DNA of 64,000 nucleotides. Source: Chryseobacterium sp. C-71. GTDB taxonomy: Bacteria; Bacteroidota; Bacteroidia; Flavobacteriales; Weeksellaceae. The DNA lies in NCBI RefSeq assembly GCF_020911865.1, contig NZ_CP087131.1, positions 2,170,001 to 2,234,000 on the forward strand, in the 5' to 3' direction. Position numbers and translations under genes: made by a program. Shown here piece after piece: positions 1 to 64,000 of the stretch (position 1 is its first letter; each line of letters begins with the position of its first letter). The notes under the pieces are model-generated. The model was given only the letters and a program-made list of their open reading frames with translations, was not told the origin of the DNA and did not search any database.

Positions 1-1892
1 TAGACAAATCTCTTCTGGTAAAATTAGCCATTGCAGGTTTTGCCTTCGGTAACGGAATGTTCTTAGCTTTCCCAGAATATATTGGCGGCGAAGACGTCTG
101 GATGGAACACTACAAAGGTTTATTCCGAGTGTTGATGTTTCTGCTCTCACTTCCGGTCGTATTTTACTCAGCTTCAGATTATTACAAATCTGCTTGGTAC
201 GGTTTAAAAAACAAAATCGTCAATATTGATGTTCCGATTGTTTTAGGAATTTTCGTGTTGTTCGGACGAAGTGTTTATGAAATCATCACAGATTACGGTC
301 CTGGATATTTTGACACGTTATGCGGACTTCTATTCTTCATGTTATTAGGTAAAATGTTCCAGAAAAGAACATACAGTTCACTCTCTTATGACAGAGATTA
401 CAAATCGTTCTATCCGATTGCGGTTACGAAAGTTGATTTTGGCGGGAAACAGCAAAACATTTTACTTTCTGAAATTAAAATTGGCGACAGAATTCTAGTT
501 AGAAATCAAGAAATCATTCCGGTGGATGCGGTTTTGATTAACGGTGAAGGAAATATTGACAACAGCTTTATCACAGGAGAAAGTGAAAGCATCAACAAAC
601 AACCCGGAGATAAAATTTTTGCCGGAGGAAAACAAGTTGGCTCTTCTCTCGAATTGGAAGTTATTAAAAACGTTGACCAAAGTTATCTGACTCAGCTTTG
701 GAACAAAGAAGCATTCAAAAAGCATGAAACGGGATTAGACACACTAATCAACGACATCAGTAAATATTTTACGTTTATCATTTTAGGAATTGCCTTGATT
801 TCAGGAATTTACTGGTCATTTATTGATTTAGAAAAAATGTTTCAGGTGATTTCTGCGATTTTGATTATTGCCTGTCCTTGTGCATTAGCATTATCTTCTC
901 CGTTTACATTCGGACACATCATGCGAATTTTGGGTCGAAATAAATTTTATGTAAAAGATACGCTAACGATTGAGAAGATTTCAAAATTAGACGCTATTGT
1001 TTTTGATAAAACAGGAACGATTACCGAAAGAAAGAAGACCAACATTAAATTTGAAGGTTCTGAAATTCAGGAATTTGATTTAATGAATATCAAAACTTTA
1101 TTAAAAAATTCAAACCATCCGCTTTCAAAATCTCTATATGATTTCATTGAAATTAATGATGATTATTTTCCCGTTGAACAATTTGTTGAAATTTCAGGGA
1201 AAGGTTATGAAGCCAGGGTAAGAGGAAATTTATATAAGATCGGCTCTGCAAAATACAACAATCAGGAATCTAAAAACCTGGAAACCGCAGTCTACATCAG
1301 CAAGAATAACGAGTTTATCGGGAAGTTTATTTTTAAAAATGAATATCGGGAAAACCTTAAAAATTTATTCAAAAAAATCGCTCAGTACAAGATTTTCATC
1401 CTGAGCGGAGATAATTCTTCGGAAGAAACTCAACTAAAAACGATCATCCCAAATGTGAGTTCGATGGCATTTAACCAAAGCCCGGAGGATAAATTAAACT
1501 TCATACAAAGCCTACAAAACAACGGAATGAAAGTGGCAATGTTGGGTGACGGATTAAACGATGCCGGAGCACTAAAACAAAGCAATGTAGGAATTGCCAT
1601 TTCTGACGACACCAACAGCTTTACACCATCTTCTGACGTAATCATGAACGGCGAAAAAGTCTCACATTTAGACAATTACCTTAATGTTTGCAAAGGATCA
1701 ATGACGATTGTAAAATTGACATTCGTAATCAGTTTTCTTTACAACATTGTCGGCTTAAGTTTTGCAGTTACTGGTCATATGTCACCATTATTTGCTGCCA
1801 TTTTGATGCCGCTGAGCTCCATCACAGTCATTTCATTTACTACACTTTCGACTTGGATACTGGGTCGCAAATATTTCCGAAAAACCGCTTAA
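1..1892 (+). CDS. ccoI: Heavy-metal (copper) P-type ATPase, CcoI/FixI type, 5' partial
   Basis: P1B-type ATPase that in cbb3 loci supplies copper for oxidase assembly at the inner membrane. The frame is open from position 3 into the window edge, so the N-terminal metal-binding domain is missing; the Met at 57 is internal. Visible are the TGES actuator motif (about 566-577), the membrane CPC metal site (about 873-881), the phosphorylation motif DKTGT (about 1005-1019) and the hinge motif GDGLND (about 1545-1562), with membrane segments between them and at the C-terminus. Being directly upstream of ccoS and ccoNOQP supports a cbb3-specific role rather than general copper efflux; CopA-type function is the alternative. 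Confidence 0.93.
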   Translation, partial: DKSLLVKLAIAGFAFGNGMFLAFPEYIGGEDVWMEHYKGLFRVLMFLLSLPVVFYSASDYYKSAWYGLKNKIVNIDVPIVLGIFVLFGRSVYEIITDYGPGYFDTLCGLLFFMLLGKMFQKRTYSSLSYDRDYKSFYPIAVTKVDFGGKQQNILLSEIKIGDRILVRNQEIIPVDAVLINGEGNIDNSFITGESESINKQPGDKIFAGGKQVGSSLELEVIKNVDQSYLTQLWNKEAFKKHETGLDTLINDISKYFTFIILGIALISGIYWSFIDLEKMFQVISAILIIACPCALALSSPFTFGHIMRILGRNKFYVKDTLTIEKISKLDAIVFDKTGTITERKKTNIKFEGSEIQEFDLMNIKTLLKNSNHPLSKSLYDFIEINDDYFPVEQFVEISGKGYEARVRGNLYKIGSAKYNNQESKNLETAVYISKNNEFIGKFIFKNEYRENLKNLFKKIAQYKIFILSGDNSSEETQLKTIIPNVSSMAFNQSPEDKLNFIQSLQNNGMKVAMLGDGLNDAGALKQSNVGIAISDDTNSFTPSSDVIMNGEKVSHLDNYLNVCKGSMTIVKLTFVISFLYNIVGLSFAVTGHMSPLFAAILMPLSSITVISFTTLSTWILGRKYFRKTA

Positions 1893-1967
1893 AAGCCCTT
1901 ATTTAGACTGATTTTAAATTAGCCAAAGCCCGTATTTCGTGATTAATGTCATTATTTTTCACTAATT

Positions 1968-1994
1968 TTGAACCCCGAAAATAGGTTAATTTTG
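1968..1994 (+). promoter_or_regulatory. Candidate promoter for ccoS-ccoNOQP
   Basis: TTG at 1968-1970 and TAATTTTG at 1987-1994 match the Bacteroidota -33/-7 pattern with a 16-nt spacer, slightly short. The expected start of transcription lies almost at the ccoS ATG, so the message would be nearly leaderless. Motif match only. Confidence 0.35.
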
Positions 1995-2001
1995 TTGTCT
2001 A

Positions 2002-2226
2002 ATGGATATTCTATATTTAATGATCTTATGCAGTGTTTCTTTAGCTGCAGTTTTCCTGATCGTTTTTATAGTTAATGCCAGAAAAGGACAGTTTGAGGAC
2101 GATGAGTCACCGGCTGTAAGAATACTCTTTGATGATGAAGTGAAGGAGGAGAAAGAAGATTCTGGCAACAAAAACGATAAAAGTGAAAAAGGAGAAAGTA
2201 ATAAATTTGAAGAAAAAAGTGAATAG
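2002..2226 (+). CDS. ccoS: cbb3-type oxidase assembly protein CcoS
   Basis: Small 74-residue protein with one N-terminal membrane helix (residues about 4-24) followed by an acidic, highly charged tail (DDE and KEEKED clusters), the usual CcoS architecture. CcoS is needed for cofactor insertion into cbb3 oxidase. It lies between the copper ATPase and ccoNO, with its stop 5 nt before the ccoNO start, so the two are very probably co-transcribed. The family is recognised by the N-terminal pattern, size and position; the acidic tail is longer than in proteobacterial CcoS. Confidence 0.88.
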   Translation: MDILYLMILCSVSLAAVFLIVFIVNARKGQFEDDESPAVRILFDDEVKEEKEDSGNKNDKSEKGESNKFEEKSE

Positions 2227-2231
2227 TTAAT

Positions 2232-4493
2232 ATGGAGACACAAAAGTTTAGTTATGACAACAGTATTGTTCGGGCATTCCTATACGCGACCATAGTTTTT
2301 GGGATTATAGGATTCGTGTTTGGGCTGACAGCAGCTTTGATGCTTTTCTACCCTGAGCTTCCTGAATTTTTTTTCGGGACTGATGATACAACAATCAACA
2401 GTTTATCATCTGGTAACATACAAGGTTTGATCAACACACACGGTGCGTTTGGTTTTGGTAGAATAAGAATGCTGCACACCACGACAGTAATCTTTGCATT
2501 TGTATGTAATATCGTTTATGTAGGGGTTTACTACTCTACACAAAGATTATTAAAAACAAGAATGTATAGCGACACGCTGTCTTGGATTCATTTCTGGACT
2601 TGGCAGTTGATGATTGTAGCTACGTACATCACCTTCTTTATGGGGATCAACACTTCAAAAGAATATGCTGAGCACGAATGGCCAATCGATATTTTGATTG
2701 CTGTATCTTGGATTATCTTTGGTGTAAACATGATTTTAACCATCAAGAAAAGAAGAGTAAGACACCTTTACGTGGCCATTTGGTTCTATCTTGGAACTTG
2801 GGTTGCCGTAGCGATGCTTCACATCTTTAACAATCTTGAAGTACCTTTATCTTTCTCTGGCTGGAAATCTTATTCAGCGTATGCAGGAGCAAAAGATGCT
2901 ATCGTACAATGGTGGTACGGTCACAATGCGGTTGCATTCGTATTGACGACTCCTGTTTTAGGTTTAATGTATTATTTCTTACCTAAGGCAGCAGACAGAC
3001 CTGTATTTTCGTATAAATTATCGATTATTCACTTCTGGTCATTGATTTTCGTATACATTTGGGCTGGTCCTCACCACCTTCAGTATACAGCTTTACCGGC
3101 ATGGGCGCAGGCAGTGGGAACTGGTTTCTCAATTATGCTAATCGCACCGTCTTGGGGAGGTATGTTGAATGGTCTTCTTACCTTAAGAGGAGCTTGGGAT
3201 AAAGTAAGAGAAAATCCTATTTTGAAATTCTTCGTAGTTGCAGTTACTTGTTATGGTATGGCAACATTCGAAGGACCGCTTTTAGCGACAAAAAACATCA
3301 ATAAAATTGGTCACTTTACAGACTGGGTTATTGGTCACGTACATTTAGGAGCATTAGGATGGAATGGTTTCATGGCATTTGGTGTTATCTATTACTTGGT
3401 ACCGATCCTTTGGAGAACAAAAATGTGGTCTGTAAAATTAGCTAACTGGCATTTCTGGTTAGGTACATTAGGAATCATTTTCTACGCAGTACCAATGTAC
3501 ATCGCAGGATTTACTCAAGGTCTAATGTGGAAGCAATTCAACCCGGATGGAACATTATTATGGAAAAACTGGTTGGATACTGTGACTGCAATTATTCCTT
3601 ACTACAAATTAAGATTCTTAGGAGGGTTATTCTATCTTTCAGGTGGTTTACTAATGGTTGTGAATGTTTGGAAAACTGTTAGACAAGGATCATTCCAAAA
3701 AGAAGTTCCTGCAGAAGCACCAGCTTTGGCAAACATCGGGAACAAACGTAAAGAAGGAGAAGGTTTCCACCTTTGGTTGGAAAGAATGCCAATGTTGTTA
3801 ACCGTATTGTCATTACTTACGATTTCAATTGGGAGTATGGTAGAGATTATTCCTACCCTATCATTGAAGAAAAGTGTACCGACGATTTCAGCAGTGAAAC
3901 CTTATTCACCGTTAGAATTAGAAGGTAGAGATTTATATATCCGTGAAGGTTGTAACGCTTGTCACTCTCAGATGGTAAGACCATTCAGAGACGAGATTGT
4001 AAGATTTAACGGTAAAAACGGACAATATTCTAAAGCAGGGGAATTCGTTTACGATAGACCTTTCCTTTGGGGATCAAAAAGAACAGGACCAGATTTGCAT
4101 AGAGAAGGTGGTAAAAACCCAAGTTCTTGGCATTACAAACACATGTATAACCCAAGATCTACATCTGCAGGTTCTATCATGCCACGTTACCCTTGGTTGA
4201 TCGCAACGAATCTAGACAGATCTAAGATGGTCGACAAAATGAAGTTGATGAAGAATACTTTTGATGTACCATATACAAAAGCTCAAATTGATTCTGCAGA
4301 TAAATGGGCAGACAACCAGGCTGCAAAAATTGTAAAAGACATCTATTCTGAAGCAGCTGACTTGAAAGCGGAATACGCTAAGAGACCAGACGTAAAACTT
4401 GAGAAGAAGGAAATTGTAGCATTGATCTCTTACCTACAAAGATTGGGTACAGATATTAAAACTACTGAAATAAAAACAGCTAGTAATAACTAA
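2232..4493 (+). CDS. ccoNO: cbb3-type cytochrome c oxidase, fused subunits I and II (CcoN-CcoO)
   Basis: Catalytic core of the high-affinity terminal oxidase in one 753-residue chain. The N-terminal part (to about residue 480) is a multi-helix haem-copper oxidase subunit I with a GHNAV histidine near residue 232, the histidine pair GPHHLQY near 280 and the haem-ligand region GHVHLG near 369. The C-terminal part (from about 530) is CcoO: a membrane anchor, a CNACH haem-c site (Cys574, Cys577, His578) and a candidate Met ligand in IMPRYP (about 650). Separate ccoN and ccoO genes are usual in proteobacteria; the fusion is typical of Bacteroidota. ccoQ follows after 12 nt. Confidence 0.97.
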   Translation: METQKFSYDNSIVRAFLYATIVFGIIGFVFGLTAALMLFYPELPEFFFGTDDTTINSLSSGNIQGLINTHGAFGFGRIRMLHTTTVIFAFVCNIVYVGVYYSTQRLLKTRMYSDTLSWIHFWTWQLMIVATYITFFMGINTSKEYAEHEWPIDILIAVSWIIFGVNMILTIKKRRVRHLYVAIWFYLGTWVAVAMLHIFNNLEVPLSFSGWKSYSAYAGAKDAIVQWWYGHNAVAFVLTTPVLGLMYYFLPKAADRPVFSYKLSIIHFWSLIFVYIWAGPHHLQYTALPAWAQAVGTGFSIMLIAPSWGGMLNGLLTLRGAWDKVRENPILKFFVVAVTCYGMATFEGPLLATKNINKIGHFTDWVIGHVHLGALGWNGFMAFGVIYYLVPILWRTKMWSVKLANWHFWLGTLGIIFYAVPMYIAGFTQGLMWKQFNPDGTLLWKNWLDTVTAIIPYYKLRFLGGLFYLSGGLLMVVNVWKTVRQGSFQKEVPAEAPALANIGNKRKEGEGFHLWLERMPMLLTVLSLLTISIGSMVEIIPTLSLKKSVPTISAVKPYSPLELEGRDLYIREGCNACHSQMVRPFRDEIVRFNGKNGQYSKAGEFVYDRPFLWGSKRTGPDLHREGGKNPSSWHYKHMYNPRSTSAGSIMPRYPWLIATNLDRSKMVDKMKLMKNTFDVPYTKAQIDSADKWADNQAAKIVKDIYSEAADLKAEYAKRPDVKLEKKEIVALISYLQRLGTDIKTTEIKTASNN

Positions 4494-4505
4494 CATTAAA
4501 AGCTC

Positions 4506-4703
4506 ATGATTCCTCAGAACTTTAAAGATATATTATCCAATACGGAAAATGCAGGTTTGTATCAAACTTTGGCTCTGATTTTCTTTATGTTGTTCTTTAT
4601 CGGATTGATTGTATATGTTTTTAGCAGACCTAAAAAATATTACAGAGAAGAAGAGAATGCACCTCTTGGGGATGATGAAGATGATTTTAATTTAAAAGAT
4701 TAA
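4506..4703 (+). CDS. ccoQ: cbb3 oxidase subunit CcoQ/FixQ-like
   Basis: 65-residue protein with one membrane helix (residues about 20-42) ending in the FSRPKK boundary and an acidic C-terminus, the CcoQ pattern. CcoQ stabilises the cbb3 complex and is not catalytic. It sits between ccoNO and ccoP, as expected. The assignment rests on size, topology and position because the sequence itself is short and weakly conserved. Confidence 0.8.
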   Translation: MIPQNFKDILSNTENAGLYQTLALIFFMLFFIGLIVYVFSRPKKYYREEENAPLGDDEDDFNLKD

Positions 4704-4802
4704 ACTATTATTGATTATGAAATCGCCGTTAGCCTAGTTATTGCTTATAACATTTTGACGATGGTGATTCATATGACATTTAAAAACAATAAACATTCAC
4801 TT

Positions 4803-5681
4803 ATGAAACAAAGAACACCGGTTTTTGTAAACATCTTGATAATAATGGGGCTTCTTATAGTTTTTTATTATTTATTTGTTCAAAGCTACTCGTTTTTAGC
4901 TTCACCTTATTTCTGGGGAACTGTTGCGATCAGTGCAATCTTGGCATACATTCACAGTGCAATCGGAGATTTGATTGAAAATAATAAATTCAAAAAATTA
5001 TCTGACGCAGAAAAAGCAGCGTACTTATCTGAAAAGAAAATTCCTTTTTTAAAGAGACAGTATGATGCAGCTTTCAAAAAGCAGTCTGATACAGAAGAAA
5101 AAGATATTCTTATCGATCATGGTTTCGACGGGATTATGGAGTTAGATAATCAATTACCAAAATGGTGGTTAGGTTTATTCTACTTCGGAACTGTATTTTG
5201 TGTAGTGTACATCTGTGCATATTCTTTTACAGATTTTGCTCACCCATTAAGCGAATATGATGCTGAATACAAAGAACAAATGGCCGCTATTGATGATTAT
5301 AATAGTAAGCAGCCACCAATTACAATAGAAACAGCTGTATTTTCTGAAGACAACATCGCTGCCGGTGAAGAAATCTTCAAAAGCAACTGTGTATCTTGTC
5401 ACTCAGACGGAGGTAAAGGAGGTATCGGTCCTAACTTGACAGATAATTTCTGGCACAACCAGCCTGAGAAAACATTATTCAAAAACGTATTCCACGTTGT
5501 AGAAAACGGGGTAACAGGAACTGCAATGCAGGCTTGGGGTAAAAACGGCGTATTAACAGGAACAGACATTCAGAATGTAGCTGCTTACGTTTACCACATT
5601 AACCAGGAACTTCCACCAATTACAACAGACAAAGGCGGAGCACCAGCTTATGGTGATGAAGCCAAGTGGGAGAAACAGTAA
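4803..5681 (+). CDS. ccoP: cbb3 oxidase cytochrome c subunit CcoP, single haem
   Basis: Electron-accepting subunit of the oxidase. It has two membrane segments (residues about 8-45 and 115-140 from the chosen start), a periplasmic cytochrome c domain with one CVSCH haem site (about residues 196-200) and a probable Met ligand in GTAMQAW. Proteobacterial CcoP has two haems; only one CxxCH is present here. The frame is open back to a TTG at 4755 with ATGs at 4761 and 4785. The ATG at 4803 (MKQRTPVF) is preferred because the residues before it are low-complexity and non-hydrophobic; there is no ribosome binding site to decide. Confidence 0.9.
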   Translation: MKQRTPVFVNILIIMGLLIVFYYLFVQSYSFLASPYFWGTVAISAILAYIHSAIGDLIENNKFKKLSDAEKAAYLSEKKIPFLKRQYDAAFKKQSDTEEKDILIDHGFDGIMELDNQLPKWWLGLFYFGTVFCVVYICAYSFTDFAHPLSEYDAEYKEQMAAIDDYNSKQPPITIETAVFSEDNIAAGEEIFKSNCVSCHSDGGKGGIGPNLTDNFWHNQPEKTLFKNVFHVVENGVTGTAMQAWGKNGVLTGTDIQNVAAYVYHINQELPPITTDKGGAPAYGDEAKWEKQ

Positions 5682-5704
5682 TTAAAACTTGAAAATATAT
5701 GATT

Positions 5705-5760
5705 AAACATAATTTGTTATTAAATTAAAAAATAGTAACGAATTATGTTTTTTCTTTTTT
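5705..5760 (+). terminator. Hairpin and T-tract after ccoP
   Basis: Inverted repeat 5705-5719 / 5736-5750 (one mismatch in 15 pairs, 16-nt loop) followed by a T-rich run to 5760. It would end or attenuate the ccoNOQP message before ccoG. Confidence 0.6.
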
Positions 5761-5779
5761 TAAATAAAACCAAACTATA

Positions 5780-7234
5780 ATGTCAGATAAAGAAGAAGAT
5801 ATTCTGCGTGGCGGACAGGGTCAGGTTTTAGATCCTGAAACCTATAGAGATTCTATAGGAACAATGGAACAATCCGGAAAGAGAAAATGGGTTTTTCCAA
5901 AGAAACCAAAAGGTAAATATACCAACTACAGAGACTTTGTAAGTTACTTCTTACTAATCGTCTATTTTACAGTACCATTCATCAAAATCAATGGCAACCC
6001 TTTCTTTCTTTTTAATGTTATCGACAGAGAGTTTTTCATCGTTGGACAGCCTTTTTATCCACAAGATTTTTTCATCCTTACTTTAGGAGCTATCGCTTCT
6101 CTTATTTTCATTATCATTTTTACGATTGCATTCGGAAGAATTTTCTGCGGGTGGATATGCCCTCAGACAATTTTTATGGAATCGATATTTCGTAAAATAG
6201 AATACCTGATTGAAGGAGACAGAAACAAGCAGATGAAGTTGGACAGACAGGAATGGAACAGCGAAAAAATCTGGAAAAGAAGTTTGAAATGGTCAGTTTA
6301 TGTCGTGATTTCATTAATCATTACCCATTTCATGTTTATGTACATCGTGGGTTACGAGCAGGTCATCGAGATTATATCAGCTGGGCCATTTGCACATCCA
6401 ACCAACTTTATTGTGATGATTCTCTTTGCCGCAGCATTTTACTTTGTGTTTGCATGGTTTAGAGAACAGGTTTGTACATTGGTTTGTCCTTACGGTAGAT
6501 TGCAAGGCGTTTTAATTGATAAAGAAACCATCAATGTATTTTACGACTTCAACAGAGGTGAAAACCGTTCAAAATGGAGAAAAGGTGAAGACAGAAAAGC
6601 TGCCGGAAAAGGTGACTGTATCGACTGTTACCAGTGTGTGGTAGTTTGTCCTACAGGAATCGACATTAGAGACGGACAGCAATTAGAATGTATCAACTGT
6701 ACTGCTTGTATCGATGCCTGTGATGAAGTGATGGAAAAGGTAGGTTTGCCTAAAGGTCTTGTACGTTACGCGTCCGAAAAAGAAATAGAAACCGGAGAAC
6801 CTTACAAATTTACCGGAAGAATGAAAGGCTTTGCTGTAGTTCTTGTTCTTTTGGTAGGATTCTTAGGATATTTACTGTCGAGCCGTGGCGAGATGGAAGC
6901 CAAATTCATTAAACCAGCTGGAAGCACATTCTTTGTAAGAGAAGGAAAAATCACAAATACTTACAACTACACCTTCCTGAATAAAACCAACGACAAAAAA
7001 ATCGTTACCATCAAGGTGATTGAGCCTGCACAAGGTGAAATCAGCTACAGTGCATCAAGCAAAATTACGGTTGCCAGAGATAAGATTACAAAAGGAACCA
7101 TCAACATCAGCTTCCCGGAGAATGCCATGAAACTGTCTAAGCAAAACGTCAAAATCGGAGTTTACGATATGAAGGGCGAGCTTATAGATTCTTATGAAAC
7201 TTATTTTGAAGGACCATTTAAATTACAATTTTAA
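5780..7234 (+). CDS. ccoG: Cytochrome c oxidase accessory protein CcoG (FixG/RdxA)
   Basis: 484-residue membrane ferredoxin-like protein, implicated in copper reduction during cbb3 assembly. The N-terminal half has several membrane helices with CGWICPQ and VCPYGRL cysteine motifs. A dicluster region follows (CIDCYQCVVVCP and CINCTACIDAC, around residues 278-320), then another helix and a C-terminal Ig-like domain (about 380-484). Length and order fit CcoG throughout. A hairpin separates it from ccoP, but the gene is probably still part of the oxidase locus; the FixH-like gene starts 12 nt after its stop. Confidence 0.95.
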   Translation: MSDKEEDILRGGQGQVLDPETYRDSIGTMEQSGKRKWVFPKKPKGKYTNYRDFVSYFLLIVYFTVPFIKINGNPFFLFNVIDREFFIVGQPFYPQDFFILTLGAIASLIFIIIFTIAFGRIFCGWICPQTIFMESIFRKIEYLIEGDRNKQMKLDRQEWNSEKIWKRSLKWSVYVVISLIITHFMFMYIVGYEQVIEIISAGPFAHPTNFIVMILFAAAFYFVFAWFREQVCTLVCPYGRLQGVLIDKETINVFYDFNRGENRSKWRKGEDRKAAGKGDCIDCYQCVVVCPTGIDIRDGQQLECINCTACIDACDEVMEKVGLPKGLVRYASEKEIETGEPYKFTGRMKGFAVVLVLLVGFLGYLLSSRGEMEAKFIKPAGSTFFVREGKITNTYNYTFLNKTNDKKIVTIKVIEPAQGEISYSASSKITVARDKITKGTINISFPENAMKLSKQNVKIGVYDMKGELIDSYETYFEGPFKLQF

Positions 7235-7246
7235 ATTTTTTAAAGA

Positions 7247-7699
7247 ATGAAAAATTTCACTTGGGGACATGGCGTGTTTTTGGCGCTTGGTTCTTTTATT
7301 ATATTTATTTTATCAATGCTTTTTTTATTTCCGAACGGACAGAAAAACTCGGAAATGGTTACTGACAAATATTACGAAGAAGAATTGGAATACCAATCGG
7401 TAATCGATGCAAAAAAAAGAGCAGATACCATTAAAGAAAAGCCAGCCTTTTCTCAGAATGCAGAGGGAATTAAATTGACTTTCCCTGCAACCATCAACAA
7501 CGCAAATTCAAATATTAAATTTGTGCTGAACAGATCAGATGATCAGAATTTAGATATCAAAAGATCTGAGCAACTTGATGCCAATCAGTCATTCACGATT
7601 CCTGCAAGAGTTTTAACGAAAGGAAATTATACGTTGCGATTGATGTGGACTACCAACAAGACAGACTACCGACTCGACTATGATGTGATATGGAAATAG
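7247..7699 (+). CDS. FixH/CcoH-like protein
   Basis: 150-residue protein with one N-terminal membrane helix (residues about 8-28) and a periplasmic beta-rich domain, the FixH layout. FixH/CcoH proteins help assemble cbb3 oxidase. The motif YYEEELEYQ just after the helix matches the conserved N-terminal stretch of the family. It follows ccoG closely and overlaps the next gene by 10 nt, so translation is likely coupled. Confidence 0.85.
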   Translation: MKNFTWGHGVFLALGSFIIFILSMLFLFPNGQKNSEMVTDKYYEEELEYQSVIDAKKRADTIKEKPAFSQNAEGIKLTFPATINNANSNIKFVLNRSDDQNLDIKRSEQLDANQSFTIPARVLTKGNYTLRLMWTTNKTDYRLDYDVIWK

Positions 7700-8454
7700 C
7701 ATTGATTATATCTGCAATTGGTTTAGGCTTTGCATCCGGTTTTCACTGTATCGGAATGTGTGGTCCCATTGCTCTGTCGATGGGATTAACAAAAAAACAG
7801 GCGACCAATTTCTATCTTCAGAATTTAACCTATCAGTTCGGAAGAATTTTCACCTATTCATTATTGGGTGGAGTTTTAGGAATTATCGGTGAAGGATTTG
7901 AGATGGCAGGTTTTCAGCAGTATTTAACAATTGCTGTAGGAATTTTACTGATTGTGATGGCCTTATTTTCATTTGGTGGAAAAGATTTTGCTTCGAAAAT
8001 TCCTTTTTTATCTAAATTTTTATTTGCCGTTAAATCAAACTTAGGAAAACTTTTACAGAAAGCAGATTACCGCTCAAGATTCACCACAGGTGTTCTCAAC
8101 GGCTTTCTTCCCTGTGGAATGGTTTACATGGCATTAACAGCAAGTCTAGCTGCTGGCGGAATCTTACAGGGAGCATCATATATGGCTTTATTTGGTTTGG
8201 GCACACTTCCATTCATGTTTGCAGTAGTTTTGGTCGGAAACCTCATGAATCAGGCTTTCAGGCTTAAAATTTTAAAAGCAGTTCCGGTGATTATGATTCT
8301 TTTAGGAGGATTATTTATTCTGAGAGGTTTGGAGTTGGGAATCCCTTACATCTCTCCAAGAGCGGAAGCGATGACGATTTCTAAAGATAATAAAGGCGAA
8401 TGTCATTTGCCGGGAGATCATAGTACGCATCCGCACAGTGCGAATTGTCATTGA
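7690..8454 (+). CDS. TauE/SafE- and UreH-like membrane protein, probable metal handling for cbb3
   Basis: 254-residue polytopic membrane protein of the sulfite exporter TauE/SafE (UreH-like) superfamily, about six helices. An N-terminal HCIGMCGP motif and a GFLPCGMVY motif place conserved cysteines inside the membrane region. The C-terminal tail is rich in His and Cys (residues about 238-254), which suggests metal binding. It overlaps the FixH-like gene and ends the oxidase locus. Relatives beside cbb3 genes are thought to act in copper delivery; here that is inference from context and the His/Cys tail. Confidence 0.82.
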   Translation: MEIALIISAIGLGFASGFHCIGMCGPIALSMGLTKKQATNFYLQNLTYQFGRIFTYSLLGGVLGIIGEGFEMAGFQQYLTIAVGILLIVMALFSFGGKDFASKIPFLSKFLFAVKSNLGKLLQKADYRSRFTTGVLNGFLPCGMVYMALTASLAAGGILQGASYMALFGLGTLPFMFAVVLVGNLMNQAFRLKILKAVPVIMILLGGLFILRGLELGIPYISPRAEAMTISKDNKGECHLPGDHSTHPHSANCH

Positions 8455-8467
8455 TTTTTTCAATTAA

Positions 8468-10948
8468 TTATTTACCAATTGATTTATTGGAATCAACACT
8501 TTTTGTTTCGGTACTAATATCTACGCTGTCGTTTTTTGCTGTTTTATATTTCCCAAACGTATATGTCAACGATAACCTATACATTCTTTTTTCATCAACT
8601 CTATTGTAAAGTGTAGTTAGATTTTGATTATATAAAATGGCATTTAGTCCACTATTATTTAACGCATTTTGAACAGAGAAAATGCAATTGAAGGAATTGT
8701 TAAAAAATTTATTAGAAAGTGTCAATTCCAAAGATTGAACAGGTTTTCTGATATCATAAATATTATAAACTCCCTTAGACATATAACTATAATATACATT
8801 AAATTTAAAGTTTTTAGGAAGTACTATTTGAGAATATCCGTAAAAGTTCCAAGTAGCTTTATTAGAAGGAACTAATATAAATGAATTGTTAAATACTGTT
8901 TTATTATAACCTACATTAGCAAATAAAAAACTTACTTTGTCTGGATTTATATTACCATTTTTTAAAAAAGAAATTCCTTTTGTAAATAATGCAAAGGGAA
9001 GAGGTAATCCTAAATTTAAAGAATACGTTTTTACATTATCAAAACTTTTTAAAGTTTGTATGGATTGTAAATTAACTCCATCGTTTTCTATAATAGTTAA
9101 GTTTTTAGATTTTTCAAAAGAATATCCATACGATAAATATGCATAGTCAAATGCACTCAGTTTAGCTTGATAATTGTCTACTAACTCCGGGTTTAGAAAA
9201 GGATTTCCTACAGTTTGGAAATAAGAATTGTTAAAATTATTAATATTAGGGTCTAAATCATTATAATTTGGTTGGTTAATCTTTTTAGAATAATTTAAGG
9301 ATAAATTTATATCCGAATTTATTCTATAAAAGGCGTTTAAATTTGGGAAAAACTTTATATAATTAGTTTTTACGGTATATTCATTTGGATTTGATTTACT
9401 TCTAATATCATAATATTCCATTCTCAAACCTCCACTAAGTTCAAATTTTTTGATTTTCTTATTAAATGAAACATACGCAGCTAGATTTTTTTCATTATAA
9501 TTAAACGGAATTTCAGAATTAAAATTGGTATTTTCAAAAATTAAGGAATCAGGATTATTTAGATTATACTTACCTAATCTTTCTGCTTGAAAATCTCCAT
9601 ACCTCCCTCCTAAATACATACTTAAATCAAACTTTTTTATTTTAAATTCCCAATCATTTTTAACATAATAGTTCTGTACTTTTTTATCCGACTGATTTAT
9701 ACTATACAAATTAGTAAATCCCAATTGTTGAGTATTTCCAAAATATTCAGAATTAAAAATTTGCCCATATGCGGTTAGCTGAAAATTATTTCCTATAGAA
9801 TCAAGATTTTGTTTATATTTTAAAATTAGCTCATTACTACTATTTTCTGTGTGTGTGTTTGATAGTGATAAATTATTAATAGCAGGGATATAATCCTCAC
9901 TAAATATATTCATACTTGAAGATGGATTATGTCCGTTTATCCAAAAATTATAGTTCAAATTTATGCTAGACTTGTCCTTAAATGTATATTTCAGTCCTGT
10001 ACGAGCATAACTTCCCCTATATAGAAAAAGATTTTTTGTTTCTTGATTAAGTATAGGAGTTGAATTTTGTAGATTGTAAATACTTTTTACATCTATTTTT
10101 TGGTCACCTTCATTATAATAATAACCTGCTAGAAATTGCCATGAAATAGCATCATACTTTCCGTTTAATTGTAATGAAGTTGCATTTTTATAATTATGAT
10201 TTACTGTATTTATTGTATTTATGCTTCCATTAATTCCTCTTGTATTCTTCGATTTTGTTATAATATTAATAATCCCACCTGAAACATTCGCACTATACTT
10301 TGCTCCTGGACTATATATTAGTTCAATTTTATCAATCGAATTTGCGGGTAAACTATTCAAATAATTATTCAAGTCTTCACCAGAAATAGATGAGGGTTCA
10401 CCATCAATATATATTGCTGATATTTTGCCATTTTGAGCAATATAACCATTCGGAGTAACTATAACACCTGGAATTTTGGTAAGAGCTTCGTAAGTTGAGC
10501 CATTACTCAAAATGTTATTTCCGTCTACTAAAATAGTTATTTTATCAGCTTCTGATTTTATAAATCTTTTCTTTACTCCTGATAATGTCACTTCTTCAAT
10601 TGATTTAATTGATTCTAAATTAATATTTAAATCAATCTTTTTTTCATTTTCAGAAATCGTAATTTCTTTTATTACTGTTTGATAGTTTTCTTTAGAAATG
10701 TAGATTTTATACATTCCATTTTTCAAGGAAACCTTTTCAGTATGTGAACAGTTTGAAAAAGAAAACATGGAATTAAGGACACCATCCTCCATGTACGATA
10801 CTTTTATTTCGACATTATCTAATTTACAGTTAGAAATATTTATTAAAAACTCAATATTAGATTTATTAATGCTTTGAGAATAAGTTTTGACACTAATGAT
10901 TATCGACAATAAAAAAACAACATTTTTAAATAAGGAAATAATTGACAT
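8468..10948 (-). CDS. Outer-membrane beta-barrel receptor (TonB-dependent-receptor-like)
   Basis: 826 residues: signal peptide (1-25, ending TYSQS), an N-terminal beta-sandwich of the carboxypeptidase-regulatory type (about 28-110), a plug-like domain (about 115-235) with VDGN, KIPGV, YIDGEP and SGGIINIITK motifs, then a long beta-barrel typical of the Bacteroidota OMP beta-barrel family. No SusC-style signature is seen. It is the last gene of the Gly-rich peptide island and on the same strand, 120 nt after precursor A1, so uptake, export or surface display of the peptide product is a reasonable guess. Very AT-rich like the rest of the island. Substrate unknown. Confidence 0.85.
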   Translation of the reverse strand: MSIISLFKNVVFLLSIIISVKTYSQSINKSNIEFLINISNCKLDNVEIKVSYMEDGVLNSMFSFSNCSHTEKVSLKNGMYKIYISKENYQTVIKEITISENEKKIDLNINLESIKSIEEVTLSGVKKRFIKSEADKITILVDGNNILSNGSTYEALTKIPGVIVTPNGYIAQNGKISAIYIDGEPSSISGEDLNNYLNSLPANSIDKIELIYSPGAKYSANVSGGIINIITKSKNTRGINGSINTINTVNHNYKNATSLQLNGKYDAISWQFLAGYYYNEGDQKIDVKSIYNLQNSTPILNQETKNLFLYRGSYARTGLKYTFKDKSSINLNYNFWINGHNPSSSMNIFSEDYIPAINNLSLSNTHTENSSNELILKYKQNLDSIGNNFQLTAYGQIFNSEYFGNTQQLGFTNLYSINQSDKKVQNYYVKNDWEFKIKKFDLSMYLGGRYGDFQAERLGKYNLNNPDSLIFENTNFNSEIPFNYNEKNLAAYVSFNKKIKKFELSGGLRMEYYDIRSKSNPNEYTVKTNYIKFFPNLNAFYRINSDINLSLNYSKKINQPNYNDLDPNINNFNNSYFQTVGNPFLNPELVDNYQAKLSAFDYAYLSYGYSFEKSKNLTIIENDGVNLQSIQTLKSFDNVKTYSLNLGLPLPFALFTKGISFLKNGNINPDKVSFLFANVGYNKTVFNNSFILVPSNKATWNFYGYSQIVLPKNFKFNVYYSYMSKGVYNIYDIRKPVQSLELTLSNKFFNNSFNCIFSVQNALNNSGLNAILYNQNLTTLYNRVDEKRMYRLSLTYTFGKYKTAKNDSVDISTETKSVDSNKSIGK

Positions 10949-11068
10949 TTAATAAATAAAATTATTAAAGAATAAAAAAATATATTCTTTATGAGTTAAT
11001 TGTAAACAGATTTATGGAAATAATTAGTTTTTTGTAGAATCAAAAAATCTTTAATCATACAAATAAGA

Positions 11069-11335
11069 TTATTCTTTTTTTCCACTATTCCCTCCATTGC
11101 CGCCGTTACCTCCATTTCCTCCATTACTTCCCCCACCTCCATCACCTCCGCGACCTCCATCACCTCCGCGACCTCCACGTGTGCCATCCTTACCATTTTC
11201 ACCATCTTTTCCGTTCTCACCATCTTTTCCGTTCTCACCGTCTTTTCCTTTTTCACCATCATTTCCATCATTAGAAGAGTTCCAAGAACCTAACTCTAAT
11301 CTTTCTTCTAGTTCTTCAATTTTAATTGTAGTCAT
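11069..11335 (-). CDS. Gly-rich precursor-like peptide A1 (collagen-like repeat)
   Basis: 88 residues. The N-terminus carries IKIEELEERLELGSW (residues 4-18), shared with three other small genes at 15683-16519. The core then has Gly in every third position for about 20 uninterrupted triplets (GKD GEN repeats, then GGR, GGD and GGN). Unlike A2-A4 it lacks the Thr-rich tail and ends in a basic SGKKE. The 18-bp DNA repeat coding GKDGEN is visible at about 11207-11260. It lies 1 nt after the stop of the toroid gene. It looks like a leader-plus-core RiPP precursor; a structural collagen-like peptide is the alternative. No known family recognised. Confidence 0.7.
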   Translation of the reverse strand: MTTIKIEELEERLELGSWNSSNDGNDGEKGKDGENGKDGENGKDGENGKDGTRGGRGGDGGRGGDGGGGSNGGNGGNGGNGGNSGKKE

Positions 11336-11336
11336 T

Positions 11337-12032
11337 TTATATAATATTTTTTAATTTGTTTAAAGTATTTAAGCACACTGATGTTGTAAATAATCTTTTA
11401 AATTCCATAGCTCTGACATTTGTCCCAAAGGTCTTAATACTATCAAATTTAGTAATTTCTGGTATCGTAATTTCTGGTCTTGGAATCCTCAGTGAGTTAC
11501 TATTTTCCCATGAGCCATCACTATACTGATTTTTCAATAGATAATCTATTCCATTTTTAATATTCTTTTGAAAAGAATCAACTGTTGATAAACTTTTTAA
11601 AGCTAAGCCAGTATAAAATAAATTTTCTCCAAAAAAATCTGAAAAACTACCATTGGAATTTTGACATAAAGATATTTTTTTTAATTTGTTTTTAATAAGA
11701 CCCTCTGGAAAATCCACAACATGTGAAATAGAGGAAATATAATAAACACTATAAATATCATTAGTCCACCAATATGAATCTAATAAATCATTCTCTAATC
11801 TACTTGATATAAAATCTTTTAATTTCATCCATTCACTTTTATATGTCTCTTTATATTTATAAAGTACATGAAGTGCAACAGAGCTTACACAAAAATGAGA
11901 TTGAGTCCACCCATCATACGAAAAGTAATTTTCTGAAGAAAAATACTTACGTAGAATATTTTCATTATTATAAGTTGAAAACCCTCCATCATCATTTTGA
12001 TATCGTTTGTAATATATGGAACCTCTGTACAC
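11337..12032 (-). CDS. Alpha-alpha toroid (prenyltransferase/terpene-cyclase-like) repeat protein, probably N-terminally truncated
   Basis: 231 residues with about four helical-toroid repeats carrying QNDDGGF (12-18), QNSNGSF (about 120) and NQYSDGSW (about 168), as in the prenyltransferase/squalene-cyclase superfamily. No DxDD cyclase motif is seen. The only start is a GTG at 12032 lying inside the radical SAM coding frame, with an in-frame TAA immediately before it, and the first repeat begins almost at once; families of this fold usually have more repeats upstream. The beginning is therefore probably lost at the same junction that truncates the radical SAM gene. Role in the cluster unknown; possibly a tailoring or scaffold protein. 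Confidence 0.6.
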   Translation of the reverse strand: MYRGSIYYKRYQNDDGGFSTYNNENILRKYFSSENYFSYDGWTQSHFCVSSVALHVLYKYKETYKSEWMKLKDFISSRLENDLLDSYWWTNDIYSVYYISSISHVVDFPEGLIKNKLKKISLCQNSNGSFSDFFGENLFYTGLALKSLSTVDSFQKNIKNGIDYLLKNQYSDGSWENSNSLRIPRPEITIPEITKFDSIKTFGTNVRAMEFKRLFTTSVCLNTLNKLKNII

Positions 12033-13084
12033 TTAAATACATTTCCGAATGCATCATACACAGATGAATTTTTATTAGTTGCCAAACAAACATTATAAAC
12101 TCTCTTCGGTAGTAAAGAAACACCTTTACCATTCTTTATTAAATTTTCAAACCAAAATATTTCTTGGCTAGGGTAATCGAAATCTATTACTTCATCATTA
12201 CTTTTGTCGCCCCATTCATGAATTTTTGCAGAATAGAAATTTACACTATTTAAAATATTTTTTTCTTTTAAAAAATCAATTAGAGGAATAACCGTAGTTT
12301 GATTTTCCTTATCAACATTGCATCTTATGCTTATTTCAACGTTATAGTTTTCCTGAGCTTTTAACTTAATAATATTCTCTAAATTCCTGATAATTGTTTT
12401 AAATGTTCCTTTATCACTATTTTTCAGGTTTCTTCTTCCATTATGAGCGTTTTCAACACCATCTATTGTGATTTCTATAAAGTCTACGAATAGTTTATTA
12501 TATAAATCACGAAAAACTGATTCAGTCAGCTTTAAACCATTTGTAATAATTTTTGCACTATAAATAATATTAGCTTTATCACAAATCTCTTTTAATCGAT
12601 TTGTTATCTCAAACATACTACTCATACCAATCAGCGGCTCTGCTCCAAACCATCCAATTCTAAGTTCCGTAAAACTATTTATTTTTATTTTTCGCTCAAT
12701 TGCATCAACTATGTTTAATATATTTTTTTTGTTTAAATTAATGTTTTGATGATTTTGCCCACAATAAAAACATCCCATCTGGCAGTATGCAGAAGGCTGA
12801 ATAACTTCATAAAGAGTTGTATTATTAGTATTTACACTTTCGTTTTGATTTAATATTTCCGTAAATTCATCCTTTTGATTAGATACTAGAATTTGATTCG
12901 CTATTAGAGATTCCTTTATTTCTGTTGGTAAATTATCTAAATTTCCAACACATATACATTGCCAAACCGCAGTAGATATTTTTAATATTTTTCCGAATTT
13001 GGTAGAAAAGATAATTATTGCATCATCATATTCGGTAGAAACAATATATTTCGATAATGTCCAGACTGTTTCACTCATTTTCAT
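11885..13084 (-). CDS. Radical SAM peptide maturase with truncated SPASM domain
   Basis: The N-terminal part (1-75) resembles a peptide-recognition wing. The radical SAM core has C101-x3-C105-x2-C108 and the GGEP-equivalent GAEP (147-150). A SPASM domain begins with C333-x13-G347-x4-C352, exactly its opening motif, but the remaining cysteines are absent. After about residue 360 the sequence becomes non-protein-like (IKMMMEG and so on), and the other frame there encodes the toroid protein. The functional protein has thus lost roughly its last 50-80 residues to a deletion or frameshift. The start overlaps the M50 stop by ATGA. It would install radical-based modifications on the Gly-rich precursors; activity is now doubtful. 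Confidence 0.75.
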   Translation of the reverse strand: MKMSETVWTLSKYIVSTEYDDAIIIFSTKFGKILKISTAVWQCICVGNLDNLPTEIKESLIANQILVSNQKDEFTEILNQNESVNTNNTTLYEVIQPSAYCQMGCFYCGQNHQNINLNKKNILNIVDAIERKIKINSFTELRIGWFGAEPLIGMSSMFEITNRLKEICDKANIIYSAKIITNGLKLTESVFRDLYNKLFVDFIEITIDGVENAHNGRRNLKNSDKGTFKTIIRNLENIIKLKAQENYNVEISIRCNVDKENQTTVIPLIDFLKEKNILNSVNFYSAKIHEWGDKSNDEVIDFDYPSQEIFWFENLIKNGKGVSLLPKRVYNVCLATNKNSSVYDAFGNVFKCTEVPYITNDIKMMMEGFQLIIMKIFYVSIFLQKITFRMMGGLNLIFV

Positions 13085-13582
13085 TCTTTTTTCAATTTTA
13101 ATTTAATATTCTTTGATAAAGATTTTAATTGTGAAAAAACAATAAAATAAAATGCTAGAGGCAATGATATTTGCCAAAAAGTAATATTATTTTCGCTTTG
13201 CCAAAACCAGTTTTTTACATAATAATAAACATTAGTAGGAAATTTAAATAAATCTAAAAACATATATCTTGATACATAATACAAAAACCAAAGTAGAAAT
13301 AGGTTGCATAATAATCCGTAAACTATTAAAAATCCTTTGTGAGCATTAATCTTTACATCTTTTAATGATATAAAATTATATAGTTGCTCATTGGCTTTTG
13401 CTCTTAGATTATACGTATTGGTAATATCTGAAAGAATCCAATATCCATCAAATCTTAAAAATGGATTTATATTTACTATCGTATTGAATACTATCACAGA
13501 TGAACAATAATAGAAAAGCGGGTTATTTGTTAAAATATATAATAAAATTAAAAACAATACCAACAAACTTTCCATATACATT
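13081..13582 (-). pseudogene. M50-family peptidase, C-terminal fragment (split by IS256-family element)
   Basis: This is the 3' part of the gene whose 5' part is at 14947-15628. It encodes membrane helices and the NPFLRFDGYW motif, the family's third zinc-ligand region. Joining the two parts with the 8-bp duplication counted once gives exactly 1176 nt in frame (391 residues) with a seamless reading VDIAGMY-MESLLV. An ATG happens to fall in the duplication (13579-13581), so a fragment might still be made, but it lacks the HExxH active site. The radical SAM gene starts within its stop codon. Confidence 0.88.
13575..13582. repeat. Target-site duplication, left copy (TATACATT)
   Basis: Eight bases identical to 14947-14954, directly abutting the IS end. 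The length fits IS256-family insertion. Confidence 0.9.
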
Positions 13583-13618
13583 GGTAGTATCTCACTAACT
13601 GTGTAAGTTAAAAAGTTA
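13583..13618. repeat. IS terminal inverted repeat, left
   Basis: 36 bp pairing with 14911-14946 in inverted orientation; starts GGTAGT and ends AAAAAGTTA. Confidence 0.85.
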
Positions 13619-13622
13619 TTCT

Positions 13623-13659
13623 GTAAAATTTTGAGCCCTTATAGCTCAAAAAATTTTAC
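13623..13659. other. Subterminal hairpin inside the IS
   Basis: Arms 13623-13636 and 13644-13659 form a strong stem (GTAAAATTTTGAGC against GCTCAAAAAATTTTAC). Placed between the IS end and the transposase start it could block read-through transcription from outside; that role is inferred. Confidence 0.5.
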
Positions 13660-13697
13660 GGAAATAACTTTTTATTATTTTTAACCATTACATAGTT

Positions 13698-14900
13698 ATG
13701 ATCGACAAAGAAGATTTACTAAACAATAAGGATTTCTACAAATCCTTTAAGAACGGGGAAGATTTAACCTCATTCTTTAAAGAGCTGCACAAAAAAGCAG
13801 TAGAACATATGTTGGATGCTGAACTTGACAGCCATCTGGATAATTCAAAACACGAAAAAACCATTAATGGAAACTATCGGAACGGACACGCAACCAAGAG
13901 GATAAAGTCCTCATTCGGCGAATCAGAAATAAAAGTTCCCAGAGATAGGGAAGGCAGTTTTGAACCAGCATTAGTTCCAAAGAGACACAATATCATCGAT
14001 GGTTTGGAGAACATTATCATCTCATTTTATGCTAAAGGGATGAGTGTAAGTGATATTGAAGAGCAAATCAAAGAAATGTATGATTTTGACGTTTCGACTT
14101 CCACCATCTCACGAATCACCAATGCTGTTGCCAGCGAAGTGGTTGCCTGGCAGAACCGACCATTGGATGAAGTATATCTGATTGTCTGGATGGACGGGAT
14201 TGTTTTCAAGGTTCGTGAAAACTCCAAGGTCATCAACAAAACCATTTATTTAGCCGTAGGACTCAATCGTGAAGGTAAAAAAGAAGTTCTCGGGATGTGG
14301 CTCGGAAAGAACGAAAGCTCCAGCTTTTGGATGAATGTTCTGACCGATTTAAAAGCTCGTGGCGTAGAAGATATTCTCATCACTGCTACCGATAATCTGA
14401 ATGGATTTACCCAGACCATTCGCTCGGTTTTTCCGCAATCTCAAACCCAAATCTGCGTAGTTCACCAAATTAGAAATGCATGTAAATATGTTGTCTGGAA
14501 AGATAGGAAAGAATTTTCTGCAGATATGAAACACATTTATACTGCCCCCACAAAAGAAGCGGCAAAAGCAGCTTTGGACGACTTTGCAACCAAATGGGAA
14601 AGTAAATATCTCTATGCAATACAATCCTGGAGAACTCATTGGGACGAATTAACCGTCTTTTTTGAGTTTCCAATCGAGATTAGAAAAATAATTTACACGA
14701 CCAATTTAATTGAAAATCTAAACGGGAAAATCCGAAAATACACCAAAAACAAAATGTCTTTCCCTACAGATGATGCAGTTATAAAATCTGTTTATTTAGC
14801 ATTGAAAGAAGCAACTAAAAAATGGACCATGCCCATCCAAAATTGGGGATTGATTTTAAACCAATTTATGCTTATTTTTGAAAATAGGCTCAGATTATAA
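13698..14900 (+). CDS. IS256-family (mutator-type) transposase
   Basis: 400-residue DDE transposase, full length for the family. The catalytic triad fits Asp166 (WMDGI), Asp232 (ATDNLNG) and Glu339 (TTNLIENLN), with the mutator-family ICVVHQIRN region at about 252-260. It catalyses movement of the element that carries it. No frameshift or internal stop, so it is probably active. Confidence 0.96.
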
Positions 14901-14910
14901 ATCTAAGCCC

Positions 14911-14946
14911 TAACTTTTTAATTTACACACTTAATGGGACAGTGTC
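14911..14946. repeat. IS terminal inverted repeat, right
   Basis: 36 bp, inverted match to 13583-13618. Confidence 0.85.
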
Positions 14947-14954
14947 TATACATT
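14947..14954. repeat. Target-site duplication, right copy (TATACATT)
   Basis: Identical to 13575-13582; it lies within the M50 reading frame. Confidence 0.9.
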
Positions 14955-15628
14955 CCTGCAATATCTACAATAACCCTTTCTTTTCTTGATAATTTCCAAA
15001 CGTCAGTTACATCAGCATATAGAACAGGTGTTAATAAATAAAAACCAAAACCTATATCGCCATGTTTAGCCCCATAAGAACGACAGGAAATAGCATGACC
15101 AAATTCATGAAATAATAATGTTATTGCCATTGTTAAGGGCAATATGTATATTTTTTGAGAATCTAACTTAAAATTATGCACACCACTATAGATAAAACCT
15201 ACACAAAATATTATATTGAAAATAAAAGAAATTATTACAAAGTTCCTATTTTTAAATATGAATGATAAATATTTAGAAATGACTTCAACATATTTTGATT
15301 TAATCAATGTGAACTTTAAAAGTAGATATGAGTTTTTTGGCTTTATATGAATTTCATCTGATGTTATCTTTTTTAATTTATTAAATATTATTTCATGTAG
15401 TTGGTCTAATGATATATCAATTTCTTTGTCTTGCTTTAAATTATCTTGGATTTTTGATATAGAATTTTTCCCGTTAATATATTCTATTATGTGAAGTACT
15501 TGAGAGTCACAATATAAATATGCTCGTTGAACTTTATCAATTTCAATTATTAATAAAACATTTTCATTCTCTTTTTCAACAACAGAAAAAGAGTTATGTA
15601 TATTAGGTATTAGACTTTCTATATTCAT
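14947..15628 (-). pseudogene. PqqD-like domain/M50 peptidase, N-terminal fragment (split by IS)
   Basis: Residues about 25-90 look like a PqqD-type winged helix (a RiPP recognition element) and are followed by membrane helices and the zinc site HEFGH (174-178) within LLFHEFGHAISCRSYG. The frame runs into the IS and stops at 14918 after IS-coded residues. The start is taken as the ATG at 15628; a GTG at 15640 is also open. M50 proteins of this kind occur in peptide export or processing clusters. It follows precursor A2 by 54 nt. Function is presumably lost, since the NPxxxxDG half is disconnected. Confidence 0.87.
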
Positions 15629-15682
15629 ACAAAAAGCCACTTATTATTAAAAATAAGTGGTCAAAATTAAAAATTATAAATT

Positions 15683-15931
15683 TTATTTTGAAGGTTCGAC
15701 AGTTGTAGTTGTAGTTGTTGGAACTGAAGGCTTTGTTCCTCCACCAACATTAATACCAATAGTACCATCACCAGCATTTCCACCGTTTCCACCGTTTCCA
15801 CCGTTTCCACCATTTCCACCACTTCCAGAAGCTCCGCTTCCTCCGGCAGCTCCATCACCTCCATCACCTCCAACCCAGCTTCCCAATTCTAGTCTTTCTT
15901 CTAATTCTTGAATTCTAATTTCTTTTTTCAT
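15683..15931 (-). CDS. Gly-rich precursor-like peptide A2
   Basis: 82 residues: leader with IRIQELEERLELGSW, then a Gly-rich core with Gly at every third position for about 12 triplets (GGD, GAA, GGS, then repeated GGN units), then a conserved GDGTI and a tail of consecutive Thr ending VEPSK. The GGN units are encoded by a 9-bp tandem repeat (about 15780-15822). It is second or third in the promoter-proximal tandem array and directly precedes the M50 gene. Candidate RiPP substrate; no family recognised. Confidence 0.72.
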   Translation of the reverse strand: MKKEIRIQELEERLELGSWVGGDGGDGAAGGSGASGSGGNGGNGGNGGNGGNAGDGTIGINVGGGTKPSVPTTTTTTVEPSK

Positions 15932-15974
15932 AATAGTTAATATATTTAATTGTTAAAAAATGTTTCTAAAATAT

Positions 15975-16187
15975 TTATTTTGAAGAATCTATTGTTGTGG
16001 TAGGTTGTTGTGTTGTTGGAGTCGATGTCCCACTATTTCCATCTCCTATTGTAATAGTTCCTTCTCCACTACCACCATCACTACCGCCACAACCAGTTGC
16101 ATTACAATCACCGGATGAACTCTCTCCACCAAGCCAAATACCTAATTCTAATCTTTCTTCTAATTCTTGAATTTTAATTTCTTTAAT
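15975..16187 (-). pseudogene. Gly-rich precursor-like peptide A3, no ATG (ATT in its place)
   Basis: The frame encodes KEIKIQELEERLELGIW followed by a Gly/Ser core with two Cys (DCNATGC), GEGTITIG and a Thr/Pro/Gln tail ending DSSK, clearly a fourth member of the family. Aligned with A2, its initiator codon is ATT (16185-16187), preceded by another ATT and by a TAA 15 nt further up; there is no ATG, GTG or TTG between. It is either a recent start-codon loss or relies on a rare ATT start. The body has no stop, so decay, if real, is recent. 70 codons excluding stop. Confidence 0.6.
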
Positions 16188-16228
16188 AATTGTTAAGAAT
16201 ATTTACAAATTTTGTTTATTTCGGAATA

Positions 16229-16519
16229 CTACTGAGTTGATGTTGTTGGTTTTTGGGGTTCAATTGTAGTTGTAGATGTACCAATAGTACCATTTCCACC
16301 ACTTCCAGCATTTCCACCATTTCCACCATTTCCGCCAGTGTTTGCTCCTCCGCCACAGTCACAACTATTATTATTGCAACAGCCATTTCCACCATTTCCA
16401 CCATTTCCGCCATTTCCACCATCTCCTCCAGCCCAGCTTCCTAATTCTAATCTTTCTTCAAGTTCTTCAATCTTGAATTCACTAATATTTATTATTTTCT
16501 TTGAAATATCATTGATCAT
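16229..16519 (-). CDS. Gly-rich, Cys-containing precursor-like peptide A4
   Basis: 96 residues from the ATG at 16519: a longer leader (MINDISKK then FKIEELEERLELGSW), a core of GGN repeats interrupted by a cysteine knot-like segment CCNNNSCDC, more GGN repeats, then GNGTIG and a Thr/Pro tail. An upstream in-frame ATG at 16600 is rejected because the best promoter (16559-16588) lies between the two starts. It is the first gene of the island. The four Cys suggest a modified or disulfide-bearing core. No known family recognised. Confidence 0.7.
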   Translation of the reverse strand: MINDISKKIINISEFKIEELEERLELGSWAGGDGGNGGNGGNGGNGCCNNNSCDCGGGANTGGNGGNGGNAGSGGNGTIGTSTTTIEPQKPTTSTQ

Positions 16520-16558
16520 TATGTAAGTTTTTTTGAGTAACGAATCACATAGTAATGG

Positions 16559-16588
16559 CAAAAATATAAATATTTCTATTATTTGCAA
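16559..16588 (-). promoter_or_regulatory. Promoter of the Gly-rich peptide operon
   Basis: On the - strand: TTG (16588-16586), 19-nt spacer, TATTTTTG (16566-16559), a full match to the Bacteroidota TTG/TAnnTTTG pattern. The predicted start lies near 16552, giving a leader of about 33 nt to the A4 ATG. Confidence 0.55.
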
Positions 16589-16907
16589 ATAAATTCTCAA
16601 AATTCATCACCATTCATTGAAAATAATGAATTTGCAAAAATCACGAGTAAAATATTATTAATTTATAATTTTTATAAAATTTGAATTATATAAGAATATA
16701 TAGCAAATAGCAATTGAAAATTTTAAATTAAAAATAAATTGATATGTCGTATTAAATTTTCTAAAAGTATTTATTCATAGAATTATTAAAACTCTAGAAA
16801 GTTGGAAAAAAAGAAGAGAGGATTTGATTATTTAGTTTCAACTTTCATATTATTATCAGCAAAAAAAAATAACCCTCACAAATAAAATTTAATTAAAACA
16901 TAGATTT
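16589..16907. other. AT-rich intergenic region between serS and the peptide island
   Basis: About 320 bases of very AT-rich sequence. I see no open frame with a plausible start, no tRNA and no clear repeat in it. It probably marks the edge of the acquired island. Confidence 0.5.
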
Positions 16908-16941
16908 TAAAACAAAAAAACCACCGAAAAATCGGTGGTTT
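16908..16941 (-). terminator. Rho-independent terminator of serS
   Basis: 10-bp perfect stem AAACCACCGA / TCGGTGGTTT (16918-16927 / 16932-16941), 4-nt loop, with a T-tract on the - strand (complement of 16908-16917). Confidence 0.85.
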
Positions 16942-16960
16942 CATTATATAAATCTAAGTT

Positions 16961-18229
16961 TTAATTAATCAATTCAAACTTCGCATACTCAGCGATTTTC
17001 TTTGGAAGCTTAATTCCTTCTTCAGTCTGATTATTTTCAAGCAATGCTGCCATAATTCTCGGCAAAGCCATTGCAGAACCGTTCAAAGTATGAACTAACT
17101 GAGTTTTTCCGTCAGCTTTGTAACGACACTTCAGTCTGTTGGCCTGGAACGTTTCAAAATTTGAAACTGAACTTACTTCCAACCATTTCTCCTGAGCTGC
17201 ACTCCAAACTTCAAAATCATACGTCATTGCTGAAGCAAAACCTGTATCGCCACCGCACAATCTTAAAACTCTGTAAGGCAATTCAAGATCTGTAAGGATT
17301 TCTTTGATATGCTCTACCATTTCTTCCAAAACGACATAAGAATTTTCTGGTTTTTCTAATCTTACAATTTCTACCTTTTCAAATTGGTGAAGACGGTTCA
17401 AACCTCTTACGTGAGCTCCGTAACTTCCCGCTTCTCTTCTGTAACACTGAGAAAATGCCGTGTTTTTAATTGGAAGATCTTTTTCATCCAACAAAACATC
17501 ACGGTATAAATTCGTCACCGGAACTTCCGCTGTTGGGATTAAATACACATCATCTGCATTGATGTAGTACATCTGCCCTTCTTTGTCAGGCAACTGACCT
17601 GTTCCGTAACCTGAAGCTTCATTCACAACGTGAGGCGGATTCACTTCCAGATAACCTGCATCTACATTTTTATCTAAAAAATATTGAACCAAAGCTCTCT
17701 GCAATCTCGCACCTTTCCCAAAATAAACAGGGAAACCAGCACCTGCTATTTTTACACCTAATTCAAAATCAATTAAATTATATTTTTTTGCCAATTCCCA
17801 ATGAGGAATTGCACCTTCTCCTAAACCTTCCACATCATGAGACTGATAAATAATTTCGTTGTCATCTGCAGAAACTCCCGCTTTTACCAATTCGTAAGGC
17901 ACGTTTGGAATTTGATACAGAATATCTAATAATTTTTTCTCGATAACTTCCAATTGATACTTCAATTCTGCGCTCGACTCTTTGAACTGTGATGTTTTAG
18001 ATTTTGAGGCTTCAGCTTCTTCTTTTTTCCCTTCTTTCATCAGAATACCTATCTCTTTGGAGATTTTATTGATTTCTGAAAGTTGAGAATCTAATTCAAA
18101 CTGAATTCTTTTTCTCTCTTCGTCAGTAACGATAGCTTCGTCTACCAACTCAAGACCCTTGAATTGTCTTTTTTGAAGACCTTCTAAAACGCGTTCTTTG
18201 TTTTCGCGCAAAAAATTGACTTGTAACAT
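16961..18229 (-). CDS. serS: Seryl-tRNA synthetase
   Basis: 422 residues, normal length. Charges tRNA-Ser with serine in the cytoplasm. It shows the N-terminal coiled-coil tRNA-binding arm (about 25-105), class II motif 2 (FSQCYRREAGSYG, about 255-267) and motif 3 near the C-terminus (GSAMALPRIMAALLE). The start MLQVNFLRENKE is canonical for the family. Monocistronic, followed by a strong terminator; it marks the border between core genome and the peptide island. Confidence 0.98.
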   Translation of the reverse strand: MLQVNFLRENKERVLEGLQKRQFKGLELVDEAIVTDEERKRIQFELDSQLSEINKISKEIGILMKEGKKEEAEASKSKTSQFKESSAELKYQLEVIEKKLLDILYQIPNVPYELVKAGVSADDNEIIYQSHDVEGLGEGAIPHWELAKKYNLIDFELGVKIAGAGFPVYFGKGARLQRALVQYFLDKNVDAGYLEVNPPHVVNEASGYGTGQLPDKEGQMYYINADDVYLIPTAEVPVTNLYRDVLLDEKDLPIKNTAFSQCYRREAGSYGAHVRGLNRLHQFEKVEIVRLEKPENSYVVLEEMVEHIKEILTDLELPYRVLRLCGGDTGFASAMTYDFEVWSAAQEKWLEVSSVSNFETFQANRLKCRYKADGKTQLVHTLNGSAMALPRIMAALLENNQTEEGIKLPKKIAEYAKFELIN

Positions 18230-18236
18230 TTTTGTA

Positions 18237-18272
18237 TGTTGTTGGGTGTTAGATGTTTGTTGTTGGGTGTTA
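18237..18272. repeat. Short direct repeat upstream of serS
   Basis: TGTTGTTGGGTGTTA occurs at 18237-18251 and again at 18258-18272. Low-complexity duplication; no function proposed. Confidence 0.5.
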
Positions 18273-18328
18273 CAGGACTTTCTATCGTTCCGCTTCCATC
18301 ATCCAACAGATTTATGCAAATTTAAATA

Positions 18329-18838
18329 TTATTTTGTGATTTTCACCACATTACGATTTTCTGAATCTTTTGTTAATGGTAATTCAGAATTGTTATAAGA
18401 AACTTTAGAAACCGAAAAAACTTCCGGAGTCCAATGGTAAAGAATTTCTAAAGTATCATTTACAGGCTCCGCAAAAGTAGAGTCAGTCAACTTTTTGGTG
18501 AGTGCCACCCGAATTCGGGAACGATAAATTCTGTCATCAGAAGCCTCTCCGCTTTGTAATTGTCTGGTGGCTCCCGCAACATACTCAAGCAAATTTCTAG
18601 AATTCGGATCTGTTTTCGGAGAAAAGCTCACAGGCGCAACGTCTGTTGCCGCCAAAACATCGTTCATAGAGACAGAGGTGTAAGCCCCAATGGTATTCGG
18701 TATTAATAAATCTTTACCCGCAACATCCTCAATATAAAAATGAATCGTCTGATCTATTTTTTGAAAAGAATCTTCATCACTCGTACAACTGATAAGCGCA
18801 AAACATCCCAATAAAATTCCAAAAAGTAGATTCTTCAT
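18329..18838 (-). CDS. Small lipoprotein of unknown function
   Basis: 169 residues. The N-terminus is a lipoprotein signal (hydrophobic run then LISC at residues 15-18, followed by TSDED). The rest is a mixed soluble domain with no motif I recognise. It sits between serS and the flippase on the same strand, 14 nt after the flippase start region, so it could be expressed alone or from a shared region. Probably anchored in the outer membrane, periplasmic face. Function unknown. Confidence 0.75.
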   Translation of the reverse strand: MKNLLFGILLGCFALISCTSDEDSFQKIDQTIHFYIEDVAGKDLLIPNTIGAYTSVSMNDVLAATDVAPVSFSPKTDPNSRNLLEYVAGATRQLQSGEASDDRIYRSRIRVALTKKLTDSTFAEPVNDTLEILYHWTPEVFSVSKVSYNNSELPLTKDSENRNVVKITK

Positions 18839-18851
18839 ATGGCAAAGATAA

Positions 18852-20099
18852 TTATTTTAGATTCTTTAAATATTTATTAAAATGATAAAAATAGAAAAAT
18901 CCCGAACTTAATAAAGTCACAGAAACACAAACTGCCATTCCTAAAACATGATACTTTGGAACTAAAAAGAAAGAAAATACAATAAGTGTAATGAATGAAA
19001 TCACCGAGCCTTTTGTATTGACAGACATTTTACCTATTGCAGATAGTAGATTCCCATAAAGATTTCTAAACAAAATATTCATTAAAAAAGTTGCCATGAA
19101 AATCACAAACACATAAGAACTTTCTGCATACTTTTCTTTGGATATTACTATCAGAATTTCTTTACTAAATAATGCACTTATTATAAAGATAAGCAGACAA
19201 ATTGGAATAAAAAACTTGTAATATCCGATGATATAGCTTTTAAGAAAACTGCGGTTTTGATAGTTCTTTGCCAAAGTATGAAAATCACTCTGCATAAAAG
19301 ACAATGCTAAAAATGTAACATTTGAAGGAATCAAAATAGCTACTCGGTAGTCTGCCACTGCATCTTCATTGAGTAAAAAACTTAGGATAATGATATCTAT
19401 TGAAAAAAGAGCATCGGAGAGTAAGGTTGTTGCAGAAGTATTAAATCCGTATTGTTTAATTTCTTTCAAATTAAAACTATCAGACAACTTTACAGTATTC
19501 ATTCTTGATTTTTCCAACCAAAACAAAGACAAAAAAGGAGTAAAAGCCATCGCAATGAGATACCCTTTCAATTGAAAAAAATAGGTTAGAATTAGCAGAA
19601 TTAAAAGCCCATATATGCTTAAAAAGTTATTAAACCTAGCAAACTCTCTGTTTTTATTATACACTCTAAGATCTGATTGCACATAAGTAAAAAAATAAAA
19701 GCCGATAAGACGAACACAAAAAAACAAAAAAATATAGAAAATATCTTCATATTTTGTAATGTAAAAAAAACTGACTATCAAAAAAATTATTGATAATAAA
19801 ATTTGATAATAAAACCCTTTTCTAAAAAGATAAGCAGATAGGCTATTCTTTTCTGCTTCCAGATCGGAAATAGAGCCGAATCTCAATAAACTCTGATGAC
19901 TCCCAAAACCACTGCATGCAGATAAAATAGAAAAAACCGCCGCAACTATGCTCAGCTTACCAAAATCTTCTGTTGGGAGTATTTTAATGATAAAAAGAGA
20001 TGATAAAAGTCCACATATTTTAGCAATCAATAATGAAGTCAAAACATAATGTCCCTCATTTTTAAGAAAGTTTTGCAAGAAAAATAGTAAGCTTTTCAT
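18852..20099 (-). CDS. Polysaccharide flippase (Wzx/MATE-like)
   Basis: 415 residues with about 12 membrane helices. The N-terminal GHYVLTSLLIAKICGLL and EDFGKLSIVAAVFS regions are typical of oligosaccharide flippases that move lipid-linked sugar units across the inner membrane. It begins one base after the stop of the asparagine-synthase-like gene upstream. Together with the glycosyltransferase and methyltransferase it forms a surface-polysaccharide group. Confidence 0.85.
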   Translation of the reverse strand: MKSLLFFLQNFLKNEGHYVLTSLLIAKICGLLSSLFIIKILPTEDFGKLSIVAAVFSILSACSGFGSHQSLLRFGSISDLEAEKNSLSAYLFRKGFYYQILLSIIFLIVSFFYITKYEDIFYIFLFFCVRLIGFYFFTYVQSDLRVYNKNREFARFNNFLSIYGLLILLILTYFFQLKGYLIAMAFTPFLSLFWLEKSRMNTVKLSDSFNLKEIKQYGFNTSATTLLSDALFSIDIIILSFLLNEDAVADYRVAILIPSNVTFLALSFMQSDFHTLAKNYQNRSFLKSYIIGYYKFFIPICLLIFIISALFSKEILIVISKEKYAESSYVFVIFMATFLMNILFRNLYGNLLSAIGKMSVNTKGSVISFITLIVFSFFLVPKYHVLGMAVCVSVTLLSSGFFYFYHFNKYLKNLK

Positions 20100-21749
20100 T
20101 TAAAAATATAGCTTAAAAATAGATAAAATATTGATTGCGTAGGCTTTTTCAAAAAATGAAGATGAACTAAAGAGAGATTTCACATCGTTTTGCAATTCAA
20201 TATAATTTTCCAGACGATCAATATTTTCTGTGAAATAATTTGAATAATACCGCTGTATAGATATATCATTATCAAAATAAAACTGATAAGGATACATACT
20301 GGTTTTTTTCGGCTTGTTTAGTAGTTTCTGATAAAAAGCTTTACGAGCACCTTTCAAATACTTCTCACCAAACCTTATTTTCCATTGAGCATCTGGTTTC
20401 ATTAAAGTTCTTTCCCAAGTGTATTTAGATGCTTCTTTACAATGTTTTAAAAGCCATTGTTGATACAGTTTATGCTTAAACTTCCACTCTTCAGGAAGGC
20501 TAACAGACAATTGCATAAAATCTTTGGTCATGTAAGGTGATACCATATACGCTTTCTGCCGGAGAACCTGCGAGCCCAGAACTGTCCTATTATAGGCGAG
20601 ATTTTTTAGTAAAAAGATTTCTTCACGATCATGTTTTTTTAAAACAGAGTCAATATTGGATTGTATGTGGGGAAGAAAATCTGAATTCACAATAATCTTA
20701 TAATGAGAAGGTGATTTTCGTCGGGGTTCAGAATTGAAACCTCCCAATATTCCATCTCCTATTTGCCCGCCGTGAAAAAGCGAAAAATCTCTGTACTTCA
20801 AATTATCTACTGCATGACTTACATGTATACCTCCTATAAAATGTATACAACCCTCAGAGATTCTTGTAAGCTCATCTATTTTTTTTAAAAATAAGCCACT
20901 ATCAAGCGGTATAAACTCATAATCTAAGTCATAATCTGCAGCTATCTTTCTCGAAATTTTTTCATCAAGATACTCTGACTGAGAAAAACAAAGAGTTGAA
21001 CCAATTTCAAAACCTTCTTTGATAGCATACATCATTGCCATTCTGCTGTCTAATCCGCCACTCAACAATGCCAAATGTGACGTATTGTACTCTAAATCTT
21101 TTTCATATTCCATTTTTACACCAGCCGCAAAAACTTCATGGATTTGATCTACTGCCACCTCTTTGGAATTTGAAAAATATTCTGTTTGAGCGATATCAAA
21201 ATATTCTCTTTCAATAATCGATTGTGTTTTACAGTCGATCGTTAAAAAATGACCATCTAAAACTTTGTATATATTTTCAATTGGAGTTCTGTTCTCTAAT
21301 AAATTTCCAATTGCTAAAATTTGATAGAGTGAGGTAATATCAGGACTAATAGAAATGTTATTTTCTTTAATTGTTTCACTCATTCTCACCAAATCTGAAT
21401 CGATAAAAATAAGTGAATCTATTTTTGAATAAAAAACACGTTGACTAGATGTGGGATTCGTAAATACAAGGATTTTATTTTCTTTTTTATCCCAAATGCA
21501 ACCTCTGAACTCGCCTTCAAGATCCTGCAATACGCGCCAACCGACTTTATGATATGTACTGATAAAAAGCTGAGGGAAATCATTTGTAAATGAATCTTTC
21601 AACAATACTTTTTTATTGAGAACCACACCTTCAAGAATAACATAATATTCTGGCGTTTCAACGTAGAAAGAATCATAAGTTTCTTTTTGAAAAAAACTTT
21701 TAATCTGAGGTTGGCTATTATTAATTAAAATTGAAAATCCCTGATTCAT
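20100..21749 (-). CDS. Asparagine-synthase-related protein lacking the glutaminase Cys
   Basis: 549 residues. The N-terminal domain (about 1-190) has the Ntn/amidotransferase-like fold region (LEGEFRGCIWD, then FTNPTSSQRVFY) but starts MNQGFS, so the catalytic Cys2 of class II glutamine amidotransferases is missing. The C-terminal synthetase domain has the PP-loop SGGLDSR (about 230-236). Such proteins in polysaccharide loci are thought to amidate sugars or act as ammonia-using ligases. The start overlaps the glycosyltransferase stop by 4 nt. Substrate unknown. Confidence 0.82.
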   Translation of the reverse strand: MNQGFSILINNSQPQIKSFFQKETYDSFYVETPEYYVILEGVVLNKKVLLKDSFTNDFPQLFISTYHKVGWRVLQDLEGEFRGCIWDKKENKILVFTNPTSSQRVFYSKIDSLIFIDSDLVRMSETIKENNISISPDITSLYQILAIGNLLENRTPIENIYKVLDGHFLTIDCKTQSIIEREYFDIAQTEYFSNSKEVAVDQIHEVFAAGVKMEYEKDLEYNTSHLALLSGGLDSRMAMMYAIKEGFEIGSTLCFSQSEYLDEKISRKIAADYDLDYEFIPLDSGLFLKKIDELTRISEGCIHFIGGIHVSHAVDNLKYRDFSLFHGGQIGDGILGGFNSEPRRKSPSHYKIIVNSDFLPHIQSNIDSVLKKHDREEIFLLKNLAYNRTVLGSQVLRQKAYMVSPYMTKDFMQLSVSLPEEWKFKHKLYQQWLLKHCKEASKYTWERTLMKPDAQWKIRFGEKYLKGARKAFYQKLLNKPKKTSMYPYQFYFDNDISIQRYYSNYFTENIDRLENYIELQNDVKSLFSSSSFFEKAYAINILSIFKLYF

Positions 21750-22867
21750 TTCAATGTTTCATTATATATTTTTAAAAAATTTTCAGAGATTGTCTCTTGT
21801 GAGAAAGTCTTTTCTGCGTAGATTTTCAATGTTAAAGGGTCATGCTTTTTCTCACTCATCAACATTTTTAGCATAGCATTTTTAAGTAAGTCTTCTTCTT
21901 TATTTTCGAGCAAAATTCCAAAATCATCTGGAAAAAACTCAGATATGCCGCCAACATTGGTAGAAATCACTCTAATTCCGCTCGCAAAAGATTCTGCAAT
22001 TACACATGGCTGGTTTTCATAATCACTAAAAAGAATAAAGCAATCAGACCGCTGCATTCTTTCTGCAATTTGAGGAAGAGTCTGAATTCCAAAAATTTCA
22101 ATTACAGATTCGAGGTTGTTATTTTTAACTATTTTTTTTAATTCAGAAGTGTCGCCGTCACCACCAATCTGCAGTTTAAAAGAATAGCCTTTTTTTAAAA
22201 GTTTAATAGCAACATTTAAAATTTTATCTGCACTTTTATTATCTGTGAGATTTGAAACATGTATAAAGGTAAATTTTTCTGTACTTTTTTTTGCAGGAAA
22301 AAAAAGATTTGTATTTACCACATTCGGAATTACTTCCATTGAGGTTCTAATTCCTAATTTTTCTAAACTTTTTTGTAGGTTCTTAGTAACAGGAAGAATC
22401 TTATAAGCCTGATTACCAATCAACCTAGCAACTAATTTAATAATAAAAGATGTTTTATATTGATTTTCTATTTTTAAGGCACTCCAATGTTCACTTATAA
22501 TAAAAGGTATTTTAAACTTTTTTTTAAGATACACAGCAAAAAACATAGAGTTATGCAAAACATTTGCATGAATAAGATCTGGATATTGAAGTTGATGGAA
22601 GCCTTTTTTATAAGCAATCATTCTTCTATAAAAATTCTGAAGAGGATTTTTTGAATTTTTATAGTAAACAATTAATGTTCTGATATTATTAATGACTTGG
22701 TCATCAAATATAAACTTTTCTGATTGCTGAAAGTTTCCTATTGCATGTAAAATCTCAACATCGCATATTAAAGATGCCGCTTCTGCATGGCGTTGCACAA
22801 AGTTTCCATTGGTAGGCTCTAGTTTATTCGGAAACCAAGATGAAATAAATAAAACTTTATGCTTCAT
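21746..22867 (-). CDS. Glycosyltransferase, GT4-like
   Basis: 373 residues with two Rossmann-like halves. The N-terminal SSWFPNKLEPTNGNFVQRHAE pattern region, a donor-side FIHVSNL and the EX7E-type CVIAESFASGIRVISTNVGG (around residue 290) fit the GT4 retaining family. Probably transfers a sugar from a nucleotide donor to a lipid-linked glycan on the cytoplasmic face. Coupled by a 4-nt overlap to the asparagine-synthase-like gene. Confidence 0.9.
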   Translation of the reverse strand: MKHKVLFISSWFPNKLEPTNGNFVQRHAEAASLICDVEILHAIGNFQQSEKFIFDDQVINNIRTLIVYYKNSKNPLQNFYRRMIAYKKGFHQLQYPDLIHANVLHNSMFFAVYLKKKFKIPFIISEHWSALKIENQYKTSFIIKLVARLIGNQAYKILPVTKNLQKSLEKLGIRTSMEVIPNVVNTNLFFPAKKSTEKFTFIHVSNLTDNKSADKILNVAIKLLKKGYSFKLQIGGDGDTSELKKIVKNNNLESVIEIFGIQTLPQIAERMQRSDCFILFSDYENQPCVIAESFASGIRVISTNVGGISEFFPDDFGILLENKEEDLLKNAMLKMLMSEKKHDPLTLKIYAEKTFSQETISENFLKIYNETLK

Positions 22868-22925
22868 TAATGATCAGTTAAAAAATGTATTTTTAATATG
22901 GCTAAACAATCATAATCTGCGCATT

Positions 22926-23648
22926 TTACTGACCACCATATTTAAATTGTATATAAAGACTATTTAGTCTATGATTTATTTTTTGAAGTACCGTTCGTTT
23001 GTCATTAACAAAAATTTTATCATAATCTGTTTTTTTCTGAATAACTATAAACTGATAATCATTTTCAACCCAAATACTATAGGTATCGAAATTAAGTATT
23101 TGAAGTCCGTTCGTTTCGGCGTTCGTTAAAATAGTTCTCAAAGGTATGGGCTGATCAATGATTTGCAAAGATGACGGATCATTTTTCGTTAAGTACTCAA
23201 TAAACTCAGGATTAGGAATATTGATAACTATCTTGGTATTATCATCTGATAATTTTGCCAAATTTTTAAAAAGATCAAAATGCTTTTCTATCGGAATATG
23301 CTCAATAACATCAAATAGAGTTATAAAGTCATAGTTCTTTTTTTGGGGAATATAATGTACAACATCACCTACAAAAAAAGAAATGTTTTTTTTCTCAAGT
23401 TTTGATTTTGCTAATTCTATTGACTTATCACTTAAATCCACAGCTTCTATATATCCCTCTTTTACCGTATTGGATAATAATTTAGTCATTACGCCGATTC
23501 CACACCCCAGCTCCAAAACATTTGAAGAAGACACAAGGTTCAGAGATCGCATTTTTTTATATAAAGTGTAGATTCTTTCGTTGATTCCTGAATTTGTCTG
23601 GTAGTTTACGAAATCATTGTAGAAATCTTTAACATTATCGTTATTCAT
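22926..23648 (-). CDS. Class I SAM-dependent methyltransferase
   Basis: 240 residues. Motif I VLELGCGIGVMTKLL (about 40-54), an acidic VDLSDKSIE strand end and FDVIEHIP are the standard SAM-binding signatures. In this neighbourhood a sugar or lipid-glycan acceptor is likely, but the acceptor cannot be read from sequence. First gene of the polysaccharide group, 58 nt before the glycosyltransferase start. Confidence 0.88.
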   Translation of the reverse strand: MNNDNVKDFYNDFVNYQTNSGINERIYTLYKKMRSLNLVSSSNVLELGCGIGVMTKLLSNTVKEGYIEAVDLSDKSIELAKSKLEKKNISFFVGDVVHYIPQKKNYDFITLFDVIEHIPIEKHFDLFKNLAKLSDDNTKIVINIPNPEFIEYLTKNDPSSLQIIDQPIPLRTILTNAETNGLQILNFDTYSIWVENDYQFIVIQKKTDYDKIFVNDKRTVLQKINHRLNSLYIQFKYGGQ

Positions 23649-23706
23649 AGTATTACAGCTGAATATTTTAATTCAAATGATGAACTTTTGTACAAAAATT
23701 AAATAA

Positions 23707-24201
23707 TTATTTAATTCCGGCTGCCCAGCTTCTATTAAAAGGAAGTAGAAAATTTCCTAAAAACTCAAGATAAGTATTTTTCGAAAAATCAAAAACTTCA
23801 ATTTCTTTTGACAATTCTCCGCTTCTTATTTTATTTTTAAAGTCTATTAATTTTAATGTTTTTACTTCACCTTTTTCTATGAAGCTTGCTTTCATACGGT
23901 CAAATAATCCCAATTGATATTCCTCATCAATTTCTCTCATAATCTTGCCTAAAGCATCAATACTGCAACCGGATGCCATCTCCTTTTCCTCATCAACACA
24001 GATAACGATGAACTGATTTTTTTCAATTTTAAAAGACGATGAAAGAGGTTTTCCGTGAGCTGCCCATCCTGCAAGAAAGTCATACAGCTTTTCTGTAATA
24101 ACTTTTGCTTCTTTTGTGGTAAAAGCTCTTGAAGCAGGATATATAATGACTCTGTAGTCTTCAGCTTCTACTATATTTGATTCTTCAATTTTCATTTCCA
24201 A
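23707..24201 (-). CDS. Conserved protein of unknown function (often labelled ABC transporter ATPase in Bacteroidota)
   Basis: 164 residues, soluble. No Walker A, signature or Walker B motif is present, so the label that such proteins sometimes carry is not supported here. Motifs seen: RAFTTKEAKVI, FLAGWAAHGKPL, VICVDEE and CSIDALG. Start at 24201 (MEMKIEE) or 24195. It lies between the polysaccharide genes and the Fe-S pair on the same strand with room for its own promoter. Confidence 0.75.
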   Translation of the reverse strand: MEMKIEESNIVEAEDYRVIIYPASRAFTTKEAKVITEKLYDFLAGWAAHGKPLSSSFKIEKNQFIVICVDEEKEMASGCSIDALGKIMREIDEEYQLGLFDRMKASFIEKGEVKTLKLIDFKNKIRSGELSKEIEVFDFSKNTYLEFLGNFLLPFNRSWAAGIK

Positions 24202-24254
24202 TACATTTTAAAGAGTAAAATTACGCAATTTTATTGATTCAATATTTTTAAACA

Positions 24255-24281
24255 AAAAACTCAAGAATAATCCTGAGTTTT
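24255..24281 (-). terminator. Terminator after the CCG-domain Fe-S gene
   Basis: Stem 24256-24265 / 24272-24281 (AAAACTCAAG against CCTGAGTTTT, one mismatch), with a T-rich run on the - strand. Confidence 0.65.
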
Positions 24282-24303
24282 ATATTTTATTAAAAGGCCA
24301 GTT

Positions 24304-25089
24304 TTACAAATCCTCAGCCTCAGCCAAAAGTTCTACAATATCTTTTACTTCTACTTCAGTATTTTTATTGAAATGCTTTACACCATCCGTCAACATCGTG
24401 TTACAAAACGGACAACCCGTTGCGATGATTTTAGGTTCAAACGAAAGCGCCTCTTCAGTTCTTTCAACATTGATGTCTTTATTCCCTTTTTCAGGTTCTT
24501 TGAACATCTGTGCACCTCCTGCTCCACAACATAGACCGTTTGTTTTACAACGTTTCATCTCCACCAACTCGGCATCCAGCTTTTCTAAAAGCATTCTCGG
24601 TGCTTCATATTCGCCATTTGCTCTTCCCAAATAACAAGGATCGTGGAACGTAATTTTTTTTCCTTTAAAAGCTCCACCTTCAATTTTCAGTCTTCCTTCA
24701 TTCATCAATTGTTTTAAAAATTGAGTATGATGAATCACTTCATAATTCCCTCCTAAATTTGGATATTCATTTTTCAGGGTATTGAAGCAGTGCGGGCAGG
24801 CCGTTACAATTTTTTTAACATCATAGGCATTCAGAACTTCAATATTCGTCATTGCCATCATTTGGAAAACAAATTCGTTCCCTGCTCTTTTTGCGGGGTC
24901 ACCTGTACAGCTTTCTTCCTGTCCGAGAACGGCAAATTCAACCCCGATTTTATTCAGAATTTTACAGAATGCTTTGGTAATTTTTTTTGCTCTGTCGTCA
25001 AAACTTCCGGCACAGCCAACCCAAAACAAAACTTCAGGCGATTTTCCTTCGGCAGCATAATCTGCCATTGTTTTTATAGTGAAATCCAT
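24304..25089 (-). CDS. CCG-domain (Fe-S)-binding protein, heterodisulfide-reductase B/GlpC/LutA type
   Basis: 261 residues with two CCG domains: CPHCFNTL (about 98-105) with later HDPCYLGR, and CCGAGG then TGCPFCNTM near the C-terminus. These cysteine-rich domains bind non-cubane or 4Fe-4S clusters in membrane electron-transfer enzymes. It follows the membrane Fe-S partner on the same strand by about 80 nt, so the two probably form one redox module. Electron donor and acceptor not identifiable. Confidence 0.88.
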   Translation of the reverse strand: MDFTIKTMADYAAEGKSPEVLFWVGCAGSFDDRAKKITKAFCKILNKIGVEFAVLGQEESCTGDPAKRAGNEFVFQMMAMTNIEVLNAYDVKKIVTACPHCFNTLKNEYPNLGGNYEVIHHTQFLKQLMNEGRLKIEGGAFKGKKITFHDPCYLGRANGEYEAPRMLLEKLDAELVEMKRCKTNGLCCGAGGAQMFKEPEKGNKDINVERTEEALSFEPKIIATGCPFCNTMLTDGVKHFNKNTEVEVKDIVELLAEAEDL

Positions 25090-25166
25090 TTTGTTATAAA
25101 ATGTATTTTGTATTAATTTTAATTAAATTTTCGGGAAATAAATTAACTAAATCTTTTTACAAATAA

Positions 25167-26501
25167 TTAATCATTTGCCCAATTCAGACGGTCTGCCTGA
25201 TTATACTGCCATGGTGCAGCATTGTTTTCTACGTTGGTCATCATCAGATTCAACTCTTGTGGGGCCGCAGACTGTTCCATTACCAAGAATCTTCTCATTT
25301 CGAAAATGATAGAAAGCGGATCTAGCAATACCGGACAAGCCTCAGTACAAGCATTACAAGTAGTACAAGCCCAAAGTTCTTCTTTTGTGATATAATCGTT
25401 CAGCAATTTCTTGCCGTCATCTTCAAACTTTCCGTTTTTATCAATATTTCTTCCAACTTCTTCCAGACGATCTCTGGTTTTCATTAAAATCAATCTTGGA
25501 GAAAGTTTTTTACCTGTAATATTTGCCGGACAAACAGAAGTACAACGACCACATTCTGTACAAGAATAGGCATTTAATAATTGAACCTGATTTAAATCAA
25601 AAACATCCTCAGCACCAAATTTTGAAGGAGCTTCTGCAACAGCACCTTCTGCCGGAGCGGCGTAAGGATCTGCATTTGGATCCATCATTAATTTGATTTC
25701 TGCAGTAACAGAATCTAAATTATTAAATTTTCCATACAAATCTAAATTGGCGTACCAAGTACTTGGGAACGCTAAAATGATGTGTAAATGTTTAGAGTAA
25801 TAAAGATAGTTCATGAAGAACAAAATTCCCACAAAGTGAAACCACCATGCAAATCTTTCAACAAAAACCAAAAACCCGCTGTCGAAGTTGAAAATTTCTA
25901 AAAATGGAACTAAAGTAATTTGACTGATAGGAAAACTACCATGTTCTGCTAAAACTCCTCTCTTTTGTAAGATTAAGTCTGAAGAATTCATACTAAAGAA
26001 AGCAACCATCAAGGCAAACTCAATGATCAAGATCCAGTTGGCGTCATTTTTTGGCCACCCGAAAAGTTCTTTCATTGTTAATCGCTTAACTCCGTAGAAA
26101 TTTCTTCGAATGAAAAACAATACAACACCAATGATTACAAGTATTGCTAAAACTTCTAAAGTTGCTGTAAAAATATTATAGAAAGTATGTCCGAAAATCG
26201 TTGCAAGGAAACGATGTGTTCCAAAGATTCCATCAACAATAATTTCGAGTAATTCGATATTAATAATCACAAAACCTACATACACAAAAAGGTGAAGAAT
26301 ACCTGCTACAGGTCTTTTCACCATTCTGCTTTGACCCATTGCAACACGAGCCATAGTTTCCCAACGTTCAGGTTTTCTGTCGCTGCGGTTGATTTCTCTT
26401 CCTAATCTGATATTTCTATAAATCTTAAAAAGGCTTTTCCCGAATAACCCAAAACCTGCAACTAATAGAATCAGAAAAATAATATTGTCAAGATATTGCA
26501 T
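25167..26501 (-). CDS. Membrane-bound 4Fe-4S dicluster oxidoreductase subunit
   Basis: About 444 residues. An N-terminal membrane part (about five helices, narG-gamma-like) is followed by a dicluster ferredoxin domain with CTECGRCTSVCP and CTTCNACTEACP (around 310-395). The ATG at 26501 (MQYLDNII) is chosen: an open extension to 26534 exists only by reading into the MCE gene. Partner of the CCG protein downstream; likely passes electrons between the quinone pool and a soluble carrier. Relatives are widespread in Bacteroidota but poorly characterised. Confidence 0.88.
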   Translation of the reverse strand: MQYLDNIIFLILLVAGFGLFGKSLFKIYRNIRLGREINRSDRKPERWETMARVAMGQSRMVKRPVAGILHLFVYVGFVIINIELLEIIVDGIFGTHRFLATIFGHTFYNIFTATLEVLAILVIIGVVLFFIRRNFYGVKRLTMKELFGWPKNDANWILIIEFALMVAFFSMNSSDLILQKRGVLAEHGSFPISQITLVPFLEIFNFDSGFLVFVERFAWWFHFVGILFFMNYLYYSKHLHIILAFPSTWYANLDLYGKFNNLDSVTAEIKLMMDPNADPYAAPAEGAVAEAPSKFGAEDVFDLNQVQLLNAYSCTECGRCTSVCPANITGKKLSPRLILMKTRDRLEEVGRNIDKNGKFEDDGKKLLNDYITKEELWACTTCNACTEACPVLLDPLSIIFEMRRFLVMEQSAAPQELNLMMTNVENNAAPWQYNQADRLNWAND

Positions 26502-26511
26502 AATGATGAAA

Positions 26512-27462
26512 TTAGTCTTTACTGTTCTTACCAAATACTGAGAAATTAACGTATTTCTTAGGATTAGCTTTTAAATCTTCAATAAGAGCATTTAGGTTTG
26601 TAGAAGCAGCATTCAGATTATTGTATAACTGATCATCTTTCATGATTTTCCCTAAACTTCCCTCACCTCTGTCAATCCCGGAAACAACTTTGTTTAATTG
26701 CCCAACAGTATTATCTAAATTAGCAATTGTAGCATTCAATTTTTGAGTATCAATACTCTCAGCTAAATTACCATATTTATCTAAAGTAACTTTACCACTT
26801 TTCATTGTAAGACTAGCCTCATCAAGAACTTTTTGAAGCTTAGGATCATTATTTCCAACTAATTTGTTAACACTTCCTGCTGTAGTTTCTAAAGCACCAA
26901 CTGTTTTATTAAGATTGTGAAGTAAAATTTTAATCTCCTCTCTGTTCTGCTCGTTCATCACTTGGTTGGCATTCACCATCAAAGAATCTACTCTGTGCAA
27001 AACAGTTTGTAACTGATCTTTTACCGGACCCACCTGAGAAGAAAGACTGTTCATCATTCCTAATTTGAAAGCACCTTTTAAAGTGTCACCATCTTTTGCA
27101 GTAGGACCTCCGTAAAACAAGTTTACTCTCATTTCTTTACCACCCATCAAACTCGGTTCAAAAATCTCCAAATTTGAATTTTTGGAAAATTGAAAGTTAT
27201 CATCAACAGTAATCTTAACGATAAAATGAATTTTACCATCCTTTGATGTTTGTGGTATAATCTTGTCCACCTGCCCTACTTTTAAACCATTGATAGAAAC
27301 CGGTGAAGATTGCGTAAGCCCCTCAACGTTATCGTATTTAGCATAAAATATATTGTCGGTAGTAAAAAGGCTTCTGCCTTTCATGAATTGGAACAAAACG
27401 ACAAAGCCGACAACAGCTAAAATCGCTATTAGACCAGCTTTTATTTCTTTACTGAACTTCAC
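26512..27462 (-). CDS. MCE-domain (MlaD-like) lipid-transport protein
   Basis: 316 residues: one N-terminal membrane helix (about 8-25), an MCE domain (about 38-115) with the family pattern VSINGLKVGQVDKI, then a long helical region (about 130-300) that probably forms a channel-like bundle. MCE proteins carry phospholipid between membranes together with MlaE/MlaF. The permease and ATPase found at 44513-46080 are 17 kb away, so partnership is possible but not shown by position. Confidence 0.9.
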   Translation of the reverse strand: MKFSKEIKAGLIAILAVVGFVVLFQFMKGRSLFTTDNIFYAKYDNVEGLTQSSPVSINGLKVGQVDKIIPQTSKDGKIHFIVKITVDDNFQFSKNSNLEIFEPSLMGGKEMRVNLFYGGPTAKDGDTLKGAFKLGMMNSLSSQVGPVKDQLQTVLHRVDSLMVNANQVMNEQNREEIKILLHNLNKTVGALETTAGSVNKLVGNNDPKLQKVLDEASLTMKSGKVTLDKYGNLAESIDTQKLNATIANLDNTVGQLNKVVSGIDRGEGSLGKIMKDDQLYNNLNAASTNLNALIEDLKANPKKYVNFSVFGKNSKD

Positions 27463-27540
27463 TTTTTATATTTTTTCTAATAAGCAAATATAGTACATTT
27501 AAATTAATGTTTTTCTCTATCGCTATGGGTTAAACACAAA

Positions 27541-27567
27541 AAAAGTGGCAAAAACTCTGCCACTTTT
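27541..27567 (-). terminator. Terminator after the PPIase gene
   Basis: Perfect 10-bp stem AAAAGTGGCA / TGCCACTTTT (27541-27550 / 27558-27567), 7-nt loop. Confidence 0.8.
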
Positions 27568-27589
27568 AATATTGTTGATTTTAGATATC

Positions 27590-29731
27590 TTATTGTTGAT
27601 TTCCAAGCTTGCTCCAGATTTCGATTCTATAATCATCAATGTCTGCATTATCTTGTAAACTCTTCAACCAAGCCTGACCAAACATTCCTGCATTTCTCTG
27701 TGTAACAGATTCTGTAAATTGTTTAGCATCTCCTGCTTGTTTGTTGATTGTTTCGTTCTTTTTCACTAAAACATAAACTCCAGTTCCACCTTCGATAGCG
27801 TTAGAAATCGCTCCCTTTTTAACTCCGAATGCAGCACCTGCAACTTTAGGCTCCATAGCTCCTGCAACTGATGGGTTTAGTAAATTAACCTGCGCAGTTT
27901 GTTTAGTAGTAGCAAAAGTTTTAGCAACCTGATCTAAACTTGTCGCTTTACCAATCTTATCTGAGATTTGTTTTGCTGCCAATTTATTCATAACAACAGT
28001 TTCGATCTGATCTCTTACAGATTCAGGATCAGCAAGACCTTTTTCTTGTTTTCCGTTTAAGTAGACAACTACTTTATCTCCTGTTCCTTCTACTGTAAAG
28101 AATTCTGTATCTCCTTTTTCTCTTTTCTTATCAAATGCCCAAGTGATGATTTCAGCATCTTTATCAGTTCCTAAACCTTGTAACTGACCGTCAAATCTCT
28201 TCGCAGATTTTGCATTCGAGTATTGATAGTTAGATTTTTTAGCAATGTTCACAAAATCATTGAATGACTTCCCTTGAATTTGCTGAATGAATCTTCTTGC
28301 ATTTTTATCAACTGTAGCTTCTGTAGCATCAGAAGGCTTGATAGTTTTTACCAGGTGAGCTACTTTGTAACCCATGGCTCCTGCTTTTTTATCTTCTACG
28401 TTGATGATATGGTAACCAAAACTTGTTTCAGCAAGACCTGTAGAACCTTTAGCGTTATTTGCTAAGAAAGACAAATACTGAGGTGCAAACTGACTTTGAG
28501 GAGTCGTCCAACCCACGCTACCATTTCTTTCAACAGCGTTTGGTTCATCAGACAATTTAAGACCTTCTGCAAATTTCGCAGGATTTCCTTTGATTGTCGC
28601 CATTAAACTATCAGCAATTTTCTTCGCTTGCTCTTTTGTTCTTGTAGCAGTAGATCTTTCAGCTCCTTTGTAAGCAATCAAGATGTGCTTAGACAAAGTA
28701 GAATCTGAAGCTTTTTTGTCTACTAATTTAGAAACAACATATAAGTTTTGCTCTTTGTAAGGACCGAAAGTCTGACCAATCGCAGCCGTTTCCAATTTAC
28801 CTTTTAAACCTTGAGGCATTTGGTTAACCGGAACATATTGATTATTAAAAGGAATATCAGAATTTGCCATTACAAACATAGAATCGTTTGTAGTATTCAT
28901 GAAGTTCTCTTTTCCACCGCTTTCGTCTGTACCTATTGAGAATACTTTGGTAATATCTTTCAATACCGCTGCATCATCTGCTGGGCTTGGCTGTGAAGGG
29001 AAAAATACAATTCCCAAGTTTCTGCTAGGCTCAGTTTTGAACATTACAGGATGTTGGTCGATGTATTTCTTTAAATCTTCAGTAGTAACTTTTATTTTAT
29101 TTTTTTGAAGATAAGAAGCGTAGTCAACTTTTACAAAATCAATATCAGCTAACTGATCTCTTTCTTTCATTAATTCCTCAGCCTCCTTTTTACCAGTCGT
29201 GATACCTGTAGAAATATTAGCAAAAACCTGTCTTGCCATAATTCTGTACTCAATTGTTTTTCTGGTTTTCAACCATTGAGCGTATCCTTCAGGGCTTGTA
29301 TTTTGTAGAGTTTCAATTTCTTTCTTCAATTCCTGAAGTTTGAAATTACCTTTTTCGTCAAAAAGCTGTTGATTTTGAGCAAACATTTGGTCAAACTGAA
29401 TTTGGTTCCAGAACAAATCGTCTGTCATTTCAAATCCCATTTTTTCAAATTGCTGCTTTACCAATTTTGATTGCACAAGCAATTGCCAAGCCTGCTCTTC
29501 GAGTCCGGTTTTTGGCTGTTGCTGTTGCTCAGCCTGCTGTTGTAATACGAAAAGCTGGTCATTATACTCCTCACGGGTAATTTTCTCACCATTTACTTTT
29601 CCTAAAATATCAGGATTTTTTCCAAAAACTTTATCGAGACTTTCTGGGTTTACCAAAAACGCCAATAGCGCCAATGCGATCATTCCCATCAAAAGCCAAG
29701 GTCTACTCCTAATCTGTCCTAAAATTGCCAT
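27590..29731 (-). CDS. Membrane-anchored peptidyl-prolyl isomerase, SurA/PpiD-like
   Basis: 713 residues. One N-terminal helix (about 12-30), a SurA/PpiD-type N-terminal chaperone region (about 40-230), a parvulin domain (about 340-450: LSKHILIAY ... GSVGWT ... FGYHIINV) and a further PpiC-like region at the C-terminus. It assists folding of envelope proteins in the periplasm. Length and order match the Bacteroidota PpiD-like family. Confidence 0.92.
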   Translation of the reverse strand: MAILGQIRSRPWLLMGMIALALLAFLVNPESLDKVFGKNPDILGKVNGEKITREEYNDQLFVLQQQAEQQQQPKTGLEEQAWQLLVQSKLVKQQFEKMGFEMTDDLFWNQIQFDQMFAQNQQLFDEKGNFKLQELKKEIETLQNTSPEGYAQWLKTRKTIEYRIMARQVFANISTGITTGKKEAEELMKERDQLADIDFVKVDYASYLQKNKIKVTTEDLKKYIDQHPVMFKTEPSRNLGIVFFPSQPSPADDAAVLKDITKVFSIGTDESGGKENFMNTTNDSMFVMANSDIPFNNQYVPVNQMPQGLKGKLETAAIGQTFGPYKEQNLYVVSKLVDKKASDSTLSKHILIAYKGAERSTATRTKEQAKKIADSLMATIKGNPAKFAEGLKLSDEPNAVERNGSVGWTTPQSQFAPQYLSFLANNAKGSTGLAETSFGYHIINVEDKKAGAMGYKVAHLVKTIKPSDATEATVDKNARRFIQQIQGKSFNDFVNIAKKSNYQYSNAKSAKRFDGQLQGLGTDKDAEIITWAFDKKREKGDTEFFTVEGTGDKVVVYLNGKQEKGLADPESVRDQIETVVMNKLAAKQISDKIGKATSLDQVAKTFATTKQTAQVNLLNPSVAGAMEPKVAGAAFGVKKGAISNAIEGGTGVYVLVKKNETINKQAGDAKQFTESVTQRNAGMFGQAWLKSLQDNADIDDYRIEIWSKLGNQQ

Positions 29732-29962
29732 TTTATAAATATAGTTTTATATCAGTGTGCGAAAATACACATTTTTAAGAAATTACAGAAATATAAGATG
29801 GTTTTTTAATTTTTAAAATTTAATATCGCATAATATGGAAATTTTGACCGTATTTTTTATTAAAAAACAAATGGCATAAGTATTGTGAAAAATTACGTAC
29901 ACATTATATGTAAAGCTATTGTTCAACATATTTTGATTTTATCCTTTAACGATTAAAACTAT

Positions 29963-29981
29963 AAATGACAATTTGTCATTT
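29963..29981. promoter_or_regulatory. Perfect palindrome just upstream of lon
   Basis: AAATGACA-ATT-TGTCATTT ends 9 nt before the lon ATG. It could be an operator or an mRNA hairpin over the start. No known regulator is assigned from sequence. Confidence 0.35.
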
Positions 29982-29989
29982 AACTTATT

Positions 29990-32395
29990 ATGACAGAATT
30001 TGAAGATATAAATTTTGATGAAATCTTGGGCGACGGATTTGATATTGTAACCGAAGAGATTAATCTTTCTGATATTGACGAAAGCGCAAAAAACTCTGAG
30101 CAGATTATTTTCCCGATACTTCCTGTTAGAAATATGGTGATGTTCCCGAATGTGGTCATCCCGATTACAGCAGGAAGAAAAACGTCTATACAACTTCTTG
30201 AAGAAGCTCAACAAAACGGCGATTTTATCGGAATCGTAAGTCAGAAAAACTCCGATATTGAGCAACCTACGGAAAAAGATTTTTATCAGATTGGTACTTT
30301 AGCAAAAATCATTAAAATCATTAAACTTCCTGAAGGAAATGTTACGGCGATTACTAAAGGTTTCCATCGATTTAAAATAAAAAAAATCACAGGCAGCAAA
30401 CCTTATTTTAAAGCTGAAATCACAAGATTAAAAGATTCAAAAGCTAAAAATAAAGAGGAATACGAAGCGTTACTTGAAAACGTAAAAGATTTAGCATTAA
30501 AAATCATAGAGTTGGATCCAAACATTCCTAATGCGGCTAATTTTGCTATAAAAAACATCAATAGCAATGATGATTTATTAAACTTTATCTGTACCAATGC
30601 AAGTTTCCCTTATGCAGAAAAACAAAAATTGCTGGAGGAAAAAAGCCTCATGGAAAGAGCCAACAAGTGCTACGAAATGATGCATGAGGATTTCAGAAAA
30701 CTGGAATTGAGAAATCAGATCCACCAGAAAACTTCGAAAGATCTTGATAAACAGCAAAGAGAATATTTTCTGAATCAGCAGATCAGAACCATTCAGGATG
30801 AGTTGGGTGGCGGACCAGAAAGTGATGTGGAAGATTTAATAAAAAAAGCAAGTACAAAAACCTGGAAACCTGAAGTTGAAGAACATTTCCAAAAAGAAAT
30901 AGGAAGATTGCAGCGACAAAATCCGAATTCTCCCGACTACAATGTTCAAAGAAATTACTTGGATTTCTTCACAGATCTTCCTTGGGAAACCTTTACCAAA
31001 GATACTTTTGATATTGAAAAGGCTGAAAAAGTTTTAGATAAAGCTCATTTTGGTTTAGAAGATATTAAGAAAAGAATTTTGGAACACATGGCTGTTTTAA
31101 AATTAAAAAATAACATGAAATCCCCAATTTTATTATTGGTAGGGCCTCCGGGAGTGGGTAAAACCTCTCTTGGGAAGTCGGTTGCCGATGCTTTGGGAAG
31201 AAAATACGTACGTGTTTCTTTGGGCGGGCTTCATGACGAAAGCGAAATTCGTGGCCACAGAAAAACCTATATTGGTGCGATGGCGGGAAGAATTCTTCAA
31301 TCCATTAAAAAATCGGGAACATCAAATCCTGTGATCGTTTTAGATGAAATTGATAAAGTAGGAAAAGGAATGCACGGCGATCCTAGTTCGGCGTTACTTG
31401 AAGTTCTTGACCCTGAACAGAACAATGCTTTCTATGATAATTTCCTTGAGATGGGTTATGATTTGTCTAAAGTAATGTTTTTGGCGACGGCAAATTCACT
31501 TTCAACCATACAAACTCCGCTTTTAGACAGAATGGAAATAATTCAGATTGCGGGTTATACTTTGGAGGAAAAAATTGAAATTGCTAAGAGACATTTAATT
31601 AAAAAACAGCAGGAAGAAAACGGTTTGACGGCAAAATCTTTCAAATTAGGAAATCCTGAGTTAAAACATATTATTGAAGCGCATACTTCAGAAAGCGGTG
31701 TGAGATCTTTAGAAAAAAGAATTGCCGGAATTGCTCGTTGGGTTGCCCTGCAAACCGCTATGATGAAAGAGTATGACGCTAAAATTTCCGTTGAAAAAGT
31801 AGATGAAATTTTAGGTGTTCCAAGACCGAAAAGTTTGTCTGAACTAACAGACGTTCCAGGTGTAGTAACAGGATTGGCGTGGACGAGCGTTGGAGGTGAT
31901 ATTTTATTTATAGAAAGCATTACCAGCAACGGAAAAGGAAATCTTACGATGACCGGAAATCTGGGAACGGTAATGAAAGAATCTGCGACGATTGCTTTGG
32001 AATATATTAAAGCTAAACATGAAGATTTAGGAATTACAGAAGATGATTTAGAAAAGAAAAACATTCACGTTCACGTTCCTGAAGGCGCAACACCAAAAGA
32101 CGGGCCTTCTGCCGGAATTGCAATGCTGACTTCTATGGTTTCTACTTTCAGAAATAAAAAAGTAAGACCTCATCTGGCAATGACCGGTGAAATTACTTTG
32201 AGAGGAAAAGTGCTTCCTGTAGGCGGAATTAAAGAAAAGCTTCTTGCCGCAACAAGAGCAGGAATTAAAGAAGTTATTCTTTGCGAGGCAAACAGAAAAG
32301 ATGTGGAAGAAATCAAACAGGATTATCTGAAAAATTTAAAAGTAAACTACGTGAACTGGATGACTGAAGTTCTTGAACTGGCAATCGAAAAATAA
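29990..32395 (+). CDS. lon: ATP-dependent protease Lon
   Basis: 801 residues, full length. LON substrate-binding N-domain (about 38-230), AAA+ module with Walker A GPPGVGKT (about 384-391) and Walker [10 protein letters not shown], and C-terminal protease domain with the Ser-Lys dyad (Ser about 707 in DGPSAG, Lys about 750 in GGIKEK). Degrades damaged and regulatory proteins in the cytoplasm. A palindrome lies directly before the start. Monocistronic with its own terminator. Confidence 0.98.
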
Positions 32396-32416
32396 AATTT
32401 TTATTTATAAATTTAT

Positions 32417-32445
32417 AACCTCATCGTAAACGGTGAGGTTTTTGT
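32417..32445 (+). terminator. Terminator of lon
   Basis: Stem AACCTCATCG / CGGTGAGGTT (32417-32426 / 32431-32440, one G-T pair), TAAA loop, followed by T-run. Confidence 0.8.
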
Positions 32446-32466
32446 TATGTGTAGAAAAACTTCCTC

Positions 32467-33579
32467 ATGAACCTTTTTAAACTACCCTTTCTTCTAAAAC
32501 TCGCACTCGCAGTTATCTCGATTATCGGAATCGGATACCTCATCAACTTAGGACAAAGCATTTTAGCTCCCTTTTTTCTGGCATTTCTGATGGCGATGCT
32601 TTTTTTGCCAATTGCGAATTTTTTAGAAAGAAAACTAAAATTACCAAGGTCTATTTCCACAATTATATCTGTTGCGATGTTGTTGGTCATTCTTACAGGA
32701 TTGATATTTTTCTTCGGCTCACAGATTTCAAGTTTCAGCAGAGATGTCCCTCAATTAACAAAACAGTTTAATACGGTTTTTCATAATTTACAGAAGTGGG
32801 TTTCTCACACTTTTAATGTGAAAATAGATGAGCAGCTCAACTATTTAGATCAGGGTTTGAGTAAGCTTTTATCTTCATCCGGCGTTATTTTAGGCTTTAC
32901 GTTTGGAATTTTCTCTTCAAGTTTGGGATTTTTAGCATTCTTTATTTTATTCTTTATTTTCATCTTAAATTACAGAAGAATTTTAAATAATTTCATCGTC
33001 AATGTTTTTAATGAAAAACATAAAGCAAGCGTTCAGGAAGTTGTTTCAGAGGTAAGAATCATGACCAAAAGATACATTATCGGACTTTGTCTGCAGGTAT
33101 TGATTGTCTCTGTTTTAACGACAACAGTTTTGACTATTTTAGGAGTAAAATATGCCATCTTACTGGGTGTTTTGACTGGTTTATTAAACGTAATACCCTA
33201 CATAGGCATTTGTATTTCGCTTATTATATCATGTTTTATCGCATTTGCAACCGGTACAGTTTCTAGCTGTGTTTATGTAGCTATCGGATATGTCATTGTA
33301 CATGTGATTGACGGAAACATCATTCTTCCGTTTGTTGTAGGTTCAAAAGTAAAAATCAATGCGCTATTTTCTTTTATAGGAATTCTTTTAGGAGAACACC
33401 TCTGGGGAATTTCAGGGATGTTTCTGTGTATTCCTGCCATTGCCATTATTAAAATTATTTTTGAAAGAGTGGAAGGTCTACAGCCTTGGGGAAAACTTTT
33501 GGGCGAAGACGAAAAACCTCATAAAAAGAAAAAAACTTACAAAATATCCAAGAATATCACTTTGAAAGAAATGGATTAA
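32467..33579 (+). CDS. AI-2E family membrane transporter
   Basis: 370 residues with about eight helices; the AI-2E (TqsA/PerM) pattern is clear, including the GLLNVIPYIG motif (about 238-247) and a C-terminal helix pair. The family includes Na+/H+ antiporters and a proposed autoinducer-2 exporter; the substrate here cannot be told. Basic C-terminal tail (KKKKTYKI). Confidence 0.88.
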   Translation: MNLFKLPFLLKLALAVISIIGIGYLINLGQSILAPFFLAFLMAMLFLPIANFLERKLKLPRSISTIISVAMLLVILTGLIFFFGSQISSFSRDVPQLTKQFNTVFHNLQKWVSHTFNVKIDEQLNYLDQGLSKLLSSSGVILGFTFGIFSSSLGFLAFFILFFIFILNYRRILNNFIVNVFNEKHKASVQEVVSEVRIMTKRYIIGLCLQVLIVSVLTTTVLTILGVKYAILLGVLTGLLNVIPYIGICISLIISCFIAFATGTVSSCVYVAIGYVIVHVIDGNIILPFVVGSKVKINALFSFIGILLGEHLWGISGMFLCIPAIAIIKIIFERVEGLQPWGKLLGEDEKPHKKKKTYKISKNITLKEMD

Positions 33580-33669
33580 GACATAATTAATTCTTACACA
33601 ATTTGAAATTTAATTGATTTTTTGACAATGAATTAGAATTTTATTTAATTTTAATAAAAAAATCATCTT

Positions 33670-34047
33670 ATGAAAATTATTAAATTTATTATCAGTCTAC
33701 TTTTCGGATTAATGTTCATCAATGCCGGATTAAACAAGTTTCTCAATTATATGCCAATGCCAAAACCTACGCCGGAGCAGATGAAAGTTTTCGAAGCTTT
33801 CAATAATTTACATTGGTTAATGCCATTAGTGGGAGCTGTCGAAATCATCGGAGGATTATTATTTATTTTCCCAAAAACAAGAGCTTTAGGAGCAATCGTA
33901 ATTTTACCGGTAATGGTAGGAATTATTCTTCATGTTTTTACAATCGACAAATCCACAACAGGAATGGCTATTGCCGGAGTTCTGTTTCTCATTAATCTTT
34001 GGATGATTATCGATAATAAAGATAAATATAAAGCATTGATTAGCTAA
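33670..34047 (+). CDS. DoxX-family small membrane protein
   Basis: 125 residues, four helices. The N-terminal FINAGLNKFLNY and the LVGAVEIIGGLLF signature match DoxX. Members are small membrane proteins linked to oxidative stress or quinone chemistry in a few cases; function here unknown. Stands alone between two hairpin regions. Confidence 0.85.
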   Translation: MKIIKFIISLLFGLMFINAGLNKFLNYMPMPKPTPEQMKVFEAFNNLHWLMPLVGAVEIIGGLLFIFPKTRALGAIVILPVMVGIILHVFTIDKSTTGMAIAGVLFLINLWMIIDNKDKYKALIS

Positions 34048-34053
34048 AAGATT

Positions 34054-34132
34054 AATGGTCAATGGTGAATTCTGCTCCGCAAGTGAATTTTAAAAATTGA
34101 CGAGCAAAGCGAATTGACCATTGACCATTCAC
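34054..34132. repeat. Hairpin repeat between convergent genes, possible bidirectional terminator
   Basis: AATGGTCAATGGT (34054-34066) recurs as its exact complement ACCATTGACCATT (34116-34128), with adjoining GAATTC/GAATTG pairing inward around a longer loop. Similar AATGGTCAATG sequence appears at about 49559-49569. Looks like a dispersed genomic repeat that may also end both converging transcripts. Confidence 0.6.
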
Positions 34133-34136
34133 TTTT

Positions 34137-35495
34137 TTACACAAATGCACTGAAACCGGTGATCGATCTACCAACAATCAGTGAATTGATCTCTTTCGTT
34201 CCTTCGTAAGAATAAATAGCTTCTGCATCGGCAACAAATCTTGCAACATCATATTCAAGCAAAATTCCGTTTCCGCCTAGAACTTCGCGAGCTCTTGAAA
34301 CAATATCTCTGGTTCTCATGGTACAGAAAACTTTAGCCAAAGAAGCGTGTTCATCTTTTAAAATTCCTTCGTCCTGCATTTCCGAAAGCCTAAAAACCAT
34401 CGTCTGCATTGCAGTTAAATTGGATAGCATTTCTACCAAGTGACCTTGAATCATTTGGAATGAAGCAATCGGTTTTCCGAACTGTTCTCTTTTTCTTGTA
34501 TAATCTAATGCACTTTCATATGCTCCTCTTGCGCAACCAGTTGCCATCCAGGCAACGCCAGCTCTTGTCATTCTTAAAACTTTTGCGGTGTCTTTGAATG
34601 AGTTGGCATTTTGCAGTCTGTTTTCTTCCGTTACGATACAGTCTTTTAAGGTAATCAAACCATTCTGAACAATTCTCAAGGCCATTTTCCCTTTAATTTT
34701 CTCAACAGAATATCCGGGATTATCTTTTTCTACAATAAAACCTTTCACTTCACCATCATCTAAATCTCTTGCCCAAATTATAATTAAATCAGCAAACGTT
34801 GCATTACCAATCCATTTTTTTTGACCATTTAAGATCCATCCATCAGGAGTTTTTTTGCAGGTTACCGTCAAACCTCCCGCCGCTCCGGAACCCACTTCAG
34901 GTTCTGTTAAACCGAATGCTCCTATTTTTTCAAACTTCTGCATTTGAGGAAGCCATTTTTGTTTTTGTTCTTCCGAACCGCAAATATAAATGGAACCCAT
35001 TGCCAAACCAGATTGCACTCCGAAAAATGTTGCGATTGATGCATCAATTCTTGCCATCTCCATTGCAATTACACCTTCCATCAGAAAGGGCATTCCTTTG
35101 CAACCGTAACCTTCATATGTTACTCCACAAATATCTAACTTTTGAAATTTTGGAATTAATTCATGTGGAAATTCATCTCTTAGCCAGTAATGATTGACTA
35201 AAGGTTTCACTTCTTTTTCCATGAACGCTCTTACTTTTAGCTGAACTTCTCTTTGTTCATGAGTCAAAGTGTGGTAAATATCGTAGAAATCTCCGTCAAT
35301 TGGTGGCAGCTCCTTCTTTTTCTTATTTGGATCAAACATTTTCATCATCCCGCTGAGTTGTTTATCATCCAGTTTGGAAAAGTTTTCCATGAGTTTGGGG
35401 AGATTTACTTTTTGCGAAATTTGACTTAGCTGATCAAAATCGATTGATTTAAATAATTCTATGGCGTTTCTGATTTTGGAAAAAGTATTAGACAT
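34137..35495 (-). CDS. Acyl-CoA dehydrogenase, glutaryl-CoA-dehydrogenase-like
   Basis: 452 residues from the ATG at 35495 (MSNTFSKIRN); an open extension to 35579 is ignored because it reads into poorly coding sequence. Flavin dehydrogenase motifs: FGLTEPEVGSGAAGG (about 185-199), WIGNATFADL and the C-terminal SYEGTKEIN with the likely catalytic Glu. The ATFADL and EPEVGS variants resemble glutaryl-CoA dehydrogenases. Oxidises an acyl-CoA, probably in amino-acid degradation; exact substrate not proven. Confidence 0.9.
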   Translation of the reverse strand: MSNTFSKIRNAIELFKSIDFDQLSQISQKVNLPKLMENFSKLDDKQLSGMMKMFDPNKKKKELPPIDGDFYDIYHTLTHEQREVQLKVRAFMEKEVKPLVNHYWLRDEFPHELIPKFQKLDICGVTYEGYGCKGMPFLMEGVIAMEMARIDASIATFFGVQSGLAMGSIYICGSEEQKQKWLPQMQKFEKIGAFGLTEPEVGSGAAGGLTVTCKKTPDGWILNGQKKWIGNATFADLIIIWARDLDDGEVKGFIVEKDNPGYSVEKIKGKMALRIVQNGLITLKDCIVTEENRLQNANSFKDTAKVLRMTRAGVAWMATGCARGAYESALDYTRKREQFGKPIASFQMIQGHLVEMLSNLTAMQTMVFRLSEMQDEGILKDEHASLAKVFCTMRTRDIVSRAREVLGGNGILLEYDVARFVADAEAIYSYEGTKEINSLIVGRSITGFSAFV

Positions 35496-35697
35496 ATTGA
35501 TTTTGGTTTGATTTGTAAAATTTAAGCAAAAATCAATCCGAAATACCACAGATACAGACTTTGACATTTTACAAAACACTGACTTACAATATTTTAAACT
35601 GAATATTTATTTACAAATTTTTTACTTTCCATTTTCAAACATTACAAAGGTTTCGTTCTCAACTTTGAAGTAAGCAAAACATTAAAAAATCAATACT

Positions 35698-36621
35698 ATG
35701 AAAACGACTTACATCAGATTAACCATTGCAACTGCAATTTTATCAGGAATTTATTCATGTAAAAAAGGTGAAGCAACCACGAGTGATTATGAAATATCTG
35801 TAGCAGCAGATTCAGCTTCGATAAATATTTCTGATAGCGTTTCGTCAGTTGCTACGATGTCCGTAAAAGACAAGCAATTCATCAAGACAGCCAATGTAAA
35901 CATGGAAGTAAAAGATGTTTATGACGCAACCATTTCCATTGAGAAATCGGTGCAGGAACTTGGAGGATTTGTTACGCACAGCGATTTACAAAGCAGAGTA
36001 ATTTCAGAGGAAACTTATAATACTTCCGATGAAGACGCAATGCTTGTGAAAAAATATCAGACTGAAAATTCTATGCAGGTAAGAGTTCCTACTTCAAAAT
36101 TGGGCGAACTTTTAACCCTAATTAATGATAAAAAATTGTTCCTGAATTCAAGAATTATCAATGCCGAAGATGTGACTTCAAGTATTAAATATGCAGAATT
36201 GGAAGGAAAAAGAATCAAGAAAACTGGTGAAAATATTTCTGAGCTTAAAACCACAAAAGACAAAGTGAAAATGAGCGATGAGAACATGTCTGAAGAAAAT
36301 CAGCAACAGCTCGCAAATCTTGATGTGGCTGACAATTTAAAATACAGTACTATTGATATTTACATTAAAGAACCAAAACTTCGCATTGCAGAAATTGCAG
36401 TAACCAACTCGAAAAACATTGACAACAAATATAAATTCAATTTCTTCTACAGCGCTAAAAATACTTTTGTGGAAGGATATTATTTAATTCAGAAGTTGAT
36501 TGTCGGATTAATTATGATTTGGCCAATTGTATTAATTTCAGCCATCGCATTTTACTTTTACCGAAAAAACAAATCTAACAATAGAATTCAGCAGGCAAAA
36601 GAACAGAATTCGGCATCCTAA
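35698..36621 (+). CDS. DUF4349 lipoprotein
   Basis: 307 residues: lipoprotein signal (Cys at about residue 21 in IYSCKKG), a periplasmic beta/coil region with KTANVNMEVKDVYDA and GGFVTHSDL patterns typical of DUF4349, a coiled-coil stretch (about 165-205) and a C-terminal membrane helix (about 262-285) followed by a basic tail. Function of the family unknown. A hairpin terminator follows. Confidence 0.87.
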   Translation: MKTTYIRLTIATAILSGIYSCKKGEATTSDYEISVAADSASINISDSVSSVATMSVKDKQFIKTANVNMEVKDVYDATISIEKSVQELGGFVTHSDLQSRVISEETYNTSDEDAMLVKKYQTENSMQVRVPTSKLGELLTLINDKKLFLNSRIINAEDVTSSIKYAELEGKRIKKTGENISELKTTKDKVKMSDENMSEENQQQLANLDVADNLKYSTIDIYIKEPKLRIAEIAVTNSKNIDNKYKFNFFYSAKNTFVEGYYLIQKLIVGLIMIWPIVLISAIAFYFYRKNKSNNRIQQAKEQNSAS

Positions 36622-36652
36622 CCTTTAGGTTATCAACATAGATTTTTCTGAG

Positions 36653-36677
36653 CCTTCGCTTTTGCGGAGGTTTTTTT
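36653..36677 (+). terminator. Terminator of the DUF4349 gene
   Basis: CCTTCGC-TTTT-GCGGAGG stem (36653-36659 / 36664-36670, one G-T pair) followed by seven Ts. Confidence 0.75.
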
Positions 36678-36681
36678 ATGA

Positions 36682-38112
36682 TTAAAACTTTCGTTTCAGG
36701 ATTTCGGGTTTTGTTTTGTGGAGGTGAAGAATCAATTCACCAAAGAGCGTGTTGGCCCATGCAAACCACGATCTCGTAAAATCTTTCGGATTGTCTACAT
36801 CGAAAGATTCGTGGATAAATCCGGTTCCTGCGTGAGTGGCTTTTAGCATTTTTAAAACAGAAATGATTTCTTCGTCATCATCAGTTGTCAAAGCCTGCAT
36901 AATCAAACCCAAGGGCCAGATTTTGTGTCCGCCAATGTGCGGTCCGCCAATTCCTTTGGCAAATTTTCCTTCACTAAACCATGGATTGGCTTTACTTAAA
37001 GAAAATTTCCTCGTATTTCTGTAAACCTCGTCATCTTTTGAAGCATAACCCAGATAAGGAATTGAGAGCAAATTCGGAACATTGGCATCATCCATAAACA
37101 AAGCATTTCCGAAACCATCAATTTCTAAAGCATAGATTTTTCCGGCAGTAGGATGATTTAAAATAGCATATTTCTGAATGGTCTCATCTACTTCTTTTGC
37201 TAAATTTATAAATTGAATTGAAGAATTTTCATCTTTTAAAATCTTAGAAAAAACATCTGCAGTTTCCCTCAAAGAAACGACAGCGAACATATTCGAAGAA
37301 ACCAAAAACGGATAAAAAGTAGCATCATCTGAAGGTCTGAACATCGAATGAATCAACCCAATTTTCTTTGTAGGATTTCCAAAACCACCTGCAAACTGTG
37401 TGTCTAAAGGATTTCCATTTGCCCGCTGGAATTTATATGATCCTTTTGAATCTTTTCTCTGTTGCTCTTTAAAAGTTTTCAGAATTAAAAGCATTGCTTT
37501 TTTCCATTCAGCATCGAAAACAGAAGCGTCTCCCGTTGTTTTCCAGTAATTGTACGAAAGACGCATCACGTAGCACAAAGAATCTATTTCCCATTTTCGC
37601 TCGTGAAGTCCGGGTTTCATTTCGGTTAAATCATCCTTCCACTCGCTGATTTTACTGGCATCATCAAAAAATGCATTTGCGTAAGGATCAAGTAGAACAC
37701 ATTCAACCTGTTTATTAATAACGCCTTTCAATAGATTCTTCAGTTTTTCATCTTCATTAGCCAGACTCAAATACGGATAAACCTGCGCCGAAGAATCCCG
37801 AAGCCACATCGCATCGATATCTCCCGTGATCACGTACGTAAAAGGCTTATTGTTTTTCTGATAAAATTTCACTGTCGTATCTAAAGTGTTCGGAAAACAG
37901 TTTTCAAATATCCACGCCAATTCTGGATCTGCGATTGATTTTTTAATATTTTTAATGGAATTTTCAACGGCCACCGAAGTGAATTTTCGGTCAGCTAACT
38001 TTGGCCTTTTCGAGATGAAATCCTGATCAAAAAATAATGCAGCGGAAGTTGGCATTGCAAATAAACCCAATCCGAGTGATGATTTTTTGATGAATGTTCT
38101 TCTGTTTTGCAT
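36682..38112 (-). CDS. Glycoside hydrolase family 125, exo-alpha-1,6-mannosidase-like
   Basis: 476 residues. N-terminal twin-arginine-like export signal (NRRTFIKKSSLGLGLF). GH125 signatures: DIDAMWLRDSSAQVYPY (about 97-113), FRPSDDATFYPF and HESFDVDNP with a C-terminal FTRSWFAWANTLFGELI. Cleaves alpha-1,6-linked mannose in the periplasm or outside. No other mannan-utilisation gene is next to it in this window. Confidence 0.92.
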   Translation of the reverse strand: MQNRRTFIKKSSLGLGLFAMPTSAALFFDQDFISKRPKLADRKFTSVAVENSIKNIKKSIADPELAWIFENCFPNTLDTTVKFYQKNNKPFTYVITGDIDAMWLRDSSAQVYPYLSLANEDEKLKNLLKGVINKQVECVLLDPYANAFFDDASKISEWKDDLTEMKPGLHERKWEIDSLCYVMRLSYNYWKTTGDASVFDAEWKKAMLLILKTFKEQQRKDSKGSYKFQRANGNPLDTQFAGGFGNPTKKIGLIHSMFRPSDDATFYPFLVSSNMFAVVSLRETADVFSKILKDENSSIQFINLAKEVDETIQKYAILNHPTAGKIYALEIDGFGNALFMDDANVPNLLSIPYLGYASKDDEVYRNTRKFSLSKANPWFSEGKFAKGIGGPHIGGHKIWPLGLIMQALTTDDDEEIISVLKMLKATHAGTGFIHESFDVDNPKDFTRSWFAWANTLFGELILHLHKTKPEILKRKF

Positions 38113-38219
38113 TTTGAGATTGATTAAATTATCATTTCAAATCTAAGATTTTTTTACAATTCAGAATTAATTTTATGATATCGTGAATTCAAATAATTAT
38201 TTTTGCTAAAACTTAATGC

Positions 38220-39161
38220 ATGGGAACTTTTTTAATCATTGGAATCTTATTTTTTCTTGCGCTGCTTTTGGTTTTCTACCTTTTAACAAGTAATAACCTG
38301 AATATTTCCACAAAAAATACGGATAGACTTTCTGATATTCAAAAAGACTTTTTAGAAAAACGTAAAAAACGCATTGAAGTTGTAAGGAATGAAATTTACA
38401 TTCAAAATTACCATTTATATTCTGGGATATCAGATAGAGAAACTAAAATTATAACGTTGGAAGGCACGATTCCCGAAATCAAAATTTTTGAAAACGACCA
38501 GCTGATTAAAACTTTCAGAATAGAACCAAAAAATGATAACCCCAATCTGAATGGACAAATATTTGAATGCGAAATCCCTGTACATGGAAATTTCTCGGTT
38601 CAGATTGAAGGAGCAATCTACGTAGATATGGAACATTTGCTATACAAAAAAGATGTAAATAAAGAATATGTGAGATTTCAGCCGTTTCATCTTTCACACC
38701 GAAAAGAAAATGACGAAAAACTGCTTGGTCGCGGAATGATTGCGAGAGGACTTCATTATTTCGGTCATCTTGATGGTGGAAACATTCGTCTGATCTGCGT
38801 TTGCGATCACTGCCATGAAAGTTTTTCAGTTGATTTTTATCACGCAGGTTTCTCAGATGCACAGTATTTTTATTCTACTCACAGCAAAGAAACCACAATG
38901 ATAAGTTTTGATACTTTTCGGGAAATGCCTAATCACTATCAACAAGACATTGATGAAAATAAGCTTGAGGAACTGGAAAAGAGACTTCCGAAAACGCAAG
39001 ATGGAGAATTTAAATATTATAATCCGTTTTGCTGCCCTCATTGTCTTGCACCTTTTAATGATTACCAAAAATTTAAAGAAGACAGACCCAAAGATATTTA
39101 CGCTCACTTTTACCTGAACCAATCTCCTGTATCGTATGAAACATTTTTTGACAGGAAATAG
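38220..39161 (+). CDS. Membrane-anchored protein with Cys-pair (zinc-ribbon-like) motifs, unknown
   Basis: 313 residues: N-terminal helix (about 3-22), a soluble beta-rich middle, and CDHCHE (about 199-204) paired with CCPHC (about 278-282), which look like a split zinc-binding site. I do not recognise the family. TATTTTTG lies about 20 nt upstream but without a good -33 element. Stands alone. Confidence 0.7.
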   Translation: MGTFLIIGILFFLALLLVFYLLTSNNLNISTKNTDRLSDIQKDFLEKRKKRIEVVRNEIYIQNYHLYSGISDRETKIITLEGTIPEIKIFENDQLIKTFRIEPKNDNPNLNGQIFECEIPVHGNFSVQIEGAIYVDMEHLLYKKDVNKEYVRFQPFHLSHRKENDEKLLGRGMIARGLHYFGHLDGGNIRLICVCDHCHESFSVDFYHAGFSDAQYFYSTHSKETTMISFDTFREMPNHYQQDIDENKLEELEKRLPKTQDGEFKYYNPFCCPHCLAPFNDYQKFKEDRPKDIYAHFYLNQSPVSYETFFDRK

Positions 39162-39340
39162 CATTTTCAAGTATTCATTAAATTCGATCCTGCAATTCAA
39201 CAAAAAGTTGCCAACTGATTTTTAATTCACAATTAACATCATTGCCCGAAATTCCGTAAATTTGCAAATCAAAATTTATCAATAAGAATTTGAGGTGATT
39301 TTTTTAAATCTAGCCTTTAGTTCTAATGCAAACTTTAAAT

Positions 39341-40981
39341 ATGCTATCTAAAATAAACCCTACCCAAACCAATAGCTGGAAAGCACTTGACGAACATTTC
39401 GGAAACAATGATTTTGAGTTGAGAAGCCTTTTTCAATACAATCCGAATCGTTTTGGAGAGTATTCTATTAAAAAAGATAATTTTCTATTCGATTATTCTA
39501 AAAACTTGATTGATACAAGAACAAAAGAATTGTTATTAAATCTTGCAGAAGAATGTCAGTTAAAAGATGCGATTTCTAAAATGTTTTCGGGAGATAAAAT
39601 CAATGAAACAGAAGGAAGAGCGGTTCTGCATACAGCTTTAAGGGATTTTTCTGATAAAGAAATATTGGTTGACGGTGAAAATATCAAGCCTCAAATTAAA
39701 AGAGTTTTGGATCACATGAAATCTTTTTCTGAAAACGTTATTTCAGGAAATCACAAAGGTTTTAGCGGAAAAGAAATTACTGACGTGGTGAACATCGGAA
39801 TCGGAGGCTCAGATTTGGGACCGGTGATGGTAGTTTCGGCGATGAAGCATTTCAAAACAAGATTGGATGTTCATTTCGTTTCAAATGTAGACGGAAATCA
39901 TATCGCTGAAGTGGTGAAGAATTTAAATCCTGAAACCACTTTATTTATCATTGCTTCAAAAACATTTACGACTCAGGAAACAATGACGAATGCAAATTCG
40001 GCAAAAAACTGGTTCTTAAAAGCTGGAAAACAGGAAGATGTAGCAAAACACTTTGTTGCTTTATCTACTAATGTACAAGCAGTTAAAGACTTCGGAATCG
40101 CAGAAGAAAACATCTTCGAGTTCTGGGACTGGGTTGGAGGAAGATATTCATTATGGAGTGCGATTGGTTTAAGCATTGTTCTTTCAGTTGGATATGAAAA
40201 TTTCGAGCAATTATTAAAAGGTGCTGAAAACACAGATCAACATTTCCAGACAGCAGATTTTTCTGAAAACGTTCCTGTTTTGATGGGACTTTTAGGAATT
40301 TGGTACCGTAATTTCTATGCGGCAACGACGTATGCAATCCTTCCTTACTCTCAATACTTAGATAGATTTGCAGCCTATCTTCAACAGGGAGATATGGAAA
40401 GTAACGGAAAATGTGTTGACAGAAACGGTGAGTTCGTAGAATATGAAACAGGACCAATTATTTGGGGCGAGCCGGGAACAAACGGACAACATGCTTTCTA
40501 TCAATTGATTCACCAAGGAACAGAATTGATTCCTGCTGATTTTATCGCCTATGCGAAAAGTCCAAACAAAGTTTCTGATCATCAGGATAAATTGTTGGCT
40601 AACTTTTTTGCACAAACTGAAGCACTTGCTTTCGGAAAAACGGAAGAAGAAGTTGAAGCAGAATTAAAGGCATCAGGAAAATCTGAAGAAGACATCGATT
40701 TCTTGTTAAATTACAAAGTCTTCCAAGGAAACACACCTACTAACTCAATCATTTTCAAAGAATTAACCTCTTTTTCTTTAGGACAGCTGATTGCAATGTA
40801 TGAGCACAAAATATTTGTTCAGGGAGTTATTTGGAATATCTTTAGTTTTGATCAGTTCGGAGTTGAATTAGGAAAAGTTTTAGCAAACAAAATTTTGCCA
40901 GAACTCGAAAATAATGAGACAATTAGCTCTCATGACAGCTCTACGAATGGGTTGATTAATTATTATAAATCAAACAAATAA
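39341..40981 (+). CDS. pgi: Glucose-6-phosphate isomerase
   Basis: About 546 residues from [13 protein letters not shown]; an ATG 15 nt earlier (39326) is also in frame. Interconverts glucose-6-P and fructose-6-P. Clear PGI signatures: [13 protein letters not shown] (about 150-162), [12 protein letters not shown] (about 206-217) and the C-terminal [12 protein letters not shown]. Full length for the bacterial family. TAAATTTG 70 nt upstream is part of a weak promoter match only. Confidence 0.97.
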
Positions 40982-41022
40982 GTCTTAGAGATTTTCATTA
41001 ATTTTGATTAAAAATAAAACAC

Positions 41023-41241
41023 ATGACACAGATTATCATTAACCTAAACAACAAGGAAGAAGAAACTTTTGTGGAAACTTTTTTAAAAAAAATGAAAATC
41101 AATTTTGAAAAAAATGAGGATGATTTTGAATTGACAGATGAAATGAAAAGATTAATTGATGAAAGATTAGCAGAAGATGAAAGCACTTATGTAGATGCTG
41201 AAGAGTCTTTAAAAAAGATTTCTGAAAAATATGGCATATAA
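41023..41241 (+). CDS. Putative antitoxin of a type II toxin-antitoxin pair
   Basis: 72 residues, highly acidic, with a short N-terminal strand and helical C-terminus, lying directly before a RelE/ParE-like gene and overlapping it by 11 nt. The pairing and size fit the RelB/ParD class; the sequence itself is too short for a firm family. It would bind and block the toxin and repress its own promoter. Confidence 0.7.
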   Translation: MTQIIINLNNKEEETFVETFLKKMKINFEKNEDDFELTDEMKRLIDERLAEDESTYVDAEESLKKISEKYGI

Positions 41242-41521
41242 AATTGTTTTATCCCCAAAAGCAGAAATAGAAATTGACAATGCTATTCAATATTATAATC
41301 AATTTTCAAAGTCAGCGGCAAAATCATTTAAGAAACAACTTTCGAATTCTTATAAAAAAATTCGGCTAAATCCTTTTTTTGAAAAAAAATACAATAATGT
41401 GAGATTCTTACCTTTTTCAAAGTATCCCTACATTGTTTTATTTCGGATTGATGAAATAGCAAAAAAGGCTTTTATCCTCTCCGTTTTCTGCACTCATCAG
41501 AATCCGGAAAAATATCCTTAG
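41231..41521 (+). CDS. RelE/ParE-superfamily toxin
   Basis: 96 residues. LSPKAEIEIDNAIQYYN at the start and YPYIVLFRID with a C-terminal ILSVFCTHQNPEKY are characteristic of the RelE/ParE fold. Such toxins act as ribosome-dependent mRNases (RelE) or gyrase inhibitors (ParE); the C-terminal HQNP pattern is seen in Bacteroidota ParE-like members, so the target is open. Translation coupled to the antitoxin by overlap. Confidence 0.85.
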   Translation: MAYKIVLSPKAEIEIDNAIQYYNQFSKSAAKSFKKQLSNSYKKIRLNPFFEKKYNNVRFLPFSKYPYIVLFRIDEIAKKAFILSVFCTHQNPEKYP

Positions 41522-41553
41522 AAATCTAATAATAAAAAGTAATAAAAGTAAAA

Positions 41554-42438
41554 ATGGCAGAAATTCTTGACGGATTAAAAGTTTCCAAAGAAATAAAAGC
41601 AGAAATCAAGGTTGAAGTTGATAAAATCCTACAAAACAAAAGAAGAGCACCACATTTGGTGGCAATTCTTGTTGGGAACAACGGAGCAAGCAAGGCGTAT
41701 GTAAATGCTAAAGTGAAAGACTGTGAAGAAGTAGGATTTCAATCTAGCTTAGTTAAATTTCCAAGCACGGTTTCTGAATCTGAATTATTGGAAAAAATTG
41801 AGGAACTTAATAAAGATAAATCTGTAGATGGTTTTATCGTTCAGTTACCTTTACCAGACCAAGTTGATCAGGAGAAAATTATCAATGCGATTGATCCAAG
41901 AAAAGATGTTGATGGTTTCCACCCTACCAACTTCGGGAAAATGGCTTTGGAAATGGATACATTTTTACCTGCAACTCCGTTCGGAATTTTAACTTTATTG
42001 GAAAGATACAATATTGAAACAAAAGGTAAAGACTGTGTCATCATTGGTAGAAGTAAAATCGTAGGAAGACCAATGAGTATTTTGATGGGAAGAAAAGATT
42101 TCCCTGGAAATTCTACGGTTACTCTTACACACTCTTACACAAAAGACATCGAAGAATACACTAAAAAAGCAGACATTGTGATTACCGCTTTGGGAGATCC
42201 TCACTTTTTGAAAGGTGAAATGATTAAAGACGGAGCAGTAATCGTTGATGTAGGTATTACAAGAGTAGATGACGACTCTCCAAAAGGATATTATTTGGCT
42301 GGTGACGTTGACTTCGACAGTTGTGCAGCAAAAGCAAGCTGGATTACACCTGTTCCGGGAGGAGTGGGTCCTATGACAAGAGCAATGTTGATGAAAAACA
42401 CCATCATTGCCTACAAAACTTCAGTCTATAATGACTAA
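41554..42438 (+). CDS. folD: Bifunctional methylenetetrahydrofolate dehydrogenase/cyclohydrolase
   Basis: 294 residues. One-carbon enzyme interconverting methylene- and formyl-THF. Signatures: YVNAKVKDCEEVG with the catalytic Lys near residue 56, GFIVQLPLP (about 96-104) and the C-terminal PVPGGVGPMT. Starts 32 nt after the toxin gene and is followed 6 nt later by queE, so folD-queE probably share a transcript. Confidence 0.97.
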   Translation: MAEILDGLKVSKEIKAEIKVEVDKILQNKRRAPHLVAILVGNNGASKAYVNAKVKDCEEVGFQSSLVKFPSTVSESELLEKIEELNKDKSVDGFIVQLPLPDQVDQEKIINAIDPRKDVDGFHPTNFGKMALEMDTFLPATPFGILTLLERYNIETKGKDCVIIGRSKIVGRPMSILMGRKDFPGNSTVTLTHSYTKDIEEYTKKADIVITALGDPHFLKGEMIKDGAVIVDVGITRVDDDSPKGYYLAGDVDFDSCAAKASWITPVPGGVGPMTRAMLMKNTIIAYKTSVYND

Positions 42439-42444
42439 TTTGAA

Positions 42445-43074
42445 ATGGATTTAGTAGAAGATATATTATTAAAAGAAGGTAAAATGCTCCCGGTGATGGA
42501 GCATTTTTACACTATTCAGGGAGAAGGTGCTCACACCGGAAAAGCAGCATATTTCATCAGATTGGGCGGTTGCGATGTCGGCTGCCATTGGTGTGATGTG
42601 AAAGAAAGCTGGGATCCCAACCTTCACCCTTTAATGAATGCAGAGGATATTGCAGAAACGGCGGCAAAACATTGTAAAATTGTAGTTTTAACAGGTGGTG
42701 AACCTTTGATGTGGAATTTAGATATTTTGACAGGAAAATTAAAGGAATTAGGTTGTACTGTTCACATTGAAACCTCCGGAGCATATCCTATGAGCGGAAA
42801 ATTGGACTGGATTACCCTTTCACCAAAGAAAACAGGATTGCCGAAAGAAGAAATTTATCAAAAGGCTCACGAATTGAAAGTAATTGTTTTTAATAATAAT
42901 GATTTAAAATTTGCTGAAGAGCAGGCCGCAAAAGTTTCAGAAAACTGTAAATTGTATCTGCAAAGCGAATGGAGCAAACGTGAGGAAATTTATCCTAAAA
43001 TCACCGACTTTATTCTTGCCAATCCACGTTGGCAGGCATCGGTTCAGACGCATAAATATCTGAATATTCCATAA
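42445..43074 (+). CDS. queE: 7-carboxy-7-deazaguanine synthase QueE
   Basis: 209-residue radical SAM enzyme of the queuosine pathway. It has the C-x3-C-x2-C cluster site in GCDVGCHWCDVKESW (about 47-61), GGEP near 92 and the short QueE-type fold, plus the N-terminal FYTIQGEGAHTGK. Six nt downstream of folD. Confidence 0.95.
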   Translation: MDLVEDILLKEGKMLPVMEHFYTIQGEGAHTGKAAYFIRLGGCDVGCHWCDVKESWDPNLHPLMNAEDIAETAAKHCKIVVLTGGEPLMWNLDILTGKLKELGCTVHIETSGAYPMSGKLDWITLSPKKTGLPKEEIYQKAHELKVIVFNNNDLKFAEEQAAKVSENCKLYLQSEWSKREEIYPKITDFILANPRWQASVQTHKYLNIP

Positions 43075-43114
43075 AAAATCCATAAATTAGCTTTTGTTTC
43101 CTAAATATCATTAG

Positions 43115-44485
43115 ATGCAAAGAATTCGATACTCTAGATATCTAAAATCGATTATTGTTTTGCTTGACCTTTCGGTTATTGCATCTGTGTTTATATTCTT
43201 TTTTATAAGCCGAAATGAGGGTTTGAGACATCATGAAGAAACATGGTATCAAAATAGTTTTTCTCTGGCATTATTATTCTTATTCTGGATGCTTTTGAGT
43301 GGCAGAACAAGAATTTATAACATCCCCAGAAACCTGACTTACACTTTGTTTCTTGAGCGATTGTTCAGTCATTTTGTGATCTTTACTATCGGGATTTTAT
43401 TGATTGGCAAGGTTAGCAACAATCTGTTTTTTAATTCTGACATTTACTGGCTTACTTTATATTTATTTTTCTTTATTTTCTTTTTAAGATCAATAATATT
43501 TTTCATTATAAAGTATTTACGTTCAGTTGGGATTAACCACAGAAACATTATGTTTTTGGGAGAGAATAGCTCGACTGATGTTTTAAAAGATATTTTGAAA
43601 GGCAGAAAGGACTATGGATACAAAATTTTCAGTTATAATTCTTCTAATCTTTCTTTCAATGAATTAATCGAATTCTGGAAAACCAACGGAATTCATACAC
43701 TTTTTATCCCGACAGATAGTGCTCTTGACAAAGAATTAGAGAAGAGATTGTTTAAATTAGCCGAAGAGCACAAAGTGCACGTGTCGCTGGTTCCTAATAT
43801 CTCAAAAAGCAATTTTTTCTATTATGATTTGGGATATATTGAGACACAACCGGTTTTAAATCAGGCAAAATATCCTTTAGATTATTATTCAAATTTCTTT
43901 CTGAAAAGAACATTTGACATTGTATTTTCTACATTGGTCTTAGTTTTGATTTGTTCATGGTTGTTTCCAATAATTGCAATTTTAATTAAAAGAAACTCAA
44001 AAGGCCCTGTTTTTTTTGTTCAAAAAAGATACGGTTTTCATGAAGAGGTTTTTAATTGTATTAAATTCAGAACAATGATTGTGAACGATGAATCTACTAC
44101 AAAAACTACCCTTGATAATGACTCGAGAATTACAAAAATCGGAAAGTTTTTGAGAAAGACAAGTTTAGACGAAATGCCTCAGTTTATTAATGTTTTAAAA
44201 GGCGAAATGTCTATTGTTGGCCCAAGACCTCATATGTTAGCAGTTGACAATTATTATAAGCCGAAAATAGGGAGATACACATTGAGGAGTTTAGCAAGCC
44301 CTGGAATTACAGGCTTAGCACAAGTAAGCGGTTTCCGCGGAGATTCCGGAAATGTAGAAGTAGAGATGAATAAAAGAATACTTGCCGATGCTTTCTACGT
44401 AAGAAACTGGAGTTTTGTACTTGATCTGGTTATCATTTTAAAAACCATTGTATTGGTAGTAGGAGGCGATAAAAACGCCAAGTAA
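43115..44485 (+). CDS. Exopolysaccharide polyprenyl glycosylphosphotransferase
   Basis: 456 residues: four N-terminal helices, a nucleotide-binding-like middle (about 145-230), another helix and the C-terminal bacterial sugar transferase domain (about 265-456) with KRTFDIVFS, KFRTM, KTSLDEMPQ and GPRPH. It starts glycan synthesis by transferring a sugar-1-phosphate to undecaprenyl phosphate. No other glycan genes adjoin; the polysaccharide group at 18852-23648 is a possible partner. Confidence 0.94.
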   Translation: MQRIRYSRYLKSIIVLLDLSVIASVFIFFFISRNEGLRHHEETWYQNSFSLALLFLFWMLLSGRTRIYNIPRNLTYTLFLERLFSHFVIFTIGILLIGKVSNNLFFNSDIYWLTLYLFFFIFFLRSIIFFIIKYLRSVGINHRNIMFLGENSSTDVLKDILKGRKDYGYKIFSYNSSNLSFNELIEFWKTNGIHTLFIPTDSALDKELEKRLFKLAEEHKVHVSLVPNISKSNFFYYDLGYIETQPVLNQAKYPLDYYSNFFLKRTFDIVFSTLVLVLICSWLFPIIAILIKRNSKGPVFFVQKRYGFHEEVFNCIKFRTMIVNDESTTKTTLDNDSRITKIGKFLRKTSLDEMPQFINVLKGEMSIVGPRPHMLAVDNYYKPKIGRYTLRSLASPGITGLAQVSGFRGDSGNVEVEMNKRILADAFYVRNWSFVLDLVIILKTIVLVVGGDKNAK

Positions 44486-44512
44486 ATAAATAAAATAGTC
44501 TAATTTAGCAGA

Positions 44513-45265
44513 ATGTTAAAAAAGTTTTTTACAGCCATAGGAGAATACATGATTCTTATCGGTAAATCTCTTCAAAAGCCTCAGAAAATGAGAGTTTTTT
44601 GGAAGTTGTTTATGAGAGAGATCAATGATTTGGGTGTTAACTCGTTCGGGTTGGTTATTTTCACATCCATATTTGTAGGTGCTGTTGTTGCAATCCAGAT
44701 GTTTAATAATTTTGATGCCTCTTCATTTCCGATTCCAACGTCATTTGTAGGATACGCAACAAAAGCAGTTTTAGTTCTTGAATTTGCACCTACCATTATC
44801 AGTTTGATCCTTGCAGGAAAAGTGGGTTCATATATCGCATCTACAATTGGTACTATGCGTGTTTCTGAACAGATTGATGCCTTAGATATTATGGGGGTAA
44901 ATTCTCCCAATTTCTTAATCTTACCAAAAATCATCGCTTGTCTGATTTTCAATCCTATTCTGATTGCGCTCAGTATCGTCTTCGGTATTGGTGGCGGTTA
45001 TATTGCAGGAATATTGACCGGAAACTGGACAACTTCAGATTATATCACAGGCATTCAGATGTATATGCCTAATCTTTTCATCTATTATGCATTTGCAAAG
45101 ACCATTGTTTTTGCATTTGTAATTGCCACTGTTCCTTCTTATTTTGGATATTTTGTTAATGGCGGATCATTAGAAGTAGGTAGAGCAAGTACGCAAGCTG
45201 TGGTTTGGACAATGGTTTTCATCATTATTTCCGAATTAATTTTAACACAATTAATATTAAGCTGA
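44513..45265 (+). CDS. MlaE-family lipid ABC transporter permease
   Basis: 250 residues, about five helices, with the MlaE patterns FGLVIFTSIFVGAVVAIQ, VLEFAPTIISLILAGKVG and ISTM-like EQIDALDIMGV. Inner-membrane permease for phospholipid traffic. Its stop overlaps the ATPase start by one base (TGATG), so the two are translationally coupled. Confidence 0.95.
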   Translation: MLKKFFTAIGEYMILIGKSLQKPQKMRVFWKLFMREINDLGVNSFGLVIFTSIFVGAVVAIQMFNNFDASSFPIPTSFVGYATKAVLVLEFAPTIISLILAGKVGSYIASTIGTMRVSEQIDALDIMGVNSPNFLILPKIIACLIFNPILIALSIVFGIGGGYIAGILTGNWTTSDYITGIQMYMPNLFIYYAFAKTIVFAFVIATVPSYFGYFVNGGSLEVGRASTQAVVWTMVFIIISELILTQLILS

Positions 45266-46080
45266 TGATTGAGGTAAAAAATCTTAAAAAGAGTTTTGGT
45301 GATGTTGAAGTGCTTAAAGGAATTTCAACCAACTTCGAAAAAGGAAAAACAAACCTGATTATCGGACAGAGTGGATCTGGTAAAACAGTTTTTCTTAAAA
45401 GTTTATTGAATGTTTATCAGCCTTCATCAGGAGAAATTTTATTTGACGGTAGAGATATCAATGTCATGAACCGCGAAGAAAAACAACACTTACGATCTGA
45501 AATTGGAACACTGTTTCAGGGAAGTGCGTTGTTTGATTCATTAACTGTTGAAGAAAACATTATGTTTCCTTTAGATATGTTTACCAATCTTACTTTCAGA
45601 GAAAAGAAAAGAAGGGTTTTTGAGGTAATCGGAAGAGTACATTTAGATAAGGCCAACCGAAAGTTCCCTTCAGAAATATCCGGAGGAATGCAGAAACGTG
45701 TGGCGATTGCCAGAGCGATTGTAAACCATCCTAAATATCTTTTCTGTGATGAACCCAATTCTGGGCTAGATCCTTACACATCTAATGTAATTGACGATTT
45801 GTTACTTGAAATCACCAAAGAATATAATACTACTACGATCATCAATACACACGATATGAACTCGGTGATGACGATTGGTGAAAAAATTGTGTATTTGAGA
45901 TTGGGTATCAAAGAATGGGAAGGTAATAAAGACATACTGATTACTGCAGGCAATAAAAATCTGATCGACTTCGTTTATTCCTCAGAGTTATTCAAGGAAT
46001 TGAGAGAATATCTTTTGGAGAATAATAAAACAATTGAAAATACTATTACAAAAATAGACGACAATGAAAAAATTAATTAG
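45265..46080 (+). CDS. MlaF-like ABC transporter ATPase
   Basis: 271 residues from the ATG at 45265 (MIEVKNLKKSFG); an upstream in-frame ATG at 45205 lies inside the permease gene and is rejected. Walker A GQSGSGKT (about 34-41), signature SGGMQKR, Walker B FCDEPNSGLDP. The C-terminal extension after about 235 is usual in the family. Partner of the permease upstream; its 3' end overlaps the next gene by 17 nt. Confidence 0.95.
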   Translation: MIEVKNLKKSFGDVEVLKGISTNFEKGKTNLIIGQSGSGKTVFLKSLLNVYQPSSGEILFDGRDINVMNREEKQHLRSEIGTLFQGSALFDSLTVEENIMFPLDMFTNLTFREKKRRVFEVIGRVHLDKANRKFPSEISGGMQKRVAIARAIVNHPKYLFCDEPNSGLDPYTSNVIDDLLLEITKEYNTTTIINTHDMNSVMTIGEKIVYLRLGIKEWEGNKDILITAGNKNLIDFVYSSELFKELREYLLENNKTIENTITKIDDNEKIN

Positions 46081-46702
46081 TGCCGCATTGATAGGCTTTT
46101 CGGTTTTTGCTTCGGCACAAATTTCATTGGCAGCCAAAGCTAATGTAGCAATCCCAACAAGCTCTGCTTCTTGGAAAAATTTCAAAACTGCAGCTTCCAA
46201 TACTGTAGAACAAAAAGGGAAAAACATCACCGGCTTCAATGTTGGTTTATCTTTAAAAATCGATTTACCAACTGCGTTATACTTAATGCCGGAAATTTAT
46301 TACACCAATTTCAGCAATGAGGTTACTGTACAAAATGATGTCAATTCAGCTCAGACTACCATTAAAGCTAAAAACAGCAGAGTAGATATTCCTGTTTTGG
46401 TTGGGGTAAATGTATTAGGAAATCTCCTGAGTGCTTACGCAGGACCTGTTGGAAGTTTTAATTTAGCGAAAAGCGATGATTTTGATAACTTCGTACAGAA
46501 AGTGGATGCTAAAGAATTTACAGTAGGTTACCAACTGGGTGTACAAAGCGAAATCAAAAAGATCATTCTTTCAGCAAGATATGAAGGTGCTTTTTCAAAA
46601 GATCAGAGAAAATTCATCAACAATGTTGCAGGATCAAATCAGGAAATTGATTATGATAACAGATCAAGCTTGTTTTTATTAGGTGTAGGATATAAATTCT
46701 AA
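46064..46702 (+). CDS. Outer-membrane beta-barrel (porin-like) protein
   Basis: 212 residues: signal peptide (1-20, ending FASAQIS), then alternating amphipathic strands typical of the small PorT/OmpW-like beta-barrels of Bacteroidota, ending in the aromatic LGVGYKF. It overlaps the MlaF gene, so it may be the outer-membrane part of the same lipid transport system; that is inference. Confidence 0.82.
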   Translation: MKKLISAALIGFSVFASAQISLAAKANVAIPTSSASWKNFKTAASNTVEQKGKNITGFNVGLSLKIDLPTALYLMPEIYYTNFSNEVTVQNDVNSAQTTIKAKNSRVDIPVLVGVNVLGNLLSAYAGPVGSFNLAKSDDFDNFVQKVDAKEFTVGYQLGVQSEIKKIILSARYEGAFSKDQRKFINNVAGSNQEIDYDNRSSLFLLGVGYKF

Positions 46703-46727
46703 ATTTAAATAAAACAAAAAGTCATAA

Positions 46728-46758
46728 AAAAATCCTCAAATTAAATTTGAGGATTTTT
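46728..46758. terminator. Bidirectional terminator
   Basis: Perfect 13-bp stem AAAAATCCTCAAA / TTTGAGGATTTTT (46728-46740 / 46746-46758) between converging genes, serving both strands. The - strand stop codon lies in the loop. Confidence 0.8.
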
Positions 46759-47052
46759 ATTTTGATATTCTAGCTCGGCTTCGCGTTGAGCAATTACCGC
46801 TGCTTGTTTTTCTAATTCTTCTTTATCTTTCTGAAGCTGTTTAAATTCTTTTCTTTGCTGCTCCGCCTTTATTGCAGAACCTTTGCTCACATAGCCAATC
46901 ATTCCACCAATGATAAGCCCAATTCCAATTCCCGCCATTACACCCATTACATGGGAAATAGTAATCTTTTCAACAGTAAAATCTGTCGTCAGGTAAAATA
47001 GCAATGCTGATACTGCTAAAAGTATAAGTCCTGTTATTGAGATGCCTTTCAT
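46741..47052 (-). CDS. Small membrane protein of unknown function
   Basis: 103 residues: two helices (about 6-24 and 34-55) then a basic/acidic coiled-coil tail (about 62-98). GVMAGIGIGLIIGGMIGY is a glycine-rich membrane hairpin. No family recognised. Downstream of the M48 peptidase gene, possibly co-transcribed. Confidence 0.7.
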   Translation of the reverse strand: MKGISITGLILLAVSALLFYLTTDFTVEKITISHVMGVMAGIGIGLIIGGMIGYVSKGSAIKAEQQRKEFKQLQKDKEELEKQAAVIAQREAELEYQNKNPQI

Positions 47053-47102
47053 GATATGATATTTTTGTTAGTGAAATTGAAAAAGAAAAACTTAATTTTA
47101 AA

Positions 47103-47906
47103 TTAAATCTTTCCTCCTGCAGCCTTATAATATTCTAATGCTTTAGGAAGATTTTTCTGAATATCTCCTACTCTAGATCCCGGACTTGGGTGAGTAGATA
47201 AGAATTCGGGTTGTCTTGCTCCCGAAGATGATGCCTCCATTCTGTTCCAGAAAGGAATTGCCTGTCTTGGATCGTAGCCCGCCATAGACATCAGATATAA
47301 TCCCATTTGATCAGCTTCCAATTCCTGATTTCTACCATATTTTAACAAAACTACTTGTGATCCTATCGGATAAACAGTTTGAAAGATTGCTGCTGTTTTT
47401 TCGTTTTTTATTGCTAAACCAGATGCGGTTCCTAATCCCTGAGCAATCATTGATTGAGAAATTCTTTCATTTCCGTGACCAGCTAATGCATGAGAAACTT
47501 CGTGTCCCATTACAACAGCCAAACCAGTATCATCTTTAGTAATTGGAAGAATACCTGTATAAACTGCAACTTTACCTCCCGGCATACACCAAGCGTTGAT
47601 TTGATTATCCTGAAGAAGATTAAATTCCCATTTGTAGTTTGCAAGATCAGCACCACGTCCTATACTTGCATAGTATTTTTCAGCGGCATTTTTTATCCTG
47701 TTTCCTACATTCTTCACACTTGTAGACTGAGAACCTGTGACAACTTTAGATTCCGTTAAAGTTTGCTTATACTGTTGTAATGCCATGGCTTCAATCTCAG
47801 AATTATTGGCAAACTGAAGAGATGATCTACCTGTAATTGGATTTGTCGTACAAGCTACGACAGATAAAACTGTGGCTCCTATTGATAAAAAATGTTTAGT
47901 TTTCAT
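47103..47906 (-). CDS. M48-family metallopeptidase lipoprotein (BepA/HtpX-like)
   Basis: 267 residues. Lipoprotein signal (VVACTTNP, Cys about 19), zinc motif HEVSHALAGH (about 134-143) and the third ligand in ELEADQMG (about 195-202). Probably a periplasmic protease for envelope-protein quality control, like BepA but without a TPR domain. Confidence 0.92.
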   Translation of the reverse strand: MKTKHFLSIGATVLSVVACTTNPITGRSSLQFANNSEIEAMALQQYKQTLTESKVVTGSQSTSVKNVGNRIKNAAEKYYASIGRGADLANYKWEFNLLQDNQINAWCMPGGKVAVYTGILPITKDDTGLAVVMGHEVSHALAGHGNERISQSMIAQGLGTASGLAIKNEKTAAIFQTVYPIGSQVVLLKYGRNQELEADQMGLYLMSMAGYDPRQAIPFWNRMEASSSGARQPEFLSTHPSPGSRVGDIQKNLPKALEYYKAAGGKI

Positions 47907-48013
47907 TGATGTGCATATTATAAGTTCAACCTTACAATTTCTATTCCAAAGTAAAATTCACAAATAGATTTGCATAGATTTTGCTATTTAAATTAACTAA
48001 TTAATATAGTATC

Positions 48014-48559
48014 ATGAAAAAATATCTCAAAATAATATCAATTTTTCTTTTAGCATTTGCTTTTCAAAATTGTTCTGCTCAAAAGGTTGATCCCCAGATT
48101 GTAAATAATTTAGTAGGCTCAGACGAGTTTACTTTTCATGCTGAAAAAGCAAATCCCATGAATTACGACGTAATCAATGTTGTCAATTCAATTCCGAACG
48201 CACCTCAGCTTCGTACATTCCAGATATCTGGTAACAGCTATGGAATAGAAATAAAAAAAGGAGTGATGGAAGTTACGCTTCCTTATTTCGGTAGAGCGTT
48301 TACATCATCATATGGCTCATCTGATAACAGTTACAGGTTTACATCAAAAGATTATGTCGTAACCAAAAGCCAGACTAAAAAAGGAAACTGGGTTTACAAA
48401 ATCAAACCAAATGATGTGAGAAATGTTTCTGATATTAACATTGAAATTTATAAAAACGGGAGAGCATTAACTTCCATCAGAAGCAACGACAGACAGCCAA
48501 TTTCTTATGATGGGTATATTTCTGAAAATGAAGTGCCTAAAGAGAATGAAAAACTTTAA
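48014..48559 (+). CDS. DUF4251 lipoprotein-like protein
   Basis: 181 residues with a signal/lipobox (FQNCSAQ, Cys about 20). The beta-rich body with GVMEVTLPYFGRAFTSSYG fits DUF4251, a Bacteroidota family of unknown function. Its stop overlaps that of the converging meaB gene by 4 nt. Confidence 0.85.
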   Translation: MKKYLKIISIFLLAFAFQNCSAQKVDPQIVNNLVGSDEFTFHAEKANPMNYDVINVVNSIPNAPQLRTFQISGNSYGIEIKKGVMEVTLPYFGRAFTSSYGSSDNSYRFTSKDYVVTKSQTKKGNWVYKIKPNDVRNVSDINIEIYKNGRALTSIRSNDRQPISYDGYISENEVPKENEKL

Positions 48560-49539
48560 TCTTTATTAAGAAACTTCTCAACAAATAATTTTGCTTCGGT
48601 ACTTGGATTAAAAATCAACGCCGAAGCATTTTTTTTATGCTGAATATAAGCTTCTTCGAGCGATTCATCTCGTTTCATCATATTCAAAATATATTCCTGA
48701 ACCCAATATTCAAAACGTTTTTCAGACTGTTCTTTTCGCACCAAATCAAACCGTTCAGTTTTCTTTTTTAAATCGATAAACTCATTGATTTTTTCAAAAA
48801 CATCCTGTAAACCTTCGTTGTACAAAGCAGAACCAAGCAAAACAGGAACTTTCCAATCTTTTTCCTTCGATGGAAGAAAATCTAAAGCACGTTTCAATTC
48901 TAACCTTGTATTCTTAGCTTTTTGAAGATTGCTTTCTTCCACTTTGTTAATGAAAATAACGTCAACCATTTCCATAATTCCACGTTTGATGCCCTGAAGC
49001 TCATCGCCGCCACCGATAATTTTTAAAAATAAAAAAACATCGGTAATATCTGCAACCAAAACTTCAGATTGCCCTACTCCAACGGTTTCTATTAAAATAT
49101 AATCGTACCCTGCAGCTTCGCAAATCATCATTGTTTCAAAAGTAGTATTCGCAACTCCTCCCAGAAAACCGGAACTTGGGGAAGGTCTGATGAACGCGTT
49201 GTCTTCTTTCGCCAGCTCTTCCATTCTGGTTTTATCACCCAGAATACTTCCTTTGTTAATGGCCGAACTTGGATCAATCGCTAAAACGGCGACTTTTTTA
49301 CCATTTGAAATCGCCAGTCTTCCGAAATTTTCAATAAATGTAGACTTTCCGGCTCCAGGAACGCCTGTAATTCCCACACGGATTGATTTTCCCGTAAGAG
49401 GCATAATTTTTTTCAATAAATCTTCCGCCTGAGTACGATGTTCCGCCTTTTTACTTTCGACTAAGGTAATAGCTTTCGCAATCAGGCGTTTGTTGCCCGA
49501 CTGTATACCTTCTATTAAGTCTTGAGTAGAAAATTTCAT
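48556..49539 (-). CDS. meaB: Methylmalonyl-CoA mutase-associated GTPase MeaB
   Basis: 327 residues, G3E GTPase that guards and reloads the B12 cofactor of methylmalonyl-CoA mutase. Walker A GVPGAGKST (about 58-66), ETVGVGQSE (about 152-160) and NKVEE as the specificity region. The mutase gene it would serve is at 58660-60786 on the same strand. Confidence 0.95.
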   Translation of the reverse strand: MKFSTQDLIEGIQSGNKRLIAKAITLVESKKAEHRTQAEDLLKKIMPLTGKSIRVGITGVPGAGKSTFIENFGRLAISNGKKVAVLAIDPSSAINKGSILGDKTRMEELAKEDNAFIRPSPSSGFLGGVANTTFETMMICEAAGYDYILIETVGVGQSEVLVADITDVFLFLKIIGGGDELQGIKRGIMEMVDVIFINKVEESNLQKAKNTRLELKRALDFLPSKEKDWKVPVLLGSALYNEGLQDVFEKINEFIDLKKKTERFDLVRKEQSEKRFEYWVQEYILNMMKRDESLEEAYIQHKKNASALIFNPSTEAKLFVEKFLNKD

Positions 49540-49719
49540 TAAATTATTTTCGCTTTTTAATGGTCAATGATAACTTTCGGTTTAATCGATTCAAAAATAT
49601 AAAAATAACGCCCAAAATTAGAGCAATTAGCATATTAATTTTAATGCTTCTAAATTAAACACCATTCGTAGAAGCCTTTCAAGAATTGCTTACTTTTGTT
49701 TTAATCAAAAATAAACTTC

Positions 49720-50013
49720 ATGAAAAATATATTTCTAACCGCAGCTTTTGCTTCTGTATTATTGGCATCTTGTACTCCAAAATCAACGCCAGTTGCTGAA
49801 GCTCCAAAGTCTGCAACAAGTACTGCTGAACAAATCGCTCAGGGAAAAACGATTTTCGAAAACTCATGTAAAAAATGCCATGGCTTACCAGATCCTACAG
49901 CATATACTTCCGTGCAATGGGTTGGTATTATGAATTCTATGGCACCAAAAGCAAAGCTGACAGACGAACAGCATCAATGGGTTTATGATTATGTAGTTTC
50001 TGTAAAAAATTAA
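49720..50013 (+). CDS. Small c-type cytochrome lipoprotein
   Basis: 97 residues: lipoprotein signal (LLASC, Cys about 18), CKKCH haem site (about 52-56) and a Met ligand candidate in MNSMAPKA. Periplasmic single-haem electron carrier. TACTTTTG lies about 22 nt upstream. A close paralogue follows 28 nt later. Confidence 0.85.
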   Translation: MKNIFLTAAFASVLLASCTPKSTPVAEAPKSATSTAEQIAQGKTIFENSCKKCHGLPDPTAYTSVQWVGIMNSMAPKAKLTDEQHQWVYDYVVSVKN

Positions 50014-50041
50014 GTTAAGATTTCACAAAAAAATAAATAGT

Positions 50042-50329
50042 ATGAAAAAAGTAGTTTTAAGTATCATTCTAGGTTCAGCTTTTTTAGCGTCATGTGGACC
50101 CAAAAGCGTTGCTGTAACCGGACCTAAATATACCTCATCTGAACAGCTAGCACAAGGACAGACCGTCTTCGAAAACTCTTGCAATAAATGTCATAAGTTA
50201 CCGGATCCTGCGAAACATGATAATCAGGGATGGATAAAGACACTTAGCAGAATGGCGCCAAAAGCCAAACTAAACGATGAGCAACACCAAATGGTTTATG
50301 ACTATCTGATTTCAGTAAATAAAAAGTAG
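50042..50329 (+). CDS. Small c-type cytochrome lipoprotein (paralogue)
   Basis: 95 residues; lipobox LASC (about 15-18), CNKCH haem site (about 52-56), RMAPKAKL with the probable Met ligand. The body matches the gene just upstream closely (EQ..QG..(I/V)FENSC.KCH..PDP and MAPKAKL.DEQH), so the two arose by tandem duplication. One of them may feed the cbb3 oxidase; not provable here. Confidence 0.85.
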   Translation: MKKVVLSIILGSAFLASCGPKSVAVTGPKYTSSEQLAQGQTVFENSCNKCHKLPDPAKHDNQGWIKTLSRMAPKAKLNDEQHQMVYDYLISVNKK

Positions 50330-50355
50330 ACTTTCTTCGGAAAATCTTTTTTGTT

Positions 50356-51357
50356 TTAAATTTTTATAAGTTCCACTCCCAAACCTGGTTTTCCAGAAAG
50401 AATAATTTTGCCATTTTCTACAAAGTTTCCCGTTGCGTAATCGGTGGAAATGAGAGTCGCTCCGTCTAAATCTGCAAAATCCACAAGCCCGGCCAGAAGA
50501 CATCCAGCAGAAATTCCAACTGTAGATTCTGTCATGCAGCCAATCATAACTTTGTAGTTTAGTTCTTTCGCTTTTTTAATCATTTCTAAAGCCGGAGTCA
50601 AACCACCGCACTTCATCAGTTTAATATTGATGCTTTTGTAATACGGAATGAGTTTACGCAGCGAATCTATGTTTTGGCAGTCTTCATCTGCCATCCAATT
50701 GGCAAAACTTTCTTTTTTTAATACCTGATAATGACCAATCGGTCGAGGTTGTTCAAGATAAGAAAACTTTTGAATATCAACATTTTCCTGAAGCCAAATG
50801 CAATCTTCATCAGAAAAACTAGCGTTGGAATCTAAAGCGATATTTCTGTCTACTTCTAAAAGTTTTTCAACATGGTTTTTATCTAAACCCTTGCATTTTA
50901 CTTTGAATTGATTCCAATTACTTTTTTCAATTTTCTGAATCTGTTGCTCAATATCTGCCACCGAAATGGTAATTGAACTTTCTACTAAATTGTCTGATGG
51001 AAGTTGATTGAGTTCAATAAAACTTTTGTTCTCCAGTTTTCCAAAAAGATCCCAATAAGCGCAATCCAAAGCTGAGAGCAAAAACGGATGAAGATTTAGA
51101 CTGAATAAAAATCTAAAAAACTCTTTTGGATGAATGATTTTCTGAGCCTCAATCTTATGTTGAATTTCTTTTAATTTTGAAACAAAACTTTTGAGATCAA
51201 TCTGGTAATAATCAATCGCCACACACTCGCCGTAACCTTTGTTATTTTGATGAGATAATTCAATCAGCAATGCATCGCGATGATTGTAGTTACCGTAAGC
51301 AATGGAGAATGTTTCTTTTAAATGAAGTTTTTTGAGTTCGCAGCGTAATTCCATCAT
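50356..51357 (-). CDS. Enolase-superfamily epimerase (L-Ala-D/L-Glu epimerase type)
   Basis: 333 residues with the capping domain (about 1-110) and a beta-barrel carrying KVKCKG (Lys about 155), LDSNASFS, YLEQPRP and MADEDCQN, which are the metal/catalytic patterns of muconate-lactonizing-type members; MIGCMTESTVG near 275 is characteristic of dipeptide epimerases. Likely acts on murein-derived dipeptides. Confidence 0.88.
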   Translation of the reverse strand: MMELRCELKKLHLKETFSIAYGNYNHRDALLIELSHQNNKGYGECVAIDYYQIDLKSFVSKLKEIQHKIEAQKIIHPKEFFRFLFSLNLHPFLLSALDCAYWDLFGKLENKSFIELNQLPSDNLVESSITISVADIEQQIQKIEKSNWNQFKVKCKGLDKNHVEKLLEVDRNIALDSNASFSDEDCIWLQENVDIQKFSYLEQPRPIGHYQVLKKESFANWMADEDCQNIDSLRKLIPYYKSINIKLMKCGGLTPALEMIKKAKELNYKVMIGCMTESTVGISAGCLLAGLVDFADLDGATLISTDYATGNFVENGKIILSGKPGLGVELIKI

Positions 51358-51370
51358 TAAATTTACAAAA

Positions 51371-51394
51371 AAAGGAGACTTATTTCGTCTCCTT
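51371..51394 (-). terminator. Terminator overlapping the end of the TPR gene
   Basis: AAGGAGAC / GTCTCCTT stem (51372-51379 / 51387-51394), 7-nt loop, T-run on the - strand. Confidence 0.6.
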
Positions 51395-51889
51395 CTTGTT
51401 TTTAGATTTCTTGGGCATCTTAGATTTGATAAATTTCTTTCGGCTCTTCATGAAATCAAGACTTTGCGCTGTGAAACAATATTTTTCTGCTTCAGTCAAA
51501 AACTTTAATGCATTCGGAAAACTTCCTCTCATCTCAGAAAGTAGAGCTCTGTAAAACCATAAAATCGATTTATCAATTCCTTTTATTTTTAAAGAATAGT
51601 TAATCAATTTTTCAGCTTCCTGCAAATCTTCGTTATCCAAAAGACATTTGATATAATATTTTGGTGTATTCAAATTCGTCACATCACATTGCATCGCTTC
51701 CTCGAAATAAAGTTTTGCTTTTTCGTAATCGTTGAGCATTTCGCTATAGATTCTTCCCATCAGACAAAGCGAGTCTGCATCTTCAGGATCGTAGGAAAGC
51801 GCATAATTCAACGCTTCCAGACAATCTGGTAAGCTGTAGGGATAATTATCCAACGCTTCAAAATAATATTTACTTTTAGTTAAGGTCAT
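51380..51889 (-). CDS. Tetratricopeptide-like repeat protein downstream of prfH
   Basis: 169 residues with TPR-like helices (ALNYALSYDPEDADSLCLMGRIYSEML then KAKLYFEEAMQCD) and a very basic C-terminal tail (KKSKNKK). It overlaps the prfH end by 14 nt, so it belongs to the same repair operon. Basic tail suggests RNA or ribosome contact; role unproven. Confidence 0.75.
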   Translation of the reverse strand: MTLTKSKYYFEALDNYPYSLPDCLEALNYALSYDPEDADSLCLMGRIYSEMLNDYEKAKLYFEEAMQCDVTNLNTPKYYIKCLLDNEDLQEAEKLINYSLKIKGIDKSILWFYRALLSEMRGSFPNALKFLTEAEKYCFTAQSLDFMKSRKKFIKSKMPKKSKNKKETK

Positions 51890-52574
51890 TTCTGTAGTTT
51901 TTTAATTCATTTTTCAGTTGACTTCTTTCTTTTTTGAAAGATTTCTCCTGATGATTCTTTTTAAAATCGGTTCCGGAAAATGTCCGAATGGGATTTCCTC
52001 TCTGAACATTCAAATGATTATTCCACGTTTCCTGCATTTGTTTTTCCAGTTGCTGAATGTGAAATTCCATCACTTTTTCTTTTAATCTGATGATGGAAAT
52101 TTTCTTATTCTCCAACTGCGAACGGGAATCCTGCACGAAAACACTTTGTCCGATCTTCAGATAAGTTGCGCGAACTGCAGTTTCTACTTTATTTACGTTT
52201 TGTCCGCCGCTTCCCTGACTTCTCGCCGTTTGAAACTGAATTTCTTTCTCATTAAATTCAATTTTCTCCAAACCTTCTAGTTCAAAAATTCCGATATACC
52301 AATTGCTTCTTTTATGAAATTTTCTGAATGTGCTTTTGCCGATCCAGAGAATACTTCCAAGCCAAGATTTTAAAAATTCATTGACTTCTTTTCCTTTTAA
52401 AAGCAAGGTCGCAGATTTCAAAGTCAGGTTTTCATCGCCATTTTCACGGTGGATGATTTCGTACTCGATTTTATTTTGTTTTGCTTCCTCTAGGAAAACC
52501 TTCAGAACTTTGGCAACTACCCATTGACATTCCAAAGGTCCTCTTCCCGAGGTGATTTGTATTATTTTGTCCAT
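51876..52574 (-). CDS. prfH: Peptide chain release factor H (PrfH)
   Basis: 232 residues, shorter than RF1/RF2. It has the GGQ catalytic loop (RSQGSGGQNVNK, about 117-128) but lacks the RF stop-codon recognition domain. PrfH is known to release peptides from ribosomes whose 16S decoding centre has been cut, working with the neighbouring RtcB2 ligase. It lies between that ligase and a TPR gene, all on the - strand. Confidence 0.93.
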   Translation of the reverse strand: MDKIIQITSGRGPLECQWVVAKVLKVFLEEAKQNKIEYEIIHRENGDENLTLKSATLLLKGKEVNEFLKSWLGSILWIGKSTFRKFHKRSNWYIGIFELEGLEKIEFNEKEIQFQTARSQGSGGQNVNKVETAVRATYLKIGQSVFVQDSRSQLENKKISIIRLKEKVMEFHIQQLEKQMQETWNNHLNVQRGNPIRTFSGTDFKKNHQEKSFKKERSQLKNELKNYRNDLN

Positions 52575-52590
52575 TGTTTTTAATTTTTTT

Positions 52591-52656
52591 TGTCATTCCG
52601 ACGAAGGAGGAATCTCTTTTCAAATGTTGAGATTCTTCACTACGTTCAGAATGACA
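52591..52656. repeat. Dispersed hairpin repeat, copy 1
   Basis: TGTCATTC(C/T)GACGAAGGA(G/A)GAATCTC ... GAGATTCTTC ... TTCAGAATGACA, a nested inverted repeat. Copy 2 is at 54152-54228 in the same orientation, so rtcB is flanked by the two copies. Copies also resemble genome-wide flavobacterial repeats, from memory only. Confidence 0.8.
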
Positions 52657-52664
52657 GAGTGTAT

Positions 52665-54056
52665 TTACTTATCCATCCTCACAATTCGAGGTTGAAAAGT
52701 TCCCAGAATATCGACCAATTCGCTTTGAGCATTCATCACTTCGTTGATGTCTTTGTACGCCATCGGTGCTTCTTCGGCATTTCCGCCCATCAAAGTGACA
52801 TTTTTAAGTTTTAATTCTTTCTTAATGTCATTTTGGGTGAAAAGGTTTCTGCATTCTCCTCTCGAAAAAGCTCGCCCAGCTCCGTGTGAAGCCGAGTTCA
52901 GCGAATCCGGATTTCCTTTTCCACGAACGATGAAACCTTTTGCCGTCATCGAACCGGGAATCATTCCCAACTCATTTTCATTAGCTGGAGTTGCGCCTTT
53001 TCTGTGAACAATCACTTCTTTTCCGTTGTGGATTTCTTTCCACGCAAAGTTGTGATGGTTTTCGATTCTGGCTTTTACTCTTCCTCCAACAGCTTTTACC
53101 AGTCTTCTGTGGATATCGTCGTGACAGGCCGAAGCATAATCTCCTGCGAGATTCATCGCCGTCCAGTATTCTAAACCGAGATGCGTGTTCAGATCCAGCC
53201 AAGCAAAATTTTGTGCTTCTTTTGGCAACGGACATTGTTCTGTCGCAGCTCTCGAATAATATTGCGCAATTTCTGCTCCCAATCCACGAGAACCGCTGTG
53301 TGAAAGAATTCCGAGGTATTTTCCTTTTGGAAGATTGATTTGTTCGTCTTCTTCCGTAATTTCAACTTCCCCAAACTCCACAAAATGATTTCCTCCGCCG
53401 GAACTTCCCATTTGTTTGATGGCTTTTCCTTTTAATCTTCTTAAAATCGGAATCATATCGAACGTATCTCTGTCGAAAATTTCGTGGTCGACGTGAGATT
53501 TGTGCGTTTCGTACATTCCGAATTTGGTGTGTTCTGCAAGCGCTTTTTCATATTTGTCTCTTGCTCCATCCAAATATGAAATTGGTGTATCCAAAATACT
53601 GAGACTCATTCTGCAACCAATATCCATACCTACTCCGTACGGAATCACGGCATTTTCTACCGCCAAAACTCCGCCGATTGGAAGTCCGTAACCGCTGTGT
53701 GCATCTGGCATTAATGCTCCCTGCATTGCAATTGGAAGTTTCAATGCGGTGTATAATTGGTTTTTTGCTTCATCTGAAATATTGTTTCCGAAAATCTGGA
53801 ACGATGCTCGGTGCGTATTGAGCATTCTTTTCTCAGTTTTTTTGGATGAAAGCAAAGCTTCCGCGATTTGTCCGAAGGTTAAATCTTTCTCGAAGTTCTC
53901 CGGATTTTGCTGGATTTCCTTTAAAAGAGATTTCACATAATGTATATTTTTGGTTGCAAAATTTCTTTTCATCACTTCCAAAGCGATATTGACGCTCTGA
54001 TTATTTGGATACCCTAATTTTAATATATCTTTTCCTTTTAGTTTTAAATTTCCCAT
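52665..54056 (-). CDS. rtcB: RNA 3'-phosphate ligase RtcB (RtcB2 type)
   Basis: 463 residues. RtcB joins 2',3'-cyclic-phosphate and 5'-OH RNA ends using GTP and Mn2+. Metal/guanylation motifs present: DAHSGYGLP, GVGMDIGCR, GGGNHFVEFG, SHSGSRG, HHNFAW, HRKGAT and SHGAGRAFSR, whose His carries GMP. Paired with prfH in an operon, which marks it as the rRNA-repair RtcB2 rather than a tRNA-splicing ligase. Flanked by two copies of a dispersed repeat. Confidence 0.95.
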   Translation of the reverse strand: MGNLKLKGKDILKLGYPNNQSVNIALEVMKRNFATKNIHYVKSLLKEIQQNPENFEKDLTFGQIAEALLSSKKTEKRMLNTHRASFQIFGNNISDEAKNQLYTALKLPIAMQGALMPDAHSGYGLPIGGVLAVENAVIPYGVGMDIGCRMSLSILDTPISYLDGARDKYEKALAEHTKFGMYETHKSHVDHEIFDRDTFDMIPILRRLKGKAIKQMGSSGGGNHFVEFGEVEITEEDEQINLPKGKYLGILSHSGSRGLGAEIAQYYSRAATEQCPLPKEAQNFAWLDLNTHLGLEYWTAMNLAGDYASACHDDIHRRLVKAVGGRVKARIENHHNFAWKEIHNGKEVIVHRKGATPANENELGMIPGSMTAKGFIVRGKGNPDSLNSASHGAGRAFSRGECRNLFTQNDIKKELKLKNVTLMGGNAEEAPMAYKDINEVMNAQSELVDILGTFQPRIVRMDK

Positions 54057-54151
54057 TGTTTTTTTAATAAAATGTTAGATATAAGACACGAGATGTTAGA
54101 CTTTTTCGCATCGAATATTTTTGCCAACTAAACTCTTAGTTGTTTGTTTTT

Positions 54152-54228
54152 TGTCATTCTGACGAAGGAAGAATCTCTTTTTCATATGTTGAGATTCTTC
54201 AATTCGCTTCGCTACTTTCAGAATGACA
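54152..54228. repeat. Dispersed hairpin repeat, copy 2
   Basis: Second copy of the 52591-52656 element, same orientation, with the inner GAATCTC/GAGATTC and outer TGTCATTCTGA/TCAGAATGACA pairs; 11 nt longer in the loop before the last arm. Confidence 0.8.
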
Positions 54229-54238
54229 GAGCATCGTC

Positions 54239-54331
54239 CTTAGCCCTGATGGAAACGGCATCCTTTTTTTGCATTGGCTTGAAAAAAGCGTTGGCAAAAA
54301 AGATACAGTGGACAGCGGGAAATTGCTCCTT
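54239..54331. repeat. Conserved-looking intergenic motif with a long stem
   Basis: Contains TAGCCCTGATGGAAACGGCA, TCCTTTTTTTGC and, 24 nt later, GCAAAAAAGA, then GGACAGCGGGAAATTGCTCC. The T-run/A-run arms can form a hairpin around GCATTGGCTT/GCGTTGGC. Similar motifs recur in flavobacterial intergenic regions as far as I remember; not verified. Nothing codes here. Confidence 0.4.
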
Positions 54332-54423
54332 AAAAAAATAATAAGTAACAATTCGACGTAGTCAATAAGCTCCTAAAAAATGATTTCGGGGAAACGTTTT
54401 GAGTTTGAAATATTGCGCAATAA

Positions 54424-54453
54424 AAAACCCGAAATCTTTCGACTTCGGGTTTT
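54424..54453 (-). terminator. Terminator of the candidate small RNA
   Basis: 13-bp stem (one mismatch) AAAACCCGAAATC / GACTTCGGGTTTT (54424-54436 / 54441-54453), TTTC loop, T-run on the - strand. Confidence 0.8.
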
Positions 54454-54589
54454 GATATTTCATTATACTGTTGTTCTAAGAATGTACCAAACCACGAAGC
54501 CTCGCCTTTGCAAAAGGCAATCCTACTGACGTATATAGATTGTATTTGAACATTGCTTCGTTGTTTTTTTTTGGTTGAACTTGATTTTC
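54424..54589 (-). ncRNA. Candidate small RNA, about 165 nt, 6S-like rod possible
   Basis: A good promoter (54595-54622) and strong terminator (54424-54453) enclose about 165 nt with no plausible ORF on the - strand. Long-range pairing of 54487-54500 with 54555-54574 (CCAAACCACGAAGC against GCTTCGTTG...TTGG) and an inner hairpin at 54504-54518 suggest a rod-shaped RNA. 6S RNA or another flavobacterial small RNA is possible; a protein-free leader would need a gene downstream, and the next one on this strand is rtcB, 370 nt beyond the terminator. Confidence 0.5.
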
Positions 54590-54594
54590 AGATG

Positions 54595-54622
54595 CAAAGA
54601 TATACATTTTTCTGAAACTCAA
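54595..54622 (-). promoter_or_regulatory. Promoter of the candidate small RNA
   Basis: TTG (54622-54620), 17-nt spacer, TATCTTTG (54602-54595) on the - strand, a full consensus match. No start codon follows with a usable frame. Confidence 0.6.
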
Positions 54623-54684
54623 AATTATTTTTTTCTTTTTCTGAAGTTTTTGACTTTAATAACTCTCATTTAAATGAAATTTCA

Positions 54685-54713
54685 TTGTCGTGAATTCCAA
54701 ATTAGTATATTTG
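54685..54713 (+). promoter_or_regulatory. Promoter of the DUF4836/ABC operon
   Basis: TTG (54685-54687), 18-nt spacer, TATATTTG (54706-54713), perfect consensus; about 15-nt leader to the ATG at 54733. Divergent from the small RNA promoter. Confidence 0.65.
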
Positions 54714-54732
54714 CTTTTTAAACAAAAAAATT

Positions 54733-56175
54733 ATGAGAAAAAATTTAATAAGAAACTTATTCTATGTATTTGCGTTTGCAGTATTATTCTCTTGCAGTTC
54801 TGGCAACAACAATGATATACTGACGTATACAACTGACGCTACTCTCGGACTTTCACGTGTAAACCTCAACAAGATTTCGGATAAAATTCCAGTGGAAAAG
54901 ATTCTAAAAGAAAAGAAAGATCTGAATAACGATGAGAAATTTTTCCTGCAATTGGTCAACAAACCGAAAGAATCTGGGATTGACATCGACCAACCTCTTT
55001 ATTTTATTGCAGATCCTGGAAAATCGACTTACGATCCAGACATCAAAGCTTTTTTCTGGATTGATGATAAAGCAAAATTCCAGAAAAGTATGTCTGATCT
55101 TACAAAAAGTAAAGTAACAATCGACAAAAAAGACTACATCTACGTTGACAGCAAATTAACGGGAAGCATAAAAGGTAAAATAGCTGTTGTGTCTAGCGAT
55201 TATTCATACAGCAATCCTTACAACTCATATTCATCAGGATCGGAAAATGTTTCTAAACTGAACGAAAAGTATTTTACTGACTTCTGGGGAAGAAAAGGAA
55301 CAGCTAATTCGGCAATAAAAGATCAGGTAAACAAATCTTTGGTAAGCGATAAAGACATCAGCGGATGGATGAATATTGCATCTGTTGCGAGTTTTGCATC
55401 GAAAGGTTATATAGAAACTCTTGCTGTAAATAAGCTAATCAAAGATTCAGGAATTGGTTTTGATTTTAATTTTGACAAAGGAACATCTGAAATGGATACC
55501 AAAACGTTTTTCAACAACGACATGAAAAAAATTGTTGAAAAATATTACGATAAAAACAGCATCAACTATGATTTGGTGAAAAACGTTGATCTTGATCAGG
55601 CTAAGTCTTTCTCTTTAGGCTTTTTCAGTCTAGACTTTATGAAATATCTGATTAAAGAAGCTGGTTTTGAGGCAACGATCAATCATTATTTAGCATCAAC
55701 AAACAAGACATTAGAAGATATTACTTCAACATTTACAGGTGATTATGCTTTTGTGGAATTTAAACAACCTACAGATTCTATGGATTATTACCGTTCAAAC
55801 AATGCTTTTGTACTAGGCTTTAATCCGAAAAATAAAGCTCAGCTTACGACATTTCTACAAGGTCCTTTAGGAGAAGGTAAGAAGTATGTGATTGGTGACA
55901 ATCAGGTAATTTTCTCCGAAGATAATAAAGCAATTTATCAGTTTAAAGGTAAAAAAGAAAGCAAAAATTCTAAGCTTAATAAAAAGTCCGGAATCACTGC
56001 ATATTCTTGGTCAGACGGAAAAGATTACAACAGCAATAAAGAAAACAGCTCTGTGAAAATCATTGATGTAGTGAACGAATCTAAAGAAGATAACGGAGAT
56101 ATGGTTTCTAAAACGGTGTTCACTTTGGATAAGAAAGATGAGAATGCACTTTATTATTTAATCATGAATGGATAA
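54733..56175 (+). CDS. DUF4836 lipoprotein
   Basis: 480 residues; lipobox LFSCSSG (Cys about 21) then a long two-domain periplasmic region with TTDATLGLSRVNLNKISDKI (DUF4836 start pattern) and a second copy-like half. Unknown function, but it overlaps the ABC ATPase by 8 nt and so probably works with that transporter. Confidence 0.87.
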   Translation: MRKNLIRNLFYVFAFAVLFSCSSGNNNDILTYTTDATLGLSRVNLNKISDKIPVEKILKEKKDLNNDEKFFLQLVNKPKESGIDIDQPLYFIADPGKSTYDPDIKAFFWIDDKAKFQKSMSDLTKSKVTIDKKDYIYVDSKLTGSIKGKIAVVSSDYSYSNPYNSYSSGSENVSKLNEKYFTDFWGRKGTANSAIKDQVNKSLVSDKDISGWMNIASVASFASKGYIETLAVNKLIKDSGIGFDFNFDKGTSEMDTKTFFNNDMKKIVEKYYDKNSINYDLVKNVDLDQAKSFSLGFFSLDFMKYLIKEAGFEATINHYLASTNKTLEDITSTFTGDYAFVEFKQPTDSMDYYRSNNAFVLGFNPKNKAQLTTFLQGPLGEGKKYVIGDNQVIFSEDNKAIYQFKGKKESKNSKLNKKSGITAYSWSDGKDYNSNKENSSVKIIDVVNESKEDNGDMVSKTVFTLDKKDENALYYLIMNG

Positions 56176-56815
56176 TATTATTTTAGAAAATATTTCTCCA
56201 AAATATTTCACTCCCCGAAACGTCGAACAATCTGAAATCTGGAAGAAAAACATCCGTTTCAGCAAAGGTGACAAACACCTGATTGTAGCGCCTTCCGGGA
56301 GTGGAAAATCTACTTTGGCGACGGCTATTTTGGGAACTCATTTTCAGTATGAGGGAAACATCAAATATGACCAGCAAGTTGTAAAAGATTTGCATCTAGA
56401 GAAGATTGTCAGCAATAGAAAAAATGGAGTAAGTCTTCTCTTTCAGGATGTTCGTTTGATTAAAGACCTGAACATTTCTGAGAATATTCTGCTTCGTGTT
56501 TTTAATGAAGACCGAAAAAAATACATTCCTACCATGAAAGAATATGCGCAAAGGCTGGGAATTGAAAATCTATTGAATAAAAAAGCCGAAAACTGCTCGT
56601 ACGGTGAGCGTCAAAGAAGTGCCATCGTGAGAAGTCTCATCAATCCTACGAATTTTTTGATTTATGATGAATGTTTCAGTCATTTGGATGTCAACAATAA
56701 GCAGATTGCGTTCAATTTAATTGACGAAGTTTCAAAGCAAAGCGGAAGTTCCGTCATCTTTTTTGAGCTGAATAAATTTCCTTTTGAGCATCAATATCAA
56801 CTTCTTCATCTCTAA
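56168..56815 (+). CDS. ABC transporter ATPase (LolD/MacB-like)
   Basis: 215 residues with Walker A APSGSGKSTLA (about 42-52), Q-loop LFQDVRL, a divergent signature CSYGERQRSA (about 140-149) in place of LSGGQ, and Walker B LIYDECFSHLD (about 164-174). Pairs with the FtsX-like permease 5 nt downstream and the DUF4836 lipoprotein upstream. Confidence 0.9.
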   Translation: MDNIILENISPKYFTPRNVEQSEIWKKNIRFSKGDKHLIVAPSGSGKSTLATAILGTHFQYEGNIKYDQQVVKDLHLEKIVSNRKNGVSLLFQDVRLIKDLNISENILLRVFNEDRKKYIPTMKEYAQRLGIENLLNKKAENCSYGERQRSAIVRSLINPTNFLIYDECFSHLDVNNKQIAFNLIDEVSKQSGSSVIFFELNKFPFEHQYQLLHL

Positions 56816-56820
56816 ATATT

Positions 56821-57981
56821 ATGAAGAAATTTTTTAATTCAATCATCCTTTACGCCGGACTTTTCATTGCCTTTATTTTGGTGTTGTCTTGTCTGCAGCT
56901 TTATGAAAATGCCAACAAACTTTTCGGAAGCAAAAGCAGTGAAGGAAATTACTGGCTGACATTGAGCAAAAAAATGACTCCCGACAATATCGGAAGAAAA
57001 GAGTTGCTTGGTTTTAACGAAAATGATATTGTCCAACTTAAAAAATGGACTGAAATAAAAAACGTCTACCCGTTTTCTGCCAACGAATTTAAAGCTTCGG
57101 CTAACGGCGGTGATTTTATTCCGTTCTACACCGATTTGTATTTCGAAAGTGTCGATTTGAAAGCTATCGATGTTCCTGTAACTGAGGAGGAGTTTAAAGT
57201 GAAAGGTGACGAAATTCCTATCATTATTTCAAGGGAATATTTGAATCTTTATAATTACGGATTTGCGCTTAACCAAGGTCTGCCGCAGATTTCTGAAGAT
57301 TTTGCAAAGAAAATAGAGATCAATCTGAACATTACCGTAAACAAAGAAAACAAAACATATAAAGGAAAACTCATCGGACTTTCAGACAGAATCCATTCGG
57401 TTTTGATTCCTAAAAAGTTTTTGGATTCTTTAAATTTAGCTACAAAACCAGAACTTGCCACACAACCAAAGATTTTTAACCGTGTTTTGGTACAGGTGGC
57501 AGATTCCGGAGATGAAAAGCTGATTTCTAAAATGAATAAAAACGGCTATGAATCTAATCAGGAAAGTCTGCGTTCTGCGAAGATAAAGTCTAAATTATTT
57601 TTAGTTTTAAAAGCTATTGCCGTGCTAGGAATTTTCATTTTTGCATTGTGCCTTTACATTATTGTGAGTTTCATTAAAATTCAGTTTTTAGAAAAACAAG
57701 AAGAGGTTTCCATCAAAAACAGTTTGGGATATTCACCAAGGAAAATGGTGAATGACATCAGCAGACGTTTTAGCATTCATTTGGTGATTGTGTTGATTTT
57801 AAGTTTGATTCTTATTGCTGCAGGACAGTATTTTGCGTCTACCTCAGCAGTTTCAAACGGATTATTATCTCCATACATCAATCCATTCCTTTGGTCTGTG
57901 ATCATAATCATTCCTGTATTGGTTTATTTTTTCGTAAAAGAATTGATTTACCACTGGCTGATTAAGTCCTGGAAAATTTAA
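56821..57981 (+). CDS. ABC transporter permease, FtsX/MacB-like
   Basis: 386 residues: N-terminal helix (about 7-25), a large periplasmic domain (about 30-260) and three C-terminal helices (about 260-380) with the LGYSPRKMVNDISRRF coupling region. Mechanotransmission-type permease likely used for lipoprotein or envelope substrates. Third gene of the operon; a terminator follows. Confidence 0.88.
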   Translation: MKKFFNSIILYAGLFIAFILVLSCLQLYENANKLFGSKSSEGNYWLTLSKKMTPDNIGRKELLGFNENDIVQLKKWTEIKNVYPFSANEFKASANGGDFIPFYTDLYFESVDLKAIDVPVTEEEFKVKGDEIPIIISREYLNLYNYGFALNQGLPQISEDFAKKIEINLNITVNKENKTYKGKLIGLSDRIHSVLIPKKFLDSLNLATKPELATQPKIFNRVLVQVADSGDEKLISKMNKNGYESNQESLRSAKIKSKLFLVLKAIAVLGIFIFALCLYIIVSFIKIQFLEKQEEVSIKNSLGYSPRKMVNDISRRFSIHLVIVLILSLILIAAGQYFASTSAVSNGLLSPYINPFLWSVIIIIPVLVYFFVKELIYHWLIKSWKI

Positions 57982-57984
57982 ATA

Positions 57985-58014
57985 AAAATGACCGTCAAAA
58001 TTGGCGGTCATTTT
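57985..58014. terminator. Terminator between converging genes
   Basis: AAAATGACCG / CGGTCATTTT stem (57985-57994 / 58005-58014), T-rich on both sides. Confidence 0.75.
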
Positions 58015-58036
58015 CTTTATTGGTTGTGAATATGTT

Positions 58037-58540
58037 TTAATCTTTCGAACCCAAACCATCCATAGTATCTCCCATACCTTTGCTGGTCGTTGTAGAAGCT
58101 CGTTCATTGTCTAAAAAGTAAACATCATGTTTTGCCTTTGCAATGATACCGTTGTAAACATCTTCCGGTAGCCCTGCAGTTTCTTCAGAATCACTCTGAT
58201 TAACAGAAGGTTTATTATAAATCTTTAACGCTCCAAACTGATCTAATACTTTTTTTGCGTTTTGCGCCTCGGTAAGATTCAAAGTGTAAACTACAACATT
58301 GACTTTACCTATACTTTCTTTACTATAGGCGGATAAAATCTCGTTATCATTTACAAAAACATGATCCCAGAAACTTTTTGTTCTTTCGTCATCCTGATAA
58401 TTATCAACAGATGAATCTGCATCTAATTTAGATGTTGAAACAATAATATCTGCTTCGTTAAATCCCTGATTTTTTAATTCTGCTTTGATTTCCTCTGTGT
58501 TTACATCTGCCGGAAATACTGAAATTACTGTATAAGCCAT
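58037..58540 (-). CDS. Conserved small protein, YflT/stress-protein-like region, unknown
   Basis: 167 residues, soluble, acidic. The N-terminal part (ISVFPADVNTEEIKAELKNQGFNEADIIV) resembles the heat/stress YflT domain in pattern, with a low-complexity C-terminus (STTTSKGMGDTMDG). No catalytic motif. Stands alone with a possible own promoter region upstream. Confidence 0.65.
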   Translation of the reverse strand: MAYTVISVFPADVNTEEIKAELKNQGFNEADIIVSTSKLDADSSVDNYQDDERTKSFWDHVFVNDNEILSAYSKESIGKVNVVVYTLNLTEAQNAKKVLDQFGALKIYNKPSVNQSDSEETAGLPEDVYNGIIAKAKHDVYFLDNERASTTTSKGMGDTMDGLGSKD

Positions 58541-58659
58541 AATATTTTATTTTTTGGTTATGGTCTACACTACAAAAGCTGTGCAAAAAGAAATCAATGA
58601 AGCTTTATTAACTTAAATTTAAAATAATCTAAGGTGATTTTAAAAGAAATATTCTCCCT

Positions 58660-60786
58660 TTAAACTGTTTCATTTAAAAATCTATTCAAAATATCTACTG
58701 CACATTTTGGAAGGTTTGTACCAGGACCGAAAATAAAATCTGCTCCGTTCGCATATAAAAATTCATAATCCTGTTGCGGAATTACTCCACCAACGACAAT
58801 CGTAATATCTTCTGCACCGAGTTTTTTCAGTTCTTCAACGACTTGCGGAACCAAAGTTTTGTGACCAGCAGCCAAAGAAGATACTCCCAAAATATGAATA
58901 TCATTTTCTACTGCTTGCTTTGCCACTTCTTCCGGAGTCTGGAATAACGGTGCAACATCAACGTCAAATCCCATATCAGCAAAGGCAGTTGCTACTACTT
59001 TTGCACCACGGTCATGACCATCCTGTCCCATTTTTGCCACCATAATTCTTGGGCGGCGACCTTCTTCTTCTTCAAATTTTTGGGTAAGCTGAAGTGCCTG
59101 ACCAAAATATTCGTTTTTACCTGCATTCATAGCGTAAACTCCTTGTATGGTTCTGATGTTGGCTTTATAACGTCCGAAAGTTTCTTCCATGGCATCGCTC
59201 ATTTCACCCAAAGTAACTCTTCTGCGAGCAGCTTCGATGCACAATTCAAGAAGATTTCCACTTCCAGACTTTGCGCACATACGAATGTCATCTAAAATTT
59301 GGCTCACCGCCACGGTGTTTCTGCTTAATTTGATGGTTTCAAGTCTTTCGATTTGTTTTCTACGAACTTCCGTGTTGTCGATATCTAAAATCTCCAATTG
59401 CATCTGTTTTAAATTTGATTTAAAAGAGTTGACACCGATGATAAATTCTTCGCCACTATCAATTTTCGCTTGTTTTATTGCGGAAGCCTCTTCAATTCTC
59501 ATTTTAGGAATGCCGGCTTCAATGGCTTTGGTCATTCCGCCTTCTTTTTCAACCTCATCGATGAACTTCATGGCTTCTTCAATCATCTGCTGAGTTAAAG
59601 CTTCTACTAAATTGCTTCCGCCCATTGGATCTACGACGTCACAAATTCCGCTTTCCTGCTGAAGAATAATTTGCGTATTTCTAGCAATTTTCGCCGAATA
59701 ATCTGTCGGAAGTGCAATCGCTTCATCCAAAGCATTGGTATGTAAAGATTGAGTTCCACCTAAAGCTGAAGATAAAGCTTCTATGGCAGTTCTTGTGATA
59801 TTATTAAAAGGTTCCTGCTCGGTTAAAGACCAACCAGAAGTCTGAGAATGTGTCCTTAACGCTAAAGATTTTGGATTTTGAGGATTAAATTGTTTCAACA
59901 ACGTTGCCCAAATATATCTTGCAGCACGCATTTTTGAAATTTCCATGAAATGATTCATCCCGATTGCCCAGAAAAATGAGAGTCTCGGAGCAAAATCATC
60001 AACATTCATTCCTGCTTTAATTCCTGTTCTTACATATTCTAAACCGTCTGCTAAAGTATAAGCCATCTCCAAAACCGGAGTTGCTCCTGCTTCCTGCATG
60101 TGATACCCTGAAATTGAAATTGAGTTAAATTTCGGAATATTTCTCGAAGTATATTCAAAAATATCCGCAATAATTTTCATGGAAGGTGTCGGTGGATAGA
60201 TATAGGTATTACGCACCATGAATTCTTTCAAAATATCATTCTGAATGGTTCCTGAAAGCTTATCCTGAGAAACGCCCTGTTCTTCTGCAGCGACAATATA
60301 AAAGGAAAGAATCGGCAAAACTGCTCCATTCATCGTCATGGAAACCGAGATTTCATCTAACGGAATTTCATTAAACAAAATTTTCATATCCTCAACAGAA
60401 TCAATCGCAACACCAGCTTTTCCTACATCACCCACAACTCTTGCATGGTCGGAATCATACCCTCTGTGAGTCGCTAAATCGAATGCAACGGAAAGTCCTT
60501 TTTGCCCTGCCGCCAAGTTTCTTCTGTAAAAGGCGTTGGATTCTTCTGCTGTTGAAAATCCTGCGTATTGGCGAACGGTCCAAGGTTTTTGAACATACAT
60601 CGTTGAGTATGGACCTCGTAAAAAGGGTGTAATTCCTGGAGAAGTCTTAGTAAGAGCATCATCTTTTACGTCTTTTCTTGTGTATGATGATTTTAGTTCT
60701 AATCCATCTTTTTCAAATGGGTAGATTTCAGTTTGCTTTTCTGATATTGTAAATTGGGGATTTTTATTTTGAATTTCCCTTCTCAT
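58660..60786 (-). CDS. scpA: Methylmalonyl-CoA mutase, large subunit
   Basis: 708 residues, B12-dependent isomerisation of succinyl-CoA and methylmalonyl-CoA. N-terminal TIM barrel with the [11 protein letters not shown] start and substrate region RSHSQTSG-like RTHSQTSG, and C-terminal cobalamin domain with DGHDRG (about residues 590-595), whose His coordinates cobalt. Full length. The chaperone meaB is at 48556-49539. No small subunit gene is visible here. Confidence 0.96.
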
Positions 60787-60852
60787 GAGTTCTGATTTAA
60801 GATTTTAAAAATAAGCATTTTTGCGATAACAAATCTGTCCTAATTTTCATAT

Positions 60853-60885
60853 AAAAAAAGCGACGTTGCACTGCTGCAAAGTCGC
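60853..60885 (-). terminator. Terminator of the prolyl oligopeptidase gene
   Basis: GCGACGTTGCA / TGCAAAGTCGC (60860-60870 / 60875-60885, one mismatch) with T-run on the - strand from 60859 down. Confidence 0.75.
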
Positions 60886-60908
60886 CCTCTAATTCTATAT
60901 TTTTTTAA

Positions 60909-63020
60909 TTATTTTCCAAGCTTTTTAATCCCCATTTCAAACAAAGCAAACGAAATTAAATCTGCATTTTCACTGATTACCTGATCTGTTGCTCTTCCTG
61001 CTCCATGACCAGCGTTTTTCTCTATTCTTACCAAAATTGGGTTTGCACATTTCTGTTTTTCCTGCAATTCTGCACCGAATTTGAATGAATGCGCCGGAAC
61101 TACTCTGTCGTCATGATCGCTTGTGATAATCATCGTTGAAGGATAGCAAACTCCTGCTTTTACATTATGAACCGGAGAATATGATTTCAGATAATCAAAC
61201 ATTTCTTTGTTGTCTTCGGCAGTTCCGTAATCATAAGACCAACCTGCTCCTGCTGTAAACTTGTTGTATCTCAACATATCTAAAACTCCAACTCCCGGGA
61301 AAGCAACTTTAGCCAAATCCGGACGCATGGTCATGGTTGCACCAACCAAAAGTCCACCGTTTGATCTACCAGAAAGTGCCATATATTCTTTTGAAGTGTA
61401 GCCTTTGCTTTGTAGGTATTCTCCTGCTGCGATAAAGTCATCGAATACATTTTTCTTTTGCATTTTAGTACCTGCATCGTGCCATTTTTTACCGTATTCA
61501 CCACCACCACGAATGTTTGGAACTGCATAAATTCCGCCATTCTCCATCCAGATTGCATTTACGACAGAAAAAGATGGTTGTAAACTGATGTTGAAACCAC
61601 CATAAGAATACAGCATCGTTGGGTTTTTACCGTCGAGCTTTGTTCCTTTTTTATAGTTAATCATCATTGGAACTTTTGTGCCGTCTTTTGATGTGTAAAA
61701 TACCTGTTCAGAAACATAATCTTCAGGATTGAATTTCACTTTTGGCTTTTGATAAACTTCTGATTTTCCTGTGTCAGCATTGAATTTATAAGTAGTTCCC
61801 GGCGTAATATAATTGCTGAAAGAATAATACATTTCTTTCTCTTTTTCTTTACCGCCAAATCCGCCGACATTGCCTTTTCCAGGCAAAGATATTTCTCTGA
61901 TCAGTTTTCCGGTTTTGTCAAACTGTTTTACTTTATCAATCGCATCAACCATGTAGGTTGCAAAGAAATAACCGCCACCAGAAGAGATTCCTAGTACATT
62001 TTCCGTTTCAGGAATAACATCTTTCCACGTTTCAGGAGACGGATTTTGGATGGTTGTTTTTACCAAACGCATATTCGGAGCATCTTTATCTGTAAAAATG
62101 AAAAGATTATCGCCTTCTGTATCAACCAAATTTACATTGATATCGAAACCTTTGTTGATTTGAACAAAGTCACCGCCTCTCTTTAAATCTTTAATGTATA
62201 ATTCATTTCCGTTGGTTGCGTTCGCTGCAGAAATAATTAAATATCTCTGATCCTCAGAAACTCCTGCTCCCAAATATCTCCTCGGAGTTTTATCTCCACC
62301 GAAAATTAATTGATCTGCAGATTGTTTTGTGCCTAATTTGTGAAAAAACACTTTATGTTTATCAGTCATCCCGGAAAGTACAGTTCCTTCTTTTGGTTTG
62401 TCGTAACTTGAATAGTAGAAACCTTCATCGCCTTGCCAGGAAATTCCGCTGAATTTTACATCAACGATGGTTTCATCGATTTGCTTTTTGGTAATGGCAT
62501 CGATGATGATGATTTTATTCCAATCACTTCCGCCTTCTGAAATTGCGTATGCCGCTAAATTTCCTTTTTTATTGAAAGACAAACTTGAGAGCGAAGTTGT
62601 TCCTTTTTCTGAAAATTTATTTGGGTCTAAAAATACTTCTGTTGTCTTAGTTTTGTTATCGGTTCTGTACAATACAGATTGCGCCTGAAGTCCGTTATTT
62701 TTGTAATAATACGTGTAATCTCCTTCCTTGAACGGTGCACCAATTTTTTCGTAATTCCAAATGTCTGTTAATTGCTTTTTAATTTGCTCTCTGAAAGGAA
62801 TTTTTGATAAATAATTCTGACTGTAAGCAACTTCTTCATCTACCCATTTCTTAGTAGGTTCAGAGTCATTTTCTAAATCTCTGTACGGATCTGCCACAGC
62901 AGTTCCAAAATAAGTATCTGTTTGATTTCCTTTTATTGCTTTAGGATAATTCATTTTCTGAGAATAAAAAGTTGCTGAAAACAAAACTCCAGCCGTTAAT
63001 AAGATAGGTTTAAGATTCAT
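60909..63020 (-). CDS. Prolyl oligopeptidase, S9A family, exported
   Basis: 703 residues from the ATG at 63020 (MNLKPILLTAGVLF; open frame reaches back to 63038). Signal peptide to about residue 20. Seven-bladed propeller (about 70-415) then alpha/beta hydrolase with nucleophile GRSNGG, Asp in SDHDDRV and His in NAGHGAGR. Cleaves peptides after proline in the periplasm or outside. Confidence 0.95.
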   Translation of the reverse strand: MNLKPILLTAGVLFSATFYSQKMNYPKAIKGNQTDTYFGTAVADPYRDLENDSEPTKKWVDEEVAYSQNYLSKIPFREQIKKQLTDIWNYEKIGAPFKEGDYTYYYKNNGLQAQSVLYRTDNKTKTTEVFLDPNKFSEKGTTSLSSLSFNKKGNLAAYAISEGGSDWNKIIIIDAITKKQIDETIVDVKFSGISWQGDEGFYYSSYDKPKEGTVLSGMTDKHKVFFHKLGTKQSADQLIFGGDKTPRRYLGAGVSEDQRYLIISAANATNGNELYIKDLKRGGDFVQINKGFDINVNLVDTEGDNLFIFTDKDAPNMRLVKTTIQNPSPETWKDVIPETENVLGISSGGGYFFATYMVDAIDKVKQFDKTGKLIREISLPGKGNVGGFGGKEKEKEMYYSFSNYITPGTTYKFNADTGKSEVYQKPKVKFNPEDYVSEQVFYTSKDGTKVPMMINYKKGTKLDGKNPTMLYSYGGFNISLQPSFSVVNAIWMENGGIYAVPNIRGGGEYGKKWHDAGTKMQKKNVFDDFIAAGEYLQSKGYTSKEYMALSGRSNGGLLVGATMTMRPDLAKVAFPGVGVLDMLRYNKFTAGAGWSYDYGTAEDNKEMFDYLKSYSPVHNVKAGVCYPSTMIITSDHDDRVVPAHSFKFGAELQEKQKCANPILVRIEKNAGHGAGRATDQVISENADLISFALFEMGIKKLGK

Positions 63021-63062
63021 TGTGAATGATTTTCTCAAATTTAAGGAAAGTTGTGGGAATAA

Positions 63063-63092
63063 AAAAAGCTTCCGATTTTTCAGAAGCTTTTT
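63063..63092 (-). terminator. Terminator of prfA
   Basis: AAAAAGCTTC / GAAGCTTTTT (63063-63072 / 63083-63092), 10-nt loop, T-run on the - strand. Confidence 0.75.
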
Positions 63093-63113
63093 AAATATTT
63101 TAAAAAGAAAAAA

Positions 63114-64000
63114 TTAATAATTTTCCTCTTCACCTTTCATTTTCTCAGCATTTTCTGCCATTATTACGGCATCGATCATTTCTCCTATGTCACCATTCAT
63201 ATAAGCATCAAGGTTGTACATCGATTTGTTGATTCTGTGGTCTGTAACTCTACCCTGCGGATAGTTATAGGTTTTGATTTTCGCTGAACGATCACCGGTA
63301 GAAACCATCGATTTACGCTGTGCTGCGATATCTCCGACAGATTTCTGAACTTCAATATCATATAATTTGGTACGAAGCATTTCCATTGCCAATTCTCTGT
63401 TGGCCAACTGAGAACGAGCCTGCTGACAAACAACCACCATTCCTGAAGGTTTGTGCGTCAACTGTACTTTGGTTTCAACCTTGTTTACGTTTTGTCCACC
63501 CGCTCCACCTGAACGTGAAGTCTGCATTTCGATATCAGCCGGATTTAATTCAAAATCGATTTCTTCAGCTTCCGGTAAAACAGCAACGGTAATTGCAGAA
63601 GTATGTACTCTACCTTGAGATTCTGTTTCAGGAACACGCTGCACACGGTGAACGCCGGATTCAAATTTCATGATTCCGTAAACGCCATCACCTTCTATTT
63701 TTAAAATCAGTTCTTTATATCCTTTTGCAGCCTCACTAGAATCTGTTATTTCGTGCTTCCAGCCTTTAGTTTTAAAAAACATGGCATAAGCTCTGTAGAC
63801 ATCCTCCACAAAAATTGCTGCTTCATCGCCACCTGTTCCGGCACGAAGTTCTACAATTACGTTTTTATCGTCGGTTGGATCTTTAGGAATCAAAAGCACT
63901 TTTAATTCTTCTTCCAAACCGGGAAGTTTCCCCTGAGCTTCTACTTTTTCTTCTTTAGCCATATCGACCAAGTCTCTGTCTGAACCATCTGCGATGATTT
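63114..64000 (-). CDS. prfA: Peptide chain release factor 1, 5' partial
   Basis: The frame stays open to position 64000, so the N-terminus is outside the window. About 295 residues are visible of the usual roughly 360. It carries the stop-codon recognition PxT variant (VPETESQGR) and the GGQ loop ([13 protein letters not shown]), and so releases the peptide at UAA and UAG. The apparent start at 63971 is only a TTG inside the reading frame. Confidence 0.96.

Follow-up and report, generated by a model that had tools for sequence, protein, structure and literature searches.

A decayed RiPP gene cluster in Chryseobacterium whose intact relative probably places a cyclised isoprenoid on tryptophan

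Gene content of the cluster

The locus studied here lies in a 64,000-nucleotide stretch of DNA from Chryseobacterium sp. C-71 (the window) and contains four small ORFs (A4, A3, A2 and A1) which have the leader ELEERLELG(S/I)W in common and stand beside genes for an M50 protease, a radical SAM/SPASM protein, a toroid protein and an outer-membrane receptor. It raises the question what kind of peptide such genes would produce, and whether this copy could still produce it. The original prediction, a RiPP cluster of these parts outside any described class, was borne out for the shared leader and for the presence of the genes, all of which were detected on the minus strand beside the precursors (Table 1). 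Their intactness was not: the M50 gene is split by an IS256 element, the radical SAM gene is truncated, of the toroid ORF only a C-terminal part is left, and A3 lacks a usual start codon. We consider the locus to be the degenerate remains of a RiPP cluster whose intact form, found at locus L061 of genome G213 from the same genus, probably yields peptides bearing a cyclised isoprenoid at the tryptophan that follows the leader. In annotating the cluster, the M50 5' ORF was taken to begin at the ATG at 15628 and not at its GTG, in agreement with the L061 start. No tRNAs were found at the locus, and no Rfam elements at the gathering threshold.

Table 1. Features of the cluster, in positions of the window.
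Feature	Position	Strand	Remarks
Candidate promoter	16559..16588	-	Bacteroidota-type pattern match, 5' of A4
Precursor A4	16229..16519	-	Leader, GSW, GGN repeats and Cys segment, Thr-rich tail
Precursor A3	15975..16190	-	Leader, GIW; open frame lacking an ATG, GTG or TTG start
Precursor A2	15683..15931	-	Leader, GSW, GGN repeats, Thr-rich tail
Terminator-like hairpin and T run	15631..15660	-	Between A2 and M50 start; also in L061
M50 protease, 5' piece	14947..15628	-	RRE-like N-domain (predicted) and HEFGH; 81% identity to L061
IS256-family insertion sequence	13583..14946	+	Splits M50 gene; transposase 13698-14900 (+)
8-bp target duplications of IS256 element	14947-14954 and 13575-13582
M50 protease, 3' piece (as ORF)	13081..13581	-	85% identity to L061
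Radical SAM/SPASM ORF	11885..13084	-	CxxxCxxC retained; C-terminal SPASM cysteines gone at junction near 12001
Toroid ORF, C-terminal third of P-C fusion	11337..12032	-	Matches L061 residues 438-658; terpene-cyclase part without DxD
Precursor A1	11069..11335	-	Leader, GSW, collagen-like and GGN repeats
Outer-membrane receptor (OMP_b-brl_3/TonB-type), full-length	8468..10948	-	82% identity to L061

The window copy is broken in three enzyme genes

L061, which was used as the intact reference, consists of three precursors, an M50 protease of 391 aa, a radical SAM protein of 439 aa, a toroid protein of 658 aa, a fourth precursor and a receptor of 827 aa. Its toroid gene encodes a fusion of a trans-prenyl-diphosphate-synthase fold (P domain) with an MstE-like class II terpene cyclase (C domain); the P domain has the trans-IDS fold and retains both Asp-rich motifs, and the C domain has the DxD acid motif. 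Comparison with L061 brings out the lesions of the window copy. An IS256 element of 1,364 bp, flanked by an 8-bp target duplication, interrupts the M50 gene; the genome contains six full-length copies of it, this one included, at 100% identity. Where the radical SAM and toroid ORFs meet, about 1.53 kb has been deleted, and with it the last five cysteines of the SPASM region (matching L061 residues 394-418) and two thirds of the toroid gene, counted from its start. What is left of the P-C enzyme matches only residues 438-658 of the 658 in L061, so that the P domain is missing and the fragment begins beyond the DxD motif; a complete repeat protein, as which the toroid ORF might be read, was thereby ruled out.

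In the 11 codons of the leader, the differences of A4, A2 and A1 from L061 amount to 14 synonymous and 0 non-synonymous ones in total, and because these differences are all synonymous the leader is taken to be under selection and not conserved by chance. The A3 leader (2 synonymous and 2 non-synonymous differences over 11 codons) looks as if it had escaped selection, judged over few sites. By its sequence, the window copy is a recently broken cluster, and it serves as a caution that a locus may look rich and yet be a recent wreck. With none of the M50, radical SAM and P-C genes intact, the locus alone should yield no mature product, and a product is unexpected here unless other loci stand in.

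Transcription signals were compared in the same way. Bacteroidota promoters follow the pattern TTG-N17..22-TAnnTTTG, of which the minus strand of positions 8000-17200 holds one full match, at 16588-16559 (a count made without a shuffle control). A similar promoter-like element, judged by eye, precedes the L061 precursors. The hairpin between A2 and the M50 start (15660-15637; -10.5 kcal/mol, z -4.8) also has a counterpart in L061. The single promoter that had been proposed for the whole run is too simple in view of the terminator-like hairpin, which may favour precursor over enzyme production.

The leader is linked to an M50 protease with a predicted RRE-like domain

The strict leader has few matches: residues 1-40 of A2 matched 4 proteins with E up to 1 (14 candidates, 5.8-billion database), and a strict DNA pattern of the leader matched 3 stretches of the genome_contigs collection. 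ELEERLELG itself is therefore rare, and the wider family requires an LExRxE profile. An M50 profile gave 32 matches in 27 of 173 same-genus genomes, the two pieces of the split gene being counted twice, and a leader lay within 6 kb of 30 of the 32 (the exceptions are in G210 and G132). Conversely, each of the 69 leader profile matches in the genus had an M50 match at most 4.6 kb away, in line with the M50 neighbourhood that had been foreseen for the leader. The leader profile matched 9 of 376 genomes in an order sample, with about two to three matches in G855, and 13 of 395 in a phylum sample. In nine of these thirteen (G000, G119, G265, G278, G229, G300, G588, G501 and G260) the leader adjoins an M50 gene; in G225, on a 12-kb contig, it stands beside P-C only, in G531 beside neither, and the matches in G358 (within an ORF of 271 aa) and G469 (within one of 820 aa) are probably due to chance. 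Leader homologues without a radical SAM or M50 neighbour had been named as evidence that would speak against a RiPP cluster; the leader often occurs without radical SAM, never without M50 in the genus, and mostly beside M50 in the phylum sample.

The M50 protein has the HExxH motif and membrane core of M50 site-2 proteases. With three strands followed by three helices and likeness to solved RREs as the criterion, its N-terminus has a predicted RRE-like fold, for which the Foldseek E value of 0.18 is by itself weak. The conserved leader before variable cores, this predicted domain and the leader-M50 linkage together support the RiPP reading. A precedent for cleavage and release involving an M50 protease is EpeP, which is believed to cut an epipeptide and export it (PMC10885120). 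The L061 protein is likewise a membrane M50 protease within a RiPP cluster, as are EpeP, the daptide HExxH protease and LiaK/YydH, but it differs from these in its putative RRE-like N-domain and in its scores: the best NCBIfam matches, daptide (112.4 bits versus 300) and LiaK (62.5 versus 225), miss the equivalog cut-offs.

The radical SAM protein is an optional component

CxxxCxxC is present in the radical SAM proteins of both copies, and a complete SPASM domain in that of L061 but not in that of the window (TIGR04085, 37.8 bits for L061 against a cut-off of 27). The best matches of the L061 protein are the RiPP maturases TIGR04463, Clo7bot and CefB, with which it shares the radical SAM and SPASM parts at scores that all stay below the cut-offs (182/525, 153/600 and 137/600 bits). 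The original prediction had made radical SAM a defining partner. This did not hold: the window protein, as a single query which distant relatives could escape, found no match in 13 loci that combine the leader and M50 with a stand-alone P enzyme. From such gene contents, radical SAM is best regarded as optional to leader/M50 systems. Six same-genus relatives of the window protein (E <1e-50) were rejected as members of the same system, as their loci of roughly 4 kb have no M50 or toroid match; an early search expression found no leader-like small ORF in them, and two have a receptor match.

The toroid protein has the architecture of ChrPC

ChrPC and NctPC are reportedly associated with RiPPs carrying polycyclic isoprenoid moieties (Hubrich et al. 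2024). According to a review, ChrPC prenylates a RiPP Trp and then cyclises the prenyl group (PMC13290415). The L061 toroid protein has this architecture, and to say that the cluster belonged to no described class was too strong. In a comparison at the level of that review, the likeness to ChrPC/NctPC comprises the P and C fusion, a trans-IDS-like P domain as in ChrPC, an MstE-like cyclase and an internal Trp in the precursors; unlike the ChrPC described there, the cluster here has long Gly-rich cores, a radical SAM/SPASM protein and an OMP_b-brl_3 receptor, and its window copy is broken. Our guess is that 'Chr' in ChrPC stands for Chryseobacterium. ComQ and PalQ, which have an isoprenoid-synthase fold, also act on a RiPP Trp (PMC5331326, PMC10853753). 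As described in the accessible text of these papers, they have no cyclase domain, no M50 or LExRxE leader is mentioned for them, and ComQ retains the first Asp-rich motif only, whereas the proteins here retain both. The key enzyme type is thus known, and the Gly-rich cores, the radical SAM protein and the receptor are variant features.

A P-C profile matched 11 of 395 genomes in the phylum sample. Eight have both domains, and all eight have a leader match; of the others, G000 contains the window fragment and a stand-alone P enzyme, G256 a cyclase only and G434 a P enzyme only.

A tryptophan near the leader accompanies the fusion

Were Trp the substrate of the fusion, the adjoining precursors would be expected to contain it. 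Internal Trp is present in all four precursors of the window and all four of L061. Among the loci compared, a Trp within seven residues of the leader motif was found in 13 of 16 fusion loci and in none of 22 leader loci without the fusion (Fisher p 1e-7; 3.4e-5, with 10/11 versus 0/10, after related loci were collapsed), and a Trp anywhere in the core in 16/16 (27/27 precursors) versus 6/22. Kin groups were made by eye; L072, L160, L161 and L172 have the same precursor. The fusion group was limited to loci with both domains and a precursor, and the window (C fragment only), L021 (8 kb without enzyme), L158 (no precursor) and L145 and L080 (M50 without leader) were excluded; L172, L173 and L174 came later. 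Two later fusion loci, one of which duplicates a known precursor, are concordant and bring the count to 15 of 18. In the exceptions (L070, L071 and L133) the Trp is close to the C-terminus. These patterns favour taking the W that closes GSW for the first core residue to be modified and not for the end of the leader. Because L061 has the ChrPC-type fusion architecture, and with internal Trp in the precursors of the window, L061 and the 16 fusion loci, as in ChrPC systems, this W is the likely lipid site.

Proposed pathway and alternative explanations

The data show the order of the genes, the conserved leader, predicted folds and motifs, the linkage of the leader with M50 and of the W with the fusion, and the lesions; the following pathway is proposed from them. 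In the intact cluster, the LExRxE leader would bind the RRE-like domain at the M50 N-terminus, and probably also similar domains at the N-termini of other enzymes. The P domain would then transfer a prenyl group from its diphosphate onto the Trp of GSW, and the MstE-like C domain would protonate and cyclise the prenyl chain. Where present, the radical SAM/SPASM enzyme would modify the core, which is Gly-rich or contains Cys. The lipidated product may lodge in the inner membrane, where the M50 protease would cleave off the leader near the membrane before the product leaves the cell, and the co-encoded receptor could serve export, anchoring or re-uptake. The product may be a toxin, a signal, a metal carrier or a surface lipopeptide, several of which the receptor would fit.

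The same genes could be taken for a radical-SAM RiPP system in which the radical SAM/SPASM enzyme defines the modification of a Gly-rich core, as with GrrM/OscB, with the toroid protein as a scaffold or an aid to leader binding. The radical SAM gene and Gly-rich cores of the window and L061 suit this idea, as do a weak GrrM/OscB match of the L061 protein (TIGR04261, 46.3 bits, missing the cut-off of 310) and radical SAM genes in L070, L071 and L133 and, by Pfam, in L138, L139 and L142. We regard it as unlikely, as leader, P-C and M50 occur together without a match to the window radical SAM query in L066, L072, L134 and L137, the cores of the fusion loci are non-repeat and only 9-30 residues long, and the fusion retains catalytic motifs for which a scaffold has no use. 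Such short, non-repeat cores behind the same leader, and the tie of the leader to M50, also argue against collagen-like or Gly-rich surface structural proteins, to which we give very little credence: the small ORFs have GXY and GGN repeats and A1 weakly matches SclB (19.5 bits versus 325), but A1 reaches just 10.2 bits against the Pfam Collagen cut-off of 27.2 (E 0.68), and A2 and A4 have no match.

That the P-C fusion would make a free terpenoid, with the adjoining peptides as unrelated passengers or carriers, is highly improbable. Both folds do match enzymes of free-terpenoid metabolism and stand-alone cyclase genes occur (L158), but a leader ORF accompanies the fusion in the 16 loci, with Trp in every one of their precursors, the leader is matched in each phylum-sample genome with both domains, and ChrPC provides a precedent (PMC13290415, at review level). 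The preferred explanation thus remains a cluster for terpene-lipidated peptides, and if it is true, the leader motif together with M50 offers a handle for finding these and otherwise modified peptides in Bacteroidota.

A stand-alone P branch with a possible tyrosine acceptor

In other members of the phylum the leader stands next to different modifying enzymes, a hint that peptides are modified on a common platform. A mining study of Bacteroidales, in its accessible text, tied its RiPP precursors mainly to GG-motif/PCAT systems (PMC10352776); the cluster described here, from the same phylum, has M50 instead of a GG motif or PCAT. The literature matches listed contain no description of the leader/M50 system, from which its absence in print is not established. 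The platform and a Tyr-bearing branch of it may be new.

This branch comprises 15 loci in which M50 occurs together with a stand-alone P enzyme (roughly 270-320 aa) and no cyclase. The second Asp-rich motif, with Gln, is present in all 14 enzymes compared; a pattern search placed the first at the expected position in 12 of the 14, elsewhere in L069, and did not find it in L159. Counted by eye, each of the 23 precursors at the 15 loci has Tyr at core position 3, directly followed by Cys in 16, while this Tyr occurs in 1 of the 27 fusion-type precursors (L066). Trp is absent from the seven residues after the leader in every stand-alone-P precursor; it occurs further along at 5 of 14 loci, in four as a C-terminal GGW.

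A possible reading, to be held tentatively, is therefore a Bacteroidota-wide platform of LExRxE leader and RRE-like/M50 protein with swappable modifiers, in which the stand-alone P enzyme would lipidate Tyr at core position 3 and not Trp. The modifiers exchanged in such a platform would be P-C terpenylation of Trp, radical SAM, P450 and others. The Tyr acceptor is weakened by the C-terminal GGW, which suits a PalQ-like reaction, by the Cys that so often follows the Tyr, and by the close relationship of most of the loci; L159 and L174 belong to other families. Every trans-IDS-like peptide prenyltransferase characterised is said to target Trp (PMC13290415), and going by this review text a Tyr or Cys acceptor, if true, would be new for the fold and make the choice between Trp and Tyr within one fold directly testable. 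The window's own genome has a stand-alone-P set at 3.05 Mb (L062).

IS256 element and a second set in the same genome

The IS256 element that splits the M50 metalloprotease gene of the window is present in six full-length copies with 100% identity in this genome, which is a sign of recent movement. Outside the window, the same genome carries a second set (L062) that is intact and consists of an M50 gene, a stand-alone enzyme of the trans-prenyl-diphosphate-synthase fold (P) and a KLEERKEF-TFYC precursor, preceded by three ORFs of about 250 aa each. The precursors of the window might be substrates of the L062 M50 protein.

Coordinates of the features in the genome of Chryseobacterium sp. C-71
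Feature	Coordinates
IS256 element	window 13583-14946
Second set (L062)	G000:C1:3048000-3064000

Parts found apart from the full cluster

In Chryseolinea serpens, a single leader precursor (EFGSW; L021) adjoins a CarboxypepD-type outer-membrane protein and lies on a different contig from this genome's cluster of M50 and P-C, the fusion of P with an MstE-like class II terpene cyclase domain (C). A stand-alone MstE-like cyclase gene (350 aa) occurs at L158 (G256), whose 13-kb contig yielded no leader precursor. M50 relatives without a leader match (L145 in G132, L080 in G210) adjoin fatty-acid-type genes and a 321-aa protein for which no Pfam match was obtained.

Variation among leader/M50 loci

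No P or C match was present in L075 (G022) and L077 (G017), where four near-identical ELEERFET precursors adjoin M50 and an arginase-family protein, this set adjoining fatty-acid-type genes. L078 and L079 carry M50 beside a tandem array of three to six ELEERLEM precursors whose ends are CCTGSD-type segments; in L078 the array also adjoins an acyltransferase-like protein. Precursors with an ICW end adjoin P-C, M50, a radical SAM protein and a cytochrome P450 in L070 (G147); L071 and L133 have similar gene orders, the cytochrome P450 identity having been tested only for L070 among these three. P and C seem to lie in separate ORFs, or to be interrupted by intervening stops, in L072, L160, L161 and L172, and all four share one identical precursor.
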